A DNA stretch of 64,000 bases from Microbacterium murale (GTDB taxonomy: Bacteria; Actinomycetota; Actinomycetes; Actinomycetales; Microbacteriaceae): the NCBI RefSeq assembly GCF_014635185.1, contig NZ_BMCM01000001.1, positions 930,001 through 994,000 on the forward strand. The letters are read 5' to 3'. Under the pieces are notes generated by a model, which saw only the letters and a list, made by a program, of their open reading frames with translations, was not told where the DNA came from and made no database searches. Both the position numbers and the translations under genes were made by a program. Position 1 is the stretch's first letter. Each line of letters starts with the position of its first letter. Below, one piece after another: positions 1-64,000 of the stretch.

Positions 1-89
1 TTCTCGTTGTCCGTGGCCTTGCCGGCGCCCTCCTTGAAGTGACCGGCGATGTCCTCGGCGGTGTGCTTCGCCTTGTCTCCAATGCCCAT
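1..89 (-). CDS. CsbD family stress protein, N-terminal part (cut by window edge)
   Basis: Only the first 29 codons lie in the window; the gene runs off the left edge. The protein starts MGIGDKAKHTAEDIAGHFKE, which has the lysine/alanine/glutamate-rich amphipathic character and the GxxKxxAG-like pattern of CsbD proteins, small general-stress proteins of unknown biochemical role. A good ribosome site (AAAGGA) lies 7 bases before the ATG at 89. It is transcribed leftward from the long non-coding stretch to its right. The family call rests on a short fragment, so it is likely but not certain. Confidence 0.7.
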   Translation of the reverse strand, partial: MGIGDKAKHTAEDIAGHFKEGAGKATDNE

Positions 90-582
90 TGATCCATTCC
101 TTTCGTCGGGGATCGGGTGATCCGTGAGATCGACTCTCACACCGCCGCGGTGATTCGACGACGGGGTTGACGGGCGCGGCGACGACGGTTAGGGGTGACG
201 GCTAGGGGTGAGTGCGCGGTGCGGCAGCGGGAGCGGCATCCAGCGGTTTCGCGACGATATCCCGCGGTTCGAGCGGGATGAGATGCCGGAGGTGACCTCC
301 GTGCTGTGCATCCCATCCCGTCCCGAAACCTGCGATCCACGTGGGATCATTTCCCCGAACCTTCAGTGGCCTCGTCCTGGATCCTTATGGACGAGGTCGC
401 TCATCCTCCCCTAATGTGAAGGAGCATGCGCACGGGGGTGATCGTCGCCGTTTTCCCCAGAATCCGGATTTCCCCAAAGCCCGACGATCCGCGCATGCGG
501 TGGGCCCTCTCGAGTAGGTCAGTCCCCAAATGTTCTATCCGCGGGAGCCACTATCGAGTCATCATCCCACGATTTTTCAGAT

Positions 583-604
583 TTGTCCCCCAAATGGGGG
601 ACAA
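583..604. repeat. Perfect 22-bp palindrome, candidate operator or hairpin
   Basis: Arms TTGTCCCCCA and TGGGGGACAA are exact reverse complements with AA between them. The 2-bp centre is too tight for an RNA loop without breaking pairs, so a dimeric repressor site is as likely as a structured RNA. It lies about 250 bp upstream of the cold-shock gene. Confidence 0.6.
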
Positions 605-656
605 GATTAGTGGTTTGGGGTTAGGGTGTTTTGTGACGCACCCTCCGGTCGTCTTT

Positions 657-687
657 GGCCCTCACCGCTCCCCCCGCGGTGAGGGCC
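657..687 (+). terminator. 12-bp perfect stem-loop, terminator-like
   Basis: GGCCCTCACCGC (657-668) pairs perfectly with GCGGTGAGGGCC (676-687) around a 7-base C-rich loop. A weak TATTTT tract follows on the plus strand. It could end a short upstream transcript or be part of the csp 5' leader. No gene precedes it, which makes a simple terminator role puzzling. Confidence 0.45.
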
Positions 688-850
688 GCACTATTTTCGC
701 CGTCCTTCGCCCTGCGCGCAGCCGACATGACGCTCGTGCAACATTTGGGTTACCTTCTGCTTCGGGCTATTCCGCTCCGGCGCTGCACAGATATTGTGGG
801 CATCGTCGGGGCACCCTGCGTCGGCACACATTTCAGCAGAACGGCAGTAC

Positions 851-1057
851 ATGAGTACCCAAGGCACGGTCAAGTGGTTCAACTCGGAGAAGGGCTTCGG
901 CTTCATCTCCCCCGATGACGGCGGCGCTGACGTCTTCGCGCACTACTCCGCCATTGAAGCAAGCGGCTACCGCTCACTCGACGAGAACCAGCGCGTCGAG
1001 TTCGAGGTTGCACAGGGCCCCAAGGGCCTGCAGGCCGAAAACATCCGCCCCATCTGA
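851..1057 (+). CDS. Cold-shock protein (CSD-fold RNA chaperone)
   Basis: A 68-residue single-domain cold-shock protein starting [11 protein letters not shown]. It carries both nucleic-acid-binding motifs: RNP1 as KGFGFIS and RNP2 as DVFAHYSAI. Proteins of this family bind single-stranded RNA/DNA and melt RNA structure in the cytoplasm. The start at 851 is chosen because the family always begins a few residues before the TVKWFN strand; a longer in-frame start at 794 adds unrelated sequence. No clear ribosome site precedes 851, and the gene follows a long structured region, as is common for cold-shock mRNAs with regulated leaders. It converges on the HAD gene with a hairpin between them. Confidence 0.95.
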
Positions 1058-1101
1058 GGCCGATACACACGACGCTCTCCGTCCGGGCGCACGTCAACAG
1101 C

Positions 1102-1121
1102 GCGCTCCCGGCGGGGAGCGC
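1102..1121. terminator. Bidirectional terminator-like hairpin between csp and the HAD gene
   Basis: GCGCTCCC (1102-1109) pairs perfectly with GGGAGCGC (1114-1121) around a GGCG loop, between two convergent genes. There is no strong U tract on either side, as is usual in high-GC actinobacteria. Confidence 0.5.
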
Positions 1122-1156
1122 CGTGCGCTGTGGCGCCGTGCGCTTTCTCGCGTGCC

Positions 1157-1825
1157 CTATGCGAGCAGCAGCGCTCTGAGCGCATTGGCGTCCGCCGCGC
1201 GAGACACAGCGCCGTCGCCCTCCGAGGTTTCGCCGAAACCCCACTCGGCGAAGATGACCGGCACTCCGTGCTCGGCCGCGCCTTCCACATCGTGGTGGCG
1301 ATCGCCGACGAGTACCGGGTTCGAGGTGTCGACACCCGCCGCCTGCAATCGCTCCAGTGCCCAGCCGACCACATCCGACTTGCTGTCGCTGCGCCCGATC
1401 GTGCCACTGCGCGCGCCGGAGACGGCGGCGAACAGGCCGAGCAGATCATTGTGCTCAAGGATCGCGGTGACCTGGTTCTCGGGCTTCGTGCTCGCGGTCG
1501 CCTGGGGGATGCCTGCGGCGGCGACCGCGCGGATGACATCGGGGATGCCGTCGTAGATGTCGACGGACGCGGCATAGCCGTCGCGGGCGGCGAGTGCGCG
1601 GTAGCGCGCGAGGGCATCCTCGGCCTGGGTCGCGCTCAGGCCCGCGAGGCTCTGGAACGACTCGTACATCGGCGGGCCGACCCACCGCGGCAGTGAAGCA
1701 GGGTCAGGGGCGGGCTGACCGAACGACGCGAGCACTTCCATGAGGCGGGGGAAGATGCCGGGCGTCGCGTCGGCGATGGTGCCGTCGACGTCCCAGAGCA
1801 CGCAGGAGTAAGGGGAGTGAGGCAT
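1157..1825 (-). CDS. HAD-superfamily hydrolase, phosphoglycolate-phosphatase-like
   Basis: A 222-residue haloacid-dehalogenase-type phosphatase. Motif I is WDVDGT near residues 11-16 (nucleophile and acid/base aspartates). Motif II is the TAST segment near residue 110, motif III the lysine of SDSKSD, and motif IV the GDRHHD acidic pair near residue 175. The region between motifs I and II forms a helical cap of the Gph/PGMB type. Expected role: cytoplasmic phosphomonoester hydrolysis on a small metabolite; the substrate cannot be read from sequence. It is the last gene of a leftward run MFS-nucS-HAD, 30 bp after nucS, so probably cotranscribed. Confidence 0.88.
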   Translation of the reverse strand: MPHSPYSCVLWDVDGTIADATPGIFPRLMEVLASFGQPAPDPASLPRWVGPPMYESFQSLAGLSATQAEDALARYRALAARDGYAASVDIYDGIPDVIRAVAAAGIPQATASTKPENQVTAILEHNDLLGLFAAVSGARSGTIGRSDSKSDVVGWALERLQAAGVDTSNPVLVGDRHHDVEGAAEHGVPVIFAEWGFGETSEGDGAVSRAADANALRALLLA

Positions 1826-1855
1826 TCCTCAAGCCTATGGGCGCTCGCCCGCGCG

Positions 1856-2551
1856 TCAGAACAGCCGCGGTACTCCGGACTCGATGCCCTTCATGTCGTC
1901 GTAGTCGAGAACGAGGCAGCGGATGCCGCGATCCTCGGCGAGCACGCGTGCCTGGGGCTTGATCTCCTGGGCGGCGAACACGCCCTGCACCGGTGCGAGG
2001 TGCGGGTCGCGGCCGAGGAGTTCGAGGTAACGGGTGAGCTGCTCGACGCCGTCGATGTCGCCGCGACGCTTGATCTCCACCGCGATGGCGATGCCATCAG
2101 CATCGCGCACCATCAGATCGACGGGGCCGATCGCCGTCGGGTACTCGCGACGAACGAGGGTCGCGCCCTCGCTGATGCGCTCCACCTGCTCGGCGAGCAG
2201 GCGCTGCAGGTCGGCCTCGACGCCGTCCTTCTGCAGACCGGGATCGATGCCGAGCTCGTGCGCGGAGTCGTGCAGCACCTCATAGATCTGCACGCGCAGT
2301 GCGTCGCCGGTCTTCTTGTGCGTGACGCGCCACACGTCGATCACTCCGGCGCCGGCCTCTTCCTCACCCGGAATCTCTGTGACGAGGGTGCACGGCGGGC
2401 TCATCCAGTTCAGCGGTTTGTAGCTGCCGCCGTCGGAGTGCACGAGCAGACTGCCGTCCCCCTTGTGCACGAGAAGACGCGTGGCGAGGGGAAGGTGGGC
2501 ATTGAGCCGGCCGGAGTAGTCCACGGCGCAGCGGGCGATGACGAGACGCAC
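1856..2551 (-). CDS. nucS: Mismatch-specific endonuclease NucS
   Basis: A 231-residue protein matching actinobacterial/archaeal NucS (EndoMS) along its whole length. An N-terminal DNA-binding/dimerisation half ([16 protein letters not shown]) is followed by a RecB-like nuclease half with D145, E159 and K161 in GPVDLMVRD and AVEIKRR. In actinobacteria lacking MutS/MutL this enzyme performs non-canonical mismatch repair by cutting at mismatches. The extreme C-terminus PRLF matches the short tail that binds the beta sliding clamp. It starts 9 bp after the upstream MFS stop, implying translational coupling in the MFS-nucS-HAD unit. Confidence 0.95.
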
Positions 2552-2560
2552 CCGTCGAGC

Positions 2561-3790
2561 CTACTTCGTCGTCGACTCGGCGTTCGCATTCTTGAGCGGT
2601 CGGGCGGCGCCGGACGCGAATCCGGATGCCGCGACCAGCGCGACGAGGATGAACAGCGTGTTCAGCAGGCCGATGTGCTCGCTGATCAACCCGAGGATCG
2701 GCGGGCCGCCGAGGAACGCGACGTACCCGATCGTGGCTGCCGCGCTGACGCGCGCGGCAGCCTTGGCCGGGTCGTCGGCTGCGGCCGACATGCCGAGCGG
2801 GAATCCGAGTGATGCGCCGACGCCCCACAATGCCGCGCCGACGAAGACGAGAGGGAGGGTGGGAGCGAGGATGAACAGCAGGATGCCGCCGGTGGCCGCC
2901 ACCGCGAGGATGCGCAGCACCAGTACGCGGCCGAACCGGTCGACGAGCGGCCCGCCGAAGATGCGCACCGTCGTCATCGCCACCGAGAACACCGTCAGCG
3001 CTGCAGCGCCCATGGCCGCACCGGCGCCGTGGTCCTCGCTCACGCCGAGTGCCAGCCAGTCGTTGGCCCCGCCCTCGGCGAAGGCCATCCCGAGCATCAC
3101 GACGCCGAGGGCGTAGGTGCGCGGTTCGCGCCATGCGGACAATGCCACGTGCATGCGCTCGCGCCAGTGCGGCTTCTCGCCGGACTCGGCAGGATCGAGA
3201 GTCGCGTCACGGTTCGGCACGTTCGCGATGCATACGAACGCCGCGACGAAGATCAGTGCGGCGACCACTGTCGCGTGGAATGCGACCGTGAGGTGCGTGG
3301 TGGCGGCGAACCAGCCGAGGCCGGCTCCTATGACGGTGCCGAAACTGAAGAACGCATGGAACAGCGGCAGGATCGTCTTGCCTGCCTCCTGCTCGATGGC
3401 GGTCGCCTCGACGTTCATCATGACGTCGAGGCATCCGTTGCCGTAGCCGAACAGCGCGAGGCCGATGATGACCACGGGGAAAGACGCGAACACCGTTGTG
3501 CCGACACCGATCAGAACGAGACCGATCGCGAGGGTGATCATCAGCGACAGCATCCCTCGACGCGCACCGGTGCGCGCCATCACTGCCGGGCTCGTGGAGA
3601 TGCCGAGGATCGACGCGATGCCCATGCCGAGCAGCAGCAGACCGATCTGCGCGTTGTCGATGCCGAGGGCGATCTTGATGTCGGGCACGCGCGACGCCCA
3701 GGTCGCGATCGAGACGCCGCTGGCGAGGAAGATCGCGAAGATCGCGTTGCGCCAGCGCACGTACTGCGAACGGGTGAGGGCGGAGTCCAT
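2561..3790 (-). CDS. MFS transporter (YbjJ-like)
   Basis: A 409-residue major-facilitator protein with about 12 hydrophobic helices. The N-terminus (RWRNAIFAIFLASGVSIATW) and the following ASRVPDIK segment resemble the YbjJ group of transporters, whose substrates are mostly unknown. The open frame extends 49 codons upstream, but that extension is basic, non-hydrophobic and runs across the operator and into the divergent lacI-type gene, so the ATG at 3790 is preferred. A 16-bp palindrome lies 11 bp upstream. The gene heads the leftward unit with nucS and the HAD gene and is probably controlled by the divergent LacI-family regulator. Confidence 0.85.
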   Translation of the reverse strand: MDSALTRSQYVRWRNAIFAIFLASGVSIATWASRVPDIKIALGIDNAQIGLLLLGMGIASILGISTSPAVMARTGARRGMLSLMITLAIGLVLIGVGTTVFASFPVVIIGLALFGYGNGCLDVMMNVEATAIEQEAGKTILPLFHAFFSFGTVIGAGLGWFAATTHLTVAFHATVVAALIFVAAFVCIANVPNRDATLDPAESGEKPHWRERMHVALSAWREPRTYALGVVMLGMAFAEGGANDWLALGVSEDHGAGAAMGAAALTVFSVAMTTVRIFGGPLVDRFGRVLVLRILAVAATGGILLFILAPTLPLVFVGAALWGVGASLGFPLGMSAAADDPAKAAARVSAAATIGYVAFLGGPPILGLISEHIGLLNTLFILVALVAASGFASGAARPLKNANAESTTK

Positions 3791-3801
3791 GGACAGAGCG
3801 T

Positions 3802-3817
3802 ATCGAATCGATTCGAT
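3802..3817. promoter_or_regulatory. Palindromic operator shared by MFS gene and LacI regulator
   Basis: ATCGAATCGATTCGAT is a perfect 16-bp palindrome with the central CG typical of LacI-family operators. It sits 11 bp before the MFS start and 29 bp before the regulator start. It overlaps a possible regulator -35 (TTCGAT, 3812-3817), 17 bp from a -10 (TATCCT, 3835-3840), so binding would block both directions. Confidence 0.75.
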
Positions 3818-3846
3818 TTTCGGAAATGTCGGGTTATCCTCGGACC

Positions 3847-4923
3847 ATGACGCCGTCCTCTGCCCCGTCCTCTGCGCCACGTCGCGCGACGCTCGCAGAC
3901 GTCGCGCGCGCGGCCGGCGTTTCGACGTCAACGGCATCGGTTGTCTTCAGCGGCCGCACCAGGGTCTCGGACGCGACGCGCGAGCGCGTGCTGGCCGCGG
4001 CGGCCGATCTCGGGTACGCGGGTCCCGACCCCCGAGCGGCATCGCTTCGGCTCGGCCGAAGCGGCATCGTCGCCGTGGTTCTCGAGGGTCATCTGCGGGC
4101 TGCATTCCTCGACCCTGTGACGATTCCGATGATGGACGGACTCACCGACGGTGTCGCCTCGCTCGGTGCGGGAGTGCTGCTGCTGCGCGACGAGCCGGGG
4201 GAGGGCGAGGTCTCCGCGCTGGCGACGGCACCGGTCGACGCGGTCGTGCTGATCGGATGCTCCGGACGAACCCGCGCGTCACTGGAGATCGTGCGGAGCC
4301 GAGGCCTGCCGGTCGTCGTGATCGAGGGGGACGCGGGGGAGGGGATCCCGCAGATCACGCTCGACAATCGTGAGGCCGCGGCCGAGATCGCCAGGCACAT
4401 CCAGGGTCTCGGACACGAGCGCGTCGCCGCCGTGACGCTGCCGTTGGACAGCGATCGCATCCGCGGTCGGATCATGGACGATCGACTGAGACGCGCAACG
4501 ATCGACGTCACCATCGAGCGACTGGCCGGTGCGCGGGATGTCTACCCAGACCTGCCCGCGGTATCGGCCGGTAGCAGCTCGATCGACGACGGCGTGATCG
4601 CCGGACGCGCGCTGCTCAGCGATCCCGCCACCCGCCCCACGGCGATCCTCGCGCAGAGCGATCTTCTCGCCGCCGGCGTGATCCGGGCGGCTGAGGACCT
4701 CGGTCTTCGCGTACCGGATGATCTCAGTGTCGCCGGCTTCGACGGCATCCGAGTCGACGGCATCGGACCGCACATGCTCACGACCATGGTGCAGCCGGCC
4801 GTCGAGAAGGGCAGAGCGGCGGGGGAGCAGGTCGCCCGGATGCTGCGCGGCGAGGCGGCGCAATCGCTGCATCTCACCTGCCGTTTCCGCGCCGGAACGA
4901 CGACCGCTGCCCCCGCGATCTGA
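3847..4923 (+). CDS. LacI-family transcriptional regulator
   Basis: A 358-residue repressor. An N-terminal helix-turn-helix (ATLADVARAAGVSTSTASVV, residues 15-34) and hinge helix are followed by a periplasmic-binding-protein-like effector domain ending in DDLSVAGFDG and a C-terminal subdomain. Such proteins bind a sugar or nucleoside-like ligand and release the operator. ATG 3847 lies 6 bases after a TATCCT -10-like element, consistent with a leaderless mRNA; an alternative ATG at 3826 would add seven residues. It is divergent from the MFS-nucS-HAD unit and adjacent to the shared palindrome, so autoregulation and control of the MFS gene are likely. The ligand is unknown. Confidence 0.9.
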   Translation: MTPSSAPSSAPRRATLADVARAAGVSTSTASVVFSGRTRVSDATRERVLAAAADLGYAGPDPRAASLRLGRSGIVAVVLEGHLRAAFLDPVTIPMMDGLTDGVASLGAGVLLLRDEPGEGEVSALATAPVDAVVLIGCSGRTRASLEIVRSRGLPVVVIEGDAGEGIPQITLDNREAAAEIARHIQGLGHERVAAVTLPLDSDRIRGRIMDDRLRRATIDVTIERLAGARDVYPDLPAVSAGSSSIDDGVIAGRALLSDPATRPTAILAQSDLLAAGVIRAAEDLGLRVPDDLSVAGFDGIRVDGIGPHMLTTMVQPAVEKGRAAGEQVARMLRGEAAQSLHLTCRFRAGTTTAAPAI

Positions 4924-5041
4924 TCGCAGAGGCGAGATCCGACTGCACTTGCAGAATCTCAGGACGGTATGAACCGGTAAACTCGAAGAAACCCCGCCCG
5001 CCTGTGCCGTAAGGCCTCGACGAGCCATTGAGGAGCCGCTT

Positions 5042-7987
5042 ATGCTGTTGCTCCTTGCCGTGTTCCTTCTCGGGGCTCTTCTTCTCCCTGCGTTGGTACG
5101 TTGGCTCGGGGCGCGGGCATTCGCGATCGGCGCTCTCATTCCCGCCGCGGCATTCGTCCAGGCGCTCGTGATGACGCCCCAGGTGCTCGACACCGGTTCG
5201 GCGCCGTTCGAGAGCGTGGAGTGGATCCCTCAGCTCGGCCTGAACCTGTCGATGCGCATGGATGTGCTGGGCTGGGTGCTGACTCTCATCGTCACCGGTG
5301 TCGGCGCCCTGGTGCTGCTCTACTGCCGCTGGTACTTCCACGACGAGGCGGGTGAGCTCGGCCAGTTCGCCGGTGTTCTGCTCGGCTTCGCCGGTGCGAT
5401 GTACGGGCTCGTGCTCACCGATGACCTCGTGATGCTCGTGATGTTCTGGGAAGTCACCAGCATCCTGTCGTACCTGCTCATCGGCCACTACCGCCGTCGT
5501 GCGGTAAGTCGTCGTGCCGCGCTGCAGGCACTGCTGGTCACCACGCTCGGCGGGCTCGTGATGTTCGTCGGCGTCGTGCTGCTGGTCGTCGACACCGGCA
5601 CGTCGAGCATCACCGAGATGCTCGAGCTCGCCCCCACCGGGCCGGTCGTGAACGCCGCCGTGGTGATGCTGCTGATCGGGGCCCTGAGCAAGTCGGCGAT
5701 CTTCCCGTTCCACTTCTGGCTCCCTGGCGCGATGGCGGCTCCGACGCCGGTCAGCGCATACCTGCACGCCGCCGCCATGGTCAAGGCCGGCATCTACCTC
5801 ATCGCGAGGTTCGCTCCGATCTTCGCGCTGTCCGAGCCGTGGCGTCCGATCGTGATCTCGTTCGGTGTCTTCACGATGCTGCTCGGTGGAATCCAGGCTC
5901 TGCGCGAGACCGACCTGAAGCGCATCCTCGCATTCGGCACCGTCAGCCAGCTCGGATTCTTCACCGTCATGGTCGGCTACGGCACGCAGGCGACGGCGCT
6001 CGCGGGGCTGGCGCTCGTGGTCGGGCACGCGCTGTTCAAGTCGGCACTGTTCCTGATCGTCGGCATCATCGACCGTCAGCTCTCCACTCGTGACATCGAT
6101 GAACTGTCCGGGGTGGGCAGACAGGCTCCCGCCATGGCGACGATCGCGTTCATCTCCGTCGCGTCGATGGCGGGCATCGCTCCCACGATCGGTTTCGTGG
6201 CGAAGGAATCGGCGCTCACCGGGCTGCTCGACGATGCGCTGGGCGGCTCGACATGGGCGCTCGTCGCCCTGATCGGTGTCGTCCTCGGATCCATGCTCAC
6301 TGCGGCATATGGGGTCCGATTCCTGTGGGGGGCGTTCTGGAAGAAGCGCGACGAGCGCGGCGAGCGGATGCCGGATACGGAATGGCCAGATCCTCCGGTC
6401 GGATTCCTCTCGGCCCCGATGATCCTGGGCGGAGCGACCATCGCACTCGGGATCGGCGCTCCGGCACTCGACACCGCACTGCACGGCTACGCGGTGACAG
6501 CCGTACCAGGCCTGGATGCTGACGGTGTGGCGGTCGAGGGTCCAGGACACCTCGCACTGTGGCACGGATTCGAACCGGCGCTGGGCATCTCGGTGCTCAC
6601 GGTCGTGCTGGGCTTCGGCCTCTTCCTGCTCAGCAGGCGCACGGGGTGGGACCGCAAGGCGCGAATGCTGAAGTTCACAGCCGCAGATGTGTACTTCGTG
6701 GTGATGCGCGGCGTCGACCGGCTCTCGGTCATCACCACGACACTCACGCAGCGCGGTTCGCTTCCCGTCTACGTCGGCACGATCTTCATCGTCTTCGTCG
6801 CCGCGGAGACCACGGCACTGCTCGCCAGCGACGTCGATCAACTGAACCTGTCGGCGTGGCACACCCCGACCCAGATCGCCGTCGCGCCGATCATGGCGAT
6901 CGCCGCCGTCGTCGCGGTGCAGGCGCGTAAGCGCTACACCGGCGTGGTGCTCGTCTCGGTCACCGGCCTCGGCATGGTCGCGCTGTTCGCGACGAGCGGC
7001 GCCCCCGACCTCGCTCTCACCCAGATCCTCGTGGAGACCGTCACGATGGTCACTTTCGCCCTCGTGCTGCGACGCCTGCCGTCGCGCATGGGCGAGCACA
7101 ACGCCTCGGTCTCCCGCATCCCGCGTGCAGTGCTGGCGATCGGCGTCGGCGTCACGATGGCCTTCATCGCCGTGGTCGCGACGCAGGCGCGCATCGCCGA
7201 CCCGATCTCGATCTCGTTCCCCGAACTCGCATACGAACTGGGCCACGGGAAGAACGTCGTCAATGTGGCGCTCGTCGATCTGCGCGGCTGGGACACGATG
7301 GGGGAGCTCTCCGTGCTCGTGCTGGCTGCCACCGGCGTGGCATCCCTCGTGTTCGTCACCCACCGCGCCGACATGCTGTCGCAGCGTCCGTCGCTGCCCA
7401 AGCGCATCAGGCGCAAGGCCCGGATCGCTCCGCTCGTCGAGACGACCGACGGCATCCGCTTCCAGACGCTCGAGAACCGCAGCAGCCCTCGGGCCTGGCT
7501 CATCGGCGGCCAGCAGATGAAGCCCGAGAACCGATCGATCCTGCTCGAGGTGATCGTCCGCATCCTGTTCCACACCATCATCGTCGTGTCGATCTACCTG
7601 CTGTTCGCCGGACACAACGGGCCGGGCGGCGGATTCGCCGGCGGACTCGTCGCCGGCATGGCCCTCGTCATGCGCTACATCGCGGGCGGACGCTGGGAGC
7701 TCGGCGCGGCAGCGCCGACGGATGCCGGTCGCCTGCTGGGCGCCGGGCTCATCCTCGCCGTCGGCACCGCAGTGGTTCCGCTGTTCTTCAACCTCGCGCC
7801 GTTGACGAGCACGTTCTGGGAGTGGGAGATCCCCGGCCTCGGCCACATGGAGTTCGTCACCTCGACGATCTTCGACGTCGGCGTCTACCTCGTCGTCATC
7901 GGCCTCGTGCTCGACGTGCTGCGCAGTCTCGGCGCCGAGGTCGACCGGCAGGCCCAGGAGATCCGTACTCGGGGGGTGAGCGCCTGA
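5042..7987 (+). CDS. mrpA: Na+(K+)/H+ antiporter subunit A fused to subunit B domain
   Basis: A 981-residue polytopic membrane protein. Residues 1 to about 800 are MrpA/MnhA: complex-I ND5-like helices with E137 (FWEVTS), K217 (LSKSAIFPFHFW) and K248 (AAAMVKAG), followed by the DUF4040 part. From about residue 826 (MKPENRS) the sequence is an MrpB/MnhB domain (LLFAGHNGPGGGF), so A and B are one polypeptide. Mrp complexes exchange cytoplasmic Na+ or K+ for external H+ and support pH and salt tolerance. Strong ribosome site GAGGAG, spacing 6. First gene of a six-gene operon; its TGA overlaps the mrpC ATG by one base. Confidence 0.95.
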   Translation: MLLLLAVFLLGALLLPALVRWLGARAFAIGALIPAAAFVQALVMTPQVLDTGSAPFESVEWIPQLGLNLSMRMDVLGWVLTLIVTGVGALVLLYCRWYFHDEAGELGQFAGVLLGFAGAMYGLVLTDDLVMLVMFWEVTSILSYLLIGHYRRRAVSRRAALQALLVTTLGGLVMFVGVVLLVVDTGTSSITEMLELAPTGPVVNAAVVMLLIGALSKSAIFPFHFWLPGAMAAPTPVSAYLHAAAMVKAGIYLIARFAPIFALSEPWRPIVISFGVFTMLLGGIQALRETDLKRILAFGTVSQLGFFTVMVGYGTQATALAGLALVVGHALFKSALFLIVGIIDRQLSTRDIDELSGVGRQAPAMATIAFISVASMAGIAPTIGFVAKESALTGLLDDALGGSTWALVALIGVVLGSMLTAAYGVRFLWGAFWKKRDERGERMPDTEWPDPPVGFLSAPMILGGATIALGIGAPALDTALHGYAVTAVPGLDADGVAVEGPGHLALWHGFEPALGISVLTVVLGFGLFLLSRRTGWDRKARMLKFTAADVYFVVMRGVDRLSVITTTLTQRGSLPVYVGTIFIVFVAAETTALLASDVDQLNLSAWHTPTQIAVAPIMAIAAVVAVQARKRYTGVVLVSVTGLGMVALFATSGAPDLALTQILVETVTMVTFALVLRRLPSRMGEHNASVSRIPRAVLAIGVGVTMAFIAVVATQARIADPISISFPELAYELGHGKNVVNVALVDLRGWDTMGELSVLVLAATGVASLVFVTHRADMLSQRPSLPKRIRRKARIAPLVETTDGIRFQTLENRSSPRAWLIGGQQMKPENRSILLEVIVRILFHTIIVVSIYLLFAGHNGPGGGFAGGLVAGMALVMRYIAGGRWELGAAAPTDAGRLLGAGLILAVGTAVVPLFFNLAPLTSTFWEWEIPGLGHMEFVTSTIFDVGVYLVVIGLVLDVLRSLGAEVDRQAQEIRTRGVSA

Positions 7988-8568
7988 TGGATGTCTCACT
8001 CACCCTCATCATCGTGATGGCGGTGCTCTTCGCCTGCGGCGTCTACGCGATGCTCGAGCGCAGCCTCACCCGCGTTCTCATCGGATTCCTGCTGCTGGGC
8101 AACGCCACGAACCTGCTGCTGCTCATCGTCATGGGAGTGCCCGGAAATGCGCCGTTCTTCGGCACAGAGGGCGACATGAGTGATCCGCTCCCGCAGGCGC
8201 TCACGCTCACGGCCATCGTGATCACATTTGCCGTCTCCGCCTTCCTGCTCGCTCTGATCTACCGCTCCTGGCAGCTCGGACAGGCCGACACGGTGGAGGA
8301 CGACGAAGCCGACCTCGCCCTGCGTGCCCGCACCGACGAGGACGAAGACGTCATGGACGACGAGGACGACGTCGCTGAAGAAGAAGCCACCACCGACTTC
8401 GTCGACGTGCGCACCTCGCCGATCACCGTGCTGCACATGCGCGATCACGCCTCGATCCAGGATGACGCCCCGATGGACCGGCCGTGGGTGTCGCGCGAAG
8501 AACCGCGCGAGGACGCGCCCAGCGATGCGCCCGAGGCATCATCCGACGATGAGGGGGATCGCACATGA
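7987..8568 (+). CDS. mrpC: Na+/H+ antiporter subunit C (NuoK-like) with long acidic tail
   Basis: A 193-residue protein. The first 100 or so residues are a three-helix NuoK-like MrpC domain (LLLGNATNLLLL, then ALTLTAIVITFAV). The remaining 80-90 residues form a hydrophilic tail extremely rich in Asp and Glu (EDEDVMDDEDDVAEEE), well beyond the usual MrpC length of about 110-130. The tail probably faces the cytoplasm and its role is not known. It is joined to mrpA and mrpD by overlapping stop/start codons. Confidence 0.93.
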   Translation: MDVSLTLIIVMAVLFACGVYAMLERSLTRVLIGFLLLGNATNLLLLIVMGVPGNAPFFGTEGDMSDPLPQALTLTAIVITFAVSAFLLALIYRSWQLGQADTVEDDEADLALRARTDEDEDVMDDEDDVAEEEATTDFVDVRTSPITVLHMRDHASIQDDAPMDRPWVSREEPREDAPSDAPEASSDDEGDRT

Positions 8569-10118
8569 GCGCGCTCGTCCCCCTGCTCGTCGCCCTTCCG
8601 CTTCTCGGCGCCGCGATCACCCTGGTGTTCGGTCGCAGTCCTCGCCTGCAGGTGTTCGTCACCGTCGCCGCGCTCGCCGCGGTGGCCGTGATCGCCGCCG
8701 TGCTGCTCATCGCGGTCGACGGAGGGTCCCCTCTGGCCGTGTCGGTGGGCGGCTGGCCCGTGCCGTTCGGCATCGTGCTCTACGTCGACAGGCTCGCCGC
8801 CCTGCTCGTGCTGATCTCCAGCATCGTGCTGCTCGCGGTGCTGCTCTTCTCGATCGGCCAGGGCGCAGCAGACGGCTCGGACGAGACTCCCATCTCGATC
8901 TTCAATCCGTCGTACCTGATCCTCGCGGCCGGCATCTTCAACGCCTTCATCGCTGGCGACCTGTTCAACCTGTACGTCGGGTTCGAGATCCTGCTGGTGG
9001 CGTCGTACGTGCTGATCACGCTCGGCAGCACTGAGTCACGCATCCGTACCGGCGCGGTCTACATCGTCGTCTCGCTCGTCTCGTCGATCATCTTCCTCGC
9101 CTCGATCGCGATGATCTACGGCGCTCTCGGCACCGTCAACATGGCGCAGATCGCCGAGCGGATGACCGAACTGCCGCAGGAGACGCAGCTCGTGCTGCAT
9201 CTGATGCTCGTGGTCGCGTTCGGCATCAAAGCGGCCATCTTCCCCGTGTCGTTCTGGCTGCCGGACTCCTATCCGACAGCGCCGGCGCCGGTCACTGCGG
9301 TGTTCGCCGGATTGCTGACCAAGGTCGGCGTCTACGCGCTGATCCGCACCGAGACGCAGCTGTTCGCCGAGAACAGCATCGACACGCTGTTGCTGATCGT
9401 CGCGCTCGCGACCATGATCATCGGCGTGCTCGGCGCGGTGGCGCAGGCGGAGCTGAAGAGGATCCTCTCGTTCACGCTGGTCAGCCACGTGGGCTACATG
9501 ATCTTCGGATTGGCCATCGCGACCCCGGCGGCGATCGGTGCGACGGTCTACTACATCGTCCACCACATCGTCGTGCAGACGACCCTGTTCCTCGCCGTCG
9601 GACTCATAGAGCGCAGAGCCGGCAGCACGTCGATACTCAGGGTCAAGGGGCTGCTGAAAGCGGCGCCGCTGCTCGCCGTGCTCTACTTCGTGCCGGCCAT
9701 CAACCTCGGCGGCCTGCCGCCGTTCTCCGGGTTCATCGGCAAGTTCGCGCTCTTCGAGGCCGCGGCATCCGTCGGCACTCCGATCATGCTGGTGCTGATC
9801 TTCGGCGGCATCCTCACCTCACTGCTCACCCTCTACGCGCTGATGCGCGCCTGGAACCTGTCGTTCTGGCGTGAGGAAGAGGACTCGGCCGAGACCGATG
9901 GCCGCATCGAGTACCTCGGCAACGCGCCCGCCGCGGACGAGCAGCAGGAGCGCCGCCACATCCCGCGGATCATGACGCTCGCGACCGGGGGCATGGTCGG
10001 CGTGACGCTGCTGCTGACGATCTTCGCCGGTCCCCTCTATGCACTGTGCGATCGCATCGGCGACGCGCTGCTTCAGCCCGTGAGCCTCGTACAGCTGGAA
10101 GAGGAGGTGGGACCGTGA
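8565..10118 (+). CDS. mrpD: Na+/H+ antiporter subunit D
   Basis: A 517-residue complex-I-like antiporter subunit with about 14 membrane helices. Diagnostic segments are VGFEILLVASYVLI (conserved glutamate of helix 5), FGIKAAIFPVSFWLPDSYP (conserved lysine of helix 7), GLLTKVGVYALIR and AELKRILSFTLVSHVGYM. It is the partner of MrpA in proton translocation. The ATG at 8565 overlaps the mrpC stop (ATGA). Confidence 0.95.
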   Translation: MSALVPLLVALPLLGAAITLVFGRSPRLQVFVTVAALAAVAVIAAVLLIAVDGGSPLAVSVGGWPVPFGIVLYVDRLAALLVLISSIVLLAVLLFSIGQGAADGSDETPISIFNPSYLILAAGIFNAFIAGDLFNLYVGFEILLVASYVLITLGSTESRIRTGAVYIVVSLVSSIIFLASIAMIYGALGTVNMAQIAERMTELPQETQLVLHLMLVVAFGIKAAIFPVSFWLPDSYPTAPAPVTAVFAGLLTKVGVYALIRTETQLFAENSIDTLLLIVALATMIIGVLGAVAQAELKRILSFTLVSHVGYMIFGLAIATPAAIGATVYYIVHHIVVQTTLFLAVGLIERRAGSTSILRVKGLLKAAPLLAVLYFVPAINLGGLPPFSGFIGKFALFEAAASVGTPIMLVLIFGGILTSLLTLYALMRAWNLSFWREEEDSAETDGRIEYLGNAPAADEQQERRHIPRIMTLATGGMVGVTLLLTIFAGPLYALCDRIGDALLQPVSLVQLEEEVGP

Positions 10119-10687
10119 CTCCTGAGAAGCAGCGCCATCGGCTGCATGACGTCTGGCTGCAGCTTCCGTTCCTCGCCTGGCTCATCGTGCTCTGGATGCT
10201 GCTGTGGAACCAGTTCACGCTGCTCTCGTTCGTCACGGGGCTCGTCGTCGCCGTCTTCGTCACGCGCGTGTTCCGTCTGCCGACCATCGAACTCTCGGGG
10301 CGCGTCAACTTCTGGTACGGCGCGCTGTTCGTGGTGCAGTTCCTGTTCGCCATCCTTCGCGGTGCGATCGCCGTGTCGATCCAGGTGTTCGACTTCCGCC
10401 GTCAGCCCGGTGCGGCGATCATCGCGGTGCCGCTGAGATACGCCGACGACCTGATCATGACGCACGTCTCGGTCACGTCGTCGCTGATCCCCGGTTCGCT
10501 GGTGGTGGAGACGGATCGCGATCGCCGCGTTCTCTACCTGCACATCATCGGCGTGCGCACACGAGCCGACGCGGATGCGCAGCGCGACGGCATCCTGCGC
10601 TGGGAGAAGCGGATCGTGCGGGCGCTGGGCAGTCCAGCGCAGTATCGTGCCCTGAAAGCCGACGAGCGCGCGGGAGGTGGCCGGTGA
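10115..10687 (+). CDS. mrpE: Na+/H+ antiporter subunit E
   Basis: A 190-residue MrpE protein: two N-terminal helices (LAWLIVLWMLLWNQF and FVTGLVVAVFVTRVF), the VNFWYGALFVVQF helix and a soluble C-terminal domain containing SVTSSLIPGSLVVE, a family hallmark. The GTG start at 10115 overlaps the mrpD stop (GTGA) and has GAGGAGG just upstream; earlier in-frame codons lie inside mrpD and are rejected. Confidence 0.93.
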   Translation: MTPEKQRHRLHDVWLQLPFLAWLIVLWMLLWNQFTLLSFVTGLVVAVFVTRVFRLPTIELSGRVNFWYGALFVVQFLFAILRGAIAVSIQVFDFRRQPGAAIIAVPLRYADDLIMTHVSVTSSLIPGSLVVETDRDRRVLYLHIIGVRTRADADAQRDGILRWEKRIVRALGSPAQYRALKADERAGGGR

Positions 10688-10953
10688 ACGTTCTGATGAT
10701 CATCATCGTGGCGGTGTTCAGCATCGCGGCGATCCTGACGATGTTCCGGATCATCCGCGGCCCGTCGATCCTCGACCGCGCCGTGGCATCCGACGTGCTC
10801 CTCACCGAGGTCATGTGCGTGCTGGGTGCGGAGATGGCGATCAACGGACACACCCGCAGCATCCCGGTGCTGCTCATCATCGCGGCGGTGGGGGTCTTCG
10901 GATCGATCTCGGTCGCCCGCTACGTGGCGAGAAGGGACAACACGACATCATGA
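10684..10953 (+). CDS. mrpF: Na+/H+ antiporter subunit F
   Basis: An 89-residue, three-helix MrpF/MnhF protein with the typical FRIIRGPSILDRAVASD segment after helix 1. The GTG start overlaps the mrpE stop (GTGA). It is a small structural subunit of the Mrp complex. Confidence 0.92.
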   Translation: MNVLMIIIVAVFSIAAILTMFRIIRGPSILDRAVASDVLLTEVMCVLGAEMAINGHTRSIPVLLIIAAVGVFGSISVARYVARRDNTTS

Positions 10954-11339
10954 ACGTGTTCGACTTCGAGATCCCGGATGCCGTCATCAATGTGACGGTG
11001 CTGGTGCTGATCCTGCTCGGCGCTGTGCTGTGCCTTTCGGCCGCGGTCGGGCTGCTGCACTTCCGAGACGTGCCTTCCCGCCTGCACGCGGCGACCAAGC
11101 CGCAGGTGCTTGGGGTGATCCTGATCTGCCTGGCCGTCGCGCTCGCTCAGCGATCCGTCGGCGGCATCCTGCTCGGGCTCGCGCTCGTCGCACCCATCGT
11201 GCTGATGCAGTTCGCGACCGCACCCCTGTCCGCGCACATGGTGGGTCGTCAGGCCTACCGAAACGGAACGACGGAGGAGCGCCGGCTCGTCGTCGATGAG
11301 CTCGCCGAGTCGAAACAGACCCCGCCGGGGGCCGGGTAG
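10950..11339 (+). CDS. mrpG: Na+/H+ antiporter subunit G
   Basis: A 129-residue MrpG/MnhG protein with three helices and the family motif GLLHFRDVPSRLHAATKPQ. The ATG overlaps the mrpF stop (ATGA). It is the last subunit gene; all of A/B, C, D, E, F and G are present, so the complex should be complete. A GCCGGG/CCCGGC pair at 11331-11357 could form a weak end-of-operon hairpin. Confidence 0.93.
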   Translation: MNVFDFEIPDAVINVTVLVLILLGAVLCLSAAVGLLHFRDVPSRLHAATKPQVLGVILICLAVALAQRSVGGILLGLALVAPIVLMQFATAPLSAHMVGRQAYRNGTTEERRLVVDELAESKQTPPGAG

Positions 11340-11396
11340 GTCTCTTGCGGGCCCGGCAGTATCGTGGGCCGGAACGCGGACGACGGAGGGTGGCGC

Positions 11397-12239
11397 ATGA
11401 ACGCACAGCCGGGATGGTACGACGCCGGGGTGCCAGGGGTGCAGCGCTGGTGGGACGGCGCGCAGTGGACCGTGCATGAGCGCGGGGGCGAATCAGTGTG
11501 GGCCGCGGCGCAGCCGATCCAGCATCCAGCGTCAGCGGCTCCGATGGGCTGGTTTCCGGTGGTGGGCACCTCAGATGTGCGATGGTGGGATGGCGCTGGG
11601 TGGACGCCATACCGTCTTCGAGACGGCAGGCCGCGCCCGGATGCCTTCGCGATAGAACCGGGAGGCAACGGGTTCGCACTCGGCATCGTCTTCATCGCGC
11701 TGAGTATCACCCAGTTCAGCACCTCTCAGTTCCTCGACGGGCAGCCCTTCTTCGCCTTCACCCCCTTCGTGTTCCTGGTGGCCGGTGCCCTCTGGCTCAT
11801 CGGAGGCTTTCGCACGCGTCAGCTGACCGCGCACCCCGCTCCGTCGACTGCGCCGGTTTTCGATGCGTCGACCCGTCCGCTCCCCGGTGAGGTGGAGGGA
11901 GCCGGAGCCGGGTGGTTCGCGGTGTCCGGCTACGTCACTCGCTGGTGGACGGGAACCCGGTGGAGCGCCTATGTCGGGCAGAAGATCGGCGTGCGACCGA
12001 CCCAGCACGGCGAGCGCTCGTACCGCGTCTCAATGATCATCGGGTGGGTCTTCGCCGGGCTCGGCGCGCTGGGCACGGTGCTCGGATTCGTACTGATCTA
12101 CGCGCTGGGTCGATGGGTGGGCGTGGCCATCGCCGTCCCCGGATTGATCGGCCTGCTGATCGGCGGACTCGTGGTCGTGCTCACCTACATCCGCCGGTAC
12201 ACGATGATCCTGCCGTCGCAGGCTCCGCCGCTCGACTGA
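11397..12239 (+). CDS. DUF2510-repeat membrane protein of unknown function
   Basis: A 280-residue protein built from three short tryptophan-rich DUF2510-type modules: PGWYDAG...RWWDGAQWT (about residues 5-25), MGWFPVV...RWWDGAGWT (49-70) and AGWFAVSG...RWWTGTRWS (about 172-193). Two hydrophobic helices lie between modules two and three, and two more near the C-terminus. DUF2510 modules are common in actinobacterial membrane proteins; their role is unknown. The ATG at 11397 has GGAGGG upstream. It stands 57 bp after mrpG, on the same strand, but a functional link is not implied. Confidence 0.75.
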   Translation: MNAQPGWYDAGVPGVQRWWDGAQWTVHERGGESVWAAAQPIQHPASAAPMGWFPVVGTSDVRWWDGAGWTPYRLRDGRPRPDAFAIEPGGNGFALGIVFIALSITQFSTSQFLDGQPFFAFTPFVFLVAGALWLIGGFRTRQLTAHPAPSTAPVFDASTRPLPGEVEGAGAGWFAVSGYVTRWWTGTRWSAYVGQKIGVRPTQHGERSYRVSMIIGWVFAGLGALGTVLGFVLIYALGRWVGVAIAVPGLIGLLIGGLVVVLTYIRRYTMILPSQAPPLD

Positions 12240-12248
12240 CCTCGCGCT

Positions 12249-12334
12249 GTTCACAACTCCGCAGAGAACCGGCGATCTCAGGCGGATCGGTGCGGATCAG
12301 CCGTCTTGCCGTCCGTCCTTGAGGAGTTGTGAAC
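12249..12334. repeat. 86-bp element bounded by inverted GTTCACAACTCC arms (upstream copy)
   Basis: The left arm GTTCACAACTCC (12249-12260) is the exact reverse complement of GGAGTTGTGAAC at the right end (12323-12334). The same arms bound an element of exactly equal length, 86 bp, at the 3' end of the following gene (13314-13399), although the internal sequences differ. Shared flanks extend the left arm to CGCTGTTC(A/G)CAACTCC and the right arm to GAGGAGTTGTGAACG(T/A)GAG. Confidence 0.75.
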
Positions 12335-12497
12335 GTGAGTTGACCGTTCACCCTCCCTCCACTCGATACAGTCGGCCAAACTTATCCCCGATAGACGCCT
12401 TTCGGGGCTCAGCGGTCGGTAGCGCACGCCGAGAATCCTGTGATGAGCGACAACCAGAAGAGCGTGGCCGGCACGGTGCCGGGTTGCATATACGAAA

Positions 12498-13397
12498 GTG
12501 GTCTTCACCCGCGCCGAGCTGACAGGATCAGGCATGTCCGGGCGGGACATCACCGAAGCGGTGCGTTCGGGTCACCTCCTGCGGCTTCGGCGCGACCGCT
12601 ATGCGCGAGTGCCGATCGATGAAGACGTCGCCGAGGCCGTCCGCGTCGGCGGTCATCTGTCTTGCCTTTCATTACTGAAGTCGATGGGGATCTTCGTGCT
12701 GGTGTGCACGGGCCTTCACGTGCAGATCACGCAAGGCACATCCAGGATCCGGAAGCCGAAGTTCAGGACCACGAGGCTGCACTGGAACCCCGTCCGCGAG
12801 TGCGAGACCATTCATGCGGCGCACCTGCACGATGCTTTGAGGCAAGCGATCCGCTGCCAATCCGCGAGGGCGGCCCTCGCCACTCTCGACAGCGTGCTGC
12901 ATCACAAGCTGATGACGCTGAACCAGCTTGAAGGCGTGTTCTCGACCCTGCCGGCGCGCTACGGGGTGCTGCTGTCTCTCGTCGACCCGACAGCCGCATC
13001 CGGTCCGGAGACGTTCATGCGTTTGATCCTGCGAGCACTCGGACTGCGGTACGAGACGCAGGTCCACCTCCCGGGGGTCGGCTACGTGGACTTCCTCGTG
13101 GAGGGCTGGCTCATCATCGAGTGCGACAGCAAGGAATGGCACGAGGGCTGGGACAAACAGGTCGAGGACCGACACCGAGACATAGCCGCCGCGAAGCTCG
13201 GATGCGTGACGATCCGGCCGCTGGCAAGCGAGATCTTGCATGATTCAGCCCGGGTGCGAGAGTCCGTCGCGTCCGTCATTGAAGTACTCGGTCCGCGTTT
13301 CATGCCGGACGCTGTTCGCAACTCCTCAAAGACGAGGAGTTCGGTGTCCTGTACGCGTGCGAAGGCTACGATTCTGGCAAAATTAGAGGAGTTGTGA
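12498..13397 (+). CDS. AbiEi-type winged-helix plus DUF559 (Vsr-like nuclease) protein
   Basis: A 299-residue protein read from a GTG. Residues 5-45 (TRAELTGSGMSGRDITEAVR then LLRLRRDRYA) match the AbiEi/type IV antitoxin-like winged helix found in many actinobacterial proteins. Residues 175-245 match DUF559, a Vsr-like PD-(D/E)XK fold, with candidate catalytic residues D198 (GYVDFLV), E208 and K212 (IIECDSKEWH). No toxin partner is adjacent, so a classic AbiE system is not indicated. The last 28 or so residues are read out of the 86-bp repeat element, and the stop codon lies inside its right arm. CATATA-like bases just before the GTG suggest a leaderless start. The function is unknown; DNA processing is an inference. 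Confidence 0.75.
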   Translation: MVFTRAELTGSGMSGRDITEAVRSGHLLRLRRDRYARVPIDEDVAEAVRVGGHLSCLSLLKSMGIFVLVCTGLHVQITQGTSRIRKPKFRTTRLHWNPVRECETIHAAHLHDALRQAIRCQSARAALATLDSVLHHKLMTLNQLEGVFSTLPARYGVLLSLVDPTAASGPETFMRLILRALGLRYETQVHLPGVGYVDFLVEGWLIIECDSKEWHEGWDKQVEDRHRDIAAAKLGCVTIRPLASEILHDSARVRESVASVIEVLGPRFMPDAVRNSSKTRSSVSCTRAKATILAKLEEL

Positions 13398-13399
13398 AC
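13314..13399. repeat. 86-bp element bounded by inverted arms (downstream copy, overlapping gene end)
   Basis: The left arm GTTCGCAACTCCTC (13314-13327) and right arm GAGGAGTTGTGAAC (13386-13399) are inverted repeats with one mismatch. A second GAGGAGTT at 13334-13341 pairs with AACTCCTC at 13320-13327 around a 6-base loop, giving a terminator-like hairpin inside the gene's 3' end. The length equals that of the upstream element. Confidence 0.75.
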
Positions 13400-13420
13400 G
13401 AGAGGCGAAGCAGCCGCGCG

Positions 13421-14185
13421 TCAGAGCGAGCGGGCGAACTCCGAGATCAGGTCGGCCGCCAGTGCGGCGTCGCTGATCAGGGTGCCGTGGCCGTGATCGG
13501 GGATCTCCTTCATCTCGGCCGGCCCTGGTACGAGACCGACGATCTTGCGGCACCAGTTCACCGGCGCGAGCGGGTCGCGCTCACCGCGAAGCACGAGTAC
13601 GGGGCACTTCACCTGCGCGTATGCCTTCTCGGGCTCGTGCACGACCGTGGCGCGGATCTTCCGGATCAGATGCGGCCCGCCACGCAGGTACTCGCGGGCT
13701 CCGCGCCACAGCACCTCCGGACGCTCGCCGACCAGATCGCGCAGCAGGTACGTCGCCTGCTCCCGGATGCTGCGCGTCGCACTGTTCACCGTGGGACCGG
13801 CGAGTACCAGACCGTCGACGAGCTTCGGATGCCGCGCCGCCAGTTCAGCGCCGATCTGGCTGCCCATCGAATGACCGATGATCACGGCATCCGTGACGTC
13901 GATGCTGCGCAGGAACGCCGCGATCAGGTCGGCGTGCCGCGCCATGGTGAGCGTGCGCTCCGGCTCCGGCGCCTCACCGAATCCCGGCAGATCGAGGGCG
14001 ATGATCCGCCCGGGGAGGCGTTCGACGAAATCGAGGTAGACGCTGCGCCCCATCCCGATGCCGTGCACGAGTACGTAGGGACGCGCGCCGGTGCCGAAGT
14101 CTTCGGCGATGAGGGTCGCGCCGCCGTGCTCGAACTCGATGACGGATGCTGGCGCGCCCTCAGGAGCGAGAAGACGAGAAGGCAT
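13421..14185 (-). CDS. Alpha/beta-fold hydrolase
   Basis: A 254-residue soluble alpha/beta hydrolase. HGIGMGR (41-47) forms the oxyanion-hole region, GHSMGS holds nucleophile S106, GERDPLAP holds the acid D204, and PDHGHG holds the catalytic histidine (H231 or H233). The catalytic triad is complete. The substrate is not predictable from the motifs. The gene is monocistronic, transcribed toward the DUF559 gene and divergent from the MFS gene on its other side. Confidence 0.85.
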   Translation of the reverse strand: MPSRLLAPEGAPASVIEFEHGGATLIAEDFGTGARPYVLVHGIGMGRSVYLDFVERLPGRIIALDLPGFGEAPEPERTLTMARHADLIAAFLRSIDVTDAVIIGHSMGSQIGAELAARHPKLVDGLVLAGPTVNSATRSIREQATYLLRDLVGERPEVLWRGAREYLRGGPHLIRKIRATVVHEPEKAYAQVKCPVLVLRGERDPLAPVNWCRKIVGLVPGPAEMKEIPDHGHGTLISDAALAADLISEFARSL

Positions 14186-14261
14186 GGATCGACCCTATCG
14201 AGGGATGCTGACTGCCAGCGGCGTGGGCGGGCTGTGTCCGCGCCCTGTGTGAAACTGTCAT

Positions 14262-15587
14262 GTGCCTTCGCAAGACCCCACCCCGACCGACACCGTGAAG
14301 CCCCGCATGCGAGAGCGCCTGGCGCAGACGTTTGCCGACCCGGTGCTGCGCGCGCTGGTGACTGCGACCGCGGTGTCGCGCATCGGTCGAGGAGTCTTCC
14401 TCACGGTCACCGTGCTGTTCTTCACGCTGATCATCGGGCTGAGCGCCGGCGAGGCCGCAGTGGTGCTCGCCGTCTCCAGCGCGTGCGGCGTGCTCGCATC
14501 ATTCCTCGGCGGATGGCTCGCTGATCGGTGGAGCGCACGCCGCCTGGCCTATGTCTTCGAGACGCTCGGAGGGTTGCTGCTGGCGACCTACGCCTTCGCC
14601 GACACCTTCGTCGCAGCGCTCGTGATCGCGAGCCTCGCGGGGTTCTTCGACACGATCGGGTACTCGTCGCGATCCGCCATCATCGCCAGGGGATTCGCAC
14701 CGGAGCGGCGGGTGCGCGCCCGGGCCGTGCTGCGCACGGTGACGAACCTGTCGATCGCGATCGGCTCAGGCATCGCCGCAATCGCGCTGGCACTGGGCAC
14801 CGCTGAGGCGTACCGGGTCGTCATCGTCATCGCGGGTGTCATCGGCGTGCTCGGTGCGCTGCCGCTGCTTCGGCTGCCGGCGTCCGTCGACGCCCCGGTG
14901 CGCGAGGTCGACGCCGTGCTCACCGAAACCGGATCGATCGACACTCGCGGCACGGCCCAAGCCACCCTCGCCGCGAGGCTGGACTGGCGCCGCCGCTCGC
15001 CGTGGCGCGATCCGCGGTACCTGCTGCTCTCGTTCCTCTCGGCGGTGTTCGGCATGCAGTTCGGTGTCGCAGAGCTCGGGATGCCGCTGTGGGTGACGCA
15101 GCGTACGAACGCTCCCGAGTGGGTCGTCGCCGTGCTGCTGATCGTCAACACATCGCTCGTCGTGCTCTTCCAGGTGCGCGCGTCGCGCGGTACCCATGAC
15201 ATCCGCATCGCGGGGCGGGTGACGATGATCGCCGGGTGGCTGATGGCCGCGGCCTGCGTGATCTACGCGCTCGCCGCCGGTCTGCCGGCCTGGATCGCGA
15301 TCGTCGTGCTGATCGCGGCAGCCGTGACGCACACCTTCGCCGAGATCCTCTCGCAGGCAGGGGCCTGGGGACTCAGCTTCGAACTCGCCGATCCCGTGCG
15401 TGCCGGTGCCTATCAGGGCGTGTTCGGCATGGGGTTCTCGCTCGGCGCGCTCGCCTCGCCCATCGTCGTGAATGCGACGGCGATCACATTCGGACTGCTC
15501 GGATGGGTGATGCTCGGTGCGATCTTCCTCACCGCGGCGTTCGGCATCTGGGTGATCTCGCGGCGCGCCGCCACCGCGGCCGGCTGA
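14262..15587 (+). CDS. MFS transporter
   Basis: A 441-residue 12-helix major-facilitator protein starting at a GTG (MPSQDPTPTD). Helix 1 is ATAVSRIGRGVFLTVTVLFF, and the cytoplasmic loop GGWLADRWSARR is the family motif A. A soluble loop near residues 205-250 separates the two halves. It resembles drug or metabolite efflux carriers, but the substrate is unknown. No ribosome site is obvious upstream of the GTG. It converges on the ehu operon with only 30 bp between stops. Confidence 0.83.
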   Translation: MPSQDPTPTDTVKPRMRERLAQTFADPVLRALVTATAVSRIGRGVFLTVTVLFFTLIIGLSAGEAAVVLAVSSACGVLASFLGGWLADRWSARRLAYVFETLGGLLLATYAFADTFVAALVIASLAGFFDTIGYSSRSAIIARGFAPERRVRARAVLRTVTNLSIAIGSGIAAIALALGTAEAYRVVIVIAGVIGVLGALPLLRLPASVDAPVREVDAVLTETGSIDTRGTAQATLAARLDWRRRSPWRDPRYLLLSFLSAVFGMQFGVAELGMPLWVTQRTNAPEWVVAVLLIVNTSLVVLFQVRASRGTHDIRIAGRVTMIAGWLMAAACVIYALAAGLPAWIAIVVLIAAAVTHTFAEILSQAGAWGLSFELADPVRAGAYQGVFGMGFSLGALASPIVVNATAITFGLLGWVMLGAIFLTAAFGIWVISRRAATAAG

Positions 15588-15617
15588 GCCGAGGACGCGG
15601 ACTCGCCTAGCCGCCGC

Positions 15618-16436
15618 TCAGAGCACGGCCGAGAGGAAGTCTCTGGTCCGCTGCTCCTGCGGATCGCTGAAGATGTCCTCCGGCTTGCCCTCTTCGACGA
15701 TGCGACCGCTGTCGAACATCAGCACTCGATTCGAGACATCACGGGCGAACTGCATCTCGTGCGTCACGATCAGCATCGTCACATCGGTGTCGCGGGCGAT
15801 GTCGCGCAGGATGTTCAGCACCTCGCCGACCACTTCGGGGTCCAGCGCGCTGGTGACCTCGTCGAGCAGCAGGATCTCGGGTTCCATCGCCAGCGCCCTC
15901 GCGATCGCGACGCGCTGCTGCTGACCACCGGAGAGCTGGGTGGGGTGGGCGTTCTCCTTGTCGGGCAGCCCGACCTTCTCGAGCAGCGCACGGCCGCGCT
16001 CGATCGCTTCCTTCTTGGAAAGTCCGAGCACATGCACCGGCGCCTCGATGATGTTCTCGATCACGGTCATGTTCGGGAACAGATTGAACTGCTGGAACAC
16101 CATGCCGATGCGCTTGCGCATCTCATTCTTGTGCTTCTCCTTCAGCTCGACCCGCTTGCCGTCCCGCGAGTAGTGCGTGAGCGGCTTGCCGTCGATGAGG
16201 ATGTAGCCTTCGTTCGCCTCTTCGAGTGTCATGACGAGCCGGAGGATGGTCGTCTTCCCCGACCCACTGGGTCCGATCAGCGTGACGCGGTCGCCCCTGC
16301 GCACAGTGAAGTCGAGGTCGTGCAGCACGACGTGATCGCCGAAGCGCTTCTCGACCTTGTCGAACAGGATCGCCGGCAGCTCACCGTCATCGAGCGTGAT
16401 CGCACCGGTGTGGGTGTCAAGCGGTGGTGTACTCAA
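15618..16436 (-). CDS. ehuA: Ectoine/hydroxyectoine-type ABC importer, ATP-binding protein
   Basis: A 272-residue ABC ATPase of the polar-amino-acid family. Walker A GPSGSGKTT is at 55-63, the Q-loop at VFQQFNLF, the signature LSGGQQQ at 168-174 and Walker B LLLDEVTSALD at 189-199. The sequence TLIGPSGSGKTTILRLVMTL resembles EhuA. It powers uptake of compatible solutes through EhuC/EhuD. It is the last gene of the leftward order B-C-D-A; its start overlaps the end of ehuD by 20 bp. The ectoine assignment rests mostly on the binding protein and on gene order; other amino acids remain possible. Confidence 0.8.
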   Translation of the reverse strand: MSTPPLDTHTGAITLDDGELPAILFDKVEKRFGDHVVLHDLDFTVRRGDRVTLIGPSGSGKTTILRLVMTLEEANEGYILIDGKPLTHYSRDGKRVELKEKHKNEMRKRIGMVFQQFNLFPNMTVIENIIEAPVHVLGLSKKEAIERGRALLEKVGLPDKENAHPTQLSGGQQQRVAIARALAMEPEILLLDEVTSALDPEVVGEVLNILRDIARDTDVTMLIVTHEMQFARDVSNRVLMFDSGRIVEEGKPEDIFSDPQEQRTRDFLSAVL

Positions 16437-17082
16437 GACGTTTCTCCAATCGTCTGGCCAGCAGTGAGCTCAGAAGGCTTGCGACCAGGTAGATGAGTCC
16501 GGCGATGATGATCGCCTCGACGAAGCGGAAGTTCTTGCTGCCGTACAGCTGCGCCTGGCGCACCATCTCGACGACGGTGATGACCATGAGGAACGGAGTG
16601 TCCTTGAACATGGAGATCACGTAGTTGGCCAAGGCCGGCAGCGTGGAGCGCAGCGCCTGCGGGATGATCACGGCGGTCCACGTGCGTCCGGGTGACATCG
16701 ACAGCGCGGTCGTCGCCTCCCACTGGCCAGGCGGAACCGCGTCGATGCCGGCGCGGTAGACCTCTGCCATGTAGGTGGCGTAATGGATGCCGATGATGAT
16801 CGTGCCGAGCACGAGAGGCGGGACCGTCGTGAACACGTAGTACGCGAACAGCAGCTGCACCACGAGAGGTGTCATGCGCACGAAGTTCATCAGCAGAGTG
16901 ATGACGGCGGCGATGGGGCGCGGGGCTGTACGGCGCCCGAGCGCGATCGCGAGTCCGAGGATGGCGGCGATGATGCTGCCGATGATCGTCACGACCAGCG
17001 TGACGGTGAGGAACTTCTCCAGGATGTCGGGGAACGCCGCAATGGCGTGATCCCAGCTCCAGAAGCTGTTGTCGTCGTTCAT
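16417..17082 (-). CDS. ehuD: Ectoine/hydroxyectoine-type ABC importer, permease D
   Basis: A 221-residue polar-amino-acid ABC permease with about five helices. The ATPase-contact motif is GQWEATTALSMSPGRTW, and the N-terminal region FWSWDHAIAAFPDILEKF is EhuD-like. It pairs with EhuC to form the membrane channel. The start overlaps the ehuC stop by 4 bp. Confidence 0.8.
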   Translation of the reverse strand: MNDDNSFWSWDHAIAAFPDILEKFLTVTLVVTIIGSIIAAILGLAIALGRRTAPRPIAAVITLLMNFVRMTPLVVQLLFAYYVFTTVPPLVLGTIIIGIHYATYMAEVYRAGIDAVPPGQWEATTALSMSPGRTWTAVIIPQALRSTLPALANYVISMFKDTPFLMVITVVEMVRQAQLYGSKNFRFVEAIIIAGLIYLVASLLSSLLARRLEKRLEYTTA

Positions 17083-17813
17083 GCGGCCTGACCAGCCCCC
17101 TTCATGTCGGGGACCGGTGTGGTGGTGATGGAGTCACGCCACTTCCCGCCCTGCCCGAGACGGTGCTTGGCGCGCGTCTCGAGCGCGTTCATGCCCAGCG
17201 TGAGCAGGTAGGCGATCGCGAAGTAGATGAGCAACCCGAGTCCATACGCGAAGTACACGTCGGTCTGCACACGCAGCTTGTTCAACTCGGCCGTGAGGTC
17301 GACGATCGTGATCAGGTAGACGACGGCCGTGCCCTTCAGCAGCTGGATCAGCAGGTTGTTCAGCGAGGGGAGCATGAGCGCCCAGGCCTGCGGGAAGATC
17401 ACCCGCCACATGCGGTGCGAGCGGGACAGGCTCAGGGCTGTGGTCGCTTCCCACTGACCGGCCGGCACCGAGTTGATCGAGCCGCGCACGACCTCGGCGC
17501 CATAGGCGCCGTAGTTCAGGCCGAGGGCCAGGATGCCGGTGAAGACGGCAGGCATCTCGATCTCGAACGGCGGCAGCGGCAGCACGAAGAAGAAGAAGAA
17601 CAGCTGCACGAGCAGCGAGGTGCCGCGGAACAGTTCGATGATCGTGCGGGCGATGCCGCGCAGCACGATGTTCTCGAATCGTGCCAGCAGCCCGAGGCCG
17701 ATGGCGACGATGATCGCCAGGAGGGCGCCGCCCGCCGTCAACTGGAGCGTGATGAGCACTCCGTCGACGAGTTGGGGCAGCGCCCGCCAGAGCGCGTCGA
17801 AATTCTCAGTCAC
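17079..17813 (-). CDS. ehuC: Ectoine/hydroxyectoine-type ABC importer, permease C
   Basis: A 244-residue permease of the same family with helices beginning VLITLQLTAGGALLAII and the coupling motif GQWEATTALSLSRSHRMW. It ends with a short hydrophilic tail. It is placed between the binding protein (10 bp gap) and ehuD (overlap), as in other ehu operons. Confidence 0.8.
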   Translation of the reverse strand: MTENFDALWRALPQLVDGVLITLQLTAGGALLAIIVAIGLGLLARFENIVLRGIARTIIELFRGTSLLVQLFFFFFVLPLPPFEIEMPAVFTGILALGLNYGAYGAEVVRGSINSVPAGQWEATTALSLSRSHRMWRVIFPQAWALMLPSLNNLLIQLLKGTAVVYLITIVDLTAELNKLRVQTDVYFAYGLGLLIYFAIAYLLTLGMNALETRAKHRLGQGGKWRDSITTTPVPDMKGAGQAA

Positions 17814-17823
17814 AGGAGCCGGA

Positions 17824-18714
17824 TCAGCCCAGCTCGCCGGAGCAGAGCTGCTCGGTGGTCAGATCGGCCGGGGGCAGGTTCTCCGCGGTGAAGCCGAACG
17901 GCTCGACCAGGTCGAGGTACTTCGTCTCATCGCCGGTGATCTTGGCGAGTTCCTCGTTGTAGGCCTCGAGCAGCTCGGTGTCGTCCTGGCGGAACACCGT
18001 GGCGCCGGCGCCGATCTGCTCGACCCCGTCGATCTCCTGCACGAAGGCCTCTGTGGTCTCGACGTCGTCCATGCCCTCTGTCATCCAGTTGAGCGAGACG
18101 GCGGTCAGAGTGAAGGCGTCGGCACGACCGGACTGCACGATCTCGATACCGGCCTGGGCACTGTCGACCGGCACGGTGTTCGCGATGCCGAGGTCGGTCG
18201 CGTAGCCCTCTTCGATCGCACCCGACTGCACCGCGAGCGTGACGTCTCCGGCCGCGGCGACCGAATCGAGGTCGCTGAGGTTCTTGGGGTTGCCCTTGGG
18301 GACGACGAGGGTGGTCGTGTACATGATCTCGGGATCACTGAACGCGGCCTCTGCGCAGCGCTCAGGGAGGATCGACATGCCGGCGCTCACAGCGTCCCAG
18401 CGGCCGGCGTTGAGCCCGGGGATCAGCGAGTTCCAGTCGACCTCCTCGACCTCGATCTCGTCGATGCCGAGATTCTTGAAGATCTGCTCGTGCATCGCGA
18501 TGGTCGCGCCCGTCGGCTCGCCATCCTCGACCCACGAGTACGGCTGCTCGGAGGCGATCGCGAGTGTGATCTTGCCCTCTTCCTGCGCCTTCTCGAGCGT
18601 GTTCATGCCCTCGGTGTCGCTGCCGCCGCCTGATGAGCACCCGGCGAGAAGGCCGAGCGTCAGGGTTCCGACGGCGACTGTGGCGATGCCGATCCGTGTC
18701 GTTCTCTTCGTCAT
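17824..18714 (-). CDS. ehuB: Ectoine/hydroxyectoine-type substrate-binding lipoprotein
   Basis: A 296-residue periplasmic-binding-type lipoprotein: basic N-terminus, hydrophobic stretch, lipobox LLAGC with lipidated C26. The mature protein has the type-II binding fold of amino-acid receptors. The segment LIPGLNAGRWDAVSAGM followed by PERCAEAAFSDP closely resembles EhuB, including an unusual cysteine. The ATG at 18714 has GAGGA 4 bases upstream; a much longer open frame reading back through the gntR gene is a shadow. It is the first gene of the importer operon, divergent from gntR and preceded by two candidate operators. A related amino-acid receptor is the main alternative. Confidence 0.8.
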   Translation of the reverse strand: MTKRTTRIGIATVAVGTLTLGLLAGCSSGGGSDTEGMNTLEKAQEEGKITLAIASEQPYSWVEDGEPTGATIAMHEQIFKNLGIDEIEVEEVDWNSLIPGLNAGRWDAVSAGMSILPERCAEAAFSDPEIMYTTTLVVPKGNPKNLSDLDSVAAAGDVTLAVQSGAIEEGYATDLGIANTVPVDSAQAGIEIVQSGRADAFTLTAVSLNWMTEGMDDVETTEAFVQEIDGVEQIGAGATVFRQDDTELLEAYNEELAKITGDETKYLDLVEPFGFTAENLPPADLTTEQLCSGELG

Positions 18715-18793
18715 GATGTCCTCGCGTTCCGTATGAGTTCCGTATCCGGGCGCTCTGCACGGGCGCCGTTGACCGTGCCCCAGACTATGGAAT

Positions 18794-18842
18794 CTGTCGA
18801 TGGATGTACAGTCAGGCGCGCAGATTGTCGACACGTATACAA
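18794..18842. promoter_or_regulatory. Two matching GntR-type operators in the ehu/gntR divergent region
   Basis: CTGTCGATGGATGTACAG (18794-18811) and TTGTCGACACGTATACAA (18825-18842) are both imperfect dyads. They share the pattern yTGTCGAy-N2-rTrTACAr. Their centres are 31 bp apart, about three helical turns, so two dimers would bind the same face. They lie between the divergent ehuB and gntR starts. Confidence 0.7.
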
Positions 18843-18952
18843 AAACGTGATCATGAGGCAGACTGAGGAATCCTGATTCGACTTCGCAGAACGACGCGGA
18901 GGATCGACAATGAGATGTCCGCGGTTTCGCGCGACGGCTGGAAGGGATGCAC

Positions 18953-19714
18953 ATGGCTTCACACACCCCTCGCGCGGTTTCGCCGATCTCAATGGTGCGC
19001 GTCGCGCGACCGTCGACCGTCGACCTCATCACCGCCGAACTGCGCAGTGCCATCTTCACCGGCGCTCTGCCGGTGGGCAGCCCCATCGGCGAGGTCGAGA
19101 TGTCGTCGCAGCTGGGCGTGAGCCGCAGCCCGCTGCGGGAATCCACCCAGCGACTCGTGCAGGAGGGGCTGCTCACCGCATCCCCAGGCCGCGGCATGCG
19201 AGTGAGCGTCATCGGCCCCGAGCACGTCGCCGACGTGTACGACGCGCGCCTTGCCATCGAGGCCCAGGCCGTGCGGCTGATCATCAGGTCGGGTGCCGCG
19301 TCGGTACTCGACAGGCTTGAGAACGCGTATGCCGAGCTGGTCGCCGTGAGCGAGGGGACGGATGCACGCGCCATCGGCGATGCCGACATCGAGTTCCACC
19401 GAGAGCTCGTCGATTCGGCGCGCAGTCGCAGACTGACGCAGTACATGGCGACGCTCGCGATCGAGACGCGCATCGCCAGCTTCAGCGACCCGGGCGGCTA
19501 CACCGTTCGCCGTTCTGTCTCGGACACCTATCGGCAGTTGCTCGACGCGCTCGCCGCGGGTGACGTGCCGGCGGCGTTCCTCGCACTGGAGCAGCAGTTC
19601 GCCGAAGCCGTCGCGAGGTTGACCGGCAAGGACGACGATGTCGAGACGGTCGAGACTCCGGCCGATGCCGCGCCGCCCGCGATCGGACCGATCGAGCTCA
19701 CCGAAGAGGTCTGA
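18953..19714 (+). CDS. GntR-family regulator, FCD (FadR-like) subgroup
   Basis: A 253-residue regulator. The winged helix covers about residues 20-85 (TVDLITAELRSAIFTGALPVGS, then LGVSRSPLRESTQRL). A helical FCD effector domain follows, with the metal-ligand pattern DIEFHREL near residue 150. ATG 18953 is preferred because GGAAGGG ends 6 bases before it; an ATG at 18947 would add two residues. It probably represses the divergent ehu operon and itself through the paired operators and responds to the imported solute or a breakdown product. Confidence 0.88.
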   Translation: MASHTPRAVSPISMVRVARPSTVDLITAELRSAIFTGALPVGSPIGEVEMSSQLGVSRSPLRESTQRLVQEGLLTASPGRGMRVSVIGPEHVADVYDARLAIEAQAVRLIIRSGAASVLDRLENAYAELVAVSEGTDARAIGDADIEFHRELVDSARSRRLTQYMATLAIETRIASFSDPGGYTVRRSVSDTYRQLLDALAAGDVPAAFLALEQQFAEAVARLTGKDDDVETVETPADAAPPAIGPIELTEEV

Positions 19715-19738
19715 TGGCGGCTGCCGAGATGCCGGTGC

Positions 19739-22399
19739 TCAGTCCGTCGGCGCCAGCACCAGCGTGTCGACGGTCGCCTCATCCACGGCATCCGCGGTGA
19801 ACGCCCACGGCGTCTGGACGCCGCGTGACCAGTTCTCGGTCTGATCGACGTAGTGCGCGTGGAACGGATGCCCTGAGGCGCCGGTCAGGTGATTCCACGT
19901 CGACGCGTCGAAGTCCGACAGGTCGATGACCATGCGCATGGAGGGCACGGTGGTCGTGGCGTATCCCTCGCCGAGTTCCCAGCCGGTGGCGTTCACGACC
20001 GACGGCCCGCCGCCGACGGGATAGGGTCCGCGGTTGAACAGCGCTTCGATCGGGGCGATGCCGGATGAGCCGAGCGTGGCGTTCTTCAGCGTGATGGCGT
20101 GCAGGTCGCCCCAGTTCCATCGCGAGACCGCCGTGCCCTGCAGACCGGCGAGCTCGTCGTAGGCCTGCTCGGCAGACAGGGCGAGCATCTCTTCCATTCC
20201 GGAGACGTCGATGTTCTCGTTCGTCCAGAGCGGGTCGGTCGGGTCGTCGAGCAGCGCCGAGACCACCGTGAACAGGCGGCCCTGACCGTCGTGCGGCAGC
20301 GGCTTCTCGCGCTGCTCGAACAGGTTCAGCACCAGGTTCGACCACAGCACGTTCGCATAGGCGGCCGCTGCCGAATCCGCGTTGTTCTGCGCATCCCAGG
20401 TGCGCAGCAGCGCGATGGCGTCTTCAGGGCCGGTGCCCTTCACCTCGATGTCGGCCACGACCGCCGCGAGCTTCTTGCCGATCCACATCTCGTTGTCGTT
20501 CTGGATGTCGCGCATGTCCTGCGCGGTGAGCGGTGCCGCCGCTGCGCGGCGTTCGATCATGTGGGTGATCCGAGCGGCGCGGTAGCCGTAGTCCCAGTCG
20601 CGGGAGAGGAAGTGGTCGTAGTCGTCCGTGACGATCGCGTTGTTCGCCGTGACGATGTATCCCGAGCTCGGATTGTAGGAGACGGGCAGCTCTTCGAAGT
20701 CGATGAACCCGGTCCAGTCATAGCTGCTGTCCCAACCGGGCTGCGGGATCCATCCGTCACCTGCGCCGCGGATCGGCAGACGGCCGGGCGCCTGGTATCC
20801 GATGTTGCCCTCGACGTCAGCGTAGATCAGGTTCTGCGCCGGCACATCGAACAGCGATGCCGCATACCGGAAGTCTTCGAAGTCCTGAGCCGTGGCGAGG
20901 GCGAAGATCGCGGTCGCGGTGCTGCCGGCATCCAGCGCCGTCCAACGAAGGCTCACGGCGTACTCGCCCGAGAGTGCGGCTGACGCATCCGTCTCTCCCT
21001 GGGTGAGGGCGTCGCCGTCTGCCGCGACCTGACCGTCGGCGACGGCGGTGAAGTCATCGGTGAGGCCGGAGATGATCGGACCGTGCACGGTCGAGCGGAT
21101 GGTGAGATCGATGTCGTCTCCGCCGGCGACCTTGACCGTCTCTTCGCGCACGTCGAGCGGCACGAGGGCGCCATCGCGCCAGTACTCATCTCCGTCGACC
21201 TTCTCGATGTAGAGGTCGGCGACGTCGGTCGTGAGGTTCGTGAAGCCCCAGGCCACCTGGGCGTTGTGGCCGATCACGATGCCCGGTAGGCCGGAGAACG
21301 AGAAGCCGCCGACGTCGAACGGGCATTCGTCGGTGACCTCTGAGCAGCGCAGCTGCACCTGATACCAGACGGACGGCAGGGATGACCCCAGGTGCGGGTC
21401 ATTCGCCAGGAGAGGCATGCCGCTCTCGGTGAGCTGACCGGAGACGACCCACGAGTTCGATCCGATGCCCTCGCCGACATCTCCGACCAGCATGCTCGCC
21501 GCCGCGACGACACTGTCGGCGTCCTGCCACTCGATCGTGGACACCGCGGTCTGCACCTGCGAATCGTCGGTCGTACCCGCATCCGTCGAGAAGGCGGCGG
21601 GCGCGGCATCCGTTGCCGCCTCGAGGGCGGGCACCGTCGACAGCTTGGGAACGATCACCGGGTTCTGGTCGAACGGATACGCGGGGTAGAGCTGTTCGAG
21701 CAGATCGACGCTCTCGGCCGGGACCGCTGGGTCGCCGACCTCGGCGACCAGAAGTGCGCGCTCGGTCTCGTCTTCGATGTTCGTGCGCAGGTCCCATGCC
21801 ATCGCCTTGAGCCAGGCGACGGAATCCGCCGGTTCCCACGCCTCGACCTCGTAGTGGGGGTTCTGTATGCCGAGAACGGCATATTCCAGGGAGAGGTCGG
21901 CGCCGTCACGCGTTTCGAGGTACGCGTTCACGCCGTCGGCGTATGCCTGGTAGTAGGCGAGCGTGGTCTCGTCCATCGCCTCGACCTCCTGCTCGGCGAC
22001 ATCGCGCCAGCCGAGTGTGCGCAGGAACATGTCGGTCGGGGCCTGCGATTCGCCGAACATCTCGGCGACGCGGCCTGATGTCACGTGCCTGCGGAAGTCC
22101 ATCTCGAAGAAGCGATCCTGCGCGTGCACGAAGCCCTGCGCGTAGAACAGGTCGTGCGAGGAGTCGGCGGTGATGGTCGGCACGCCGAGGTCGTCGCGCT
22201 GCACGGTGACCTCTGCGGCGAGCCCGCCGAGTTCGATCTCGCCGGCGGTCTGCGGGAACGACCGCTGGATCGTCCAGACCACGAAGAACGCCGCAGCGAC
22301 CGCGATCACGGTCAACCCGGCGACGACTCCGAAGGCGATGCGGCCGATCCTGACTCCCAGACGGCGGGATGCAGGAGATTCGACAGGTTCGATCGTCAT
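19739..22399 (-). CDS. Penicillin-acylase-family (Ntn) amidohydrolase, membrane-anchored
   Basis: An 886-residue precursor. A single helix (about residues 20-43) anchors it in the membrane, followed by the alpha-subunit region (QRDDLGVPTITAD). The spacer and autocleavage site come next: G313-S314 in IGSNSWVVSG, where S314 becomes the N-terminal nucleophile of the beta subunit. The beta part carries NDPHLG, the substrate-proximal GHNAQVAWGFTN and a conserved asparagine segment, YIVTANNAI. Family members hydrolyse amides such as penicillin G, acyl-homoserine lactones or other acylated amines; specificity cannot be read here. The enzyme should act outside the membrane. It is monocistronic and convergent with gntR. 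Confidence 0.9.
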   Translation of the reverse strand: MTIEPVESPASRRLGVRIGRIAFGVVAGLTVIAVAAAFFVVWTIQRSFPQTAGEIELGGLAAEVTVQRDDLGVPTITADSSHDLFYAQGFVHAQDRFFEMDFRRHVTSGRVAEMFGESQAPTDMFLRTLGWRDVAEQEVEAMDETTLAYYQAYADGVNAYLETRDGADLSLEYAVLGIQNPHYEVEAWEPADSVAWLKAMAWDLRTNIEDETERALLVAEVGDPAVPAESVDLLEQLYPAYPFDQNPVIVPKLSTVPALEAATDAAPAAFSTDAGTTDDSQVQTAVSTIEWQDADSVVAAASMLVGDVGEGIGSNSWVVSGQLTESGMPLLANDPHLGSSLPSVWYQVQLRCSEVTDECPFDVGGFSFSGLPGIVIGHNAQVAWGFTNLTTDVADLYIEKVDGDEYWRDGALVPLDVREETVKVAGGDDIDLTIRSTVHGPIISGLTDDFTAVADGQVAADGDALTQGETDASAALSGEYAVSLRWTALDAGSTATAIFALATAQDFEDFRYAASLFDVPAQNLIYADVEGNIGYQAPGRLPIRGAGDGWIPQPGWDSSYDWTGFIDFEELPVSYNPSSGYIVTANNAIVTDDYDHFLSRDWDYGYRAARITHMIERRAAAAPLTAQDMRDIQNDNEMWIGKKLAAVVADIEVKGTGPEDAIALLRTWDAQNNADSAAAAYANVLWSNLVLNLFEQREKPLPHDGQGRLFTVVSALLDDPTDPLWTNENIDVSGMEEMLALSAEQAYDELAGLQGTAVSRWNWGDLHAITLKNATLGSSGIAPIEALFNRGPYPVGGGPSVVNATGWELGEGYATTTVPSMRMVIDLSDFDASTWNHLTGASGHPFHAHYVDQTENWSRGVQTPWAFTADAVDEATVDTLVLAPTD

Positions 22400-22448
22400 T
22401 GAGCGTTCTTTCAGGGTCGCCGGCGGGATCCGGTCTCACCGTTCCCAG

Positions 22449-22470
22449 GAGCGCGTTTCGGGACGCGCTC
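22449..22470 (-). terminator. Terminator-like hairpin after the YhgE operon
   Basis: GAGCGCGT (22449-22456) pairs perfectly with ACGCGCTC (22463-22470) around TTCGGG, and three further pairs form beyond a one-base bulge. It lies 33 bp past the stop of the leftward YhgE/Pip gene. No U tract is present. Confidence 0.45.
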
Positions 22471-22503
22471 TGGAAGCCTACTCTCGATCGCCATCGCGCC
22501 GAC

Positions 22504-24372
22504 TCACCCGATCAGACTCGGCTGCAGATCGCGCAGCGTGCGGCGATGCGTCATCCGTGTCACGCCGATCATCGCGAGCAGCAGTGCGCCGACGAGCCAC
22601 ATCGCGAGCACTGCCAGATCCCACCACGCACGCGCGAAGTTGCCGCCGTACATGAGTTGGCGCATCGCATCCACGACATAGCCGAGCGGCAGCACGTGAT
22701 GCAGCGCGGCGAGTGGTGCAGGAAGGGTCTGCCACGGGAATGTGCCGCCCGCCGTGACCAGTTGCAGCACCATGAGCACGAGTCCGAGGAACTGACCCAC
22801 CGACCCCAGCCACACGTTGAGTGCCAGGATGATCGCCGCGAACGTCGCTGACGCGAGCACCATGACCCCGAGCGTGCCGAGCGCATTGTCGAAGCGGAAC
22901 CCGAGCGTGATCGCCAGAATGCCCATGAGCCCCACCATCTGCAGCGCACCGAGGGCGGCAGGGGTGAGCCAGCCGGCCAGGGTGATGCGGACGGGGGAGT
23001 GCAGCGCGGTGACGGCCCGGCGAGACACGGGCTTCACGATCAGGAACAACGCGTAGATGCCGATCCAGGCCGCCAGTGCCGCGAAGAACGGAGCGAGCCC
23101 CGCGCCGTAGTCCTCTGCCGACGCGACCTTGTCGCTCGAGACACGCAAGGGATCGGAGATCGTGTCGGCCTGGGCCTTGCGCAACTCCGGTGTGGATGCC
23201 GGAATCTGCTCCACCCCGTTCGCGAGGCCGTCGCGCAGTTCGACGGTGCCGTCGGCGAGGGTGGCGAGGCCGTCGCGCAGTTGGATGGCGCCGTCGTTCG
23301 CCGCGGCAGCACCGGTCGCCGCAGCGCTGGCGCCGGTCGCCACTGTGCTGGCGCCGTCGGACAGCGTGCGTGCGCTCGAGGCCAATGTGGCCGCGCCCGC
23401 GGCGAGCTGATCGATCCTGCTCACAGCATCCTGCACTGTGGTGTTGCCCTGCTGCAGCCGCTCTCCGAGCGGATCCAGTTTGGCGAGCACGGCGTCGATC
23501 TCCTCCTGCGTCAGTCCCTGAGATGCAAGGGTGTCTGCGATGTCAGTGCGGATCTGCGGGAGCGTGTCTGCGGCATCCTGCACGATGCCTCCTGCCTGAT
23601 CGGCGACGTCGGCGATCTGCTGATTGCCGTCGCTGACCTGCTGCGCACCATCGGCGAGCTGGGAGGCGCCGCTCGCGAGCTGAGCCGTTCCGTCGGCGAG
23701 CTGCGCGGTGCCGTCTGCGAGCTGTGTGGTCCCGTCGGCGAGCGTCACGCTGCCGGTGGATGCCGTGGCTGCACCGTCCGCGAGCTGGGAGGCACCGTCC
23801 GCCGCATCGGACAAGGAGTCGCGCACATCGCTGAGTCCAGTGAGAAGGCGTTCGGCTGCTTCACTCCCGACCATCTGGGCGACGGAACTGCGGATCTTCT
23901 CCACCGCCTGCGTGCCCATGGAAGAGGCCAGGTAGTTGTTGGCGTCGTTCGTCTCGAGCTCGATGACCGCCTGGTGCGGATCCGTACCGGAGGCCGACGT
24001 CAACGCTGCGGAGAAGTCGGAGGGGATCGTCACGGTGAAGTCGACCGTGCCGTCGTGGAGCGCCGTGGTCGCGGCATCCGCCGTCATCTTCTGCCAGTCG
24101 AAGGCATTGCCCTCGACGAGGTTCTCGGCGACGTCGTCACCGTAGTTGACGGTCTCGTCCGCTCCTTCGGCGTTCGTGCTGGTGGCGCCCTCGTCCTGCA
24201 CGACCAGCGCGACCGGCACCTCGGAGAACTTGGCGTACGGGTCCTGATTGGCCCACAGGTAGAGGCCGCCGTAGAGGATCGGTACGCACATGAGAGCGAT
24301 CAGGGCGATGATGCCCATGCGGCTCGCCGTGAGGCGCCGCAGCTCGGCGGCGATCATGGGGATGACCTTCAT
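22504..24372 (-). CDS. YhgE/Pip-type ABC-2 family membrane export protein
   Basis: A 622-residue protein. One N-terminal helix (IIALIALMCVPILYGGLYLW) is followed by a large external region of about 380 residues with a run of LADGTxQ heptads (coiled-coil-like). Five or so C-terminal helices of the ABC-2 permease type then follow. This architecture is that of phage-infection-protein/YhgE and of mycobacterial-type exporters. The ATG at 24372 has an excellent GGAGG 9 bases upstream; a longer reading frame is a shadow. Its start overlaps the upstream pseudo-ATPase gene by 4 bp. The cargo is unknown. The upstream TetR suggests induction by a small molecule. Confidence 0.88.
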   Translation of the reverse strand: MKVIPMIAAELRRLTASRMGIIALIALMCVPILYGGLYLWANQDPYAKFSEVPVALVVQDEGATSTNAEGADETVNYGDDVAENLVEGNAFDWQKMTADAATTALHDGTVDFTVTIPSDFSAALTSASGTDPHQAVIELETNDANNYLASSMGTQAVEKIRSSVAQMVGSEAAERLLTGLSDVRDSLSDAADGASQLADGAATASTGSVTLADGTTQLADGTAQLADGTAQLASGASQLADGAQQVSDGNQQIADVADQAGGIVQDAADTLPQIRTDIADTLASQGLTQEEIDAVLAKLDPLGERLQQGNTTVQDAVSRIDQLAAGAATLASSARTLSDGASTVATGASAAATGAAAANDGAIQLRDGLATLADGTVELRDGLANGVEQIPASTPELRKAQADTISDPLRVSSDKVASAEDYGAGLAPFFAALAAWIGIYALFLIVKPVSRRAVTALHSPVRITLAGWLTPAALGALQMVGLMGILAITLGFRFDNALGTLGVMVLASATFAAIILALNVWLGSVGQFLGLVLMVLQLVTAGGTFPWQTLPAPLAALHHVLPLGYVVDAMRQLMYGGNFARAWWDLAVLAMWLVGALLLAMIGVTRMTHRRTLRDLQPSLIG

Positions 24373-25067
24373 CGCAGGCCTCCTTCCTCGTTCGGGTCGT
24401 CCTCGTCGGTGTCGTTCTCGGCCAGCTCCAGCACCAGCGGGGGGATCGGACCGGAAGCGTTGATCGCCTCCAGCTCGTGCATGCGCTCGAGGGCGACGGC
24501 CGCGGAGCCGCCGATGATGACGAGCATGGCGTAGCCGCGGTCGGCGAACTCCGACGCGATGCGCCACCACCCGTCCGGGCTGCCGCCGTGGCGGTCGGGA
24601 GAGACGAGCACGATACCCTCGGTGCCCTTGCGCAGCACGGCGAGCTCGCACATGATGCGCACGCGCGCGGCCGGGTCGACGTTGCCGATCGGCACCGAAG
24701 CCAGTTCTGCGAAGCCGAGCTGCGTGAGCCAGCGGCGGGCGTGGATCGGCGTCGCACCGACCCCCGCGAACATCAGTTCCTCTCCGACGACTCCAGCAAC
24801 GGTGATGTCGGCGTGAGGGTCGCTCACGTCCGGCGCGTCCACGAGGGCGATCGTGCGCCGCAGCAGGCGATTGTCCGTGTCGCCGTCGATCGTCACTCGA
24901 CCGGTCTCCGGGCTCATCCGTCCGCTCGCGATCAGGCCGAGCACCGTCGGGCGTTGTTGGGTCTCGGCCAGGGCGAACCGCACGGCGCCGGTGTGGAATT
25001 CGAGGCTCGTGGGGGGCAGAGCCTGGCCGCCGCGCCCCTTGCTCACGTTGTGGAGCGTGATCCTCAT
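24369..25067 (-). CDS. ABC-ATPase-like protein with eroded catalytic motifs
   Basis: A 232-residue protein that threads onto an ABC ATPase (ITLHNVSKGRGGQALPPTSLEF... then SGRMSPETGRVTIDG), but its catalytic motifs are gone. The Walker A position reads LAETQQRPT instead of GxxGxGKT, the signature region reads GNVDPAARV instead of LSGGQ, and Walker B reads IVLVSPDRHG instead of LLLDEP. The C-terminus is acidic. It should not hydrolyse ATP in the normal way and may be a structural or regulatory partner of the YhgE-type protein. Coupled by 4-bp overlaps to tetR upstream and yhgE downstream. Confidence 0.7.
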   Translation of the reverse strand: MRITLHNVSKGRGGQALPPTSLEFHTGAVRFALAETQQRPTVLGLIASGRMSPETGRVTIDGDTDNRLLRRTIALVDAPDVSDPHADITVAGVVGEELMFAGVGATPIHARRWLTQLGFAELASVPIGNVDPAARVRIMCELAVLRKGTEGIVLVSPDRHGGSPDGWWRIASEFADRGYAMLVIIGGSAAVALERMHELEAINASGPIPPLVLELAENDTDEDDPNEEGGLR

Positions 25068-25726
25068 GCGTCGACCTCCTGGTCGTGCTCGATCGAGGTG
25101 CGCGAGGTGGCGATCGTCTCGGTCTGGATGATCTCGGGATGCCTGGCGAGCAGTGCGTCGGCGTCGCGCCAGGAGAGCCCGGCGATGCTCAGGACGGCGC
25201 GGACGGCGGTGGCCGCGGCATCCGGGCCGATCAGATCGACGCGCACGACCGCACGGGCGGTCTCCTCGATGAGACGGGCGAGTACGTCTCCGGGCACGTC
25301 GGTGCGCAGCGTGCCGGTGCGGCGCCCACGCTCCACGATCTGCGACACCGTCCGGCGCAGCGGCGCGAGTGCGGCGGCGGTGTCGGCGACGTGCGCATCG
25401 TCGAGCGCGATGGCGGTGACCGTCTGGATGTGTGCGACCTCGTGCCAGAGCCTGGAGGCGAGCTGGGCGAGCGCCACACGGGCGTCGTCGGCGAGCGGCT
25501 GCTCGGCGAGGGCGTTGAAGCGCTGCGCGCCGATGCGGATCAGCTCGGCGATCAGAGCGGAGCGGTCGTCGAAGTGGCCGTACAGTGCTCGACGCGAGAG
25601 GCCAGCGGTGCGGGCGATCAGGTCGATCGAGGCGTTGGGGTCCCGGGTGAGCGCGGTGCGGGCGGCGACCAGGATGCTCTCGCGATTGGCCTGCGCGTCG
25701 CGGCGGGGTGCGCGAGCTGCTGTCAT
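25064..25726 (-). CDS. TetR-family transcriptional regulator
   Basis: A 220-residue regulator. The N-terminal helix-turn-helix (RESILVAARTALT... IDLIARTAGLSRRALYGHF) is canonical TetR; the ligand domain is all-helical and diverged. The ATG at 25726 is chosen over a start 12 codons upstream because the longer form would begin inside the operator. It heads the operon tetR / pseudo-ATPase / yhgE and has a perfect 13-bp-arm palindrome 12 bp before its start, so it almost certainly represses its own operon. Confidence 0.9.
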   Translation of the reverse strand: MTAARAPRRDAQANRESILVAARTALTRDPNASIDLIARTAGLSRRALYGHFDDRSALIAELIRIGAQRFNALAEQPLADDARVALAQLASRLWHEVAHIQTVTAIALDDAHVADTAAALAPLRRTVSQIVERGRRTGTLRTDVPGDVLARLIEETARAVVRVDLIGPDAAATAVRAVLSIAGLSWRDADALLARHPEIIQTETIATSRTSIEHDQEVDA

Positions 25727-25738
25727 GCGACCTATTCT

Positions 25739-25768
25739 ACGATCTTGCACACTATTGTGCAAGATCGT
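25739..25768. promoter_or_regulatory. TetR operator, perfect 13-bp inverted arms
   Basis: ACGATCTTGCACA (25739-25751) and TGTGCAAGATCGT (25756-25768) are exact inverted repeats separated by CTAT. The site lies 12 bp upstream of the tetR start and about 170 bp upstream of the divergent metallophosphoesterase gene. Confidence 0.85.
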
Positions 25769-25940
25769 GTGTGCGGGAGCGAAGATTGGCCGTCGCCGGC
25801 TCAGTCGTCGCCGGCGACTCCTACGCGTCGCCTCGCGTTCATCAACCGCTCACCGTCACGTCATGGAAGGTGAGTGCGCGCTCCCTAGCCTCGTCAGGTC
25901 CGACTGCCCAGAGCCATCCGAGATGGAGTCAACCGACGAC

Positions 25941-28511
25941 ATGCCCATTCCACGCAAACCCTTGAGACGCGCCGGCGCCGGAATCATCGCAGTTTCACTG
26001 GCCGCGACCGCATGCATCACGTTCAGCACCTCGGCAGCGAACGCCGACGAGCTGCCCGAGAGCTTCATCGACACGGCATCCACAACCTGGAACTACTCCG
26101 ACACCAATGTCGATCCGGCCGCTGGAGCGTCCGATCGCCTCGTCTGGACCGGTGCCGACTACGACGCGTCGTCCTGGAAGAGCGCCGTCGGCGCCTTCGG
26201 CGCGAAGAACGGTCAGCCCACCGGCCTCGGATCGTCCTTCCCGGTGACCACCTTGCTCTCGCAGTACATCGCGGGCACGACCGACGATGTCCCCACCTTC
26301 CACTTCCGCACCGCGTTCGACGTCGACAGCGCGCAGCTCGCAGAGCTCAGCGGCCTGACCGCCACGGTCACCTACGACGATGCGCTTCAGGTGTTCGTCA
26401 ACGGCGAGAAGGTCGCGGGCTTCGAGGACGAGCGGGTCGAGGCCGCAACGGAGACCGAGCGCAACCTCACCTACGCCGGCAACAGCAACGGCGACCCCGT
26501 CACCTCGACGTTCACGATCGACGCCGAAGACCTCGTCGAGGGCGAGAACACCGTCGCCGTCGCGCTGTACCAGGACCGCATCAGCAGCTCGGACATCTAC
26601 TTCGACTTCAAGAGCCTCACGCCCGTCGTCGAGGGCGAAGAGCCCGCGACCGCCTACAGCGACATCGTGCTGAACATCGGCTCCGATGAGACGAGCCGCA
26701 ACGTCACCTGGTACACGAACACCGACAGTGCGCAGACGCTGCAGTACGCCAAGGGTGCAGACGCAACGAGCTTCCCGACCACGGGCGTCACGACGATCGA
26801 TGCGGCCGGCGCCGCGACCACGAGTGGCGAGTTCAACCGCCGCGCGGCCATCACCGACCTCGAGGAGAACAGCTCCTACGTGTACCGGGTCGGATCCGAG
26901 TCGGCCGGCTGGTCCGAGCCGAGCGTCTTCACGACCACCGCCTTCACCGGCGACTACGAGTTCCTCTTCTTCGGTGACCCGCAGATCGGCGCCTCCGGCA
27001 ACGCGCAGAGCGACGGTGCTGGCTGGGCCGAGACGCTCGACATCGCCACCGAGACGTACCCGAACAGCGAGCTGCTGTTCTCCGCAGGCGACCAGGTGAA
27101 CACGGCATCCAGTGAATCGGAGTACGAGTACTACCTCGCACCCGAGCAGATGACGCAGATCCCCACCGTCCCGGTCAACGGCAACCACGACGTCGGATCC
27201 AAGGCGTATGAGCAGCATTACACGGTTCCGAACCTCGACCCCAACGCCGGTGCGGCCACGAGCGGATCATCCTCCGGAGGCGACTACTGGTTCACGTACA
27301 AGGACGTGCTCTACGTCGTGCTGAACACCAACAGCGATGACGACCAGAGTCACATCGACTTCATGGAGAAGGTCGTCGCCGAGCACGGCGATGAGGCAAG
27401 CTGGCAGGTGCTGGCGTTCCACCACTCCATCTACTCGGTCGCCTCGCACGTGTACGACACCCAGATCGAGCGCCTCCGCAATGCGCTGCCGACCGCGATC
27501 TCGGACCTGGGTTTCGACCTCGTGCTGCAGGGTCACGACCACAGCTACACCCGTTCGTACCTCATCAAGGACGGCGAGCTCGCCAACGCCGAAGAGGTCG
27601 CAGGACAGTCGGAGATCTCCGCCGGCGAGGGCGAGGTGCTCTACGTCACCGCCAATTCGGCGAGCGGTTCGAAGTACTACGACGTCAAGGCGCCTGACGC
27701 CTGGTACGGCTCGGTCATCAACCAGGAGAAGGTGCGCAACTACTCGCACATCGAGGTGACCGGGTCATCCATCACGGTCAAGACCCTGCGCAGCGAGGTG
27801 CACGGATCGGATGCCGTGAACAGCGTCGTCGACGAGGTGACGCTCGTGCGTGACGATGTCACCGCTCCGGAGATCACCCTTCCCGAGAACGACGAGATCG
27901 TCCAGGGCGAGGAGTTCGACCGGCTCGAGGGCGTCTCCGCCGCCGATGATCGCGACGGCGACCTGACGTCGTCGATCGAGGTCACGGGAACCGTCGACGT
28001 CGACACGCTCGGTGATTACGAGCTCGTCTACACGGTTTCGGATGCTGCCGGCAACGCGGCTTCGGCCACCCGTACGGTGACCGTCGTCGACGCTCCGGTC
28101 GTCACGCCTCCGGCGGACGAGGCCACGATCGCGGTCTCGGGTGAGGCCGTCCAGGGTGGGAAGATCACGTTCGCGGGCAAGGGCTTCACCGCCGACGAGT
28201 CCGTGACCGCCGTGGTGCACTCCGATCCCGTCGAGCTCGGCCAGTTCGTGGTCGCGGCTGACGGCACGCTGAGCATCGGATGGACCATCCCGGCGGACTT
28301 CGCCACGGGTGGCCACTCGATCGTCATCACGCTGGCCGACGGCACCACCGTCACCGGCGAGTTCACGGTGGCAGCGGCTGCCGCAGCCGGTGGCGGCCTC
28401 GCCACCACGGGTGCGGAACTGCCGCTCACGATCCTCGGGATCGCGCTGATCATGCTGATCGGCGGCGGCATCCTCGTCGCCCGTCGCCGGCTGATCGCGA
28501 ACCGCGACTGA
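25941..28511 (+). CDS. Secreted, wall-anchored metallophosphoesterase (purple-acid-phosphatase-like)
   Basis: An 856-residue exported protein. Signal peptide (basic MPIPRKPLRRAG, hydrophobic stretch, cleavage near SAANA); an N-terminal beta-rich region; a fibronectin-like domain (SDIVLNIGSDETSRNVTWYTN); the calcineurin-type phosphoesterase with FFGDPQIG, SAGDQVN, NGNHD, AFHHS and QGHDHSY metal ligands; a DUF5011-type Ig domain; one more beta domain. The C-terminal sorting signal is LATTG, a helix and RRR, matching LAxTG substrates of class E sortases. It is expected to release phosphate from extracellular esters. ATG 25941 is preferred; 25923 adds six residues. A frame running back to 24477 is a shadow. 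Confidence 0.9.
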   Translation: MPIPRKPLRRAGAGIIAVSLAATACITFSTSAANADELPESFIDTASTTWNYSDTNVDPAAGASDRLVWTGADYDASSWKSAVGAFGAKNGQPTGLGSSFPVTTLLSQYIAGTTDDVPTFHFRTAFDVDSAQLAELSGLTATVTYDDALQVFVNGEKVAGFEDERVEAATETERNLTYAGNSNGDPVTSTFTIDAEDLVEGENTVAVALYQDRISSSDIYFDFKSLTPVVEGEEPATAYSDIVLNIGSDETSRNVTWYTNTDSAQTLQYAKGADATSFPTTGVTTIDAAGAATTSGEFNRRAAITDLEENSSYVYRVGSESAGWSEPSVFTTTAFTGDYEFLFFGDPQIGASGNAQSDGAGWAETLDIATETYPNSELLFSAGDQVNTASSESEYEYYLAPEQMTQIPTVPVNGNHDVGSKAYEQHYTVPNLDPNAGAATSGSSSGGDYWFTYKDVLYVVLNTNSDDDQSHIDFMEKVVAEHGDEASWQVLAFHHSIYSVASHVYDTQIERLRNALPTAISDLGFDLVLQGHDHSYTRSYLIKDGELANAEEVAGQSEISAGEGEVLYVTANSASGSKYYDVKAPDAWYGSVINQEKVRNYSHIEVTGSSITVKTLRSEVHGSDAVNSVVDEVTLVRDDVTAPEITLPENDEIVQGEEFDRLEGVSAADDRDGDLTSSIEVTGTVDVDTLGDYELVYTVSDAAGNAASATRTVTVVDAPVVTPPADEATIAVSGEAVQGGKITFAGKGFTADESVTAVVHSDPVELGQFVVAADGTLSIGWTIPADFATGGHSIVITLADGTTVTGEFTVAAAAAAGGGLATTGAELPLTILGIALIMLIGGGILVARRRLIANRD

Positions 28512-28518
28512 ACCGTCA

Positions 28519-28551
28519 GGATGCCCCGGGCTGCTGCAGCCCGGGGCATCC
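28519..28551 (+). terminator. 15-bp perfect hairpin after the metallophosphoesterase gene
   Basis: GGATGCCCCGGGCTG (28519-28533) pairs perfectly with CAGCCCGGGGCATCC (28537-28551) around a CTG loop, 7 bp after the stop. There is no U tract, but the stem is very strong. The following lipoprotein gene begins 18 bp later, so some read-through or a promoter within the hairpin region is needed for its expression. Confidence 0.75.
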
Positions 28552-28569
28552 GTGTCTCCTGGAGAACCC

Positions 28570-29163
28570 ATGCGTCACCGTCTTCTCGCCGCCGTGCTCG
28601 TCGCGGTGGCTCTGGTGCTCACCGGGTGCGCGGTGGGTGAACCGAACGCCGACACCACGCCGTCGTCGGCCGAGACACTCGACCCCCAGCTGGTCCCGGG
28701 CTCGACGCTTGATGCGTCAGCGGTGACGGATGCTGCCGCTGACGGCTTGCGACTTGCGGTCGTCGCGCCGGCCGAGATCGGCGAGCAGGAGCAGGCCGCG
28801 CTGGACGAGATCGACGCCTTTGCCGGTCGCAGTGGCGGATCGGTCGTCGTGCATCCGAGTGTCGATGAAGCCCTTGCCGACGACGCCGATGTGGTCGTCG
28901 GGATCGGACCGAGTATGGTCGGCGCGATCGATCTCGCGTCTGCCGCGAATCTGGAGAGGTCGTTCCTCGTCCTGGGCTCTCAACTCGCCGAACCGACCGG
29001 CAATGTCATAGCCGTGGTCTGGCCCGGTGCCGATGAGCGCGCCGTGTTCGCGAATGAGGAACTGCCGTTCCTCGCCGCCGACACCTACGCGGGGCGGGCG
29101 ATCGAGACAGGCCTCGGCGCTTTCGCATCCGGCCTCGACGGGCAGGTGATCGCGCTCGACTGA
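28570..29163 (+). CDS. Small lipoprotein of unknown function
   Basis: A 197-residue lipoprotein: signal MRHRLLAAVLVAVALVLTGC with lipobox LTGC. The mature part has alternating hydrophobic beta strands and Ala/Asp-rich helices (LAVVAPAEIGEQEQAALDEIDAF; VVVGIGPSMVGAIDLA), resembling half of a Rossmann-like or BMP/PnrA-type binding fold, but I do not recognise a family. The ATG at 28570 has GGAG 6 bases upstream; an upstream ATG-like start lies within the hairpin region. No residue pattern points to catalysis. Confidence 0.75.
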   Translation: MRHRLLAAVLVAVALVLTGCAVGEPNADTTPSSAETLDPQLVPGSTLDASAVTDAAADGLRLAVVAPAEIGEQEQAALDEIDAFAGRSGGSVVVHPSVDEALADDADVVVGIGPSMVGAIDLASAANLERSFLVLGSQLAEPTGNVIAVVWPGADERAVFANEELPFLAADTYAGRAIETGLGAFASGLDGQVIALD

Positions 29164-29202
29164 ACGCGCCGAACCACTTGTCGGCGTCTGATGACCGGCG
29201 GG

Positions 29203-30711
<1,509 letters not shown>

Positions 30712-31128
30712 TCAGACGAGCTTCACATCGACTCCGAGTGCCTGATACGTCGGAACGGCGCGTCGGTCGCAGGACAGCAGACGGATTCCGGACTCCCGTG
30801 CGGCCAATGCGACGAGCCCGTCGTAGACGGCTCCGCCGGCGATACCGGATTCGGCGAGAATCGAAACGGCCCGGACCGATACGTGGGAATCGAGTGCGAC
30901 AGAATTCGGGAAGGCTCGCTGGATCATCTCCGCGGCCCTCGGTGCTGTCACACGGGATGCTCCTGGCAGCCTGGTGAGCACTGAATACGTCTCGGCCGAC
31001 GCATGTCCGGCCAATCCGCGGGTCAGATGGCGCGTCATTTCACGCAAGGTGTCGTGGCGGGGATCATCCCTCAGCATCAGCGCGATCGCTGCACTCGTGT
31101 CGAACAGAATCTCAGCGCTGGTTGCCAA
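30712..31128 (-). CDS. VapC-like PIN-domain toxin
   Basis: A 138-residue PIN-domain ribonuclease. Acidic residues expected for catalysis are visible: D in ILFDTSAAIA, E in SAETYS, and D in LLSCDRRAV. VapC toxins cut RNA, often tRNA, and are inhibited by the cotranscribed antitoxin. The coding region overlaps the upstream AbrB-type antitoxin gene. A TTG at 31128 places the PIN motif at the usual distance from the N-terminus; ATGs at 31149 and 31152 would overlap the antitoxin more deeply, so the exact start is uncertain. Confidence 0.82.
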   Translation of the reverse strand: MATSAEILFDTSAAIALMLRDDPRHDTLREMTRHLTRGLAGHASAETYSVLTRLPGASRVTAPRAAEMIQRAFPNSVALDSHVSVRAVSILAESGIAGGAVYDGLVALAARESGIRLLSCDRRAVPTYQALGVDVKLV

Positions 31129-31342
31129 GGCGCAGTTCCCGAATGTCATCATCGGTCAGGGTGGGGCCACCGGTGATGACGAGCAGGCCGTCCTTCTCGA
31201 CGACGTTGTCGTGCGTCTCGACCTCGATGCGGATACCAGTGCCGTCCATGATCAGATCGACTGGCCCGGGAATCATCCCAAGACGCTCGCGCAGAGCTGC
31301 GGGGATCACGATCCGTCCTGCCTTATCCATGGTTGCCTTCAT
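31112..31342 (-). CDS. AbrB/SpoVT-type antitoxin (VapB-like)
   Basis: A 76-residue protein with an N-terminal AbrB swapped-hairpin DNA-binding domain (DKAGRIVIPAALRERLGM) and an acidic C-terminus that likely wraps the toxin. ATG 31342 is 6 bases downstream of a TATTCT -10 element, consistent with leaderless translation; ATG 31330 is an alternative. A 14-bp inverted repeat lies just upstream. It forms a toxin-antitoxin operon with the overlapping PIN gene. Confidence 0.85.
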   Translation of the reverse strand: MKATMDKAGRIVIPAALRERLGMIPGPVDLIMDGTGIRIEVETHDNVVEKDGLLVITGGPTLTDDDIRELRLGNQR

Positions 31343-31353
31343 GCCATCAGAAT

Positions 31354-31367
31354 ACCATTGGAATGGT
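31354..31367. promoter_or_regulatory. Candidate VapB operator
   Basis: ACCATT and AATGGT arms flank a GG centre, 11 bp upstream of the antitoxin ATG. The left arm shares its outermost base with the putative TATTCT -10 (31349-31354, minus strand). This position fits autorepression by the antitoxin-toxin complex. Confidence 0.5.
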
Positions 31368-31404
31368 GCGGGCGACAGTGCCAGGGTGATTCGAGGAGGT
31401 GCGC

Positions 31405-32109
31405 ATGATCCAGGCGGTGCTGTGGGGTGCGGTGGCGGCCGCGCCGCTGTTCATCGGCGCAGTGCTCGCGCTGCTGCGCAAGTGGCCGCCGAAATGGCTC
31501 GGTATCGTGCTCGGATTCGGCGCCGGAGCGCTGATGGCATCGATCGCCTTCGAGCTGTGGGAGGAGGGGCTGAACCTCGGCGGTCCCATTCCGCTCGTCG
31601 TCGGCGTCGCCGCCGGTGCCCTCTGCTACTACGTCGCCGACCGCATCGTCGAGCGCCGCGCCTCCGCTTCACAGGGGTCGGCCGGCGGCCCACTCGCGGT
31701 CGGCGCCCTGCTCGACGGCATCCCGGAACAACTCGTGCTCGGCATCGGACTGGCCTCCGGTGAAGGTGTCAGCGTCGCCCTCGTCATCGCGATCGTCGTC
31801 TCCAACCTGCCCGAGTCGATCGGCTCGGCCGCCGACCTGCTCGACGGCGGCATGAAGCGATCTCGTGTGCTGTCGCTGTGGGCAGGCGTCGCCGTCGTCT
31901 GCGCGATCGCGACGATCGCCGGCTACGCACTCGCGGATGCGGTGAGCCCCGAGTTCCGCGCCGGAGCCAGCGGCTTCGCTGCCGGAGCCCTGCTCGTCAT
32001 GCTCGTCGACTCGATGGTGCCCGACGCGCAGTCCAAGGCGAAGGAGTCGACGGGCCTCGCCACCGTTCTCGGATTCGCGCTCGCCGCAGGGCTGTCGCTG
32101 GGGGCGTGA
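31405..32109 (+). CDS. ZIP-like membrane protein with altered metal ligands
   Basis: A 234-residue protein with about eight hydrophobic helices in the ZIP metal-transporter order. In true ZIPs helix 4 carries HNxPEG and helix 5 HExPE-type motifs; here they read DGIPEQLVLG and SNLPESIGSA. The fold is recognisable (FGAGALMASIAFELWEE, SGFAAGALLVMLVDSM), but two histidine ligands are missing, so metal specificity or transport itself is doubtful. ATG 31405 follows GAGGAGG by 5 bases; the GTG at 31399 lies within that site. It diverges from the vapBC operon. Confidence 0.75.
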   Translation: MIQAVLWGAVAAAPLFIGAVLALLRKWPPKWLGIVLGFGAGALMASIAFELWEEGLNLGGPIPLVVGVAAGALCYYVADRIVERRASASQGSAGGPLAVGALLDGIPEQLVLGIGLASGEGVSVALVIAIVVSNLPESIGSAADLLDGGMKRSRVLSLWAGVAVVCAIATIAGYALADAVSPEFRAGASGFAAGALLVMLVDSMVPDAQSKAKESTGLATVLGFALAAGLSLGA

Positions 32110-32123
32110 GACCGAGCATTCGG

Positions 32124-32378
32124 CTACTGCCTCCCGTACTTGCGGAAGGCATTCTGCTTGGACGTCCGCAACGCGACGCCGATCATGGTCCATGAATCAC
32201 CGGCTTCACGAGCCGCCGCAACTGCGGAGCGAAGTCGGGCATCTGCCGTCCCGACCGCATCACGCGCTGCCGCGATCTCACGGAGGTGCCTTGCGTCACG
32301 CATCGTTCCCGTGCCGATGCTGTCGATGAATGCATCGATATCTGTGTCATGGATGCGAGGTGGACTGGTCTTTGACAT
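32124..32378 (-). CDS. Small HTH-like protein, putative antitoxin
   Basis: An 84-residue protein. The N-terminal half is acidic and helical; the C-terminal half (RSAVAAAREAGDSWTMIGVAL then RTSKQNAFRKYG) resembles a helix-turn-helix. It lies 11 bp downstream of a small gene with toxin-like features, in the toxin-first order seen in BrnTA or HigBA. I do not recognise a named family. The role as DNA-binding antitoxin is inferred from size, order and the HTH-like segment. Confidence 0.6.
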   Translation of the reverse strand: MSKTSPPRIHDTDIDAFIDSIGTGTMRDARHLREIAAARDAVGTADARLRSAVAAAREAGDSWTMIGVALRTSKQNAFRKYGRQ

Positions 32379-32389
32379 TGGGGGACTCC

Positions 32390-32650
32390 TCAGAGGAATC
32401 GATAGCGACTTGGTCGAAGTATGTCGGCGTGAATGATGAGGGCGGGGTTCTCGGCTGGCACGAGCACCAGCTCAAGAAAGTGGCCAGCACGGTCAGCCCC
32501 GATCACGAGGATGCGAATCTCTCCGTCATATTCCTGCTCTCGGTAACGAATCATGTGGTCGAGTGCATGCAGCATGTCGGCGTCCGGGATTCGGTGCTTT
32601 CGCGCACTCTGCGCGATCCGAACACCGTCATCATATCGTTTACGCGTCAT
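32390..32650 (-). CDS. Small putative toxin of an unclassified TA pair
   Basis: An 86-residue basic protein (MTRKRYDDGVRIAQ). The pattern DHMIRYREQE... IRILVIGADRAGHFLELV... IIHADILRPSRYRFL is a beta-rich core with a conserved histidine and an arginine/tyrosine-rich end. Similar sequences accompany small antitoxin genes in actinobacteria, and the layout resembles BrnT-like RNases. ATG 32650 is used; an upstream TTG at 32659 is possible. The local DNA is visibly less GC-rich than its neighbours, suggesting recent acquisition. The function is inferred, not shown. Confidence 0.6.
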   Translation of the reverse strand: MTRKRYDDGVRIAQSARKHRIPDADMLHALDHMIRYREQEYDGEIRILVIGADRAGHFLELVLVPAENPALIIHADILRPSRYRFL

Positions 32651-32819
32651 AATCGTCAATGTTTTGATGACGTAACTGTCTGGCCAGATTGCCCATACCC
32701 TGATTCAAGTCGTCGGTGCCTACAGCCAAAGGCACTAACGAACGATCGGTGGAGAACCACGTTGGTACTCGACCTGTGGAGTGCGAGTTACGGGTGGCGG
32801 CCACCGAAAGGGCCGCGGC

Positions 32820-33917
32820 TCAGGACCCGGGGTACTCCTGCATCCGTGTCTCGAACTCCTCGCGGTCGCCCTCGCTGAGCAACTGGGGAGCGAGGAAGTA
32901 GATCTGCAGCCCCTCCAGAGGCTCGCCCGTGCGGGCGCTCTGCGCCTCGCGTTCGCCGGCGAACTCTCCGGTGGGGTCGTTGGAGAGGTCGTAGAGCACG
33001 GCGTAGAAGCGCAGCGGATCCGGGTAGTTGTCGGAGTAGTACTCCCAGGTGTTCTGCTCACGCGGATCGGCGCTGCCGTAGAACTTCTCCTGGATGGCGT
33101 CGTCCATCCCCGACGACGGCTCGTTGAACGAGTACAGACCGTACATGCCGTACTCGGTGACGACCTCTTCGATGACGTCCATCACGGCGACCTTGCGGTC
33201 GTAGTCCTGGATGGGCTCGTTCGTCATCCACGGCACTGACGTGTACTGCACCAGCATCGACTCCCCGCCGTAGCCGTTGCGCTCCGGACGGAGGTTCTCG
33301 GTACCGGCCTCGGTCCACGTGTAGCCGAACTGCGTAGACAGGCGATCGCGGATCTCGGCCAGCATCTCCTCGCTCTGCGCCCGCACCTCCTCGAGCGAAG
33401 GCTGCGCGAGGACCGTGCTCGAGGAGGTGTCCTTGATCCCGGGGTACGCCTCCTCGTGCTTCTGCTCCTCGGTCTTCTCACCTTCATAGTTGCCTGACGC
33501 CGAGGTCTGCAGCGCGCTCATCGCACCGACGGTCGCGACGTTGAGCATGAGGGTGACGATGAGAGCGGATGCCGCGAGTACCCGCCCGCGGCGTGAGAAC
33601 AGTGCAGCGATCACGACGGCGAGCACGACGAGCTGCAGCGTCAGCATCGTCACGCCGTACAGCGCGTCCGTGCCGCCGGACAGCAGCGTGCCGAGCAGCA
33701 CGACCGCGAAGAGGATCGCCGCGACCAGAGCGACCCAGCCGATCACGTTCGCCGGCTGTTTATCCTGCGTCGCCTCGGCCGTGCTGATCACCGGAGCGCC
33801 GGAAGGCAGTGCGGTCTGCACGCGCTTGGCGCCGTGATAGCCGCCAGGCGGCGGCACGGGAGGTGCGCCCTCGGTACCGGCGATGTAACGCGCGCGCTGC
33901 TTCTCGGGCTCTACCAT
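32820..33917 (-). CDS. Membrane protein of the MoxR/VWA operon, unknown function
   Basis: A 365-residue protein: a proline-rich cytoplasmic N-terminus (PPVPPPGGYHG), three closely spaced helices (about residues 58-135), then a soluble domain of about 230 residues with many acidic and aromatic residues (EEVVTEYGMYGLYSFNEPSSGMD). No family is recognised. It is the last gene of the leftward seven-gene MoxR operon, overlapping the TPR-like gene by 7 bp, so it may be a client or assembly partner of the MoxR/VWA chaperone. Confidence 0.7.
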   Translation of the reverse strand: MVEPEKQRARYIAGTEGAPPVPPPGGYHGAKRVQTALPSGAPVISTAEATQDKQPANVIGWVALVAAILFAVVLLGTLLSGGTDALYGVTMLTLQLVVLAVVIAALFSRRGRVLAASALIVTLMLNVATVGAMSALQTSASGNYEGEKTEEQKHEEAYPGIKDTSSSTVLAQPSLEEVRAQSEEMLAEIRDRLSTQFGYTWTEAGTENLRPERNGYGGESMLVQYTSVPWMTNEPIQDYDRKVAVMDVIEEVVTEYGMYGLYSFNEPSSGMDDAIQEKFYGSADPREQNTWEYYSDNYPDPLRFYAVLYDLSNDPTGEFAGEREAQSARTGEPLEGLQIYFLAPQLLSEGDREEFETRMQEYPGS

Positions 33918-34681
33918 GGCTTGTCCGTCCCGCCGCCGGGGCCGTCTTCGTCGCCCTGGTTCTGCTCGCGCTCCTCGGCGCCCTGATCGAGCTTGTCCTG
34001 CAGCTCGTCGAGCTTGTCCTGGTCGGGCTGCTGCGGCTGCTCCTGCTCTTCGCCGTCGCCCTCCTGGGGCGGCGACTGCTGCACCTGGGCCTGCTGCTGC
34101 TTCTCCTGCAGCCGATCGCCGAGTTCATCGAGGGTGTCGCTCATGCTGCGGTCGGGATCGGGGGACTGCGAATCGGCCTCTTCGCTGTTGCACTCCTCCG
34201 GCGTCTCGGCCGTGATCTGCAGCGCCTCGCCGTACAGCTCCGCCCCGCCGGGTCCGTCGCCCCCGTCGACCGCGGCATCGCCCTGGCGTTCGATCACGAT
34301 CGCAAGGTTCACCCGCACCGCGCACACCTCGAGGCCGTGAGCCAGGGGCAGAGCCTCTTCGAGCTTCACGCGAGCACCGTCGAGATCCTCGGATCCTGCC
34401 AGCGCGGTTCCGACGTTGTACGGCGCCTTGTACGGCTCGAACCAGTTCAGGAACTCCTGGCCCTCGGCCGCCGCCGTCGAACCCGCGTAGTCGGCGACGA
34501 CATAGGTCGTGATCGCCTGGTGTGCGAACGCGTACATGCTCAGCAGCTTGCCGACGAACAGCAGCGCCGCGATCGTGAGGGGCAGGGTTCCGATCGCGAC
34601 CCAGCGGCGGATGCGCCGGCGTCGACGGTTCGCCGCGAGCAGAGCGGCCGCGGCGTCCGCCTGCGTCGGTGCGCCGGTCAT
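33911..34681 (-). CDS. TPR-like membrane protein of the MoxR operon (BatB/C position)
   Basis: A 256-residue protein with one N-terminal helix (WVAIGTLPLTIAALLFVGKLL). A short tetratricopeptide-like segment follows (YNVGTALAGSEDLDGARVKLEEAL... VCAVRVNLAIVIERQGD). The tail is long, low-complexity and Gln/Glu/Asp-rich (EQPQQPDQDKLDELQDKLDQ), probably disordered or coiled. TPR proteins occupy this place in Bat operons. It overlaps both neighbours by a few bases. Confidence 0.7.
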   Translation of the reverse strand: MTGAPTQADAAAALLAANRRRRRIRRWVAIGTLPLTIAALLFVGKLLSMYAFAHQAITTYVVADYAGSTAAAEGQEFLNWFEPYKAPYNVGTALAGSEDLDGARVKLEEALPLAHGLEVCAVRVNLAIVIERQGDAAVDGGDGPGGAELYGEALQITAETPEECNSEEADSQSPDPDRSMSDTLDELGDRLQEKQQQAQVQQSPPQEGDGEEQEQPQQPDQDKLDELQDKLDQGAEEREQNQGDEDGPGGGTDKPW

Positions 34682-35823
34682 GCGTCACCTCCTGACGGCG
34701 GGGCTGGTTGTTCACTTCGACTCGCTGGCGCTCGCTCAGTGCGTTTCGTCTCGCTGCGCTCGCTCAACGACCCGTGGGCGCTGCGCTCGCTCAACGACCC
34801 GCGAGTGCGCGGTCGGGCGAGTCCGCGCATCTGCGCGATGAGGATCGTGGCGCGGGCGATCTCGACGCCGAGCAGCAGCACCATCACGAGGGCGAAGATC
34901 CAGTAGAGCTCGATGACATTGCCGACCGACCCCGACTCCGTGTAGTTCGTCGTGGTGGTCGGCGCCTCCGGCAGCTCGATGTCAGCATCGACGGAGCGCA
35001 ACTGGTACTCCACTCCGAGGTCGTCGGCGATGGTCTGCAGATTCGCCTCGTCGACAACCGACATAGCCTGCTCGCCCTGATACTCGATGTACTCGCCGCC
35101 CTCGTCGGACGAGAGGCTCCCGGAGGTGACCTTCATCGGCCCGCCTTCGCTGGTGCCGTAGCCGAGCACCGCGCCGCCGTCGGTGTACTCCGCGCTGGCA
35201 GAGAACGATTCGGGCTCGGTGCTGACCGTCTGCTCGCCGTCGCCGAGGTAGAACACCATCCGCGAGCGGTCGGGAGCCGATTCGGCTGCGGCCTGCAGCG
35301 TCTCCTCGACCATGGCGCTCGCGATGCCGATCGAGCTGCCCCGCGACTGCGCGGTGACCTCGGGGCGCAGCACCTCGAGCGAGGAGATCAGTGCCGTGGC
35401 ATCGGTGGTCAGCGGGAGCCGCAGCTCGGCGGCCGCGTCGAAGCTGATCAGCGCGAAGCGCGCTCCCGGGTACTCGTCGACGATCGACTGCACATCAGCA
35501 CGGACGCCGTCGAGCCGCTGCGCGTCGCCGTCCCAGTCCTCCGCCACGATGCTCGCGGTGGTGTCGACGACGATGAGGATGTCGGTGTCTGTCGCGAGGG
35601 TCTCGGTCGCGCCCCCTGGAATGCCGGGGCGCAGCAGCATCATGAAGCAGGCCAGCAGCATCAGCAGGCGCAATCCCCAGATGACCGGTGGGGCGCCGGT
35701 GCCGGCATCCGCTGAACCGGCCTGAGGACGCACCGCCTTCACCAGCATCCAGACGACGACGAAGGCGACGGGCGCGAACAGCAGCACCAGCAGGAAGATG
35801 TTGAGCACGGGTTGGAAGATCAC
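34678..35823 (-). CDS. VWA-domain membrane protein (BatA/BatB-like), with repeat-derived tail
   Basis: A 381-residue protein from a GTG that overlaps the upstream stop (GTGA). Helices lie near residues 3-25 and 45-65. A von Willebrand A domain follows with the metal site DTTASI, in which the usual DxSxS is altered to DTTAS. A C-terminal helix (LYWIFALVMVLLLGVEIARA) comes next. The last 30 or so residues (RGSLSERSAHGSLSERSE...) are encoded by a repetitive element that also looks intergenic in character, so the natural C-terminus may once have ended soon after ARPRTRG. It acts with the MoxR ATPase in complex assembly or envelope stress, by family inference. Confidence 0.82.
   Translation of the reverse strand: MIFQPVLNIFLLVLLFAPVAFVVVWMLVKAVRPQAGSADAGTGAPPVIWGLRLLMLLACFMMLLRPGIPGGATETLATDTDILIVVDTTASIVAEDWDGDAQRLDGVRADVQSIVDEYPGARFALISFDAAAELRLPLTTDATALISSLEVLRPEVTAQSRGSSIGIASAMVEETLQAAAESAPDRSRMVFYLGDGEQTVSTEPESFSASAEYTDGGAVLGYGTSEGGPMKVTSGSLSSDEGGEYIEYQGEQAMSVVDEANLQTIADDLGVEYQLRSVDADIELPEAPTTTTNYTESGSVGNVIELYWIFALVMVLLLGVEIARATILIAQMRGLARPRTRGSLSERSAHGSLSERSETKRTERAPASRSEQPAPPSGGDA
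34710..34801. repeat. REP-like repetitive element inside a coding region
   Basis: A run of GCGCTCGCTCA-type units covers the 3' end of the VWA gene. It includes a 22-bp direct repeat, at 34753-34774 and 34780-34801 (both starting GCTGCGCTCGCTCAACGACC), period 27. Similar CGCTCGCTCAACGACC units are common between genes in related actinobacteria, as far as I recall. Confidence 0.65.
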
Positions 35824-36806
35824 AGCCTGACCCTCCACAGCAGCACCACGAAGCCGAGGGCCATGACCAGCAGCACCGCGATCCACAGATTCGGGTTGTC
35901 GGTCCACACGACCTGTGCCTGGCCGCGCAGCTCGGTCGCCTCCTGCTTCTGGACGTCTTCGATGATGTCGGAGACGGTCGTGGTGTCGCGCAGGCCATAG
36001 GCCTTGCCGCCGGTCGCCTCGGCGGCAGCGACGAGCTCCGCGCTGATGTCGGTGTCGACGCCCTGCACTGGATTGAGCGCGAAGACTCGCACCCCTGCGG
36101 ATGCCGCGTAGTTCGACGCCTCCTCGAGGGTGACGATGGAGTCGCCGTTCACCTCGTTGTCGGTGGCGAGGATGATCGAACGGGAACGCTCGTCATCGAG
36201 GTGATCGAAGCGCATGGCGCACGATGCGAGCCCGTCGCCGATCAGCGAGGCGCCTGGACCGTTGAGCGTGCCGACCCAGTGCTCAGGGACCTCCTCCATG
36301 TAATCGAAGCTCTCGCGGATGCTCTGCAGGTGCGTGCGGATGAAGTCGTAGTCGTCCGTGAGCGGGAAGATCTGCACGGGCGAGCTGTTGAAGATCGTCA
36401 GGCCGATGCGCTCGCCCTCGAAGCCGTCGAGCAGCTCTTCGAACACACTGAGCACCTCGACGTCGACGTCGCTCATCGACCCCGAGACGTCGAGGCAGAG
36501 CATGATGTCGCGGCTGGTGTTGACCGGCTGGATCGTCTCCGATGCCATCGGCCGTGCGGCCACGACCCCTGCGATCATGCTCGCGAGCACACCGAGCGCG
36601 AGCACGCCGGCGAGGGCGACGGTGCGGCGCCGGACGGCGTGCTGGAAAGACGGCAGTGCGCGCAGCCGCTCCGCTCGAGCGATCGGGGCGCTCTGCTGTT
36701 CGCGATGGCGAGCGTTTCGGCGAAGGCCGATGAGGAGCCCGACGCCGATCGCGATCACGATGACGGCGACCGCGATGAGGATGACCCACCAGTTCGCTAG
36801 TGCCAT
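35820..36806 (-). CDS. VWA-domain membrane protein with intact metal site
   Basis: A 328-residue protein: N-terminal helix (WWVILIAVAVIVIAIGVGLLIGL), a second helix near residue 70, then a VWA domain with a canonical MIDAS motif DVSGSMSD, a later T/S position and D in LATDNEVN. A C-terminal helix ends WRVRL. Starts at ATG 36806, overlapping the upstream small membrane gene by 10 bp. The pair of VWA proteins, one with intact and one with altered metal site, is typical of Bat/MoxR loci. Confidence 0.87.
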   Translation of the reverse strand: MALANWWVILIAVAVIVIAIGVGLLIGLRRNARHREQQSAPIARAERLRALPSFQHAVRRRTVALAGVLALGVLASMIAGVVAARPMASETIQPVNTSRDIMLCLDVSGSMSDVDVEVLSVFEELLDGFEGERIGLTIFNSSPVQIFPLTDDYDFIRTHLQSIRESFDYMEEVPEHWVGTLNGPGASLIGDGLASCAMRFDHLDDERSRSIILATDNEVNGDSIVTLEEASNYAASAGVRVFALNPVQGVDTDISAELVAAAEATGGKAYGLRDTTTVSDIIEDVQKQEATELRGQAQVVWTDNPNLWIAVLLVMALGFVVLLWRVRL

Positions 36807-37288
36807 GAGCCCACCACCTTGTGCGCGGCCTCGACGCCGGCGATCGGATCGACCGCCGGTCCCTTGCGGAAGATGCTGGGGTAGTAGTGCCGCTGCAGCG
36901 CATCGATCAGCGCCGGCGGTACACCGAGCCGCACGAGGTCGTCGAGGGCGAGCACCGGGGCCTCCAGGCCGCTGTACTCGTTGACGAATGTGCGAACGAC
37001 CCGGCTGAGCTCGAGGTTGGCGTGACGCGCCGTGAGCGAACCGCCTCGGTAGTCGGCCTCGATCTGCGCGATGCGCTCGTGATACTCCTGCCGCAGTTGC
37101 GTGAGCACGTCGGCGGTCATCGGCGCCGACGTCTGCGTGTCGCCGTACAGAACCATGCCGCGTCGCGGCTTCGTCAGGAAGAGCAGCAGCCACGCGCAGA
37201 GGATGAGGAGCGCGATGATGCCGAGCGCCAGCAGCATCCATCCCCAGCCGTACTGCGCGGGAGGGTAGAGCTCGTCAGTTCCGGACAT
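36797..37288 (-). CDS. Small membrane protein of the MoxR operon (DUF4381-like position)
   Basis: A 163-residue protein with one N-terminal helix (WMLLALGIIALLILCAWLLLFL) and a cytoplasmic helical domain (LRQEYHERIAQIEADYRGG... ELSRVVRTFVNEYSGLEAP). The size, topology and position between the DUF58 and VWA genes match the DUF4381-like component of Bat operons, though similarity is weak. It overlaps both neighbours by 10-14 bp. Confidence 0.72.
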   Translation of the reverse strand: MSGTDELYPPAQYGWGWMLLALGIIALLILCAWLLLFLTKPRRGMVLYGDTQTSAPMTADVLTQLRQEYHERIAQIEADYRGGSLTARHANLELSRVVRTFVNEYSGLEAPVLALDDLVRLGVPPALIDALQRHYYPSIFRKGPAVDPIAGVEAAHKVVGSWH

Positions 37289-38162
37289 CGGCCCTCCGGT
37301 TCAGCATGCGCAGCAGTTGCGGCACCGCGTCATCCTGGGTCTCGAGGGCTGTGTGGCTGATCTCGAGGCGATCGAGCAGCTCGTTCAGCCGCGCGGCATC
37401 CGCCTGCGTCTGGGCGATGAGCTCGCCGAGCACCTCGCGGTCGCCGTGCACGAAGTCGGGAACGGCCCATCGCGTGTTGACGTCGGCGCGCACCGAGTGC
37501 GAGGCGTGATCGAGCACGGGATTCGCGTCGCGGAGCGTGACCCACAGCACGTCGTGCTGCACGCGCAGACGGCGCAGCATCCGCTCCGTCTCGTCGGTGA
37601 TCGGCGCATCATCGGTGATGATCACGACGATGCAACGGCGCGCGATCGTGCGTGCGACATAGGAGAGGAGTGCGTCGCGATCACTGGGCACGCGGCCCTC
37701 GCTGGTCGCCTGGTCGATCGTGCGGAGGGCGTGCTCGAGCGCCCCTTCGCTGCGCCCTGGTGCACGCCGGCGCACGCGCTCGGCATCGCCGTGGACGACG
37801 CTGAAGTCGTCGCCGTGGCGGAGGGCCAGGATGCCGAGGGCGCCTGTGGCGAGGATCGCGAGGTCTTTCTTCGGCTTCTCGTCGTGGGCGAGCGCCGTCA
37901 TCGACCTGCCGGTGTCGACGACGAACAGCACGGTGTGCATCCGGTTCGCGCGGTGTCGCTTCACGAGCGGAGTGCCGAGGCGTGCGGTGGCGCGCCAGTC
38001 GATGTCGCGCACCTGATCGCCGTACTCGTACTTGCGCAGGTCCTCGAAGTCGAGGCTGCGTCCGTGCAGCAGTGACGCGTAGGCGCCGTCGAGCGCGTGC
38101 ATCGACTTCTGCGACGAGTGGATGAAGAGCTTGCTCTTCACCTGCGTGATCAGGCTGGCCAT
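37275..38162 (-). CDS. DUF58 domain protein
   Basis: A 295-residue protein with the DUF58 hallmark LRKYEYGDQVRDIDWRATA near residue 45. A VWA-like region then starts LFVVDTGRSM (an altered MIDAS motif, DxGxS). DUF58 proteins accompany MoxR ATPases and are thought to act with them in maturing partner complexes. It lies 8 bp after the moxR stop and overlaps the next gene by 14 bp. Confidence 0.88.
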   Translation of the reverse strand: MASLITQVKSKLFIHSSQKSMHALDGAYASLLHGRSLDFEDLRKYEYGDQVRDIDWRATARLGTPLVKRHRANRMHTVLFVVDTGRSMTALAHDEKPKKDLAILATGALGILALRHGDDFSVVHGDAERVRRRAPGRSEGALEHALRTIDQATSEGRVPSDRDALLSYVARTIARRCIVVIITDDAPITDETERMLRRLRVQHDVLWVTLRDANPVLDHASHSVRADVNTRWAVPDFVHGDREVLGELIAQTQADAARLNELLDRLEISHTALETQDDAVPQLLRMLNRRADVRN

Positions 38163-38170
38163 GGGAACTA

Positions 38171-39310
<1,140 letters not shown>

Positions 39311-39472
39311 CACTGTCTCCTCGCATGCGCGGGAGAACGGTGCTCCGATCTCCCCCACAGGCCAGCGTAATCGCAGCATCCGACTCGGACATCCTGGAGC
39401 GACGGGCAGAGATCCCCATTCCATCGACCAATATACTTGTGTAGTCCTATATATGCATGGTCTACTATGATC

Positions 39473-39997
39473 ATGCAACTGCGTCACGCCATCCTCGGCC
39501 TGCTCGACATCGCACCCCAGAGCGGATACGACCTCGGCCGTGCCTTCGCCGGGTCAGTCGCGCACTTCTGGCACGCCGACCAGTCGCAGATCTACCGGAC
39601 CATCGACCGGCTCGAAGCCGACGGCGTCGTGGCGACCGAGCTCATCGTGCAGACAGGGCGTCCCGATCGCCGCGTGCATGCGCTGACCGACGCCGGTCGC
39701 GCGGAACTGCATGCCTGGTTGCGCTCGCCGGTCGAGTCGCCGATGCCGAAAGAGCCGTTCCTCGCCCGGCTCTTCTTCGCCGAGCCGCTCGGCGTCGAGG
39801 GCGTGCTCGCACTGCTCGACGAGCGGGCGGAGGCCATCCGCGCTGAGCGCGAGCAGCTTGCCGGGATTCCGAGGGTGACGCAGGGACTCGGCGCTGTGCT
39901 GCGCACTGCGACCCTCGACGCTGGTCTGCGAGGAGCAGACGCTGAGCTCTCCTGGCTCGCGGACGTAAGGGATGCCGTGGCCGAGGAGCTGACGTGA
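39473..39997 (+). CDS. PadR-family transcriptional regulator
   Basis: A 174-residue regulator. The N-terminal winged helix (MQLRHAILGLLDIAPQSGYDLGRAF... SQIYRTIDRLEADGVV... DRRVHALTDAGRAEL) is followed by a C-terminal helical dimerisation arm (Vir_C type). ATG 39473 fits the family start; ATG 39467 adds two residues. The region just upstream (39431-39468) is unusually AT-rich and holds a GTAG...CTAC dyad that may be its operator. The stop overlaps the start of the next hydrolase gene (GTGA), so the two are coupled. Confidence 0.88.
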   Translation: MQLRHAILGLLDIAPQSGYDLGRAFAGSVAHFWHADQSQIYRTIDRLEADGVVATELIVQTGRPDRRVHALTDAGRAELHAWLRSPVESPMPKEPFLARLFFAEPLGVEGVLALLDERAEAIRAEREQLAGIPRVTQGLGAVLRTATLDAGLRGADAELSWLADVRDAVAEELT

Positions 39998-40749
39998 CGA
40001 AGAGGTACCCCATCGAGCACGGCCCGCGTGCGGGCGAGTCGATCATCCTGTTGCACGGGGGCAACGTCGGCAACTGGATGTGGGAACCGCAGGTCGACGG
40101 ACTCGCCGGCCGTCACGTGATCACTCCGGATGTCGTGGCCTACGGCGCCCGGTCAGCAGAGTGGTGGCCGGGACTCGACGGCGCGGCCGACGACATCGCC
40201 GACATCATCCGCGAGCGGGCGATCGGCGGCAGGGCGCACGTCGTCGGCCTGTCGATGGGCGGCGTGATCGGCGTGCACCTCGCCATGCGGCATCCGGATC
40301 TGATCCGATCGTGCATGGTGACCGGTGCGCCGATGACCGGGGTGGGCGGATTCGAGCGTCGGCTGGCGGAGCTGCAACTGCGTTCGTGGGACAAGCGCTG
40401 GTTCTGGAGCATGCAGGCGGCGATGTTCCGCATCCCGGCTGACGCGCGTGAGCTGTTCATCTCCGACGGGATGGGCGTCAACAAGGGTGCCGCGTCGCGG
40501 ATGTATCGCGAGATCTTCGACGGGTCGATGCCCGATGGCCGCTCCGGATACACCGGTCCGATGTTCGCGATCGCCGGCGGGAGGGAATCCAGGAGCGTGG
40601 CTGCGGCGTTCCCTGCGCTCGTGGCGGCGATGCCGCAGACGCGCACCTGGGTGGCTCCGGGGATGCGCCACGTGTGGAGCATCCAGGACCCGGATCTGTT
40701 CACGAGGACGATCGTGGATTTCGTCGACCGTGATGTCGTGCCGGTCTGA
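39994..40749 (+). CDS. Alpha/beta-fold hydrolase coupled to padR
   Basis: A 251-residue hydrolase: oxyanion region LLHGGNVGNWMW, nucleophile elbow GLSMGG with S87, and histidine in GMRHVW. The usual acid position reads AGGRES, where aspartate is replaced by glutamate or shifted. The GTG start overlaps the padR stop. Its coupling to a PadR repressor suggests a role in handling the compound that PadR senses; the substrate is unknown. Confidence 0.82.
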   Translation: MTKRYPIEHGPRAGESIILLHGGNVGNWMWEPQVDGLAGRHVITPDVVAYGARSAEWWPGLDGAADDIADIIRERAIGGRAHVVGLSMGGVIGVHLAMRHPDLIRSCMVTGAPMTGVGGFERRLAELQLRSWDKRWFWSMQAAMFRIPADARELFISDGMGVNKGAASRMYREIFDGSMPDGRSGYTGPMFAIAGGRESRSVAAAFPALVAAMPQTRTWVAPGMRHVWSIQDPDLFTRTIVDFVDRDVVPV

Positions 40750-40761
40750 CCAACTGGACTT

Positions 40762-41493
40762 CTATCCGGCGACGGCACCGAGTGAGTCGTCCTCTTCCAC
40801 GATCGCCGAAGAGCGGATGCCGCGGCGGCGTCCCATCCAGATGACGAGGGCCGCGACGCCGATGATCGCGGCGGCGATCCCGATGATGTAGCCGATGACC
40901 CCCGCGTATCCGCCCTGGATGTTCGGGTCCAGGAAGGGGTACGGGTACCACCAGTGGTTGCCGTGGGCTGGTCCGATGATGAAGTTCGCCCTGATCAGCG
41001 TGTACACCGCCCAGACGATGGGGAATGCGGCGGCGGTGAGCATCGTGCTCCAGGGCAGCGCACGGCGCCGCGGCGCGAACAGCACGTCGGCGAGCAGGAA
41101 CAGCGGGATGATCACGTGCAGGGTCTCGTTGGTCCAGACATCCGAGATGCCGGCGATCGCGATGTTGCGCAGCAGCAGGTTGTAGACGATGCCGGTCACG
41201 ATCATGTAGGTGCTTGCGCACAGGAGGAGGGTCGCCAGCCAGGCGGGTTCCGGTGTCGCGTCGTGCCTCGTGCGCAGCATCCAGATCGCCGAGACGATCA
41301 GTACGACGGCGGCGATGAGGTTCGACAGGATCGTGAAATAACTGAAGAAATTCGCCACCACGGTCGGCACGTGACTGGCCCATGGGGTGTCCGCCGCGAT
41401 CGCGTTGCCCACAGCCAGCGAGAACTGGCGGATGATCGCCGCGAGTCCGAGCACTGCTGCGGCAAGACGTGCGTATGGCCACCACTTGTTCAT
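40762..41493 (-). CDS. Pr6Pr family membrane protein
   Basis: A 243-residue protein with six to seven hydrophobic helices. The features NFFSYFTILSNLIA, NETLHVIIPLF and WWYPYPFLDP match the Pr6Pr (FAR-17a/AIG1-like) group of integral membrane proteins; some distant relatives are hydrolases of fatty-acid esters with a Thr/His pair, but no function is assured here. ATG 41493 follows GGAGG by 5 bases. It converges on the padR/hydrolase pair. Confidence 0.8.
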   Translation of the reverse strand: MNKWWPYARLAAAVLGLAAIIRQFSLAVGNAIAADTPWASHVPTVVANFFSYFTILSNLIAAVVLIVSAIWMLRTRHDATPEPAWLATLLLCASTYMIVTGIVYNLLLRNIAIAGISDVWTNETLHVIIPLFLLADVLFAPRRRALPWSTMLTAAAFPIVWAVYTLIRANFIIGPAHGNHWWYPYPFLDPNIQGGYAGVIGYIIGIAAAIIGVAALVIWMGRRRGIRSSAIVEEDDSLGAVAG

Positions 41494-41663
41494 GTTTCCT
41501 CCGCGCTCACTGTAGCGACCGCGCCGCGTCGCGTGACGAAGGTCGCAGAAAAGTCTCGATATCGGAGCGACGGTCACGATAGGTTTGGCGCATCTGACGG
41601 GGAAGAGGGCGCCTCGTTCATGCCTGGGGGGGACCGGGAGGGGGAAAGTCGTCCTGAGACGGT

Positions 41664-43847
41664 GTGAAACGGCGGGGGCAGTCAGTGACGCAGGAGAACA
41701 CGTCAGAGGAGAAGACCGGGCGGAACAGAGGAAGGTTGCGGTTCACCCGAGGTGGGCTCAGCATCCAATCCAAGCTTCTGATCATGCTGCTCGGTGTGAG
41801 TCTGGTCTCCTCCGTCGTCGTCGGTGCGATCGGATTCGTCAACGGCCGCGAGTCGCTGCATGCGGCCGCGATCGATCAGTTGACCACGATCCGCGAGATG
41901 CGCGCAGCGGAGATCACGGAAGCGATCGGCGACGTCAAGCTCGATGCATCATTGCATTCCCGCAACCTGAGCGCTCAGACGATCTCCGCCGAGTTGAACA
42001 CCGCTTTCGACGAACTGCAGCAGCAGGAGATCACACCTGAGCAGCAGGCGCTGCTGGAGGCGTACTACGCGGATGCCTTCATTCCCGAGTTGGAGGAGCG
42101 CACCGGGGATGAGTACGGCGATACCGCGTTCATCCCTGAGTCGAACGCCGGGAAGTATCTGCAGCTGCAGTACTCGATGGGGAACATCGACTTCGATGCG
42201 GACTACGACAAGCTGCTGAACCTGAACGACTCCGGCGATGGCACCACGTATGCGCAGGCGGCCGGTCGCTACGGCGACTACTTCACCCGACTCATCGACC
42301 AGGCCGGTTATGAAGACGCGCTTCTGCTCAACCTCGAGGGCGATGTCGTGTTCTCGGCGTACAAGGGCGCCGACCTCGGAACGAACCTCAACACCGGGCC
42401 GTATCGCGACACCGCGTTCGCGCAGACCTACCGCGACACCATCGCCACGAATTCCGTCGATGCCGTCGGCATCACCGACTTCGAACGCTGGGTCCCCTCC
42501 ATGAACGTCCCGACGATCTGGGTGATCTCGCCGGTGGGCAATGACAGCCGCGTCACGGGGGCCATCGCCTTCCAGGTGTCGCTCGACACCATCAACGACG
42601 TGATGACCGGTGGGGAGCAGTGGAAGGAGCAGGGGCTCGGAGACTCCGGTGAGGTGTATCTCGTCGGACGTGACGATCTCATGCGCAGCACCTCGAGGCT
42701 CCTCTTCGAGGATCCGGAGGCCTACGCGCAGCGAGCGACGGACGGCGGAACAGCGCCGAGCATCGCGGAGCGCGTGATGGAGATCCGTGGTCCTGTGCTT
42801 CTCCAACCCGTCACGACATTCGCCGTGGAAGAGGCGCAGGCAGGTCGTTCCGGCACCACACAGGGGCCCGGATACCTCGGCCAGGACAGCGTGACCGCAT
42901 ATGCGCCACTGGAGATCGAGGGCCTCGACTGGGTGATCATCGCGCGCATCGACTCCACCGAGGCATTCGCTCCCGTCACGGACTTCACCCGCAATGTGCT
43001 GCTGTCCCTCCTGGGCATCCTGCTCGGCGTCTCCTTGCTGTCGCTGCTGCTCGCCCAGGTCTTCACCCGTCCGATCCATCGTCTGGTCGGAGCGGTGCAC
43101 CGAGTCGCCGAGGGCGATCTCGATGTGCAGGTGCCTCAGGGCTCGCGGGACGAGTTCGGTGAGCTCGGCAGCGCCTTCAACGACATGGCGTCGAGTCTGC
43201 GGATCAAACAGGAGCTCATCGAGGAGCAGCAGAAGGAGAACGAGAAGCTGCTGCACACGCTCATGCCCGAGAGTGTCGCGAACAAGTACAAGCAGGGCGA
43301 CGAGGCGATCTCGGAGGCTCATGAGAACGTCTCCGTCGTGTTCGCCGAACTCGTCGGATTCGATGAGCACGCCCGTGGGCTCTCTGCCGAGGAGGAGATC
43401 GGACAGCTCAACACCCTCATGCGCGGCTTCGACGAGGCCGCCGAGAAGGCAGGGGTGGAGAAGGTGCGCACACTCCACGGCGGTTATCTGGCTTCGTCGG
43501 GCATGGTGATCCCGCGGGTGGACAACGTGCGTCGCAGCGTGGAGTTCGCTCGGAACCTCGTCGGAGTGATCGACCGGTTCAACGTGCAGAACGGCACGTC
43601 TCTTGCGCTGCGCGCCGGTGTCGATTCCGGAACAGTGACGAGCGGACTCGTCGCCCGCACCAGCCTCGCCTACGACCTGTGGGGCGACGCCGTGAACCTC
43701 GCGTATCGCGTGCGCTCCGTGACGGGGGAGCCCGGAATCTACGTCAGTCAGACCGTGCGGGATCGCACCCAGGAGCTCGTCGACTACGTCGAGGCGGGCA
43801 CAGTCGAGTCGCAGGGCAGGACCGAGACCGTGTGGAAGGTGGTGTGA
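41664..43847 (+). CDS. Membrane sensor with HAMP and class III cyclase-like domain (eroded metal site)
   Basis: A 727-residue protein. Helix 1 spans about 36-60, an extracellular sensor of about 385 residues follows (dCache-like), then helix 2 at about 444-466, a HAMP linker (FTRPIHRLVGAVHRVAEGDL) and a class III nucleotide cyclase-like domain from about 553. Compared with canonical enzymes the first metal aspartate is E562 (FAELVGF), the second is G606 (TLHGGYL instead of GD), and the base-selecting lysine is R602. D671, N678 and R682 (YDLWGDAVNLAYR) are kept. Catalysis is therefore doubtful. GTG 41664 is used; GTG 41685 is possible. One base separates it from the channel gene. Confidence 0.85.
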   Translation: MKRRGQSVTQENTSEEKTGRNRGRLRFTRGGLSIQSKLLIMLLGVSLVSSVVVGAIGFVNGRESLHAAAIDQLTTIREMRAAEITEAIGDVKLDASLHSRNLSAQTISAELNTAFDELQQQEITPEQQALLEAYYADAFIPELEERTGDEYGDTAFIPESNAGKYLQLQYSMGNIDFDADYDKLLNLNDSGDGTTYAQAAGRYGDYFTRLIDQAGYEDALLLNLEGDVVFSAYKGADLGTNLNTGPYRDTAFAQTYRDTIATNSVDAVGITDFERWVPSMNVPTIWVISPVGNDSRVTGAIAFQVSLDTINDVMTGGEQWKEQGLGDSGEVYLVGRDDLMRSTSRLLFEDPEAYAQRATDGGTAPSIAERVMEIRGPVLLQPVTTFAVEEAQAGRSGTTQGPGYLGQDSVTAYAPLEIEGLDWVIIARIDSTEAFAPVTDFTRNVLLSLLGILLGVSLLSLLLAQVFTRPIHRLVGAVHRVAEGDLDVQVPQGSRDEFGELGSAFNDMASSLRIKQELIEEQQKENEKLLHTLMPESVANKYKQGDEAISEAHENVSVVFAELVGFDEHARGLSAEEEIGQLNTLMRGFDEAAEKAGVEKVRTLHGGYLASSGMVIPRVDNVRRSVEFARNLVGVIDRFNVQNGTSLALRAGVDSGTVTSGLVARTSLAYDLWGDAVNLAYRVRSVTGEPGIYVSQTVRDRTQELVDYVEAGTVESQGRTETVWKVV

Positions 43848-43848
43848 G

Positions 43849-45273
43849 ATGACCGAGGCGTTCCAGGACGGCTGGGCATGGTGGGTGATCGCGCTCGCCG
43901 TAGGAGTGCCGGTTCTGCTCGTGGTGCTCACCGAGGTGATCGGCACCCTGACGCGACGGAACAACCCCGTCGCCGGTCCGCTGCGGCTGCTGCGCAACTG
44001 GGTGGTCCCGGCCGGCGCAGTGCTCGCACTGCTGGCCTTCGCGATCCAATCGCCTGCCGACCAGGTATGGGTGCGGGTCGTGGCGACCGTGTTCGGATTC
44101 CTCGTGATCCTGCTCGTGCTCTCGTCGTTCAACGTGGCGCTCTTCGCGAACGCCGCGCCAGGATCGTGGCGGGACCGCATTCCGACGATCTTCGTCGAGA
44201 TCGCCCGGCTCGCCCTGGTGGTCGTCGGTCTCGCTCTGCTGTTCTCCTGGGTGTGGGAGGCGGACGTCGGCGGACTGATCACCGCGCTCGGCGTCACTTC
44301 GATCGTGATCGGCCTCGCGTTGCAGAACGCCGTCGGCGGCGTGATCTCCGGACTGCTGCTGTTGTTCGAGCAGCCGTTCAAGATCGGCGACTGGCTCGAC
44401 ACCGGCGGCGTGAAGGGGCGCGTCGTGGAGGTGAACTGGCGTGCCGTGCACATCAAGACCGGTGCCGGCATCCAGATCGTGCCGAACTCGACCCTGTCCG
44501 GAGCATCCTTCACGAACATGAGCGAGCCGGAGGGACCGTATTTCGCGACCACGTCCGTGAGCTTCTCGACTGACGATCCGCCGCACGAGGTGATGGCGCT
44601 GCTGCTGGAGATCGCAGACGCGTTGCCGATGCGGTTGCGCGAACCGCGAGCATCCGTCGACTACGCCGGTGGCGGTGCCTACGGTGTGTCGATTCCGGTC
44701 GCCGGCCCCGCCGATGCCGGACGAGCGCTCTCGATGTATCTGTCCTGGCTCTGGTACGCCTCGCGCCGCCGGAAGTTCGCTCTCGACGGCGACTCCACCG
44801 ATCCGCTCGCCGAACCCCAGCGCCTCGTCGAGGCTCTGGCGGTGATCGCACCGACTCTGCACCTGCGCGAGGAGGATACCGAATCGCTCCTCGCCTCAGC
44901 CCGGCTGGAACGCTACGGCGTCGGCGAAGTCGTCCTGCCGGCGGGAGTCATTCCCGATGAGGTGAAGATCGTGGTGTCCGGAAGGGCCGTCCTCTCGCTC
45001 GATGTCGACGGCGGAAGGATCGACTTCGCCGGAGCGGACACGGGCGATCTGATCGGTCAGACCGCACTCACACGCGAGCGCACTCAGGCGGTCACGGTCG
45101 CGGGGGAGATCCTCACCGTCGTCGTGATCCCTCTCGCGACCGTGGATAGCCTGATCCGGACGCGGCCGAGGCTAGCTGCCGAGATCGGCGCGTCACTGGA
45201 GCTCAAGCGGAAACTCGCGGCTGAGACGCTGGCGGGTCTCGGCGTCGAGCAGAGTCGACTCCTCGGGCGTTGA
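43849..45273 (+). CDS. MscS-type channel with C-terminal cyclic-nucleotide-binding-like domain
   Basis: A 474-residue protein. Four or so helices lead to the MscS pore helix and beta domain (GLALQNAVGGVISGLLLLFEQPFKIGD; VNWRAVHIKTGAGIQIVPNS). After the alpha/beta region, residues about 345-440 resemble a cNMP-binding domain (LERYGVGEVVLPAGVIPDE; GDLIGQTALTRERTQAVTV), with the usual phosphate-cassette glutamate replaced by glutamine. Such bCNG channels are a known MscS subgroup, gated by nucleotide rather than tension alone. The ATG is 1 bp after the cyclase-like gene stop, so the two are coupled. Confidence 0.87.
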   Translation: MTEAFQDGWAWWVIALAVGVPVLLVVLTEVIGTLTRRNNPVAGPLRLLRNWVVPAGAVLALLAFAIQSPADQVWVRVVATVFGFLVILLVLSSFNVALFANAAPGSWRDRIPTIFVEIARLALVVVGLALLFSWVWEADVGGLITALGVTSIVIGLALQNAVGGVISGLLLLFEQPFKIGDWLDTGGVKGRVVEVNWRAVHIKTGAGIQIVPNSTLSGASFTNMSEPEGPYFATTSVSFSTDDPPHEVMALLLEIADALPMRLREPRASVDYAGGGAYGVSIPVAGPADAGRALSMYLSWLWYASRRRKFALDGDSTDPLAEPQRLVEALAVIAPTLHLREEDTESLLASARLERYGVGEVVLPAGVIPDEVKIVVSGRAVLSLDVDGGRIDFAGADTGDLIGQTALTRERTQAVTVAGEILTVVVIPLATVDSLIRTRPRLAAEIGASLELKRKLAAETLAGLGVEQSRLLGR

Positions 45274-45319
45274 CGCCGATCCGACGAGTCCGACGTGTCA
45301 GCGGAACCTCTTGAGTTCG

Positions 45320-46051
45320 TCAGTGTCTGTGCTGCTGCTGGCGGAACAAGTCCGCCTGGAAGCGATAGGCATCTCCGCGATAGCGGTTGACGCCGAGTAG
45401 CACCGGGGTTCCGTCGGCGACGTACGCGGTCTCTTCTCCGACGAGCACGGGGGAGCCGACACTCGCTCCGAGGAGTTTCGCGAGCGGAGCGTCAGCGATG
45501 GCCGCGGTGACGCTGTACGCGCTGCGATGGATGGCGACGTCGCATTCGTCACGCAGTAGCTCGTAGAGCGAGTGGTCAGTGAGATCGATGTCCATAAGTG
45601 CGCGTGCGCGCTGCTCCGGGAGGACCACGACATCGAAGCAGACCGGATTTCCGTCGAGGCCACGCAGGCGATCGATCTGGATGACCGGCGAAGTCGGAGC
45701 GATCCGGAGACGATCTGCCTCGTCGATGGTTGCCGGACGGACTTCGCGACGCCGCACTGTGGACGTCGGTCGAAGTCCGCGCGCCAGAGCCATTTCCGTG
45801 AACGACTGGAGCGTGCTTGGCGGCTCGCCGACGACTCGCGGCGGCACGAACCAGCCGCGCTGAGCGGAGCGACTGACACGTCCCTCGGCTTCGAGCGCAC
45901 CGAGAGCGGCACGTAGCGTCGACCGGCTGACGCTGATGCGCAAAGCGAGATCGCGCTCCCCTGGCAAGCGCGTCCCGGGCGCGAAAACGCCGAGCGCGAG
46001 ATCCTGAGACAGGTGTTCGTATGCCTGCGCGGCGGCCGGGGTCAATACCAC
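45320..46051 (-). CDS. GntR-family regulator with UTRA domain (HutC subgroup)
   Basis: A 243-residue regulator: winged helix (YEHLSQDLALGVFAPGTRLPG... LRISVSRSTLRAALGALEAEG) and a UTRA effector domain (SVIQIDRLR-like strand, TDHSLYELLRDEC, VLVGEETAYVADGTPV). UTRA domains sense sugar phosphates and similar ligands. The GTG at 46051 is chosen because the winged helix begins within 10 residues; longer frames run through the promoter. It diverges from the glycoside importer operon and likely represses it. Confidence 0.87.
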   Translation of the reverse strand: MVLTPAAAQAYEHLSQDLALGVFAPGTRLPGERDLALRISVSRSTLRAALGALEAEGRVSRSAQRGWFVPPRVVGEPPSTLQSFTEMALARGLRPTSTVRRREVRPATIDEADRLRIAPTSPVIQIDRLRGLDGNPVCFDVVVLPEQRARALMDIDLTDHSLYELLRDECDVAIHRSAYSVTAAIADAPLAKLLGASVGSPVLVGEETAYVADGTPVLLGVNRYRGDAYRFQADLFRQQQHRH

Positions 46052-46109
46052 GACGACAACATACCACGACGCCCATCTGGATCGATTTATCGCCGAAGTG
46101 GTATTTGAC
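46041..46109. promoter_or_regulatory. GTGGTAT half-site cluster between gntR and the sugar operon
   Basis: GTGGTAT occurs three times: twice on the minus strand (at about 46045-46051 and 46061-46067, the first as GTGGTATTGAC) and once on the plus strand (GTGGTATTTGAC, 46098-46109). The plus copy contains TTGACT (46105-46110), a plausible -35 for the importer operon. The first minus copy overlaps the gntR start codon. Confidence 0.45.
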
Positions 46110-46209
46110 TGGTGCAACTGGTCCATTGGTGTTAGCGTTCGAGATGTTCTCGGAGCCCGACTCCGCAGACCCTCTCGAGCAATACCCGACCACCACGATG
46201 GAGTGAACG

Positions 46210-47559
46210 ATGTTGTCGAAGAAACTGCGCGCCGTAGGCGCGCTTTCTGCAGGTCTGGCCGCAGCCTTGGCATTGTCCGCCTGTGCTCCGGGCGGCGGCG
46301 CCACGCAGAGTTCAGGGCCCACTGACGTCTCGGACGACGTCGCCGGCGCCGGGGACGTCACACTGAAACTCTCCGACTTCTGGGGCTCAGCCGAGGAGGA
46401 GTGGATCACCACTCTGATCGAGAAGTTCGAGAAGAAATATCCCAACGTCACAATCGAGCGCACCCGTGAGGATTGGGGACAGCTGACCAGCACACTGAAC
46501 CTGCAGCTGCAGGACACCGGCGGCCCCGACATCGCATCCGCGAACAACGGGTGGTCGTCGCTGGGCACCCTGGCAAAGGGCGGGCTCGTGCTCAACCTCG
46601 ACGCCTACGCCGACCTGTACGACTGGAACGACGAGGTGCCGACGACGATCGCCCGTCAGAACCAGTTCACGAGCGACTTCAAGACGATCGGCGAGGGCGC
46701 GTGGTTCGCGACTCCACTCGCTCGGGCCTCCCTCATCGGTGTCTACTACAACGCCGACATGCTGGATGACCTCGGGATCGAGGCGCCCGGCAGCCTCGAT
46801 GACCTCGAGGATGCCGCAGCCGAGATCAAGGCGGCCGGCAAAGTTCCGTTCAGCTACAGCGGCCTCGATGGGAACACGGCGGCGCTGCTCGGTCTTCAGT
46901 CGCTGTACGGTTCGGCTGACGACATCAACGACTTCGTCTACGGCAGTGAAGATGTGACCGCAGCGGACACCGGCTTCAACGACGCTGCGACCACGCTGAA
47001 GAAGTGGGGCGACGACGGCTGGCTGATGCCGAACTTCGAGGGCCTGGACTACCAGACCTCGCTCGCCAACTATCTCGACGGCGACAGCGTCTTCCGCTTC
47101 GAGTACACCGGTTCGCTCGGCCTGTCGGGTGACCAGCTCGATGAGTTCGGATACATCCAGCTGCCGCAGGTAGACGACGACTCCACGGTCGGCGTGGGCG
47201 CAGCGCCCGGCGCCATGGTCATCTCGGCCAAGTGCGAGCACCCTGACGTCGCCGCAGCGTTCCTCGACTTCCTGATGTCTGAGGAGGCGAGCCAGACGGC
47301 CGTCGACCTCGGTCTGGTTCCGATGCTCAACGATGTCGAGACCCCAGACTCGCTCAGCCAGAGCGGCGAGGCCGCGGCGACGTCCACCCTCGACTCCGAC
47401 GACGGCTATGTACCCTACTTCGACTGGGCGAGCCCCACGATGCTGGACATCCTCTCGCAGAACACGCAGTTGCTGATGGCCGGCAAGACGACCCCCGAGG
47501 ACTTCACGAAGGCTGTCGACGACGACCGGAATGCCTTCCTCGCCGAGTCCGGATCCTGA
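46210..47559 (+). CDS. Sugar ABC importer, extracellular binding lipoprotein
   Basis: A 449-residue family-1 solute-binding protein. Signal peptide with lipobox LSAC (C25); mature protein begins with a Gly/Ser linker, then the maltose-binding-like fold (DVTLKLSDFWGSAEEEWITTLIEKFEKKYP..., TPLARASLIGVYYNADML, MVISAKCEHPDVAAAFLDFLMS). It captures an oligosaccharide or glycoside outside the cell. GGAG lies 6 bases before the ATG. It is first of a five- or six-gene rightward operon; no ATPase gene is included, so a shared MsmK/UgpC-type ATPase elsewhere is expected. Confidence 0.9.
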   Translation: MLSKKLRAVGALSAGLAAALALSACAPGGGATQSSGPTDVSDDVAGAGDVTLKLSDFWGSAEEEWITTLIEKFEKKYPNVTIERTREDWGQLTSTLNLQLQDTGGPDIASANNGWSSLGTLAKGGLVLNLDAYADLYDWNDEVPTTIARQNQFTSDFKTIGEGAWFATPLARASLIGVYYNADMLDDLGIEAPGSLDDLEDAAAEIKAAGKVPFSYSGLDGNTAALLGLQSLYGSADDINDFVYGSEDVTAADTGFNDAATTLKKWGDDGWLMPNFEGLDYQTSLANYLDGDSVFRFEYTGSLGLSGDQLDEFGYIQLPQVDDDSTVGVGAAPGAMVISAKCEHPDVAAAFLDFLMSEEASQTAVDLGLVPMLNDVETPDSLSQSGEAAATSTLDSDDGYVPYFDWASPTMLDILSQNTQLLMAGKTTPEDFTKAVDDDRNAFLAESGS

Positions 47560-47562
47560 CAG

Positions 47563-48531
47563 ATGGCCATCCCCGATCTCGGTGTCGCCACGGGCCATCG
47601 GCCAGGCGGCGACACCACGGCCACCGAGTTGATCGTCACTGGGGGGAAACGCCGCCGCACATCGCGTGCACGTCGTCGCTCTCGTCGGGCGGGGCTGCTC
47701 TTCGCGCTTCCGGGGCTGGCGCTGTATGCCGGTGTCGTGCTGTGGCCGATGGTGCAGTCGATTCAGTACTCGTTCTACAAGTGGGACGGTGTCTCGGCAT
47801 CCGTGTGGGTCGGGTTCCAGAACTACATCAACTTCTTCACCGATCCCGTGCTGCGCTCGACGCTGGGAAACGTGCTCGTGCTGCTGATGTTCTTCGCCGT
47901 GCTGCCCATCGCGCTCGGGCTCTTCTCGGCTGCGTTGATCACACGCTCGCGTCAGCCGGGCATGGCCGTGTATCGCTGGATCTTCTTCCTGCCGCAGGTA
48001 TTGACCAGCGTCGTCACGGCGCTCCTGTTCAAGCGCATGTACGCGCCGGAAGGACCGATCAATGAAGCACTGCGCGCAGTCGGGCTGGATGTCCTCGCCA
48101 AGAACTGGCTAGGTGACTTCACCTGGGCGCTCCCGGCAGTCGGCGTCATCGGAACCTGGGTCACCTTCGGATTCTGCATGGTGCTGTTCATCTCGGGCGC
48201 ATCCTCCATCTCGACGGATCTCTATGAGGCGGCGCGCATGGACGGCGCAGGACCGATCCGGGAGTTCGTGTCGGTTACCCTCCCCGGCCTCCGTGGCCAG
48301 ATCGCGGTGGCGCTGACACTCACCATCACAGCGGCGCTGCGCGCGTTCGACCTGATCTGGATCACGACGCGTGGGGGTCCTGGTACCTCGACGCAGACAC
48401 CGGCTGTCGCGCTGTACAAGGCGGCGTTCGTGAACCCGAACGTGGGTCAGGCGGCTGCCATCGGCGTCGTGATGGCCGTGCTGTGCCTCGCGATCGCTCT
48501 CATCATCACTCGGGTCTCGGAAAGGGAGTAA
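47563..48531 (+). CDS. Sugar ABC importer, permease 1
   Basis: A 322-residue permease of the MalF/UgpA type: basic cytoplasmic N-terminus (KRRRTSRARRRSRR), six helices, and the ATPase-contact loop YEAARMDGAGPIREF. The ATG is 3 bp after the binding-protein stop. Forms the channel with the next permease. Confidence 0.9.
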   Translation: MAIPDLGVATGHRPGGDTTATELIVTGGKRRRTSRARRRSRRAGLLFALPGLALYAGVVLWPMVQSIQYSFYKWDGVSASVWVGFQNYINFFTDPVLRSTLGNVLVLLMFFAVLPIALGLFSAALITRSRQPGMAVYRWIFFLPQVLTSVVTALLFKRMYAPEGPINEALRAVGLDVLAKNWLGDFTWALPAVGVIGTWVTFGFCMVLFISGASSISTDLYEAARMDGAGPIREFVSVTLPGLRGQIAVALTLTITAALRAFDLIWITTRGGPGTSTQTPAVALYKAAFVNPNVGQAAAIGVVMAVLCLAIALIITRVSERE

Positions 48532-48533
48532 TC

Positions 48534-49340
48534 GTGTCATCGCGTTCCGAGAAACTCTGGAACTACATCATCCTCACCGTCATGGCCCTGATCGTGCTCT
48601 GGCCGGTCGGCACGTTCCTCGCCGCCTCTCTCAGTCCCGATCGTGCAGGGCGCCCGTCAGGCGACCTGCAATGGGGCAACTTCATCACCGCGTGGAACAG
48701 CGCCGAGTTCGCGCGCTCGATGACGGTGTCGCTCATCATCACGGTGGTGGTGGTGATCGTCGGCGTGCTGCTGGCACTGCTCGGGGGGTACGCGTTCGGT
48801 GTGCTGGGGGTGGTCGGCGAACGATTCCTGTTCCCGGTGATCCTGCTCGGGATGATGGTCTCGCTCGAGGTCATCATCGTCCCGCTCTACTACCAGTTCC
48901 GCACGATAGGTCTCACGAACAACCTGTTCGGCGTGATCCTCATCCACCTGGGCATGGGCGTCCCGTTCGGCGTCTTCTGGATGCGCGCTGCCTTCCGAGC
49001 GCTCCCGCGTGCCGTCTTCGAGTCGGCTGAGCTAGACGGCGCAGGACCGCTGCGGATGCTGTGGTCGATCGCCGTCCCGAACCTCATGCCGGCCGTATAC
49101 ACGCTGATCCTGCTCAGCTTCATGTGGACGTGGAACGACTACTTCCTCTCGCTGGTGTTCCTGCACGGCGACAACCAGACGGCGACGGTCGCGCTGGGAG
49201 TGTTCCAGGGCAAGTTCGTCACACAGATCAACCTCATGGCGGCCGGCGGTCTCATCGTCGCGGCGCCCGTACTCGTCCTGTACGTGATCTTCCAGCGCAA
49301 GTTCATCTCCGGCATGCTCGCCGGTGCCATCAAGGAATGA
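48534..49340 (+). CDS. Sugar ABC importer, permease 2
   Basis: A 268-residue MalG/UgpE-type permease with six helices and the contact loop FESAELDGAGPLRML. The GTG at 48534 follows AAAGGGAG by 5 bases and the previous stop by 2 bp. The stop overlaps the next gene start (ATGA). Confidence 0.9.
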   Translation: MSSRSEKLWNYIILTVMALIVLWPVGTFLAASLSPDRAGRPSGDLQWGNFITAWNSAEFARSMTVSLIITVVVVIVGVLLALLGGYAFGVLGVVGERFLFPVILLGMMVSLEVIIVPLYYQFRTIGLTNNLFGVILIHLGMGVPFGVFWMRAAFRALPRAVFESAELDGAGPLRMLWSIAVPNLMPAVYTLILLSFMWTWNDYFLSLVFLHGDNQTATVALGVFQGKFVTQINLMAAGGLIVAAPVLVLYVIFQRKFISGMLAGAIKE

Positions 49341-50164
49341 CACTGCGTCATCCGCTCGATACGAAGGCAGCAACAGTGCAACTCTCTCCCCAGATCCTCG
49401 ACTCGGCCGATGAGATCGGCGAAGCCGTCGCAGGCCTCATCGTCGAGCGGCACAGCGGCGCGATCGACCGACCGTTCCTACTCGGGTGCCCGAGCGGACG
49501 TACCGCTGTTCCGGTGTACTCGGCGCTCGCTCGCCGTGCTGCAGCCGGCAGCGATCTGTCGCGACTCATCATCGTGATGATGGACGACTACGTCGTGCAT
49601 GCCGAGGACGGTCTATTCCGCGTCGTCGATTCCGCTGCCTCGTACTCGTGCCAGCGTTTCGCACGGGAGGATATCCTCGCCCCGATCGCCGAGGCCGCGA
49701 CGGCTGCGGGCACGGTGGCGCCGCAGCAGATCTGGACGGCAGACCCGGCGGATCCGGCGGAGTACGACCAGCGCATCGCGGACGCAGGCGGCATCGACGT
49801 CTTCCTCCTGGCATCCGGAGACAGTGACGGGCATGTGGCCTTCAACCAACCGGGCACGGGGCGTGACGCGAGAACGCACCTGGTCGATCTCGGTGAGGCC
49901 ACGCGACGCGACAACATGGGCACGTTCCCCGAGTTCACTCAGTTGGACATGGTGCCACGCAAGGGCGTCACGGTCGGTGTCGACACGATCGCGGGCCAGT
50001 CCGCCGAGGCGATCATGATCCTCAGCGGCGAGAACAAACGCGAGGCGTTCGCACGCATCACCGCGGCGGACTCGTACGACGCCCAGTGGCCGGCGACGAT
50101 CATCACCGAATGCCGCAACGCACGAATCGTCGCCGACCGCAGCGCCGTATCCGTGCGGGTATGA
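49337..50164 (+). CDS. NagB-like sugar-phosphate isomerase/deaminase, variant active site
   Basis: A 275-residue protein of the glucosamine-6-phosphate deaminase/6-phosphogluconolactonase fold: phosphate loop GCPSGRTAVPVYSAL (50-64), MMDDYV (D83, D84) in place of LDEY, and ASGDSDGHVAFNQPGTG (D164, H166). In NagB the residue after AFN is a catalytic-triad glutamate; here it is Q171. Deamination of glucosamine-6-P is thus uncertain, and another keto/aldose-phosphate conversion is possible. It overlaps permease 2 by 4 bp, so it belongs to the sugar operon. Confidence 0.8.
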   Translation: MTLRHPLDTKAATVQLSPQILDSADEIGEAVAGLIVERHSGAIDRPFLLGCPSGRTAVPVYSALARRAAAGSDLSRLIIVMMDDYVVHAEDGLFRVVDSAASYSCQRFAREDILAPIAEAATAAGTVAPQQIWTADPADPAEYDQRIADAGGIDVFLLASGDSDGHVAFNQPGTGRDARTHLVDLGEATRRDNMGTFPEFTQLDMVPRKGVTVGVDTIAGQSAEAIMILSGENKREAFARITAADSYDAQWPATIITECRNARIVADRSAVSVRV

Positions 50165-50276
50165 ACGTCGTCGGCGTCGTCCTTCAGCATCTGCCCTTCG
50201 GCGGAGCCATCGCACCCCGCACGCCGCCTTGGCACACAGCATCCATCGACCATCAACCCGAATCGGAGCACGAATC

Positions 50277-51626
50277 ATGAAAGTCACCCTGATCGGAGCA
50301 GGCAGCCGCGAGTTCGCAGGCAAGATCGTCCGTGACCTCCTGCTCAGCGAGCCGATCGCGCAGAAGGATCTGGAGATCGTCCTGATGGACATCGCCGCAG
50401 AGCCGCTCGCCGAGATGGAGGCGTACACCCGCCATCTCATCGAGCGTCTTCGGCATTCGGCAACAGTCTCATCGACCACAGATCTCGACGCGTCCGTCAC
50501 CGATGCGGCCTTCGTCGTCACGGCGATCGAGGTCAACCGCTACCACTACTGGTCGCAGGACTTCACGGTGCCGCGCAAGCACGGCTTCAAGCAGGTCTAC
50601 GGAGAGAACGGCGGCCCTGGGGGGATGTTCCACGCGCTGCGTCAGTTCGGACCCTTGCTTCAGATCGCCCGCGCGATCGAAAAGCACGCACCCGATGCGC
50701 TGTTCCTGAACTTCTCAAACCCCGAGCACAAGGTCTGCGAAGCGATCTCGAGGCTGACGTCGGTGAAGGTCGTCGGCCTCTGCCACGGCTACTTCTACGG
50801 CGTGCGTCAGATCTCCGCGTTCCTCGACATGCCGCGCGAGCGACTCGACCTGCCTGCAGCGGGCATCAACCACTTCACGTGGTTCCAGGCGGTGCGCGAC
50901 CGTGAGACCGGAGAGGATCTGTACCCGCGTCTGCGCGAGATCGAGCGCGAGGCGAACTGGGTGTCCGACTGGCACGAGATCGGACTCTCCCGGATCCTGT
51001 TCCGCCGCTTTGGGCTGTGGCCGTCGCCGAGCGCCAATCACATCGGCGAGTACATCTCCTGGGCTGAGGACTACGTCCCGGCGCAGCTGCAGTACTTCCA
51101 TGACCCCGCGGACGGTTCGCCCTGGCGCCCCGGTGTCCCGACACCGGAGTGGTACTACGAGATCCGCTTCGCCGACACCGACCGTCCATTCCACGCGCCA
51201 CGTCCTGATGCTTCACTCGAGCGGTCTTTGGAGGACACTCCGATCGAGTCGTCCGAGGAGCTGGCGATCCCGATAATCGAGTGGGTCGCTTGCGGCGTCG
51301 AGCGCGACCTTCCGGCCGTGAACATCCCGAATCGCGGTGCGATCCCAGGGCTGCCGGACGAGATGGTGGTCGAGGTGCCGGCGAGGGTTGAGAACGGCGA
51401 ACTCGTTCCGATCCAGATGGAGCCGCTGCCCGAGGGCATCCTCGCGATGATCCAGTTGCACGGGTCCATCCACAAGTTGCTCGTCGAGGCGTACGCCGAG
51501 CAGTCGAAGCAGAAGCTGCTCCAGGCGATTCTGCTCGACCCGGTGGTCGATTCTCACAACCGCGCGGTGGCGATGCTGGACGAGTTCCTCGAACTTCAGG
51601 CTGACGCGCTGCCGCCCCTGACCTGA
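50277..51626 (+). CDS. Glycoside hydrolase family 4 (NAD+- and Mn2+-dependent glycosidase)
   Basis: A 449-residue cytoplasmic enzyme. The Rossmann motif is VTLIGAGSREFAGKIV; metal ligands are C169 and H199 (GLCHG, GINHF); SNPE and YGENGGPGGMFHAL are GH4 segments. GH4 enzymes open alpha- or beta-glycosides by an NAD+-dependent oxidation-elimination mechanism, often on phosphorylated or imported sugars. The CHG motif (rather than CHS or CNV) places it near alpha-glucosidase/galactosidase members, but the substrate remains open. ATG 50277 has GGAG 8 bases upstream. It follows the isomerase gene by 112 bp. Confidence 0.88.
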   Translation: MKVTLIGAGSREFAGKIVRDLLLSEPIAQKDLEIVLMDIAAEPLAEMEAYTRHLIERLRHSATVSSTTDLDASVTDAAFVVTAIEVNRYHYWSQDFTVPRKHGFKQVYGENGGPGGMFHALRQFGPLLQIARAIEKHAPDALFLNFSNPEHKVCEAISRLTSVKVVGLCHGYFYGVRQISAFLDMPRERLDLPAAGINHFTWFQAVRDRETGEDLYPRLREIEREANWVSDWHEIGLSRILFRRFGLWPSPSANHIGEYISWAEDYVPAQLQYFHDPADGSPWRPGVPTPEWYYEIRFADTDRPFHAPRPDASLERSLEDTPIESSEELAIPIIEWVACGVERDLPAVNIPNRGAIPGLPDEMVVEVPARVENGELVPIQMEPLPEGILAMIQLHGSIHKLLVEAYAEQSKQKLLQAILLDPVVDSHNRAVAMLDEFLELQADALPPLT

Positions 51627-51661
51627 TCCGTCCGCGGCATCTCCACTCCGAAAGAGAATCC

Positions 51662-54040
51662 ATGACACTTCCTCGCTTCGACTTCGAGACCGTGTTCGAC
51701 GTTGACACTGTGCTCGCCGAGCTCACGTTGGAAGATAAGGCGTCGCTGCTCTCCGGCCTCGACGACTGGTTCACGCAGCCGATCGACCGGCCGGGGATGA
51801 CGCACGCGGTCCCGTCAATCGAGGTCGGTGACGGCCCGCACGGTCTGCGCAAGGAGACCGGCGTCGACATGGTGTGGGTGCCGGCGACCGGATTCCCCAC
51901 GGCATCCGCGATGGGGGCGTCATGGGACAGGGAGCTCATGCGTCGGGTCGCAGCGGCGATCGGAGAGGAGGCGAGGGCTGAAGGCGTGCAGGTCGTCCTC
52001 GGGCCCGGTGTGAACATGAAGCGCTCGCCGCTGTGCGGTCGCAACTTCGAGTATTTCTCGGAGGATCCGTTTCACGCCGGCGAGATCGGGGTGGCGTACG
52101 TGGCGGGACTTCAGTCGACGGGTGTGGGTGCGTCGCTCAAGCATTACGCGGCCAACAATCAGGAGATCGAGCGGACTCGCATCTCCGTCGTCGCCGATGA
52201 CCGTACCCTCCGCGAGACCTACCTTGCAGCTTTCGAGCGGGTCGCCCGTCAGGCCGATCCGTGGACGGTCATGTGCTCGTACAACCGCATCCATGGCATC
52301 CACGCATCTGAGAATCGCTGGCTCCTGACGGAGGTGCTCCGCGAGGAGTGGGGCTATCAGGGCGCCGTCGTCTCGGACTGGAACGCGGTCCACGACCGGG
52401 TCGCTGCGCTCCGGGCCGGACTGGACCTGGAGATGCCGGGGACGGCGGGGAGGACGGACGCGGAGGTCGTTGCCGCCGTGCGCGCGGGGGATCTCGACGA
52501 GGCCGTGGTGGATGCCGCAGCGCGACGCGTGCTCGCCCTTGTCGCCCGCGCGTACCCTGGCGCCGACGTCGTCGATGGCCCAGTCATGCAGCTGGGCCAC
52601 GTGGCGGGCGACCGCCTCACAGAAGAGCAGCTGCGCGTCTTGAAGGCGGATGAGCACCACGCGCTGGCTCGTGAGGCCGCCGCGGCGTGCATCGTTCTGC
52701 TGCGCAACGAGCCCGGACCATCTGGTGCCCCGGCGCTTCCGCTGAACGAGAGCGGCGGTCGCATCGCCGTGATCGGCGCTTTCGCCGAACACGCGCGCAT
52801 CCAGGGCGGTGGGTCATCCGGGGTCGATCCGACCCGCGTCGATGTTCCCCTGGATGAGATCCGCGCGGTCATGGGCGCCGACCAGGTCTCGTACGCTCCG
52901 GGGTACGTGTATCTGCCGAAGAACGCCTATCAGGACGACAACGTCGCGACGCTGTCAGCCCATGGGATCACATTGGTGGAGGAGCGGCCGAAGGTCGCGC
53001 GCCGATCCGCGACGCTGGCCAAGGAGCTTCAGCTCGCCGAGGCGATTCAGCACCTTGCAAAGGCCGAGCCGTCCGATACCGCTCGCCGGTTGATTGGCGA
53101 GGCGCTGACGACCGCGCAAGAAGCGGAGACGATCGTCATCTTCGCCGGTCTCCCGCTCGCATTCGAGCAGGAGGCCAATGATCGCGACACGCTCGCGCTT
53201 CCGGAGGAGCAGAACGTCCTCATCTCCGCGCTTGCGGATCTGCGTGATCAGACCGGAGCCGCACTCGTCGTCGTCCTCGCGAATGGCTCGCCGGTGACCA
53301 TGGAACCCTGGCACGACCGGGTGGACAGTATCGTCGAATGCGGACTCGGTGGGCAGGGCGTCGGCGCCGCAATCGCAGAAGCCCTGTTCGGGCGGGCCAA
53401 CCCCTCGGGTCGGATCGCGGAGACATACCCGCTGGCGATCGAGGACAGCCCCGGATTCCCGAACTGGCTCGGTGAGCGCGGCGTCGTGCTCTACGGCGAG
53501 GGCGTGTTCATCGGCTACCGGTGGTACGACGCACTTCGGCGGCCGGTTCTCTACCCCTTCGGACACGGACTTTCCTACACGTCGTTCGGGTACACCGATC
53601 TGAACGCCGAGATCGTGGATGCCGCTGCCGGGCACGTGCGCGTCACGTGCAGAGTCACCAATGGAGGCTCCAGGGCGGGTGCCGAGGTCGTGCAGTTGTA
53701 CGTCGGCGATCCGGATGCCGAGGTCTCGCGGCCGGTTCGGGAGTTGCGTGGCTTCGAGAAGGTGTACCTCGAGCCCGGGGAGTTCGCGGACGTCAGCTTC
53801 GACCTCGAGAGCCGGGACTTCGCGTATTGGGATGCAGCCGCCGACTCCGGCGAGAGCCGACTCGGACTGTGGCGGCGCGAGGGCGGCGACTTCATCATCG
53901 AGGTCGGGGCGTCCTCGCAGGACATTCGGCTCGCGCAGACGATCTCGCTGCCCGATGATGTGTCGATCCCTGCGCTCATCCGCGACGCCGAACTGCAGGG
54001 TGCTGGCACCTCACGGTTTTTTCAGGGGCACGCAGGCTGA
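51662..54040 (+). CDS. Glycoside hydrolase family 3, beta-glucosidase-like
   Basis: A 792-residue enzyme without signal peptide, so cytoplasmic. N-terminal GH3 barrel with SLKHYAANNQE (159-168), MCSYNRIHG and nucleophile D239 in VVSDWNAVHD; the alpha/beta sandwich domain with GGGSSGVDPTR; a C-terminal fibronectin-like domain (YPFGHGLSYTSFGY... VTCRVTNGGSRAGAEVVQLYVGD). It removes terminal beta-linked sugars from imported oligosaccharides. Last gene of the sugar locus, 35 bp after GH4. Confidence 0.92.
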   Translation: MTLPRFDFETVFDVDTVLAELTLEDKASLLSGLDDWFTQPIDRPGMTHAVPSIEVGDGPHGLRKETGVDMVWVPATGFPTASAMGASWDRELMRRVAAAIGEEARAEGVQVVLGPGVNMKRSPLCGRNFEYFSEDPFHAGEIGVAYVAGLQSTGVGASLKHYAANNQEIERTRISVVADDRTLRETYLAAFERVARQADPWTVMCSYNRIHGIHASENRWLLTEVLREEWGYQGAVVSDWNAVHDRVAALRAGLDLEMPGTAGRTDAEVVAAVRAGDLDEAVVDAAARRVLALVARAYPGADVVDGPVMQLGHVAGDRLTEEQLRVLKADEHHALAREAAAACIVLLRNEPGPSGAPALPLNESGGRIAVIGAFAEHARIQGGGSSGVDPTRVDVPLDEIRAVMGADQVSYAPGYVYLPKNAYQDDNVATLSAHGITLVEERPKVARRSATLAKELQLAEAIQHLAKAEPSDTARRLIGEALTTAQEAETIVIFAGLPLAFEQEANDRDTLALPEEQNVLISALADLRDQTGAALVVVLANGSPVTMEPWHDRVDSIVECGLGGQGVGAAIAEALFGRANPSGRIAETYPLAIEDSPGFPNWLGERGVVLYGEGVFIGYRWYDALRRPVLYPFGHGLSYTSFGYTDLNAEIVDAAAGHVRVTCRVTNGGSRAGAEVVQLYVGDPDAEVSRPVRELRGFEKVYLEPGEFADVSFDLESRDFAYWDAAADSGESRLGLWRREGGDFIIEVGASSQDIRLAQTISLPDDVSIPALIRDAELQGAGTSRFFQGHAG

Positions 54041-54077
54041 GCCTGCGAACGCTCGAGGCGGAGGGAGCGGGCGGGCT

Positions 54078-55826
54078 TCAGCCCCGTATCCGACTGCGGC
54101 GCCCTGCCACGAGCAGGAGCGCACCGCTGAGGAGCGTGATCAGCCCTCCGGCGATGAACGGCGCGCTGTCAGCACCGGTCGTCGCGAGGGGACCGGAGCC
54201 TCCTCCGTTCGCGCCTGGTGCCTGACCACCTGGTGCCTGACCGCCGGGCGTCGTGGGCGGATCCGTCGGGTCGACGGGGTCGACCGGATCGGCGATCAGC
54301 GCGAAGTCCTGATCGACGATGACATCACCTGAGGCGGTGATCGTGGCCGTCACGCTCGCCGGACCGTCGACGGTATAGCCGTCGGGAGCGACAACCGAGA
54401 TGTCGTAGGAGCCGGGCGGCAGGTCGCCGAACCGATAGCCCCCGTCGTCGGCCGTCGTGGTGGTGGTCGTGCCAGTCGGCCCCTCGACCGTGACTGTCAC
54501 GTCGCCGAGCGGTTCCCCATCGCCGTCTGTGATCGTGCCTGCGAGCGAGCCCAGCCTGGCCAGGTCGAAGTCCACTCCGGTGAGGTCGGTGCCGGCCACG
54601 GTCTCATTCCGGGTGGCGGGCGTCACCGCGACGGTGCCCGCGGGAACGGTGATCGCCACGTCATACGTTCCGTTTCCGATTAGCGGGAACGAGTAGCTTC
54701 CATCGCTCGCCGTCGTGGTCGTGAGCGTGCCGCCCGGCCCTGTCGCGGTGACGGTCACACCGGCCATGCCGGAACCTGCTGCGGTCACGGTTCCGGAGAG
54801 CGAAGCGATGTCGCGAACGGTGAGGTCGACGACGGCATCTGCTGTGCGGAGGTCAGCGGTTCCGGTGCCGACGACGCCGACCTTGCCAGGCGGAGGGGTC
54901 GCCGTGACCTGGTATCCGTCGGTCGCGAAGTAGCCGGGGAAGGAGTAGAGGCCTCCACCCGCCGTCGTCGTGTTCGCGACGACGTTGCCGTTCGCGTCGG
55001 TGAGTGAGACGGAGACACCGTCAATCGGGCCGTCGTCCACATCGCTGACCGTGCCCGTGATGTCTCTCGCCATCGAAGCGAACCAGGTCTGATAGATGGG
55101 GAAGCCCGAGCGTTGGGAGTATTCGAAGGTGAGAGTGCTGATCGAGACGGTGGGTTCGAACCATGCGGCTGCACCGGCGGTGTCCGCTGCGGTCGGGTTT
55201 CCCATGAGGGTCATAGTCGAGGCATCCCAAGTCGGAATATCCCCGACATACCCCGAGCACGCGATCCCGGTGCCCGAGCCCGGTGCGCAGTAGTTGAATG
55301 CATCCCGGAAGCCGAGGTCCGCGGCGGTGAGTGCGGCACCGCTCGCCGACGTGCCGGAGATGCGCAGGGAGTCGGCGTCGATGTCGCCGAGGGCGAAGGC
55401 CCAACCCGACGACGGAGCAGGCGTGGCGAAGGTGTAGGTGGTGGTGGACGGGGTGGTGGCCGTGTTCGCCTGCGGGCGGAGGTTCAGATAGGGCTGGTTG
55501 CGGCTGGATCCGTACTTCGCCCCGATCGGCGTGCCCTCGGACAGCCAGGTCGAAGCGCCGGAGATGACGCCGATTCCGCCCCCGCCGAGCGAATTGCTGG
55601 TGATCGTCGCGGTCAACTCCGGCTGTCCGGCAAGCGTCATGGACGACGTGAAGCTCCCGCCCGTGCCGGAGAGCGGATCCCATGATGCCCACGCGGTGGT
55701 CGTCACGGCGGATGCCGAAGGCGCGATCGCCAGGCTCAGCGTGGCAGCCACGAGAACCACGGCAAGAGTCCGTCCGGACTTTCGATGACGCGCGGAGGTT
55801 TCTTGACGAGAGTCATCGTGGCGCAT
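54078..55826 (-). CDS. Secreted LAxTG wall-anchored protein with carboxypeptidase-regulatory-like repeats
   Basis: A 582-residue surface protein. Signal peptide (RTLAVVLVAATLSLAIAPSASA), an N-terminal beta-rich domain of about 220 residues with two cysteines (NYCAPGSGTGIACSG), then three SdrD/CNA-B-like carboxypeptidase-regulatory domains. They are recognisable by GTVSDVDDGPIDGVSVSL, GTVTAAGSGMAGVTVTA and GTITDGDGEPLGDVTVTV. A Pro/Gly-rich stalk with tandem PGGQA units precedes the LATTG sorting motif, final helix and RRSR tail. Likely an adhesin or cell-surface stalk protein. ATG 55826 is preferred; a GTG at 55856 would add ten residues. Confidence 0.85.
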   Translation of the reverse strand: MRHDDSRQETSARHRKSGRTLAVVLVAATLSLAIAPSASAVTTTAWASWDPLSGTGGSFTSSMTLAGQPELTATITSNSLGGGGIGVISGASTWLSEGTPIGAKYGSSRNQPYLNLRPQANTATTPSTTTYTFATPAPSSGWAFALGDIDADSLRISGTSASGAALTAADLGFRDAFNYCAPGSGTGIACSGYVGDIPTWDASTMTLMGNPTAADTAGAAAWFEPTVSISTLTFEYSQRSGFPIYQTWFASMARDITGTVSDVDDGPIDGVSVSLTDANGNVVANTTTAGGGLYSFPGYFATDGYQVTATPPPGKVGVVGTGTADLRTADAVVDLTVRDIASLSGTVTAAGSGMAGVTVTATGPGGTLTTTTASDGSYSFPLIGNGTYDVAITVPAGTVAVTPATRNETVAGTDLTGVDFDLARLGSLAGTITDGDGEPLGDVTVTVEGPTGTTTTTTADDGGYRFGDLPPGSYDISVVAPDGYTVDGPASVTATITASGDVIVDQDFALIADPVDPVDPTDPPTTPGGQAPGGQAPGANGGGSGPLATTGADSAPFIAGGLITLLSGALLLVAGRRSRIRG

Positions 55827-55849
55827 CGCCTCAGTCTGCCGGTGGCGAA

Positions 55850-56836
55850 TCACCACCGCAATCCCCGTGCGCGATGTTCACCGTCGTCACTCACCGCGGG
55901 GCGTCGCCGCATCCGCGTGACGAGAACGCCGAGCAGACAGAGCGCGCCGCCGATGAACATCATCAGCGTCGGAACCTCGCCGAGGATCATCCACGACATC
56001 AGGATCGCGATCGCCGGTACGACGTAGGTCGTCGCGGACGTCTGCCCGGCAGTGCTGCGCTGGAGCACGTACGCCCAGGTGGTGAAGGCGATCGCGGTCG
56101 GGAAGATGCCCAGATACACGACCCAGAGCGTCGCATCCAGCGGCGCGGTCTGCAGGTCGGCCACGAGACGGCCCGCCCACGGCAGCAGAGCGACCGTGCC
56201 CGCGATCGCCCCGAGCCAGGTCAGCGTCGTCGCGTCGACTCCCGAGGTGAGCAGGTGTTTCTGCACCAGCGTGCACCCGGCGTACATCACGGCGGCGAGC
56301 AGGGCGAGCAGCAGACCGGTGATGTCCAGGCCGGCGCTCGTGTGGGAGTTCATCCCGATCAGCACCACGCCGAGGAAGGCGATCGGAGCGCCGATCAACA
56401 GCGGCTTGGGGAAGCCCTCGCGCAGGAACAGCCCGCTGAAGACGACCACCATGAGCGGAGCGAGATTCACGACCATCGCCGCAGTACCGGCGTCGAGTGT
56501 GCGCTCGGCGCTGTTCAACGCCAGGTTGTAGATGCAGAACCAGCCGACGCCCCACACGACCACCAGCAGCCAGTGGCGCCGTGCGGGAAGGCGGATGCCG
56601 TGCCGAAGAGCGAGGATGCTCAGCGCGACCGCGCCGACCGCCATGCGCAGTAATGCCAGTGCACCGGGGTCGAAGTGCGGACCGGCGCCGCGGATGCCGA
56701 TGAAGGCCGACGCCCACAGCACGACGGTGACGAGAGCAGCGATGAGGATGAGCGACCCCCGCGATCTCTGCGCAGCGACTTTGGGCGCGGTGACGTCCGG
56801 CACGTGCGGCGTGGGATGGATCGGCACGTCAGGCAT
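55850..56836 (-). CDS. EamA/DMT-family transporter
   Basis: A 328-residue protein with ten helices in two EamA repeats (VVLWASAFIGIRGAGPHFDPGALALLR; LLLALLAAVMYAGCTLVQKHLL). Exporters of this family move amino acids or other metabolites; the substrate is unknown. ATG 56836 follows GAGG by 8 bases; a much longer frame extending toward purA is antisense noise. It is 23 bp upstream of the adhesin-like gene on the same strand, which could be cotranscribed. Confidence 0.85.
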   Translation of the reverse strand: MPDVPIHPTPHVPDVTAPKVAAQRSRGSLILIAALVTVVLWASAFIGIRGAGPHFDPGALALLRMAVGAVALSILALRHGIRLPARRHWLLVVVWGVGWFCIYNLALNSAERTLDAGTAAMVVNLAPLMVVVFSGLFLREGFPKPLLIGAPIAFLGVVLIGMNSHTSAGLDITGLLLALLAAVMYAGCTLVQKHLLTSGVDATTLTWLGAIAGTVALLPWAGRLVADLQTAPLDATLWVVYLGIFPTAIAFTTWAYVLQRSTAGQTSATTYVVPAIAILMSWMILGEVPTLMMFIGGALCLLGVLVTRMRRRPAVSDDGEHRARGLRW

Positions 56837-56915
56837 GATCCGATCCTCGCAGCGACCACCGACACCGTCGATCACCCGGAGAGCCAACTGCCGTGCATTT
56901 TCCGCCAGCCTTTGA

Positions 56916-58313
<1,398 letters not shown>

Positions 58314-58337
58314 GGCGCCGTGCGCGGTGATTCGGCG

Positions 58338-58501
58338 CGGGAGGTGGCGCTGGTGGTCGCTGATTCGCGACGGGTGCGGCACAAGGCGACACCTGCCGGC
58401 GCGGCGGGGATGCTGCTCGGGATGGCGAGTTCGGGAGGTGGCGCTCGTGGTCGCTGATTCGCGGCGGGTGCGGCACAAGGCGACACCTGCCGACGCGGCG
58501 G
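58338..58501. repeat. Tandem 70-bp repeat, two copies
   Basis: 58338-58407 and 58432-58501 are 70-bp copies differing at three positions, separated by 24 bp. Both begin CGGGAGGTGGCGCT and contain GGGTGCGGCACAAGGCGACA. They lie between purA and the beta-propeller gene and carry no plausible reading frame. The element resembles a dispersed intergenic repeat. Confidence 0.85.
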
Positions 58502-58532
58502 CCGGGCGTCCTCTCGACACGAGGAGACAGTT

Positions 58533-59774
58533 GTGACGCAGTTCTGGGTCGGCGGCTACGGCGCCGGCATGGGCGGGGATGCCGACGGTATCGGTCTGCT
58601 CGAGGGCGACGAGGGGCGCGAGCCTGCCACGCTCGCCTACCGCGGTGCGGTGACGCAGACCGCGTCGCCGTCCTGGCTCGCGCGGCATCCGTCTCTCGAC
58701 GTCGTCTACGCGGCGCTCGAGGGCGACGGCACCGTGCAGGCGTTCGCTCGCTCCGGCCAGTCGGCTCTCGCGCCGCTGGGGCGCCCGGTCGCGGCGGGGG
58801 ATGGCGTCTGCCACCTTGCCGTTGCCTCGAGCGGCTCGTACCTGATCGCCAGCTGCTACGGAGACGGCCGGGTCGTGCGCGTCGATCTGTCCGCGGACGG
58901 ATCACTCGTGAAGTCGACGCTCGCGGCTCACGCACAAGACCCATACGATCCGGATGCCGCACTGGATGCTGCGGGAGACGACCCTGCGCAGCCCTCGGCG
59001 CAGGAGGTCGCAGCGGCCATGCTGCGCAGCGGTTCCATGACGTTCGAGCAGCCCGCGGCTGAGGTCGAGGCCCCGCCGCGTTCGGGGCTGCTGCTCTTCG
59101 ACGACGTGCTTGGGTTCAACACTCCACCGGCACCTGAGCCGCAAGCGGCGGTCGAAGAGACGGAACAGCCGGCCCGTTCATCGCACGCGCACGCCGCTGC
59201 ATTCCTTCCAGACGGACGCATCGCGACCACCGACCTCGGGTTCGACCTCGTACGCATCTGGCGGCCGACACAGGGCGGACTGACGCTCGATCACGAGGTC
59301 GTGCTGCCGATGGGCATCGGGCCACGGCACATGGTCGTGCATCCGAGCGGGCACCTGCACGTGGTGACCGAGTACTCCTGCGAGATCTTCACGCTCGCCG
59401 TGCAGCCGGACGGGCGCTGGGCCCTCGCCGCCGCGACTACGGTGACTCCCGCCGCCGAGATCGGCACCGATTTCCCCGCTGAACTCGCCCGCTCCCGCGA
59501 CGGGGAGACGCTGTACACGGCGCTGCGCGGCAGCAACACGATCGCCGCGCTGCGCGTGCGTGGGGCAGGTGAAACGGTCGAGCCGCTCGCGCTCGCCGAA
59601 TCCGGAGTGGACTGGCCGCGCCACCACCTCATTCATGACGGCGCCCTGCTCGTCGCGGGGCAGCGCTCGAACGAGCTCAGCGTTCTCGACCTCGACGACC
59701 GCACTGGTGCGCCTCGCGGCATCCTGCACCGCACCCCGGCGCCCGCGCCGACCAGCCTGCTGCTCGCGCGCTGA
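58533..59774 (+). CDS. Lactonase-like seven-bladed beta-propeller protein
   Basis: A 413-residue protein related to the YbhE/muconate-cycloisomerase-like lactonase family (6-phosphogluconolactonase, propeller type): MTQFWVGGYGAGMGG at the start, ASPSWLARHPSLDVVYAALEGDG, VGIGPRHMVVHPSGHLHVVTEYS-like segment (GPRHMVVHP) and DWPRHHLIHDGALLVAGQRSNEL. A low-complexity Ala/Glu/Pro insert of about 80 residues (near 135-215) interrupts the blades. Whether it has lactonase activity is uncertain. GTG 58533 follows GAGGAG by 6 bases. No signal peptide is seen. Confidence 0.82.
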   Translation: MTQFWVGGYGAGMGGDADGIGLLEGDEGREPATLAYRGAVTQTASPSWLARHPSLDVVYAALEGDGTVQAFARSGQSALAPLGRPVAAGDGVCHLAVASSGSYLIASCYGDGRVVRVDLSADGSLVKSTLAAHAQDPYDPDAALDAAGDDPAQPSAQEVAAAMLRSGSMTFEQPAAEVEAPPRSGLLLFDDVLGFNTPPAPEPQAAVEETEQPARSSHAHAAAFLPDGRIATTDLGFDLVRIWRPTQGGLTLDHEVVLPMGIGPRHMVVHPSGHLHVVTEYSCEIFTLAVQPDGRWALAAATTVTPAAEIGTDFPAELARSRDGETLYTALRGSNTIAALRVRGAGETVEPLALAESGVDWPRHHLIHDGALLVAGQRSNELSVLDLDDRTGAPRGILHRTPAPAPTSLLLAR

Positions 59775-59813
59775 GGCGGCGCGGGAGCACACGGTGTTGC
59801 GCTCGTCGGATTG

Positions 59814-59881
59814 TGTTGCGCCGGTCGGAGGATATTGCCGGATACCTCCGACAGGCGTACCAGGCTCCGCCGTGCGCAACA
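59814..59881. other. Nested inverted repeats between convergent genes
   Basis: TGTTGCGC (59814-59821) pairs with GCGCAACA (59874-59881), enclosing a second stem, GTCGGAGG (59824-59831) with CCTCCGAC (59845-59852). The position between two convergent genes fits a bidirectional terminator or a REP-like unit. Confidence 0.5.
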
Positions 59882-59924
59882 TACCGATCCAGAACAACCG
59901 GCTGGTCGGAACGTGGATGCGGGG

Positions 59925-60989
59925 TCAGCGCCAGCCGGACGTGACGGCGATCGTCCCGAGTGCCGTGAGCGTCACGAGCATCCAGAGGATGGCGCCAAGC
60001 ACGAGCGGTCGCCATCCGGCGCGGCGCAGCGCCTGGACGTCCGTCGACAGGCCGATCCCGGCGAGTGCCATCGCGATGAGGAAGACGCTGACCTGCACGA
60101 GCGCGTCACGCGGAGCATCGGGGATCACGCCGAGCGAATTGATGATCGCCACGGCGATGAACCCGACGAGGAACCAGGGAACGAGCTTCGCGATGCGCCG
60201 CCCAGTGAGCCGCGCACCGTCCGCACTGCGCCGCGCCTCCATGACCGAGAGCCCGACACTGATCGGGATGATCATGAGCGTGCGCACGAGCTTGACGACG
60301 ACGGCGAACCCGAGTGCCGCGGTGCTGTACACCCCGGCTGCGGCCACGACGGAGCTGGTGTCGTTGATCGCCGTGCCGGCGAGCAGGCCGAACGTGTGCG
60401 GGTCGAGGTTCAGCGCGTGGCCGAGCAGAGGGAAGAGCACCACGGCGAGGATGTTGAAGAGGAAAATCGCCGAAACGGCGTAGGCGATCTCGGCGCTCGC
60501 CGCGCCGATCACCGGTGCGACGGCCGCGATCGCGGATGCTCCGCAGATGCCGGTCCCCACGCCGATGAGCGTGGTGAGACGACGTTCCGTGCGCAGCATC
60601 CGTCCGACGAGCCACGCGCCGAGCAGGCACACGAAGAGTGTCGTCAGCATGATCGGCAGCGATTCGAGTCCGACCTGCAGGATGCTGCCGATCGACAGTT
60701 GCACGCCCAGCAGCACCACCGCGAGCTGCAAAAGGAACTTGCCGGAGTATGTGATGCCTGGCTGGATGCGGGCATCCGTCGCCGCGAGGCCGCGCATCGC
60801 TCGAGGGCGCAGGAGCGACAGCAGCACGCCGATCACGATCGCAGGCACCGCCGATCCCAGCACGGGGAAGACGGCGCCGATGCCGGTGGCGATGAGTGCG
60901 ATGGCTGTGGTGACGAGCACGCCGGGCAGCACCTCGGCGCCTCGGTCTACGAGACGTGCGGGCAACGTGGCTGCGGGAGAGAACTGCAC
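59925..60989 (-). CDS. YeiH/UPF0324 family putative sulfate exporter
   Basis: A 354-residue membrane protein with about ten helices. The segments YSGKFLLQLAVVLLGVQLS, GTGICGASAIAAVAPVI and LLAGTAINDTSSVVAAAG are strongly conserved in the YeiH group. Members are annotated as putative sulfate or sulfonate-linked exporters; the role is little studied. The GTG at 60989 has GAGGGTGG upstream; no ATG is available nearby in frame. It is divergent from a LysR regulator, a common arrangement for yeiH. Confidence 0.88.
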   Translation of the reverse strand: MQFSPAATLPARLVDRGAEVLPGVLVTTAIALIATGIGAVFPVLGSAVPAIVIGVLLSLLRPRAMRGLAATDARIQPGITYSGKFLLQLAVVLLGVQLSIGSILQVGLESLPIMLTTLFVCLLGAWLVGRMLRTERRLTTLIGVGTGICGASAIAAVAPVIGAASAEIAYAVSAIFLFNILAVVLFPLLGHALNLDPHTFGLLAGTAINDTSSVVAAAGVYSTAALGFAVVVKLVRTLMIIPISVGLSVMEARRSADGARLTGRRIAKLVPWFLVGFIAVAIINSLGVIPDAPRDALVQVSVFLIAMALAGIGLSTDVQALRRAGWRPLVLGAILWMLVTLTALGTIAVTSGWR

Positions 60990-61030
60990 GATTCCACCCT
61001 CGCGGATGATGGCGATGACCCGGTAGAGGT

Positions 61031-61043
61031 CTATCGTCGATAG
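61031..61043. promoter_or_regulatory. Candidate LysR binding palindrome
   Basis: CTATCG and CGATAG flank a single T, giving a perfect 13-bp palindrome in the 83-bp divergent region between yeiH and lysR. The spacing suits a LysR-type recognition site, though the usual T-N11-A signature is only partly met. Confidence 0.5.
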
Positions 61044-61072
61044 GGATACAAGATTGGACTGTGGGGTCGCGA

Positions 61073-62020
61073 ATGCAGGGTGTTCCAGATATCGACGCGC
61101 TCCAGCTGTTGTCCGCCGCGGTGCGATACGGCTCGATCTCTGCGGCGGCACGAGAGAGCGGCGTGACGCAGCAGACCGCGTCGGCACGGTTGCGCAGTGT
61201 CGAGCGGCAACTGGAGATGGAACTGTTCCGCCGTACCCCGCGGGGCGTCGTGCCGACGCCGGCGGGCGAGACGCTCGCATCGTGGGCGGAGGACGTGCTC
61301 GCCGGCGCTGAACGGTTCCGCGCCGGGGTGGAGACTCTGCGTGATGAGCGCAGCCGTGAGTTGACGGTGGCGGCCAGTCAGACCGTCGCAGCGCACATGG
61401 TGCCGTCGTGGCTGGTCGCGCTACGGGTGAGACAGGTGCGTGCCGGTCGCGCGCCGACCGCCGTGCGGCTGCTCACCGCCAACAGCGTGGAGGTCGAAGA
61501 GCTCGTGCGCTCCGGATCCGCCGATCTCGGGTTCATCGAATCGCCCCTCCTTCCCGCAGGACTGTCACAGACGTCCGTGCGCACCGACGCTCTCGTACTG
61601 GTCGTCGCTCCAGGTCACCCTTGGACGGCGCGCGCGGAGGTCACGATGGCAGAGGTCGCGGACGCCGAACTCGTCGCCAGGGAGGAGGGCAGCGGCACCC
61701 GGGAGACGTGGGAGACCGCCGTGCGAGCGCGTCTCGGACGGGATGTGGTGCCTCCCGCAGTCGTTCTTCCGACTTCGGCTGCGGTGCGCTCGGCGGTCGC
61801 CGAGGGCCTGGCCCCCGCACTCCTGTCCGAGCTCGCGGTCGCCGACGACGTGCGGCTCGGACGCCTGGCGGAGGTCTCGATGTCAGGTCCGCCAGTGGTG
61901 CGTCCGATCAGTGCGCTCTGGCGTGGAAAGGCGCGAGATCTGACTCCCACGAATCGTGAACTTCTCGATGTGGCGGTGGACGGCGGCGCGCTCACTCGGC
62001 CGCCGCTGCCGCCGGCTTGA
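61073..62020 (+). CDS. LysR-family transcriptional regulator
   Basis: A 315-residue regulator: winged helix ([33 protein letters not shown]) and a two-lobed effector domain ([19 protein letters not shown]... LVVAPGHPW... [11 protein letters not shown]). It likely activates the divergent YeiH-type gene in response to a small anion or metabolite. ATG 61073 gives the standard family start; GTG 61061 would add four residues. It converges on and overlaps soxR by 29 bp at the 3' ends. Confidence 0.9.
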
Positions 62021-62468
62021 GCCACCGAATCGGCCCTGCACCCTTGCTCCCCAGCACATCGGCAGGGTTCTGCAGCGCGCAGGAGTTCAGGCTCAGGCAT
62101 CCGCACCCGATGCATCCGTCCAGGTCTCCTCGAAGATGCTCGAGCTGTCGGATGCGCGCGTCGAGCTCATCGCGCCAACGCTGAGAGAGGCGCGCCCAGT
62201 CCTTCTTGGTGGGTGTGCGACCCTCCGGCAGCGACTCGAGCGCTGAGCGGATGTCCTTGAGCGGGATGCCGACACGCTGCGACACACGGATGAAGGCAAC
62301 GCGCCGCAGGGTGTCACGGCAGTAGCGGCGCTGATTGCCGTCGGTGCGCTCGGAGTGGATGAGGCCGTTGCGCTCGTAGAAGTGCAGGGCAGAGGATGCC
62401 ACGCCGCTGCGGCTGGAGAGTTCGCCGATCGTGAGCTTGCGGTGCTTGTTGCCGTCCAACTGGGGCAT
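61992..62468 (-). CDS. soxR: Redox-sensing MerR-family activator SoxR
   Basis: A 158-residue MerR protein. The N-terminal HTH ([26 protein letters not shown]) is followed by the coupling helix and the [2Fe-2S] cluster motif C119-x2-C122-x-C124-x5-C130 ([12 protein letters not shown]), diagnostic for SoxR. It senses redox-cycling compounds and switches on the target promoter by DNA untwisting. GGAGG precedes the ATG. It is divergent from the MFS/oxidoreductase operon, with a SoxR box between them. Confidence 0.96.
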
Positions 62469-62494
62469 GCGCTCCTCCTGACGTCACTGCCGGC

Positions 62495-62525
62495 TTGACC
62501 TCAACCATAGTTGAGGTTCTAGCGT
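62495..62525 (+). promoter_or_regulatory. SoxR-dependent promoter with SoxR box in a 19-bp spacer
   Basis: TTGACC (62495-62500) and TAGCGT (62520-62525) are 19 bp apart, the long spacing used by MerR-type activators. The spacer holds the box core CCTCAA-N6-TTGAGG; the full dyad ACCTCAAC-CATA-GTTGAGGT is 62498-62517. The target MFS ATG is 7 bases past the -10, implying a leaderless mRNA. Confidence 0.85.
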
Positions 62526-62532
62526 CAGGGGA

Positions 62533-63924
62533 ATGACAACGGACACAGGAGAGGTGCGGGCCGTCGGTGCCGCCGCACCCGGCATCATGAGCGGCACGTT
62601 CCTCTGGATCACGATCGGTGCGTGCGCCCTCGTGTTCCTTGGGGCTTTCGAGTCGCTAGCGGTCACGACGGTGATGCCGGTGGTGAGCGCCGAGCTCGGC
62701 GGTGAGCGGCTCTACGCCCTCGCGTTCGCCGGCCCGCTGGCCACCGGGGTGATCGGCATGGTGGCCGCGGGGAACTGGTCGGACCGCCGTGGACCGACGG
62801 CGCCGCTGTACTCGTCAGTGGCCGCGTTCGTCGCCGGCCTGCTGATCGCCGGGCTCGCACCGACGATGGAGATCCTGGTGGCCGGCCGCTTCGTGCAGGG
62901 GTTGGGCAGCGGCGGCATGATGGTCGCACTCTACGTCGTCGTCGCCAGGGTGTACCCGCAGGACAAGCACCCCGCGATCTTCGCCGCATTCGCCGCAGCT
63001 TGGGTCGTGCCGTCGCTGATCGGGCCGACGATCGCAGCAGTGGTGACGGATCTGTGGAGCTGGCACTGGGTGTTCCTTGGCGTCGTCGTGCTCGCTCTCG
63101 CCGCGCTGTTCATGGTGGTGCCGGCGTTGCGGGGCCTGTCGCGCGACGGCGACACGTCGACGCCCTGGGCGCTCGGGCGTCTCGCCTGGTCCGTCCTCGC
63201 GGCGCTCGCCGTGCTCGCCTTGAATCTCGTGGGCGATGTTCCGGGCGTCGGCCCGGTGCTCGCCGTCGGTGCGGTGGTCGTGGCGCTGATCGCCGTGCGA
63301 CCGCTGGTGCCGCGGGGAACGTTCATCGCGCGCCGAGGTCTGCCGTCGGTGATCCTCGTCCGCGGGCTCGTGGCGGGCGCCTTCTTCGGCACGCAGGTGT
63401 ACGTGCCGTACCTGCTGACTGATCGGTACCTGCTCACCCCCACCCTCGCTGGACTCGCGTTGACGGGCGGCGCGCTGGCATGGTCGACCGCGTCGACGGT
63501 GCAGGGAAGGATGGGCGCACGGCTCTCGAACGTGATCGCCCTGCGGATCGGAACCGCGCTGGTGCTGATCGGCATCGCGCTCGTCCTGGCGACCGCTGCT
63601 TTCGGGTGGGATGCCCTGGTCATCGTCGCGGCGTGGATCGTCGCCGGCTCGGGCATGGGGCTCATGAGTCCCCGAAGCAGCGTGCTGACGCTGTCGCTTT
63701 CGACACCCGCGAATCAGGGCTTCAACAGCGCCGCCATGACGGTCGCCGATTCGTTCGGCAGCGCAATGGTGCTGGCCATCACCGGCACGCTGTTCGCCGC
63801 ATTGGCGACGACGGCGGATCCCTTCACGGCCGTGTTCGCGCTGACCGTGGTGATCGCCGTCGTGGCGGTGATCCTCGCGCCTCGAGTCGCTGGTGGTCGC
63901 GTTCACGAGGAGGTCGGAGCATGA
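62533..63924 (+). CDS. SoxR-controlled MFS efflux transporter
   Basis: A 463-residue major-facilitator protein of drug-efflux type: VFLGAFESLAVTTVMPVVSAEL in helix 1, motif A-like GNWSDRRGP, RFVQGLGSGGMMVALYVVVARVYP in helix 4, and about 12-14 helices in all. Its promoter carries a SoxR box, so it probably exports redox-active toxins or antibiotics. The stop overlaps the start of an oxidoreductase gene (ATGA), giving a two-gene SoxR operon at least. Confidence 0.88.
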   Translation: MTTDTGEVRAVGAAAPGIMSGTFLWITIGACALVFLGAFESLAVTTVMPVVSAELGGERLYALAFAGPLATGVIGMVAAGNWSDRRGPTAPLYSSVAAFVAGLLIAGLAPTMEILVAGRFVQGLGSGGMMVALYVVVARVYPQDKHPAIFAAFAAAWVVPSLIGPTIAAVVTDLWSWHWVFLGVVVLALAALFMVVPALRGLSRDGDTSTPWALGRLAWSVLAALAVLALNLVGDVPGVGPVLAVGAVVVALIAVRPLVPRGTFIARRGLPSVILVRGLVAGAFFGTQVYVPYLLTDRYLLTPTLAGLALTGGALAWSTASTVQGRMGARLSNVIALRIGTALVLIGIALVLATAAFGWDALVIVAAWIVAGSGMGLMSPRSSVLTLSLSTPANQGFNSAAMTVADSFGSAMVLAITGTLFAALATTADPFTAVFALTVVIAVVAVILAPRVAGGRVHEEVGA

Positions 63925-64000
63925 GGGCGGTCGTGCAGCGCGAGTTCGGTGGGCCGCAGGTGCTCGTCGTCGAGGAAGTCGGTCGACCTGATCCTGCCGA
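63921..64000 (+). CDS. Zinc-type alcohol dehydrogenase/quinone oxidoreductase-like (MDR), N-terminal part
   Basis: Only the first 26 codons are inside the window. The start MRAVVQREFGGPQVL then VVEEVGRPDPA is the standard beginning of medium-chain quinone oxidoreductases, NADPH enzymes that reduce quinones. It overlaps the MFS gene by 4 bp, so it is probably under SoxR control. The family call is firm for the N-terminus; the subgroup is unknown. Confidence 0.8.
   Translation, partial: MRAVVQREFGGPQVLVVEEVGRPDPA

What the first reader, a model, noticed from the sequence alone, without database searches (positions are those of the whole stretch)
41664..45273. Cyclase-like sensor with missing metal residues, coupled to a nucleotide-gated-type MscS channel
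A one-base gap joins a membrane sensor carrying a class III cyclase-like domain to an MscS channel carrying a C-terminal cNMP-binding-like domain, suggesting one signalling unit: extracellular signal, HAMP, cyclase-like output, channel. However the cyclase has E562 for the first metal aspartate, G606 for the second and R602 for the base-selecting lysine, while D671, N678 and R682 remain. The channel's binding cassette has Q in place of the usual glutamate. So either the pair makes and reads an unusual nucleotide, or the cyclase-like domain only binds a ligand and touches the channel directly. Class III cyclases and bCNG channels are known separately; I know of no described system of this form.
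Basis: partly seen in the sequence, partly recalled or inferred. Interest (0 to 1): 0.72.

Follow-up and report, generated by a model that had tools for sequence, protein, structure and literature searches.

The report
Pseudo-cyclase receptor paired with MscS channel
Two neighbouring genes, one for a surface receptor built on a dead-looking cAMP-making enzyme and one for a pressure-type ion channel, are inherited as one unit, which suggests a bacterial channel switched by a receptor without the usual chemical messenger.

Summary
A dCache-like/HAMP/class III cyclase-like receptor (41664-43847) sits one base before an MscS channel with a cNMP-binding-like (CNB) tail (43849-45273). The named residues are as stated.

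The genes are a strict unit. Of 299 genomes of the window's family (Microbacteriaceae by its named relatives), 44 carry the receptor and the same 44 the channel, adjacent. The best 80 relatives kept from a capped GTDB scan all have the channel just downstream.

None of 105 paired receptor rows (a few duplicates) keeps both metal aspartates or the base lysine. Of 17 unpaired class III cyclases tested, 16 keep the whole set. The transition-state Asn drifts, while R602, D671 and a D/E at 562 are held. The channel cassette lacks its Glu in every intact row. No other class III cyclase or CNB domain was found in this genome.

So the pair most likely works without cAMP: a pseudo-cyclase receptor biases an MscS-type channel, probably by contact. 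Action and contact are inferred. M. tuberculosis Rv2435c/Rv2434c look like the same kind, so the genes are known; I found no account of the linkage and catalytic loss in the papers I could search.

The parts
41664..43847 (+). receptor gene: TM1, extracellular dCache-like region, TM2, HAMP, coil, class III cyclase-like domain (727 aa, GTG start, TGA stop)
   Evidence: ORF and sequence; Pfam; AlphaFold2 model mean pLDDT 81.3
42285..42944 (+). dCache_1-like sensor domain, residues 208-427
   Evidence: Pfam 40.8 bits, under the curated cut-off of 45
43047..43202 (+). HAMP domain, residues 462-513
   Evidence: Pfam 60.8 bits
43311..43826 (+). class III cyclase-like (pseudo-cyclase) domain, residues 550-721
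   Evidence: Pfam 103.8 bits; solved relatives include mammalian AC9 and bacterial class III ACs
43347..43349 (+). E562, first metal position (Asp in active enzymes; E or D in the paired relatives)
   Evidence: E 55, D 50 of 105
43467..43469 (+). R602, base-selecting lysine position
   Evidence: R 104, H 1, K 0 of 105
43479..43481 (+). G606, second metal position
   Evidence: never D in 105 (G 50, N 18, Q 16, S 9, E 8, A 3, T 1)
43674..43676 (+). D671, base-binding aspartate
   Evidence: D in 105 of 105
43695..43709 (+). N678 and R682, transition-state positions; N drifts (22 changes), R is Q in 18 of 105
43849..45273 (+). MscS-type channel gene with C-terminal cNMP-binding-like domain (474 aa)
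   Evidence: AlphaFold2 model mean pLDDT 84.1; Foldseek to MscS/YnaI and to CNB domains
44200..44523 (+). MscS TM helices, pore helix and beta domain, residues 118-225
   Evidence: Pfam MS_channel_1st (118-159, under its cut-off) and MS_channel_2nd (161-225)
44911..45162 (+). cNMP-binding-like domain, residues 355-438
   Evidence: Pfam PF00027; Foldseek to M. loti CNB domain TMt 0.84 and PKG I beta TMt 0.80
45058..45060 (+). Q404, at the phosphate-binding-cassette Glu position
   Evidence: never E (Q 57, L 24, H 10, S 5, T 4, gap 3, other 5 of 108 rows)
45073..45075 (+). R409, conserved residue of the replaced cassette motif G-[QLH]-T-A-L-T-R
   Evidence: R in 99 of 108 rows; 3 changes
45085..45087 (+). 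Q413, at the cassette Arg position; freely varying
   Evidence: R in 1 row; 35 changes on the tree (81st percentile of the domain)

Best explanation
The two genes encode a receptor-operated channel. A dimeric membrane receptor reads an external signal through its extracellular domain and passes it through HAMP to a cyclase-like domain that no longer makes cyclic nucleotide. That domain acts as a conformational output module and changes the opening of the neighbouring MscS-type channel, most likely by touching the channel's cNMP-binding-like tail, which itself lacks the canonical cAMP-binding residues. Supported here: the genes are an obligate pair in the genomes searched; the catalytic set is incomplete in every paired row examined; in most host genomes tested no other class III cyclase was found. 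Inferred: that the domain is inactive, that it acts on the channel, that it does so by contact, and the nature of the external signal.
For: Pairing: 13 of 35 genomes of the genus carry 14 receptor and 14 channel copies, and the other 22 have neither; 13 of the 14 were confirmed adjacent by tblastn and the 14th by its coordinates. Family, 299 genomes: 44 with the receptor, the same 44 with the channel, same contig and strand, profile ends 17-83 bases apart. Phylum, 396 genomes: 13 with a strong receptor match and the same 13 with a strong channel match, plus 3 distant cases also adjacent. The best 80 loci kept from the GTDB scan all have the channel downstream. Frames overlap in 50 of 96 deduplicated loci, L160 left out, most often by 4 bases (22). 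Catalytic loss: 0 of 105 have D at the second metal site and 0 of 105 have the lysine, against 16 of 17 unpaired class III relatives with the full D-K-D-D-N-R set (the 17th has R for K). Position 678 changes 22 times on the tree, more than 73% of the domain's columns. Cassette Glu position never E, Arg position R in 1 row. No class III cyclase match beyond the pair in this genome or in 45 of 50 other pair-bearing genomes tested; none in 22 of 22 congeners without the pair. The domain is not decaying: 31 of 172 cyclase-like columns change at most once.
Against: No interface was modelled or measured. The inter-protein co-variation scan was dominated by phylogeny, and cyclase-domain/CNB column pairs were not enriched among the top 100 (0.7-fold). 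The held R602/D671 pair and the D/E at 562 in 105 of 105 suggest that a purine or metal pocket may still be used, so the domain may be more than a mechanical relay. The window itself keeps D671, N678 and R682. The 8 unpaired MscS-CNB proteins from plasmids also lack the cassette Arg (0 of 8 keep it) and 2 of 8 lack the Glu, so the cassette losses are not special to this pair. 19 of 50 pair-bearing genomes have further CNB-domain genes.
Confidence: 0.5

Rival explanations
1. Nucleotide-sensing version: the pseudo-cyclase domain still binds a purine nucleotide without catalysis, and the channel tail binds a nucleoside or other small ligand, so the pair combines an outside signal with the cell's purine or energy state.
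For: R602 in 104 of 105 and D671 in 105 of 105 (base-binding positions) and D/E at 562 in 105 of 105 are held while 606 and 678 drift. Among the CNB matches is a cAMP-independent PKA regulatory subunit of Trypanosoma brucei (6h4g), a precedent for a CNB domain that changed ligand (its nucleoside ligands are recalled, not from a call).
Against: The held residues could be structural. The distant triads keep K602 and D671 in one receptor of each pair but neither in the other. The cassette positions drift between many residues (20 and 35 changes), which is odd for one new ligand.
Confidence: 0.22
2. The receptor is an active cyclase with unusual metal chemistry, making an unusual cyclic nucleotide that the channel reads.
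For: D or E at 562 throughout; D671, N678 and R682 remain in the window; E at 606 in 8 of 105 relatives.
Against: No D at 606 in 105 of 105; the Asn at 678 is replaced in 41 of 105 and the Arg at 682 in 19 of 105; I saw no relocated metal site in the alignments, though none was searched for systematically. The CNB cassette is not held either.
Confidence: 0.08
3. The domain is a C2-like half that completes a heterodimeric cyclase with another, C1-like class III protein, as in mammalian adenylyl cyclases.
For: The pattern in the window resembles the second catalytic half of mammalian AC9: metal positions lost, base Asp, Asn and Arg kept (alignment).
Against: No other PF00211 match in this genome nor in 45 of 50 other pair-bearing genomes. 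Positions 678 and 682 are not held in the family.
Confidence: 0.03
4. The functional order is reversed: the channel senses membrane tension or crowding and its tail regulates the receptor, whose real output is unknown.
For: The pairing is symmetric and gives no direction. MscS cores are tension sensors in known members (recalled).
Against: The receptor has an extracellular input region and HAMP, and no other output domain besides the pseudo-cyclase.
Confidence: 0.07

Closest known systems
Rv2435c/Rv2434c of Mycobacterium tuberculosis (described only; not aligned here)
   Same: Rv2435c is reported to have a double Cache domain and is called an adenylate cyclase (PMC4822843, passage seen). Rv2434c is called a membrane protein involved in cAMP signalling, in garbled wording that I take to mean cyclic-nucleotide-binding (PMC11205783, passages seen). 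The locus numbers are adjacent on one strand. Contigs named Mycobacterium or Mycolicibacterium carry the same pair.
   Different: The M. tuberculosis sequences were not compared here. The 8 rows with mycobacterial names have D at 562, N (one S) at 606 and Q at 682. M. tuberculosis is said to encode 17 class III cyclases (abstract of PMC2447327), while this genome shows one match.
bCNG channels of the MscS superfamily (Caldwell 2010, Malcolm 2012; titles seen in a reference list)
   Same: MscS core followed by a C-terminal cNMP-binding domain.
   Different: Cassette Glu and Arg are absent, and the channel is bound genetically to a receptor. Of 8 plasmid-borne MscS-CNB genes that I picked, 0 had a cyclase domain in the fetched stretch and 6 kept the Glu.
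Class III adenylyl/guanylyl cyclases (AC9, Rv1625c/Cya)
   Same: Fold and sequence of the output domain.
   Different: Both metal Asp and the base Lys are absent in the window.
Trypanosoma brucei PKA regulatory subunit, cAMP-independent (6h4g)
   Same: A CNB domain among the Foldseek matches whose entry title calls it cAMP-independent.
   Different: A kinase subunit, not a channel; found here by fold only.

Membership tests
class III nucleotidyl cyclase (active enzyme) | class III catalytic fold | tested here: met
   PF00211 103.8 bits; Foldseek to class III cyclases, e.g. TMt 0.80 with 5oyh_E
class III nucleotidyl cyclase (active enzyme) | two metal-binding aspartates | tested here: not met
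   E562 and G606 in the window; second Asp in 0 of 105 paired rows; 17 of 17 unpaired controls have both
class III nucleotidyl cyclase (active enzyme) | base-selecting lysine | tested here: not met
   R602; K in 0 of 105, in 16 of 17 controls. One otherwise complete control has R, so this loss alone may be tolerated
class III nucleotidyl cyclase (active enzyme) | base Asp and transition-state Asn and Arg | tested here: met
   D671, N678 and R682 present in the window; N and R not held in the family
class III nucleotidyl cyclase (active enzyme) | cyclic nucleotide synthesis | not testable with these tools
   needs an enzyme assay
MscS superfamily channel | MscS pore helix and beta domain | tested here: met
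   MS_channel_2nd 70.1 bits; Foldseek to MscS and YnaI-MscS chains from E 2.5e-12
MscS superfamily channel | tension-gated conductance | not testable with these tools
   needs electrophysiology
bCNG channel (cyclic-nucleotide-gated) | C-terminal CNB fold | tested here: met
   PF00027 31.3 bits, over the cut-off, though 27.2 against 27.5 on the protein alone; Foldseek TMt 0.84 with 4muv_B
bCNG channel (cyclic-nucleotide-gated) | phosphate-binding cassette Glu and Arg | tested here: not met
   Q404 and Q413; Glu in 0 of 108 rows, 3 of them cut there, Arg in 1. Unpaired controls: Glu 6 of 8, Arg 0 of 8
dCache/HAMP transmembrane receptor | HAMP after the second TM helix | tested here: met
   HAMP 60.8 bits; hydropathy peak 441-471
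dCache/HAMP transmembrane receptor | dCache sensor domain | tested here: inconclusive
   dCache_1 40.8 bits against a cut-off of 45; mostly confident model between residues 40 and 440
Rv2435c/Rv2434c-type pair | sequence orthology to the M. tuberculosis genes | not tested
   H37Rv was not fetched; other mycobacteria carry the pair

The most novel reading that the evidence does not exclude
A bacterial receptor-operated ion channel: an external ligand, read by a membrane receptor whose former cyclase domain has become a purely conformational (or nucleotide-sensing) output, opens or closes an MscS channel through its equally disarmed CNB tail. A second-messenger pair would have collapsed into direct contact while both domains stayed under selection.
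Probability: 0.45. Interest if true: 0.8.

Novelty: new variant of a known kind. Interest (0 to 1): 0.6.

Why it matters
If true, an extracellular cue controls an MscS channel without a diffusible messenger, which would give some of the poorly understood CNB-tailed MscS channels a defined input. It would also warn that annotated 'adenylate cyclases' of this type in Actinobacteria, mycobacteria included, may make no cAMP, and it offers a natural set of pseudo-enzymes whose partner is known from gene order. The question is directly testable with two proteins.

Tried and rejected
Co-variation of 562/606/678 with cassette position 404: no power or no signal. Inter-protein mutual information with 98 pairs (effective number about 45): read as following clade splits; left as inconclusive.

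A fused receptor-channel ORF in L160 (Leifsonia aquatica): the tail of the cyclase-like domain is out of frame against its relative L139, so it looks like a frameshift, real or technical, not a domain fusion; not used as evidence.

Third conserved gene in the unit: ORF clustering of the flanks of 80 loci found none in more than 23 of 80. The largest cluster merged shadow ORFs, so this is a rough test.

MSMEG_4279 was first taken as a relative of Rv2435c; the abstract of PMC5562752 in the listing treats it alongside Rv2212, so it was dropped.

Literature: ten searches gave no paper that I saw describing the pair's linkage or catalytic loss. The 2004 actinobacterial cyclase survey (PMC2447327) contains Rv2435c 10 times and Rv2434c 3 times according to the search listing, but only its abstract and references were held for reading, so it may already note the pair. 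Papers were seen as listings, abstracts or passages; none was read whole.

A read-through model of both proteins as one chain was considered and not run, because the structure tool reports no inter-domain error.
Full report
OBSERVATION. The receptor carries Guanylate_cyc (103.8 bits), HAMP (60.8) and a dCache_1 match under its cut-off. The channel carries MS_channel_2nd (70.1) and a weak cNMP_binding match (over the cut-off). Hydropathy gives TM-like peaks at 33-61 and 441-471 in the receptor and about five in the channel's first 173 residues. AlphaFold2 models are usable: channel mean pLDDT 84.1, pTM 0.59; receptor 81.3, pTM 0.59, the latter poor at 601-619 and 661-669, near the active site. 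Foldseek places the channel with MscS and YnaI and finds CNB domains among its matches, and the receptor with class III cyclases.

PAIRING. In the genus, 13 of 35 genomes hold 14 full-length receptors, and the same 13 hold 14 channels (one channel, in G023, is cut by a contig end). tblastn shows the channel next to the receptor in the 13 loci held; the 14th copy is adjacent by coordinates. The other 22 genomes have neither. In 299 genomes of the family, drawn evenly, the receptor search (profile of the cyclase-like domain) and the channel search each hit 44 genomes once at E <= 1e-30. They are the same 44, on the same contig and strand, with the channel downstream and profile ends 17-83 bases apart. 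In 396 genomes of the phylum, 13 have the strong receptor match and the same 13 the strong channel match: four in the window's family and nine in one other family of the class, genus code g27; named contigs show that the pair occurs in mycobacteria. Three distant genomes (G087, G140, G361) also have the genes side by side, as receptor-channel-receptor triads. Two weak or partial channel matches (G210 at a contig end, G437) were not followed up. These searches score a limited number of candidates per genome, so very diverged single genes could be missed. Some of these are the same genomes as G handles. The channel is on the receptor's strand in 108 of 108 loci examined (duplicates included). 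After deduplication, and leaving out L160, 50 of 96 pairs overlap and 46 have gaps of 0-15 bases. Overlap at the join suggests translational coupling (inference).

CATALYTIC SET. On 105 aligned receptor rows (window included, the three triads left out, four exact duplicates and one partial duplicate included) the first metal position is E in 55 and D in 50. The base lysine is R in 104 and H in 1. The second metal position is never D. The base aspartate is D in 105. The transition-state Asn is N in 64, S in 33 and other in 8; the Arg is R in 86, Q in 18 and A in 1. No row has both metal aspartates or the lysine. As a control, 17 class III cyclases of the phylum not next to the channel, those fetched as loci out of 48 such hits listed, read D-K-D-D-N-R in 16 and D-R-D-D-N-R in 1. 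The other 31 hits were not tested. On a tree of 98 deduplicated rows built without the cyclase-like columns, 562 changes twice, 602 once, 671 never, 606 13 times and 678 22 times; the domain median is 11. So the catalytic Asn is not being kept, while two base-contact positions and one carboxylate are. The roles of these positions in class III enzymes are established knowledge; the window aligns with AC9, whose second half also lacks the metal residues. In the triads, one receptor of each keeps K602 and D671, two of these also keep D606, and the partners lack K602 and D671; none has a complete set.

CNB CASSETTE. The Glu position (404) is never E in 108 channel rows, triads included and 3 rows cut there (Q 57, L 24, H 10), and the Arg position (413) is R in one row, L108. 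R409 in the motif TALTR is held in 99 of 108. On the tree the Arg position changes 35 times (81st percentile of the domain) and the Glu position 20 times (40th). Control: of 8 plasmid-borne MscS-CNB genes that I picked from the 40 rows listed, none with a cyclase domain in the fetched stretch, 6 keep the Glu and none the Arg. The Arg loss is therefore not special to this pair, and the Glu loss only partly.

GENOME CONTEXT. This genome has one PF00211 and one PF00027 match, both in this pair. I tested 50 other pair-bearing genomes: 40 of the 43 (three below 90% completeness left out) plus 10 of 11 further ones (G023 left out). Of these, 45 have no PF00211 match beyond the pair; G010, G011, G396, G586 and G636 do. 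For PF00027, 31 of the 50 have only one match over the cut-off and 19 have more. None of the 22 congeners without the pair has a PF00211 match. Other cyclase classes were not searched. A class III partner for a heterodimer, and a class III source of cAMP, were thus not found here.

MECHANISM. The simplest reading is a receptor-operated channel: extracellular domain, HAMP, a pseudo-cyclase dimer and the CNB-tailed MscS channel, coupled without a diffusible nucleotide. The pairing and the loss of catalytic residues are shown. Inactivity, action on the channel and direct contact are inferred. A nucleotide-sensing variant is the main rival, because the base-contact pair and one carboxylate are held. 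The co-variation tests were uninformative.

KNOWN. M. tuberculosis Rv2435c is described as a dCache-bearing adenylate cyclase and Rv2434c as a membrane protein of cAMP signalling. Their adjacency is read from locus numbers, and that Rv2434c is an MscS-CNB protein is recalled. bCNG channels are known here by title from a reference list. I saw no text on the linkage or the catalytic loss in ten searches, but the 2004 survey could not be read in full. I therefore call this a new variant of a known kind, not a new category.

Noticed in passing
L191:3214-8914, L192:2819-8132, L193:1390-7174: Three distant genomes of the phylum carry receptor-channel-receptor triads. One receptor of each keeps the base lysine (two also the second metal Asp) and the other has lost most catalytic residues, so a heterodimeric receptor is possible.
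   Followed up: partly
L160, ORF from about 3564 through the channel: Leifsonia aquatica DSM 20146 has receptor and channel in one open frame because the end of the cyclase-like domain is frameshifted relative to L139; real change or sequencing error not settled.
   Followed up: partly
L049 and L050 (G011): One genome holds two copies of the pair about 115 kb apart, about 45% and 67% identical in the receptor to the window's, so two subtypes coexist.
   Followed up: no
L089: An unpaired class III cyclase with R in place of the base lysine but the other five catalytic residues intact.
   Followed up: no
L117 and L106: Contigs labelled Planococcus and Arthrobacter carry a pair about 68-74% identical to the window's Microbacterium-like pair; the labels may be wrong, or the pair was transferred.
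   Followed up: no
window 45320-49340: Right of the pair lies a regulator-like gene on the minus strand and then three genes that look like a sugar ABC transporter (binding protein and two permeases), judged by eye from the translations.
   Followed up: no
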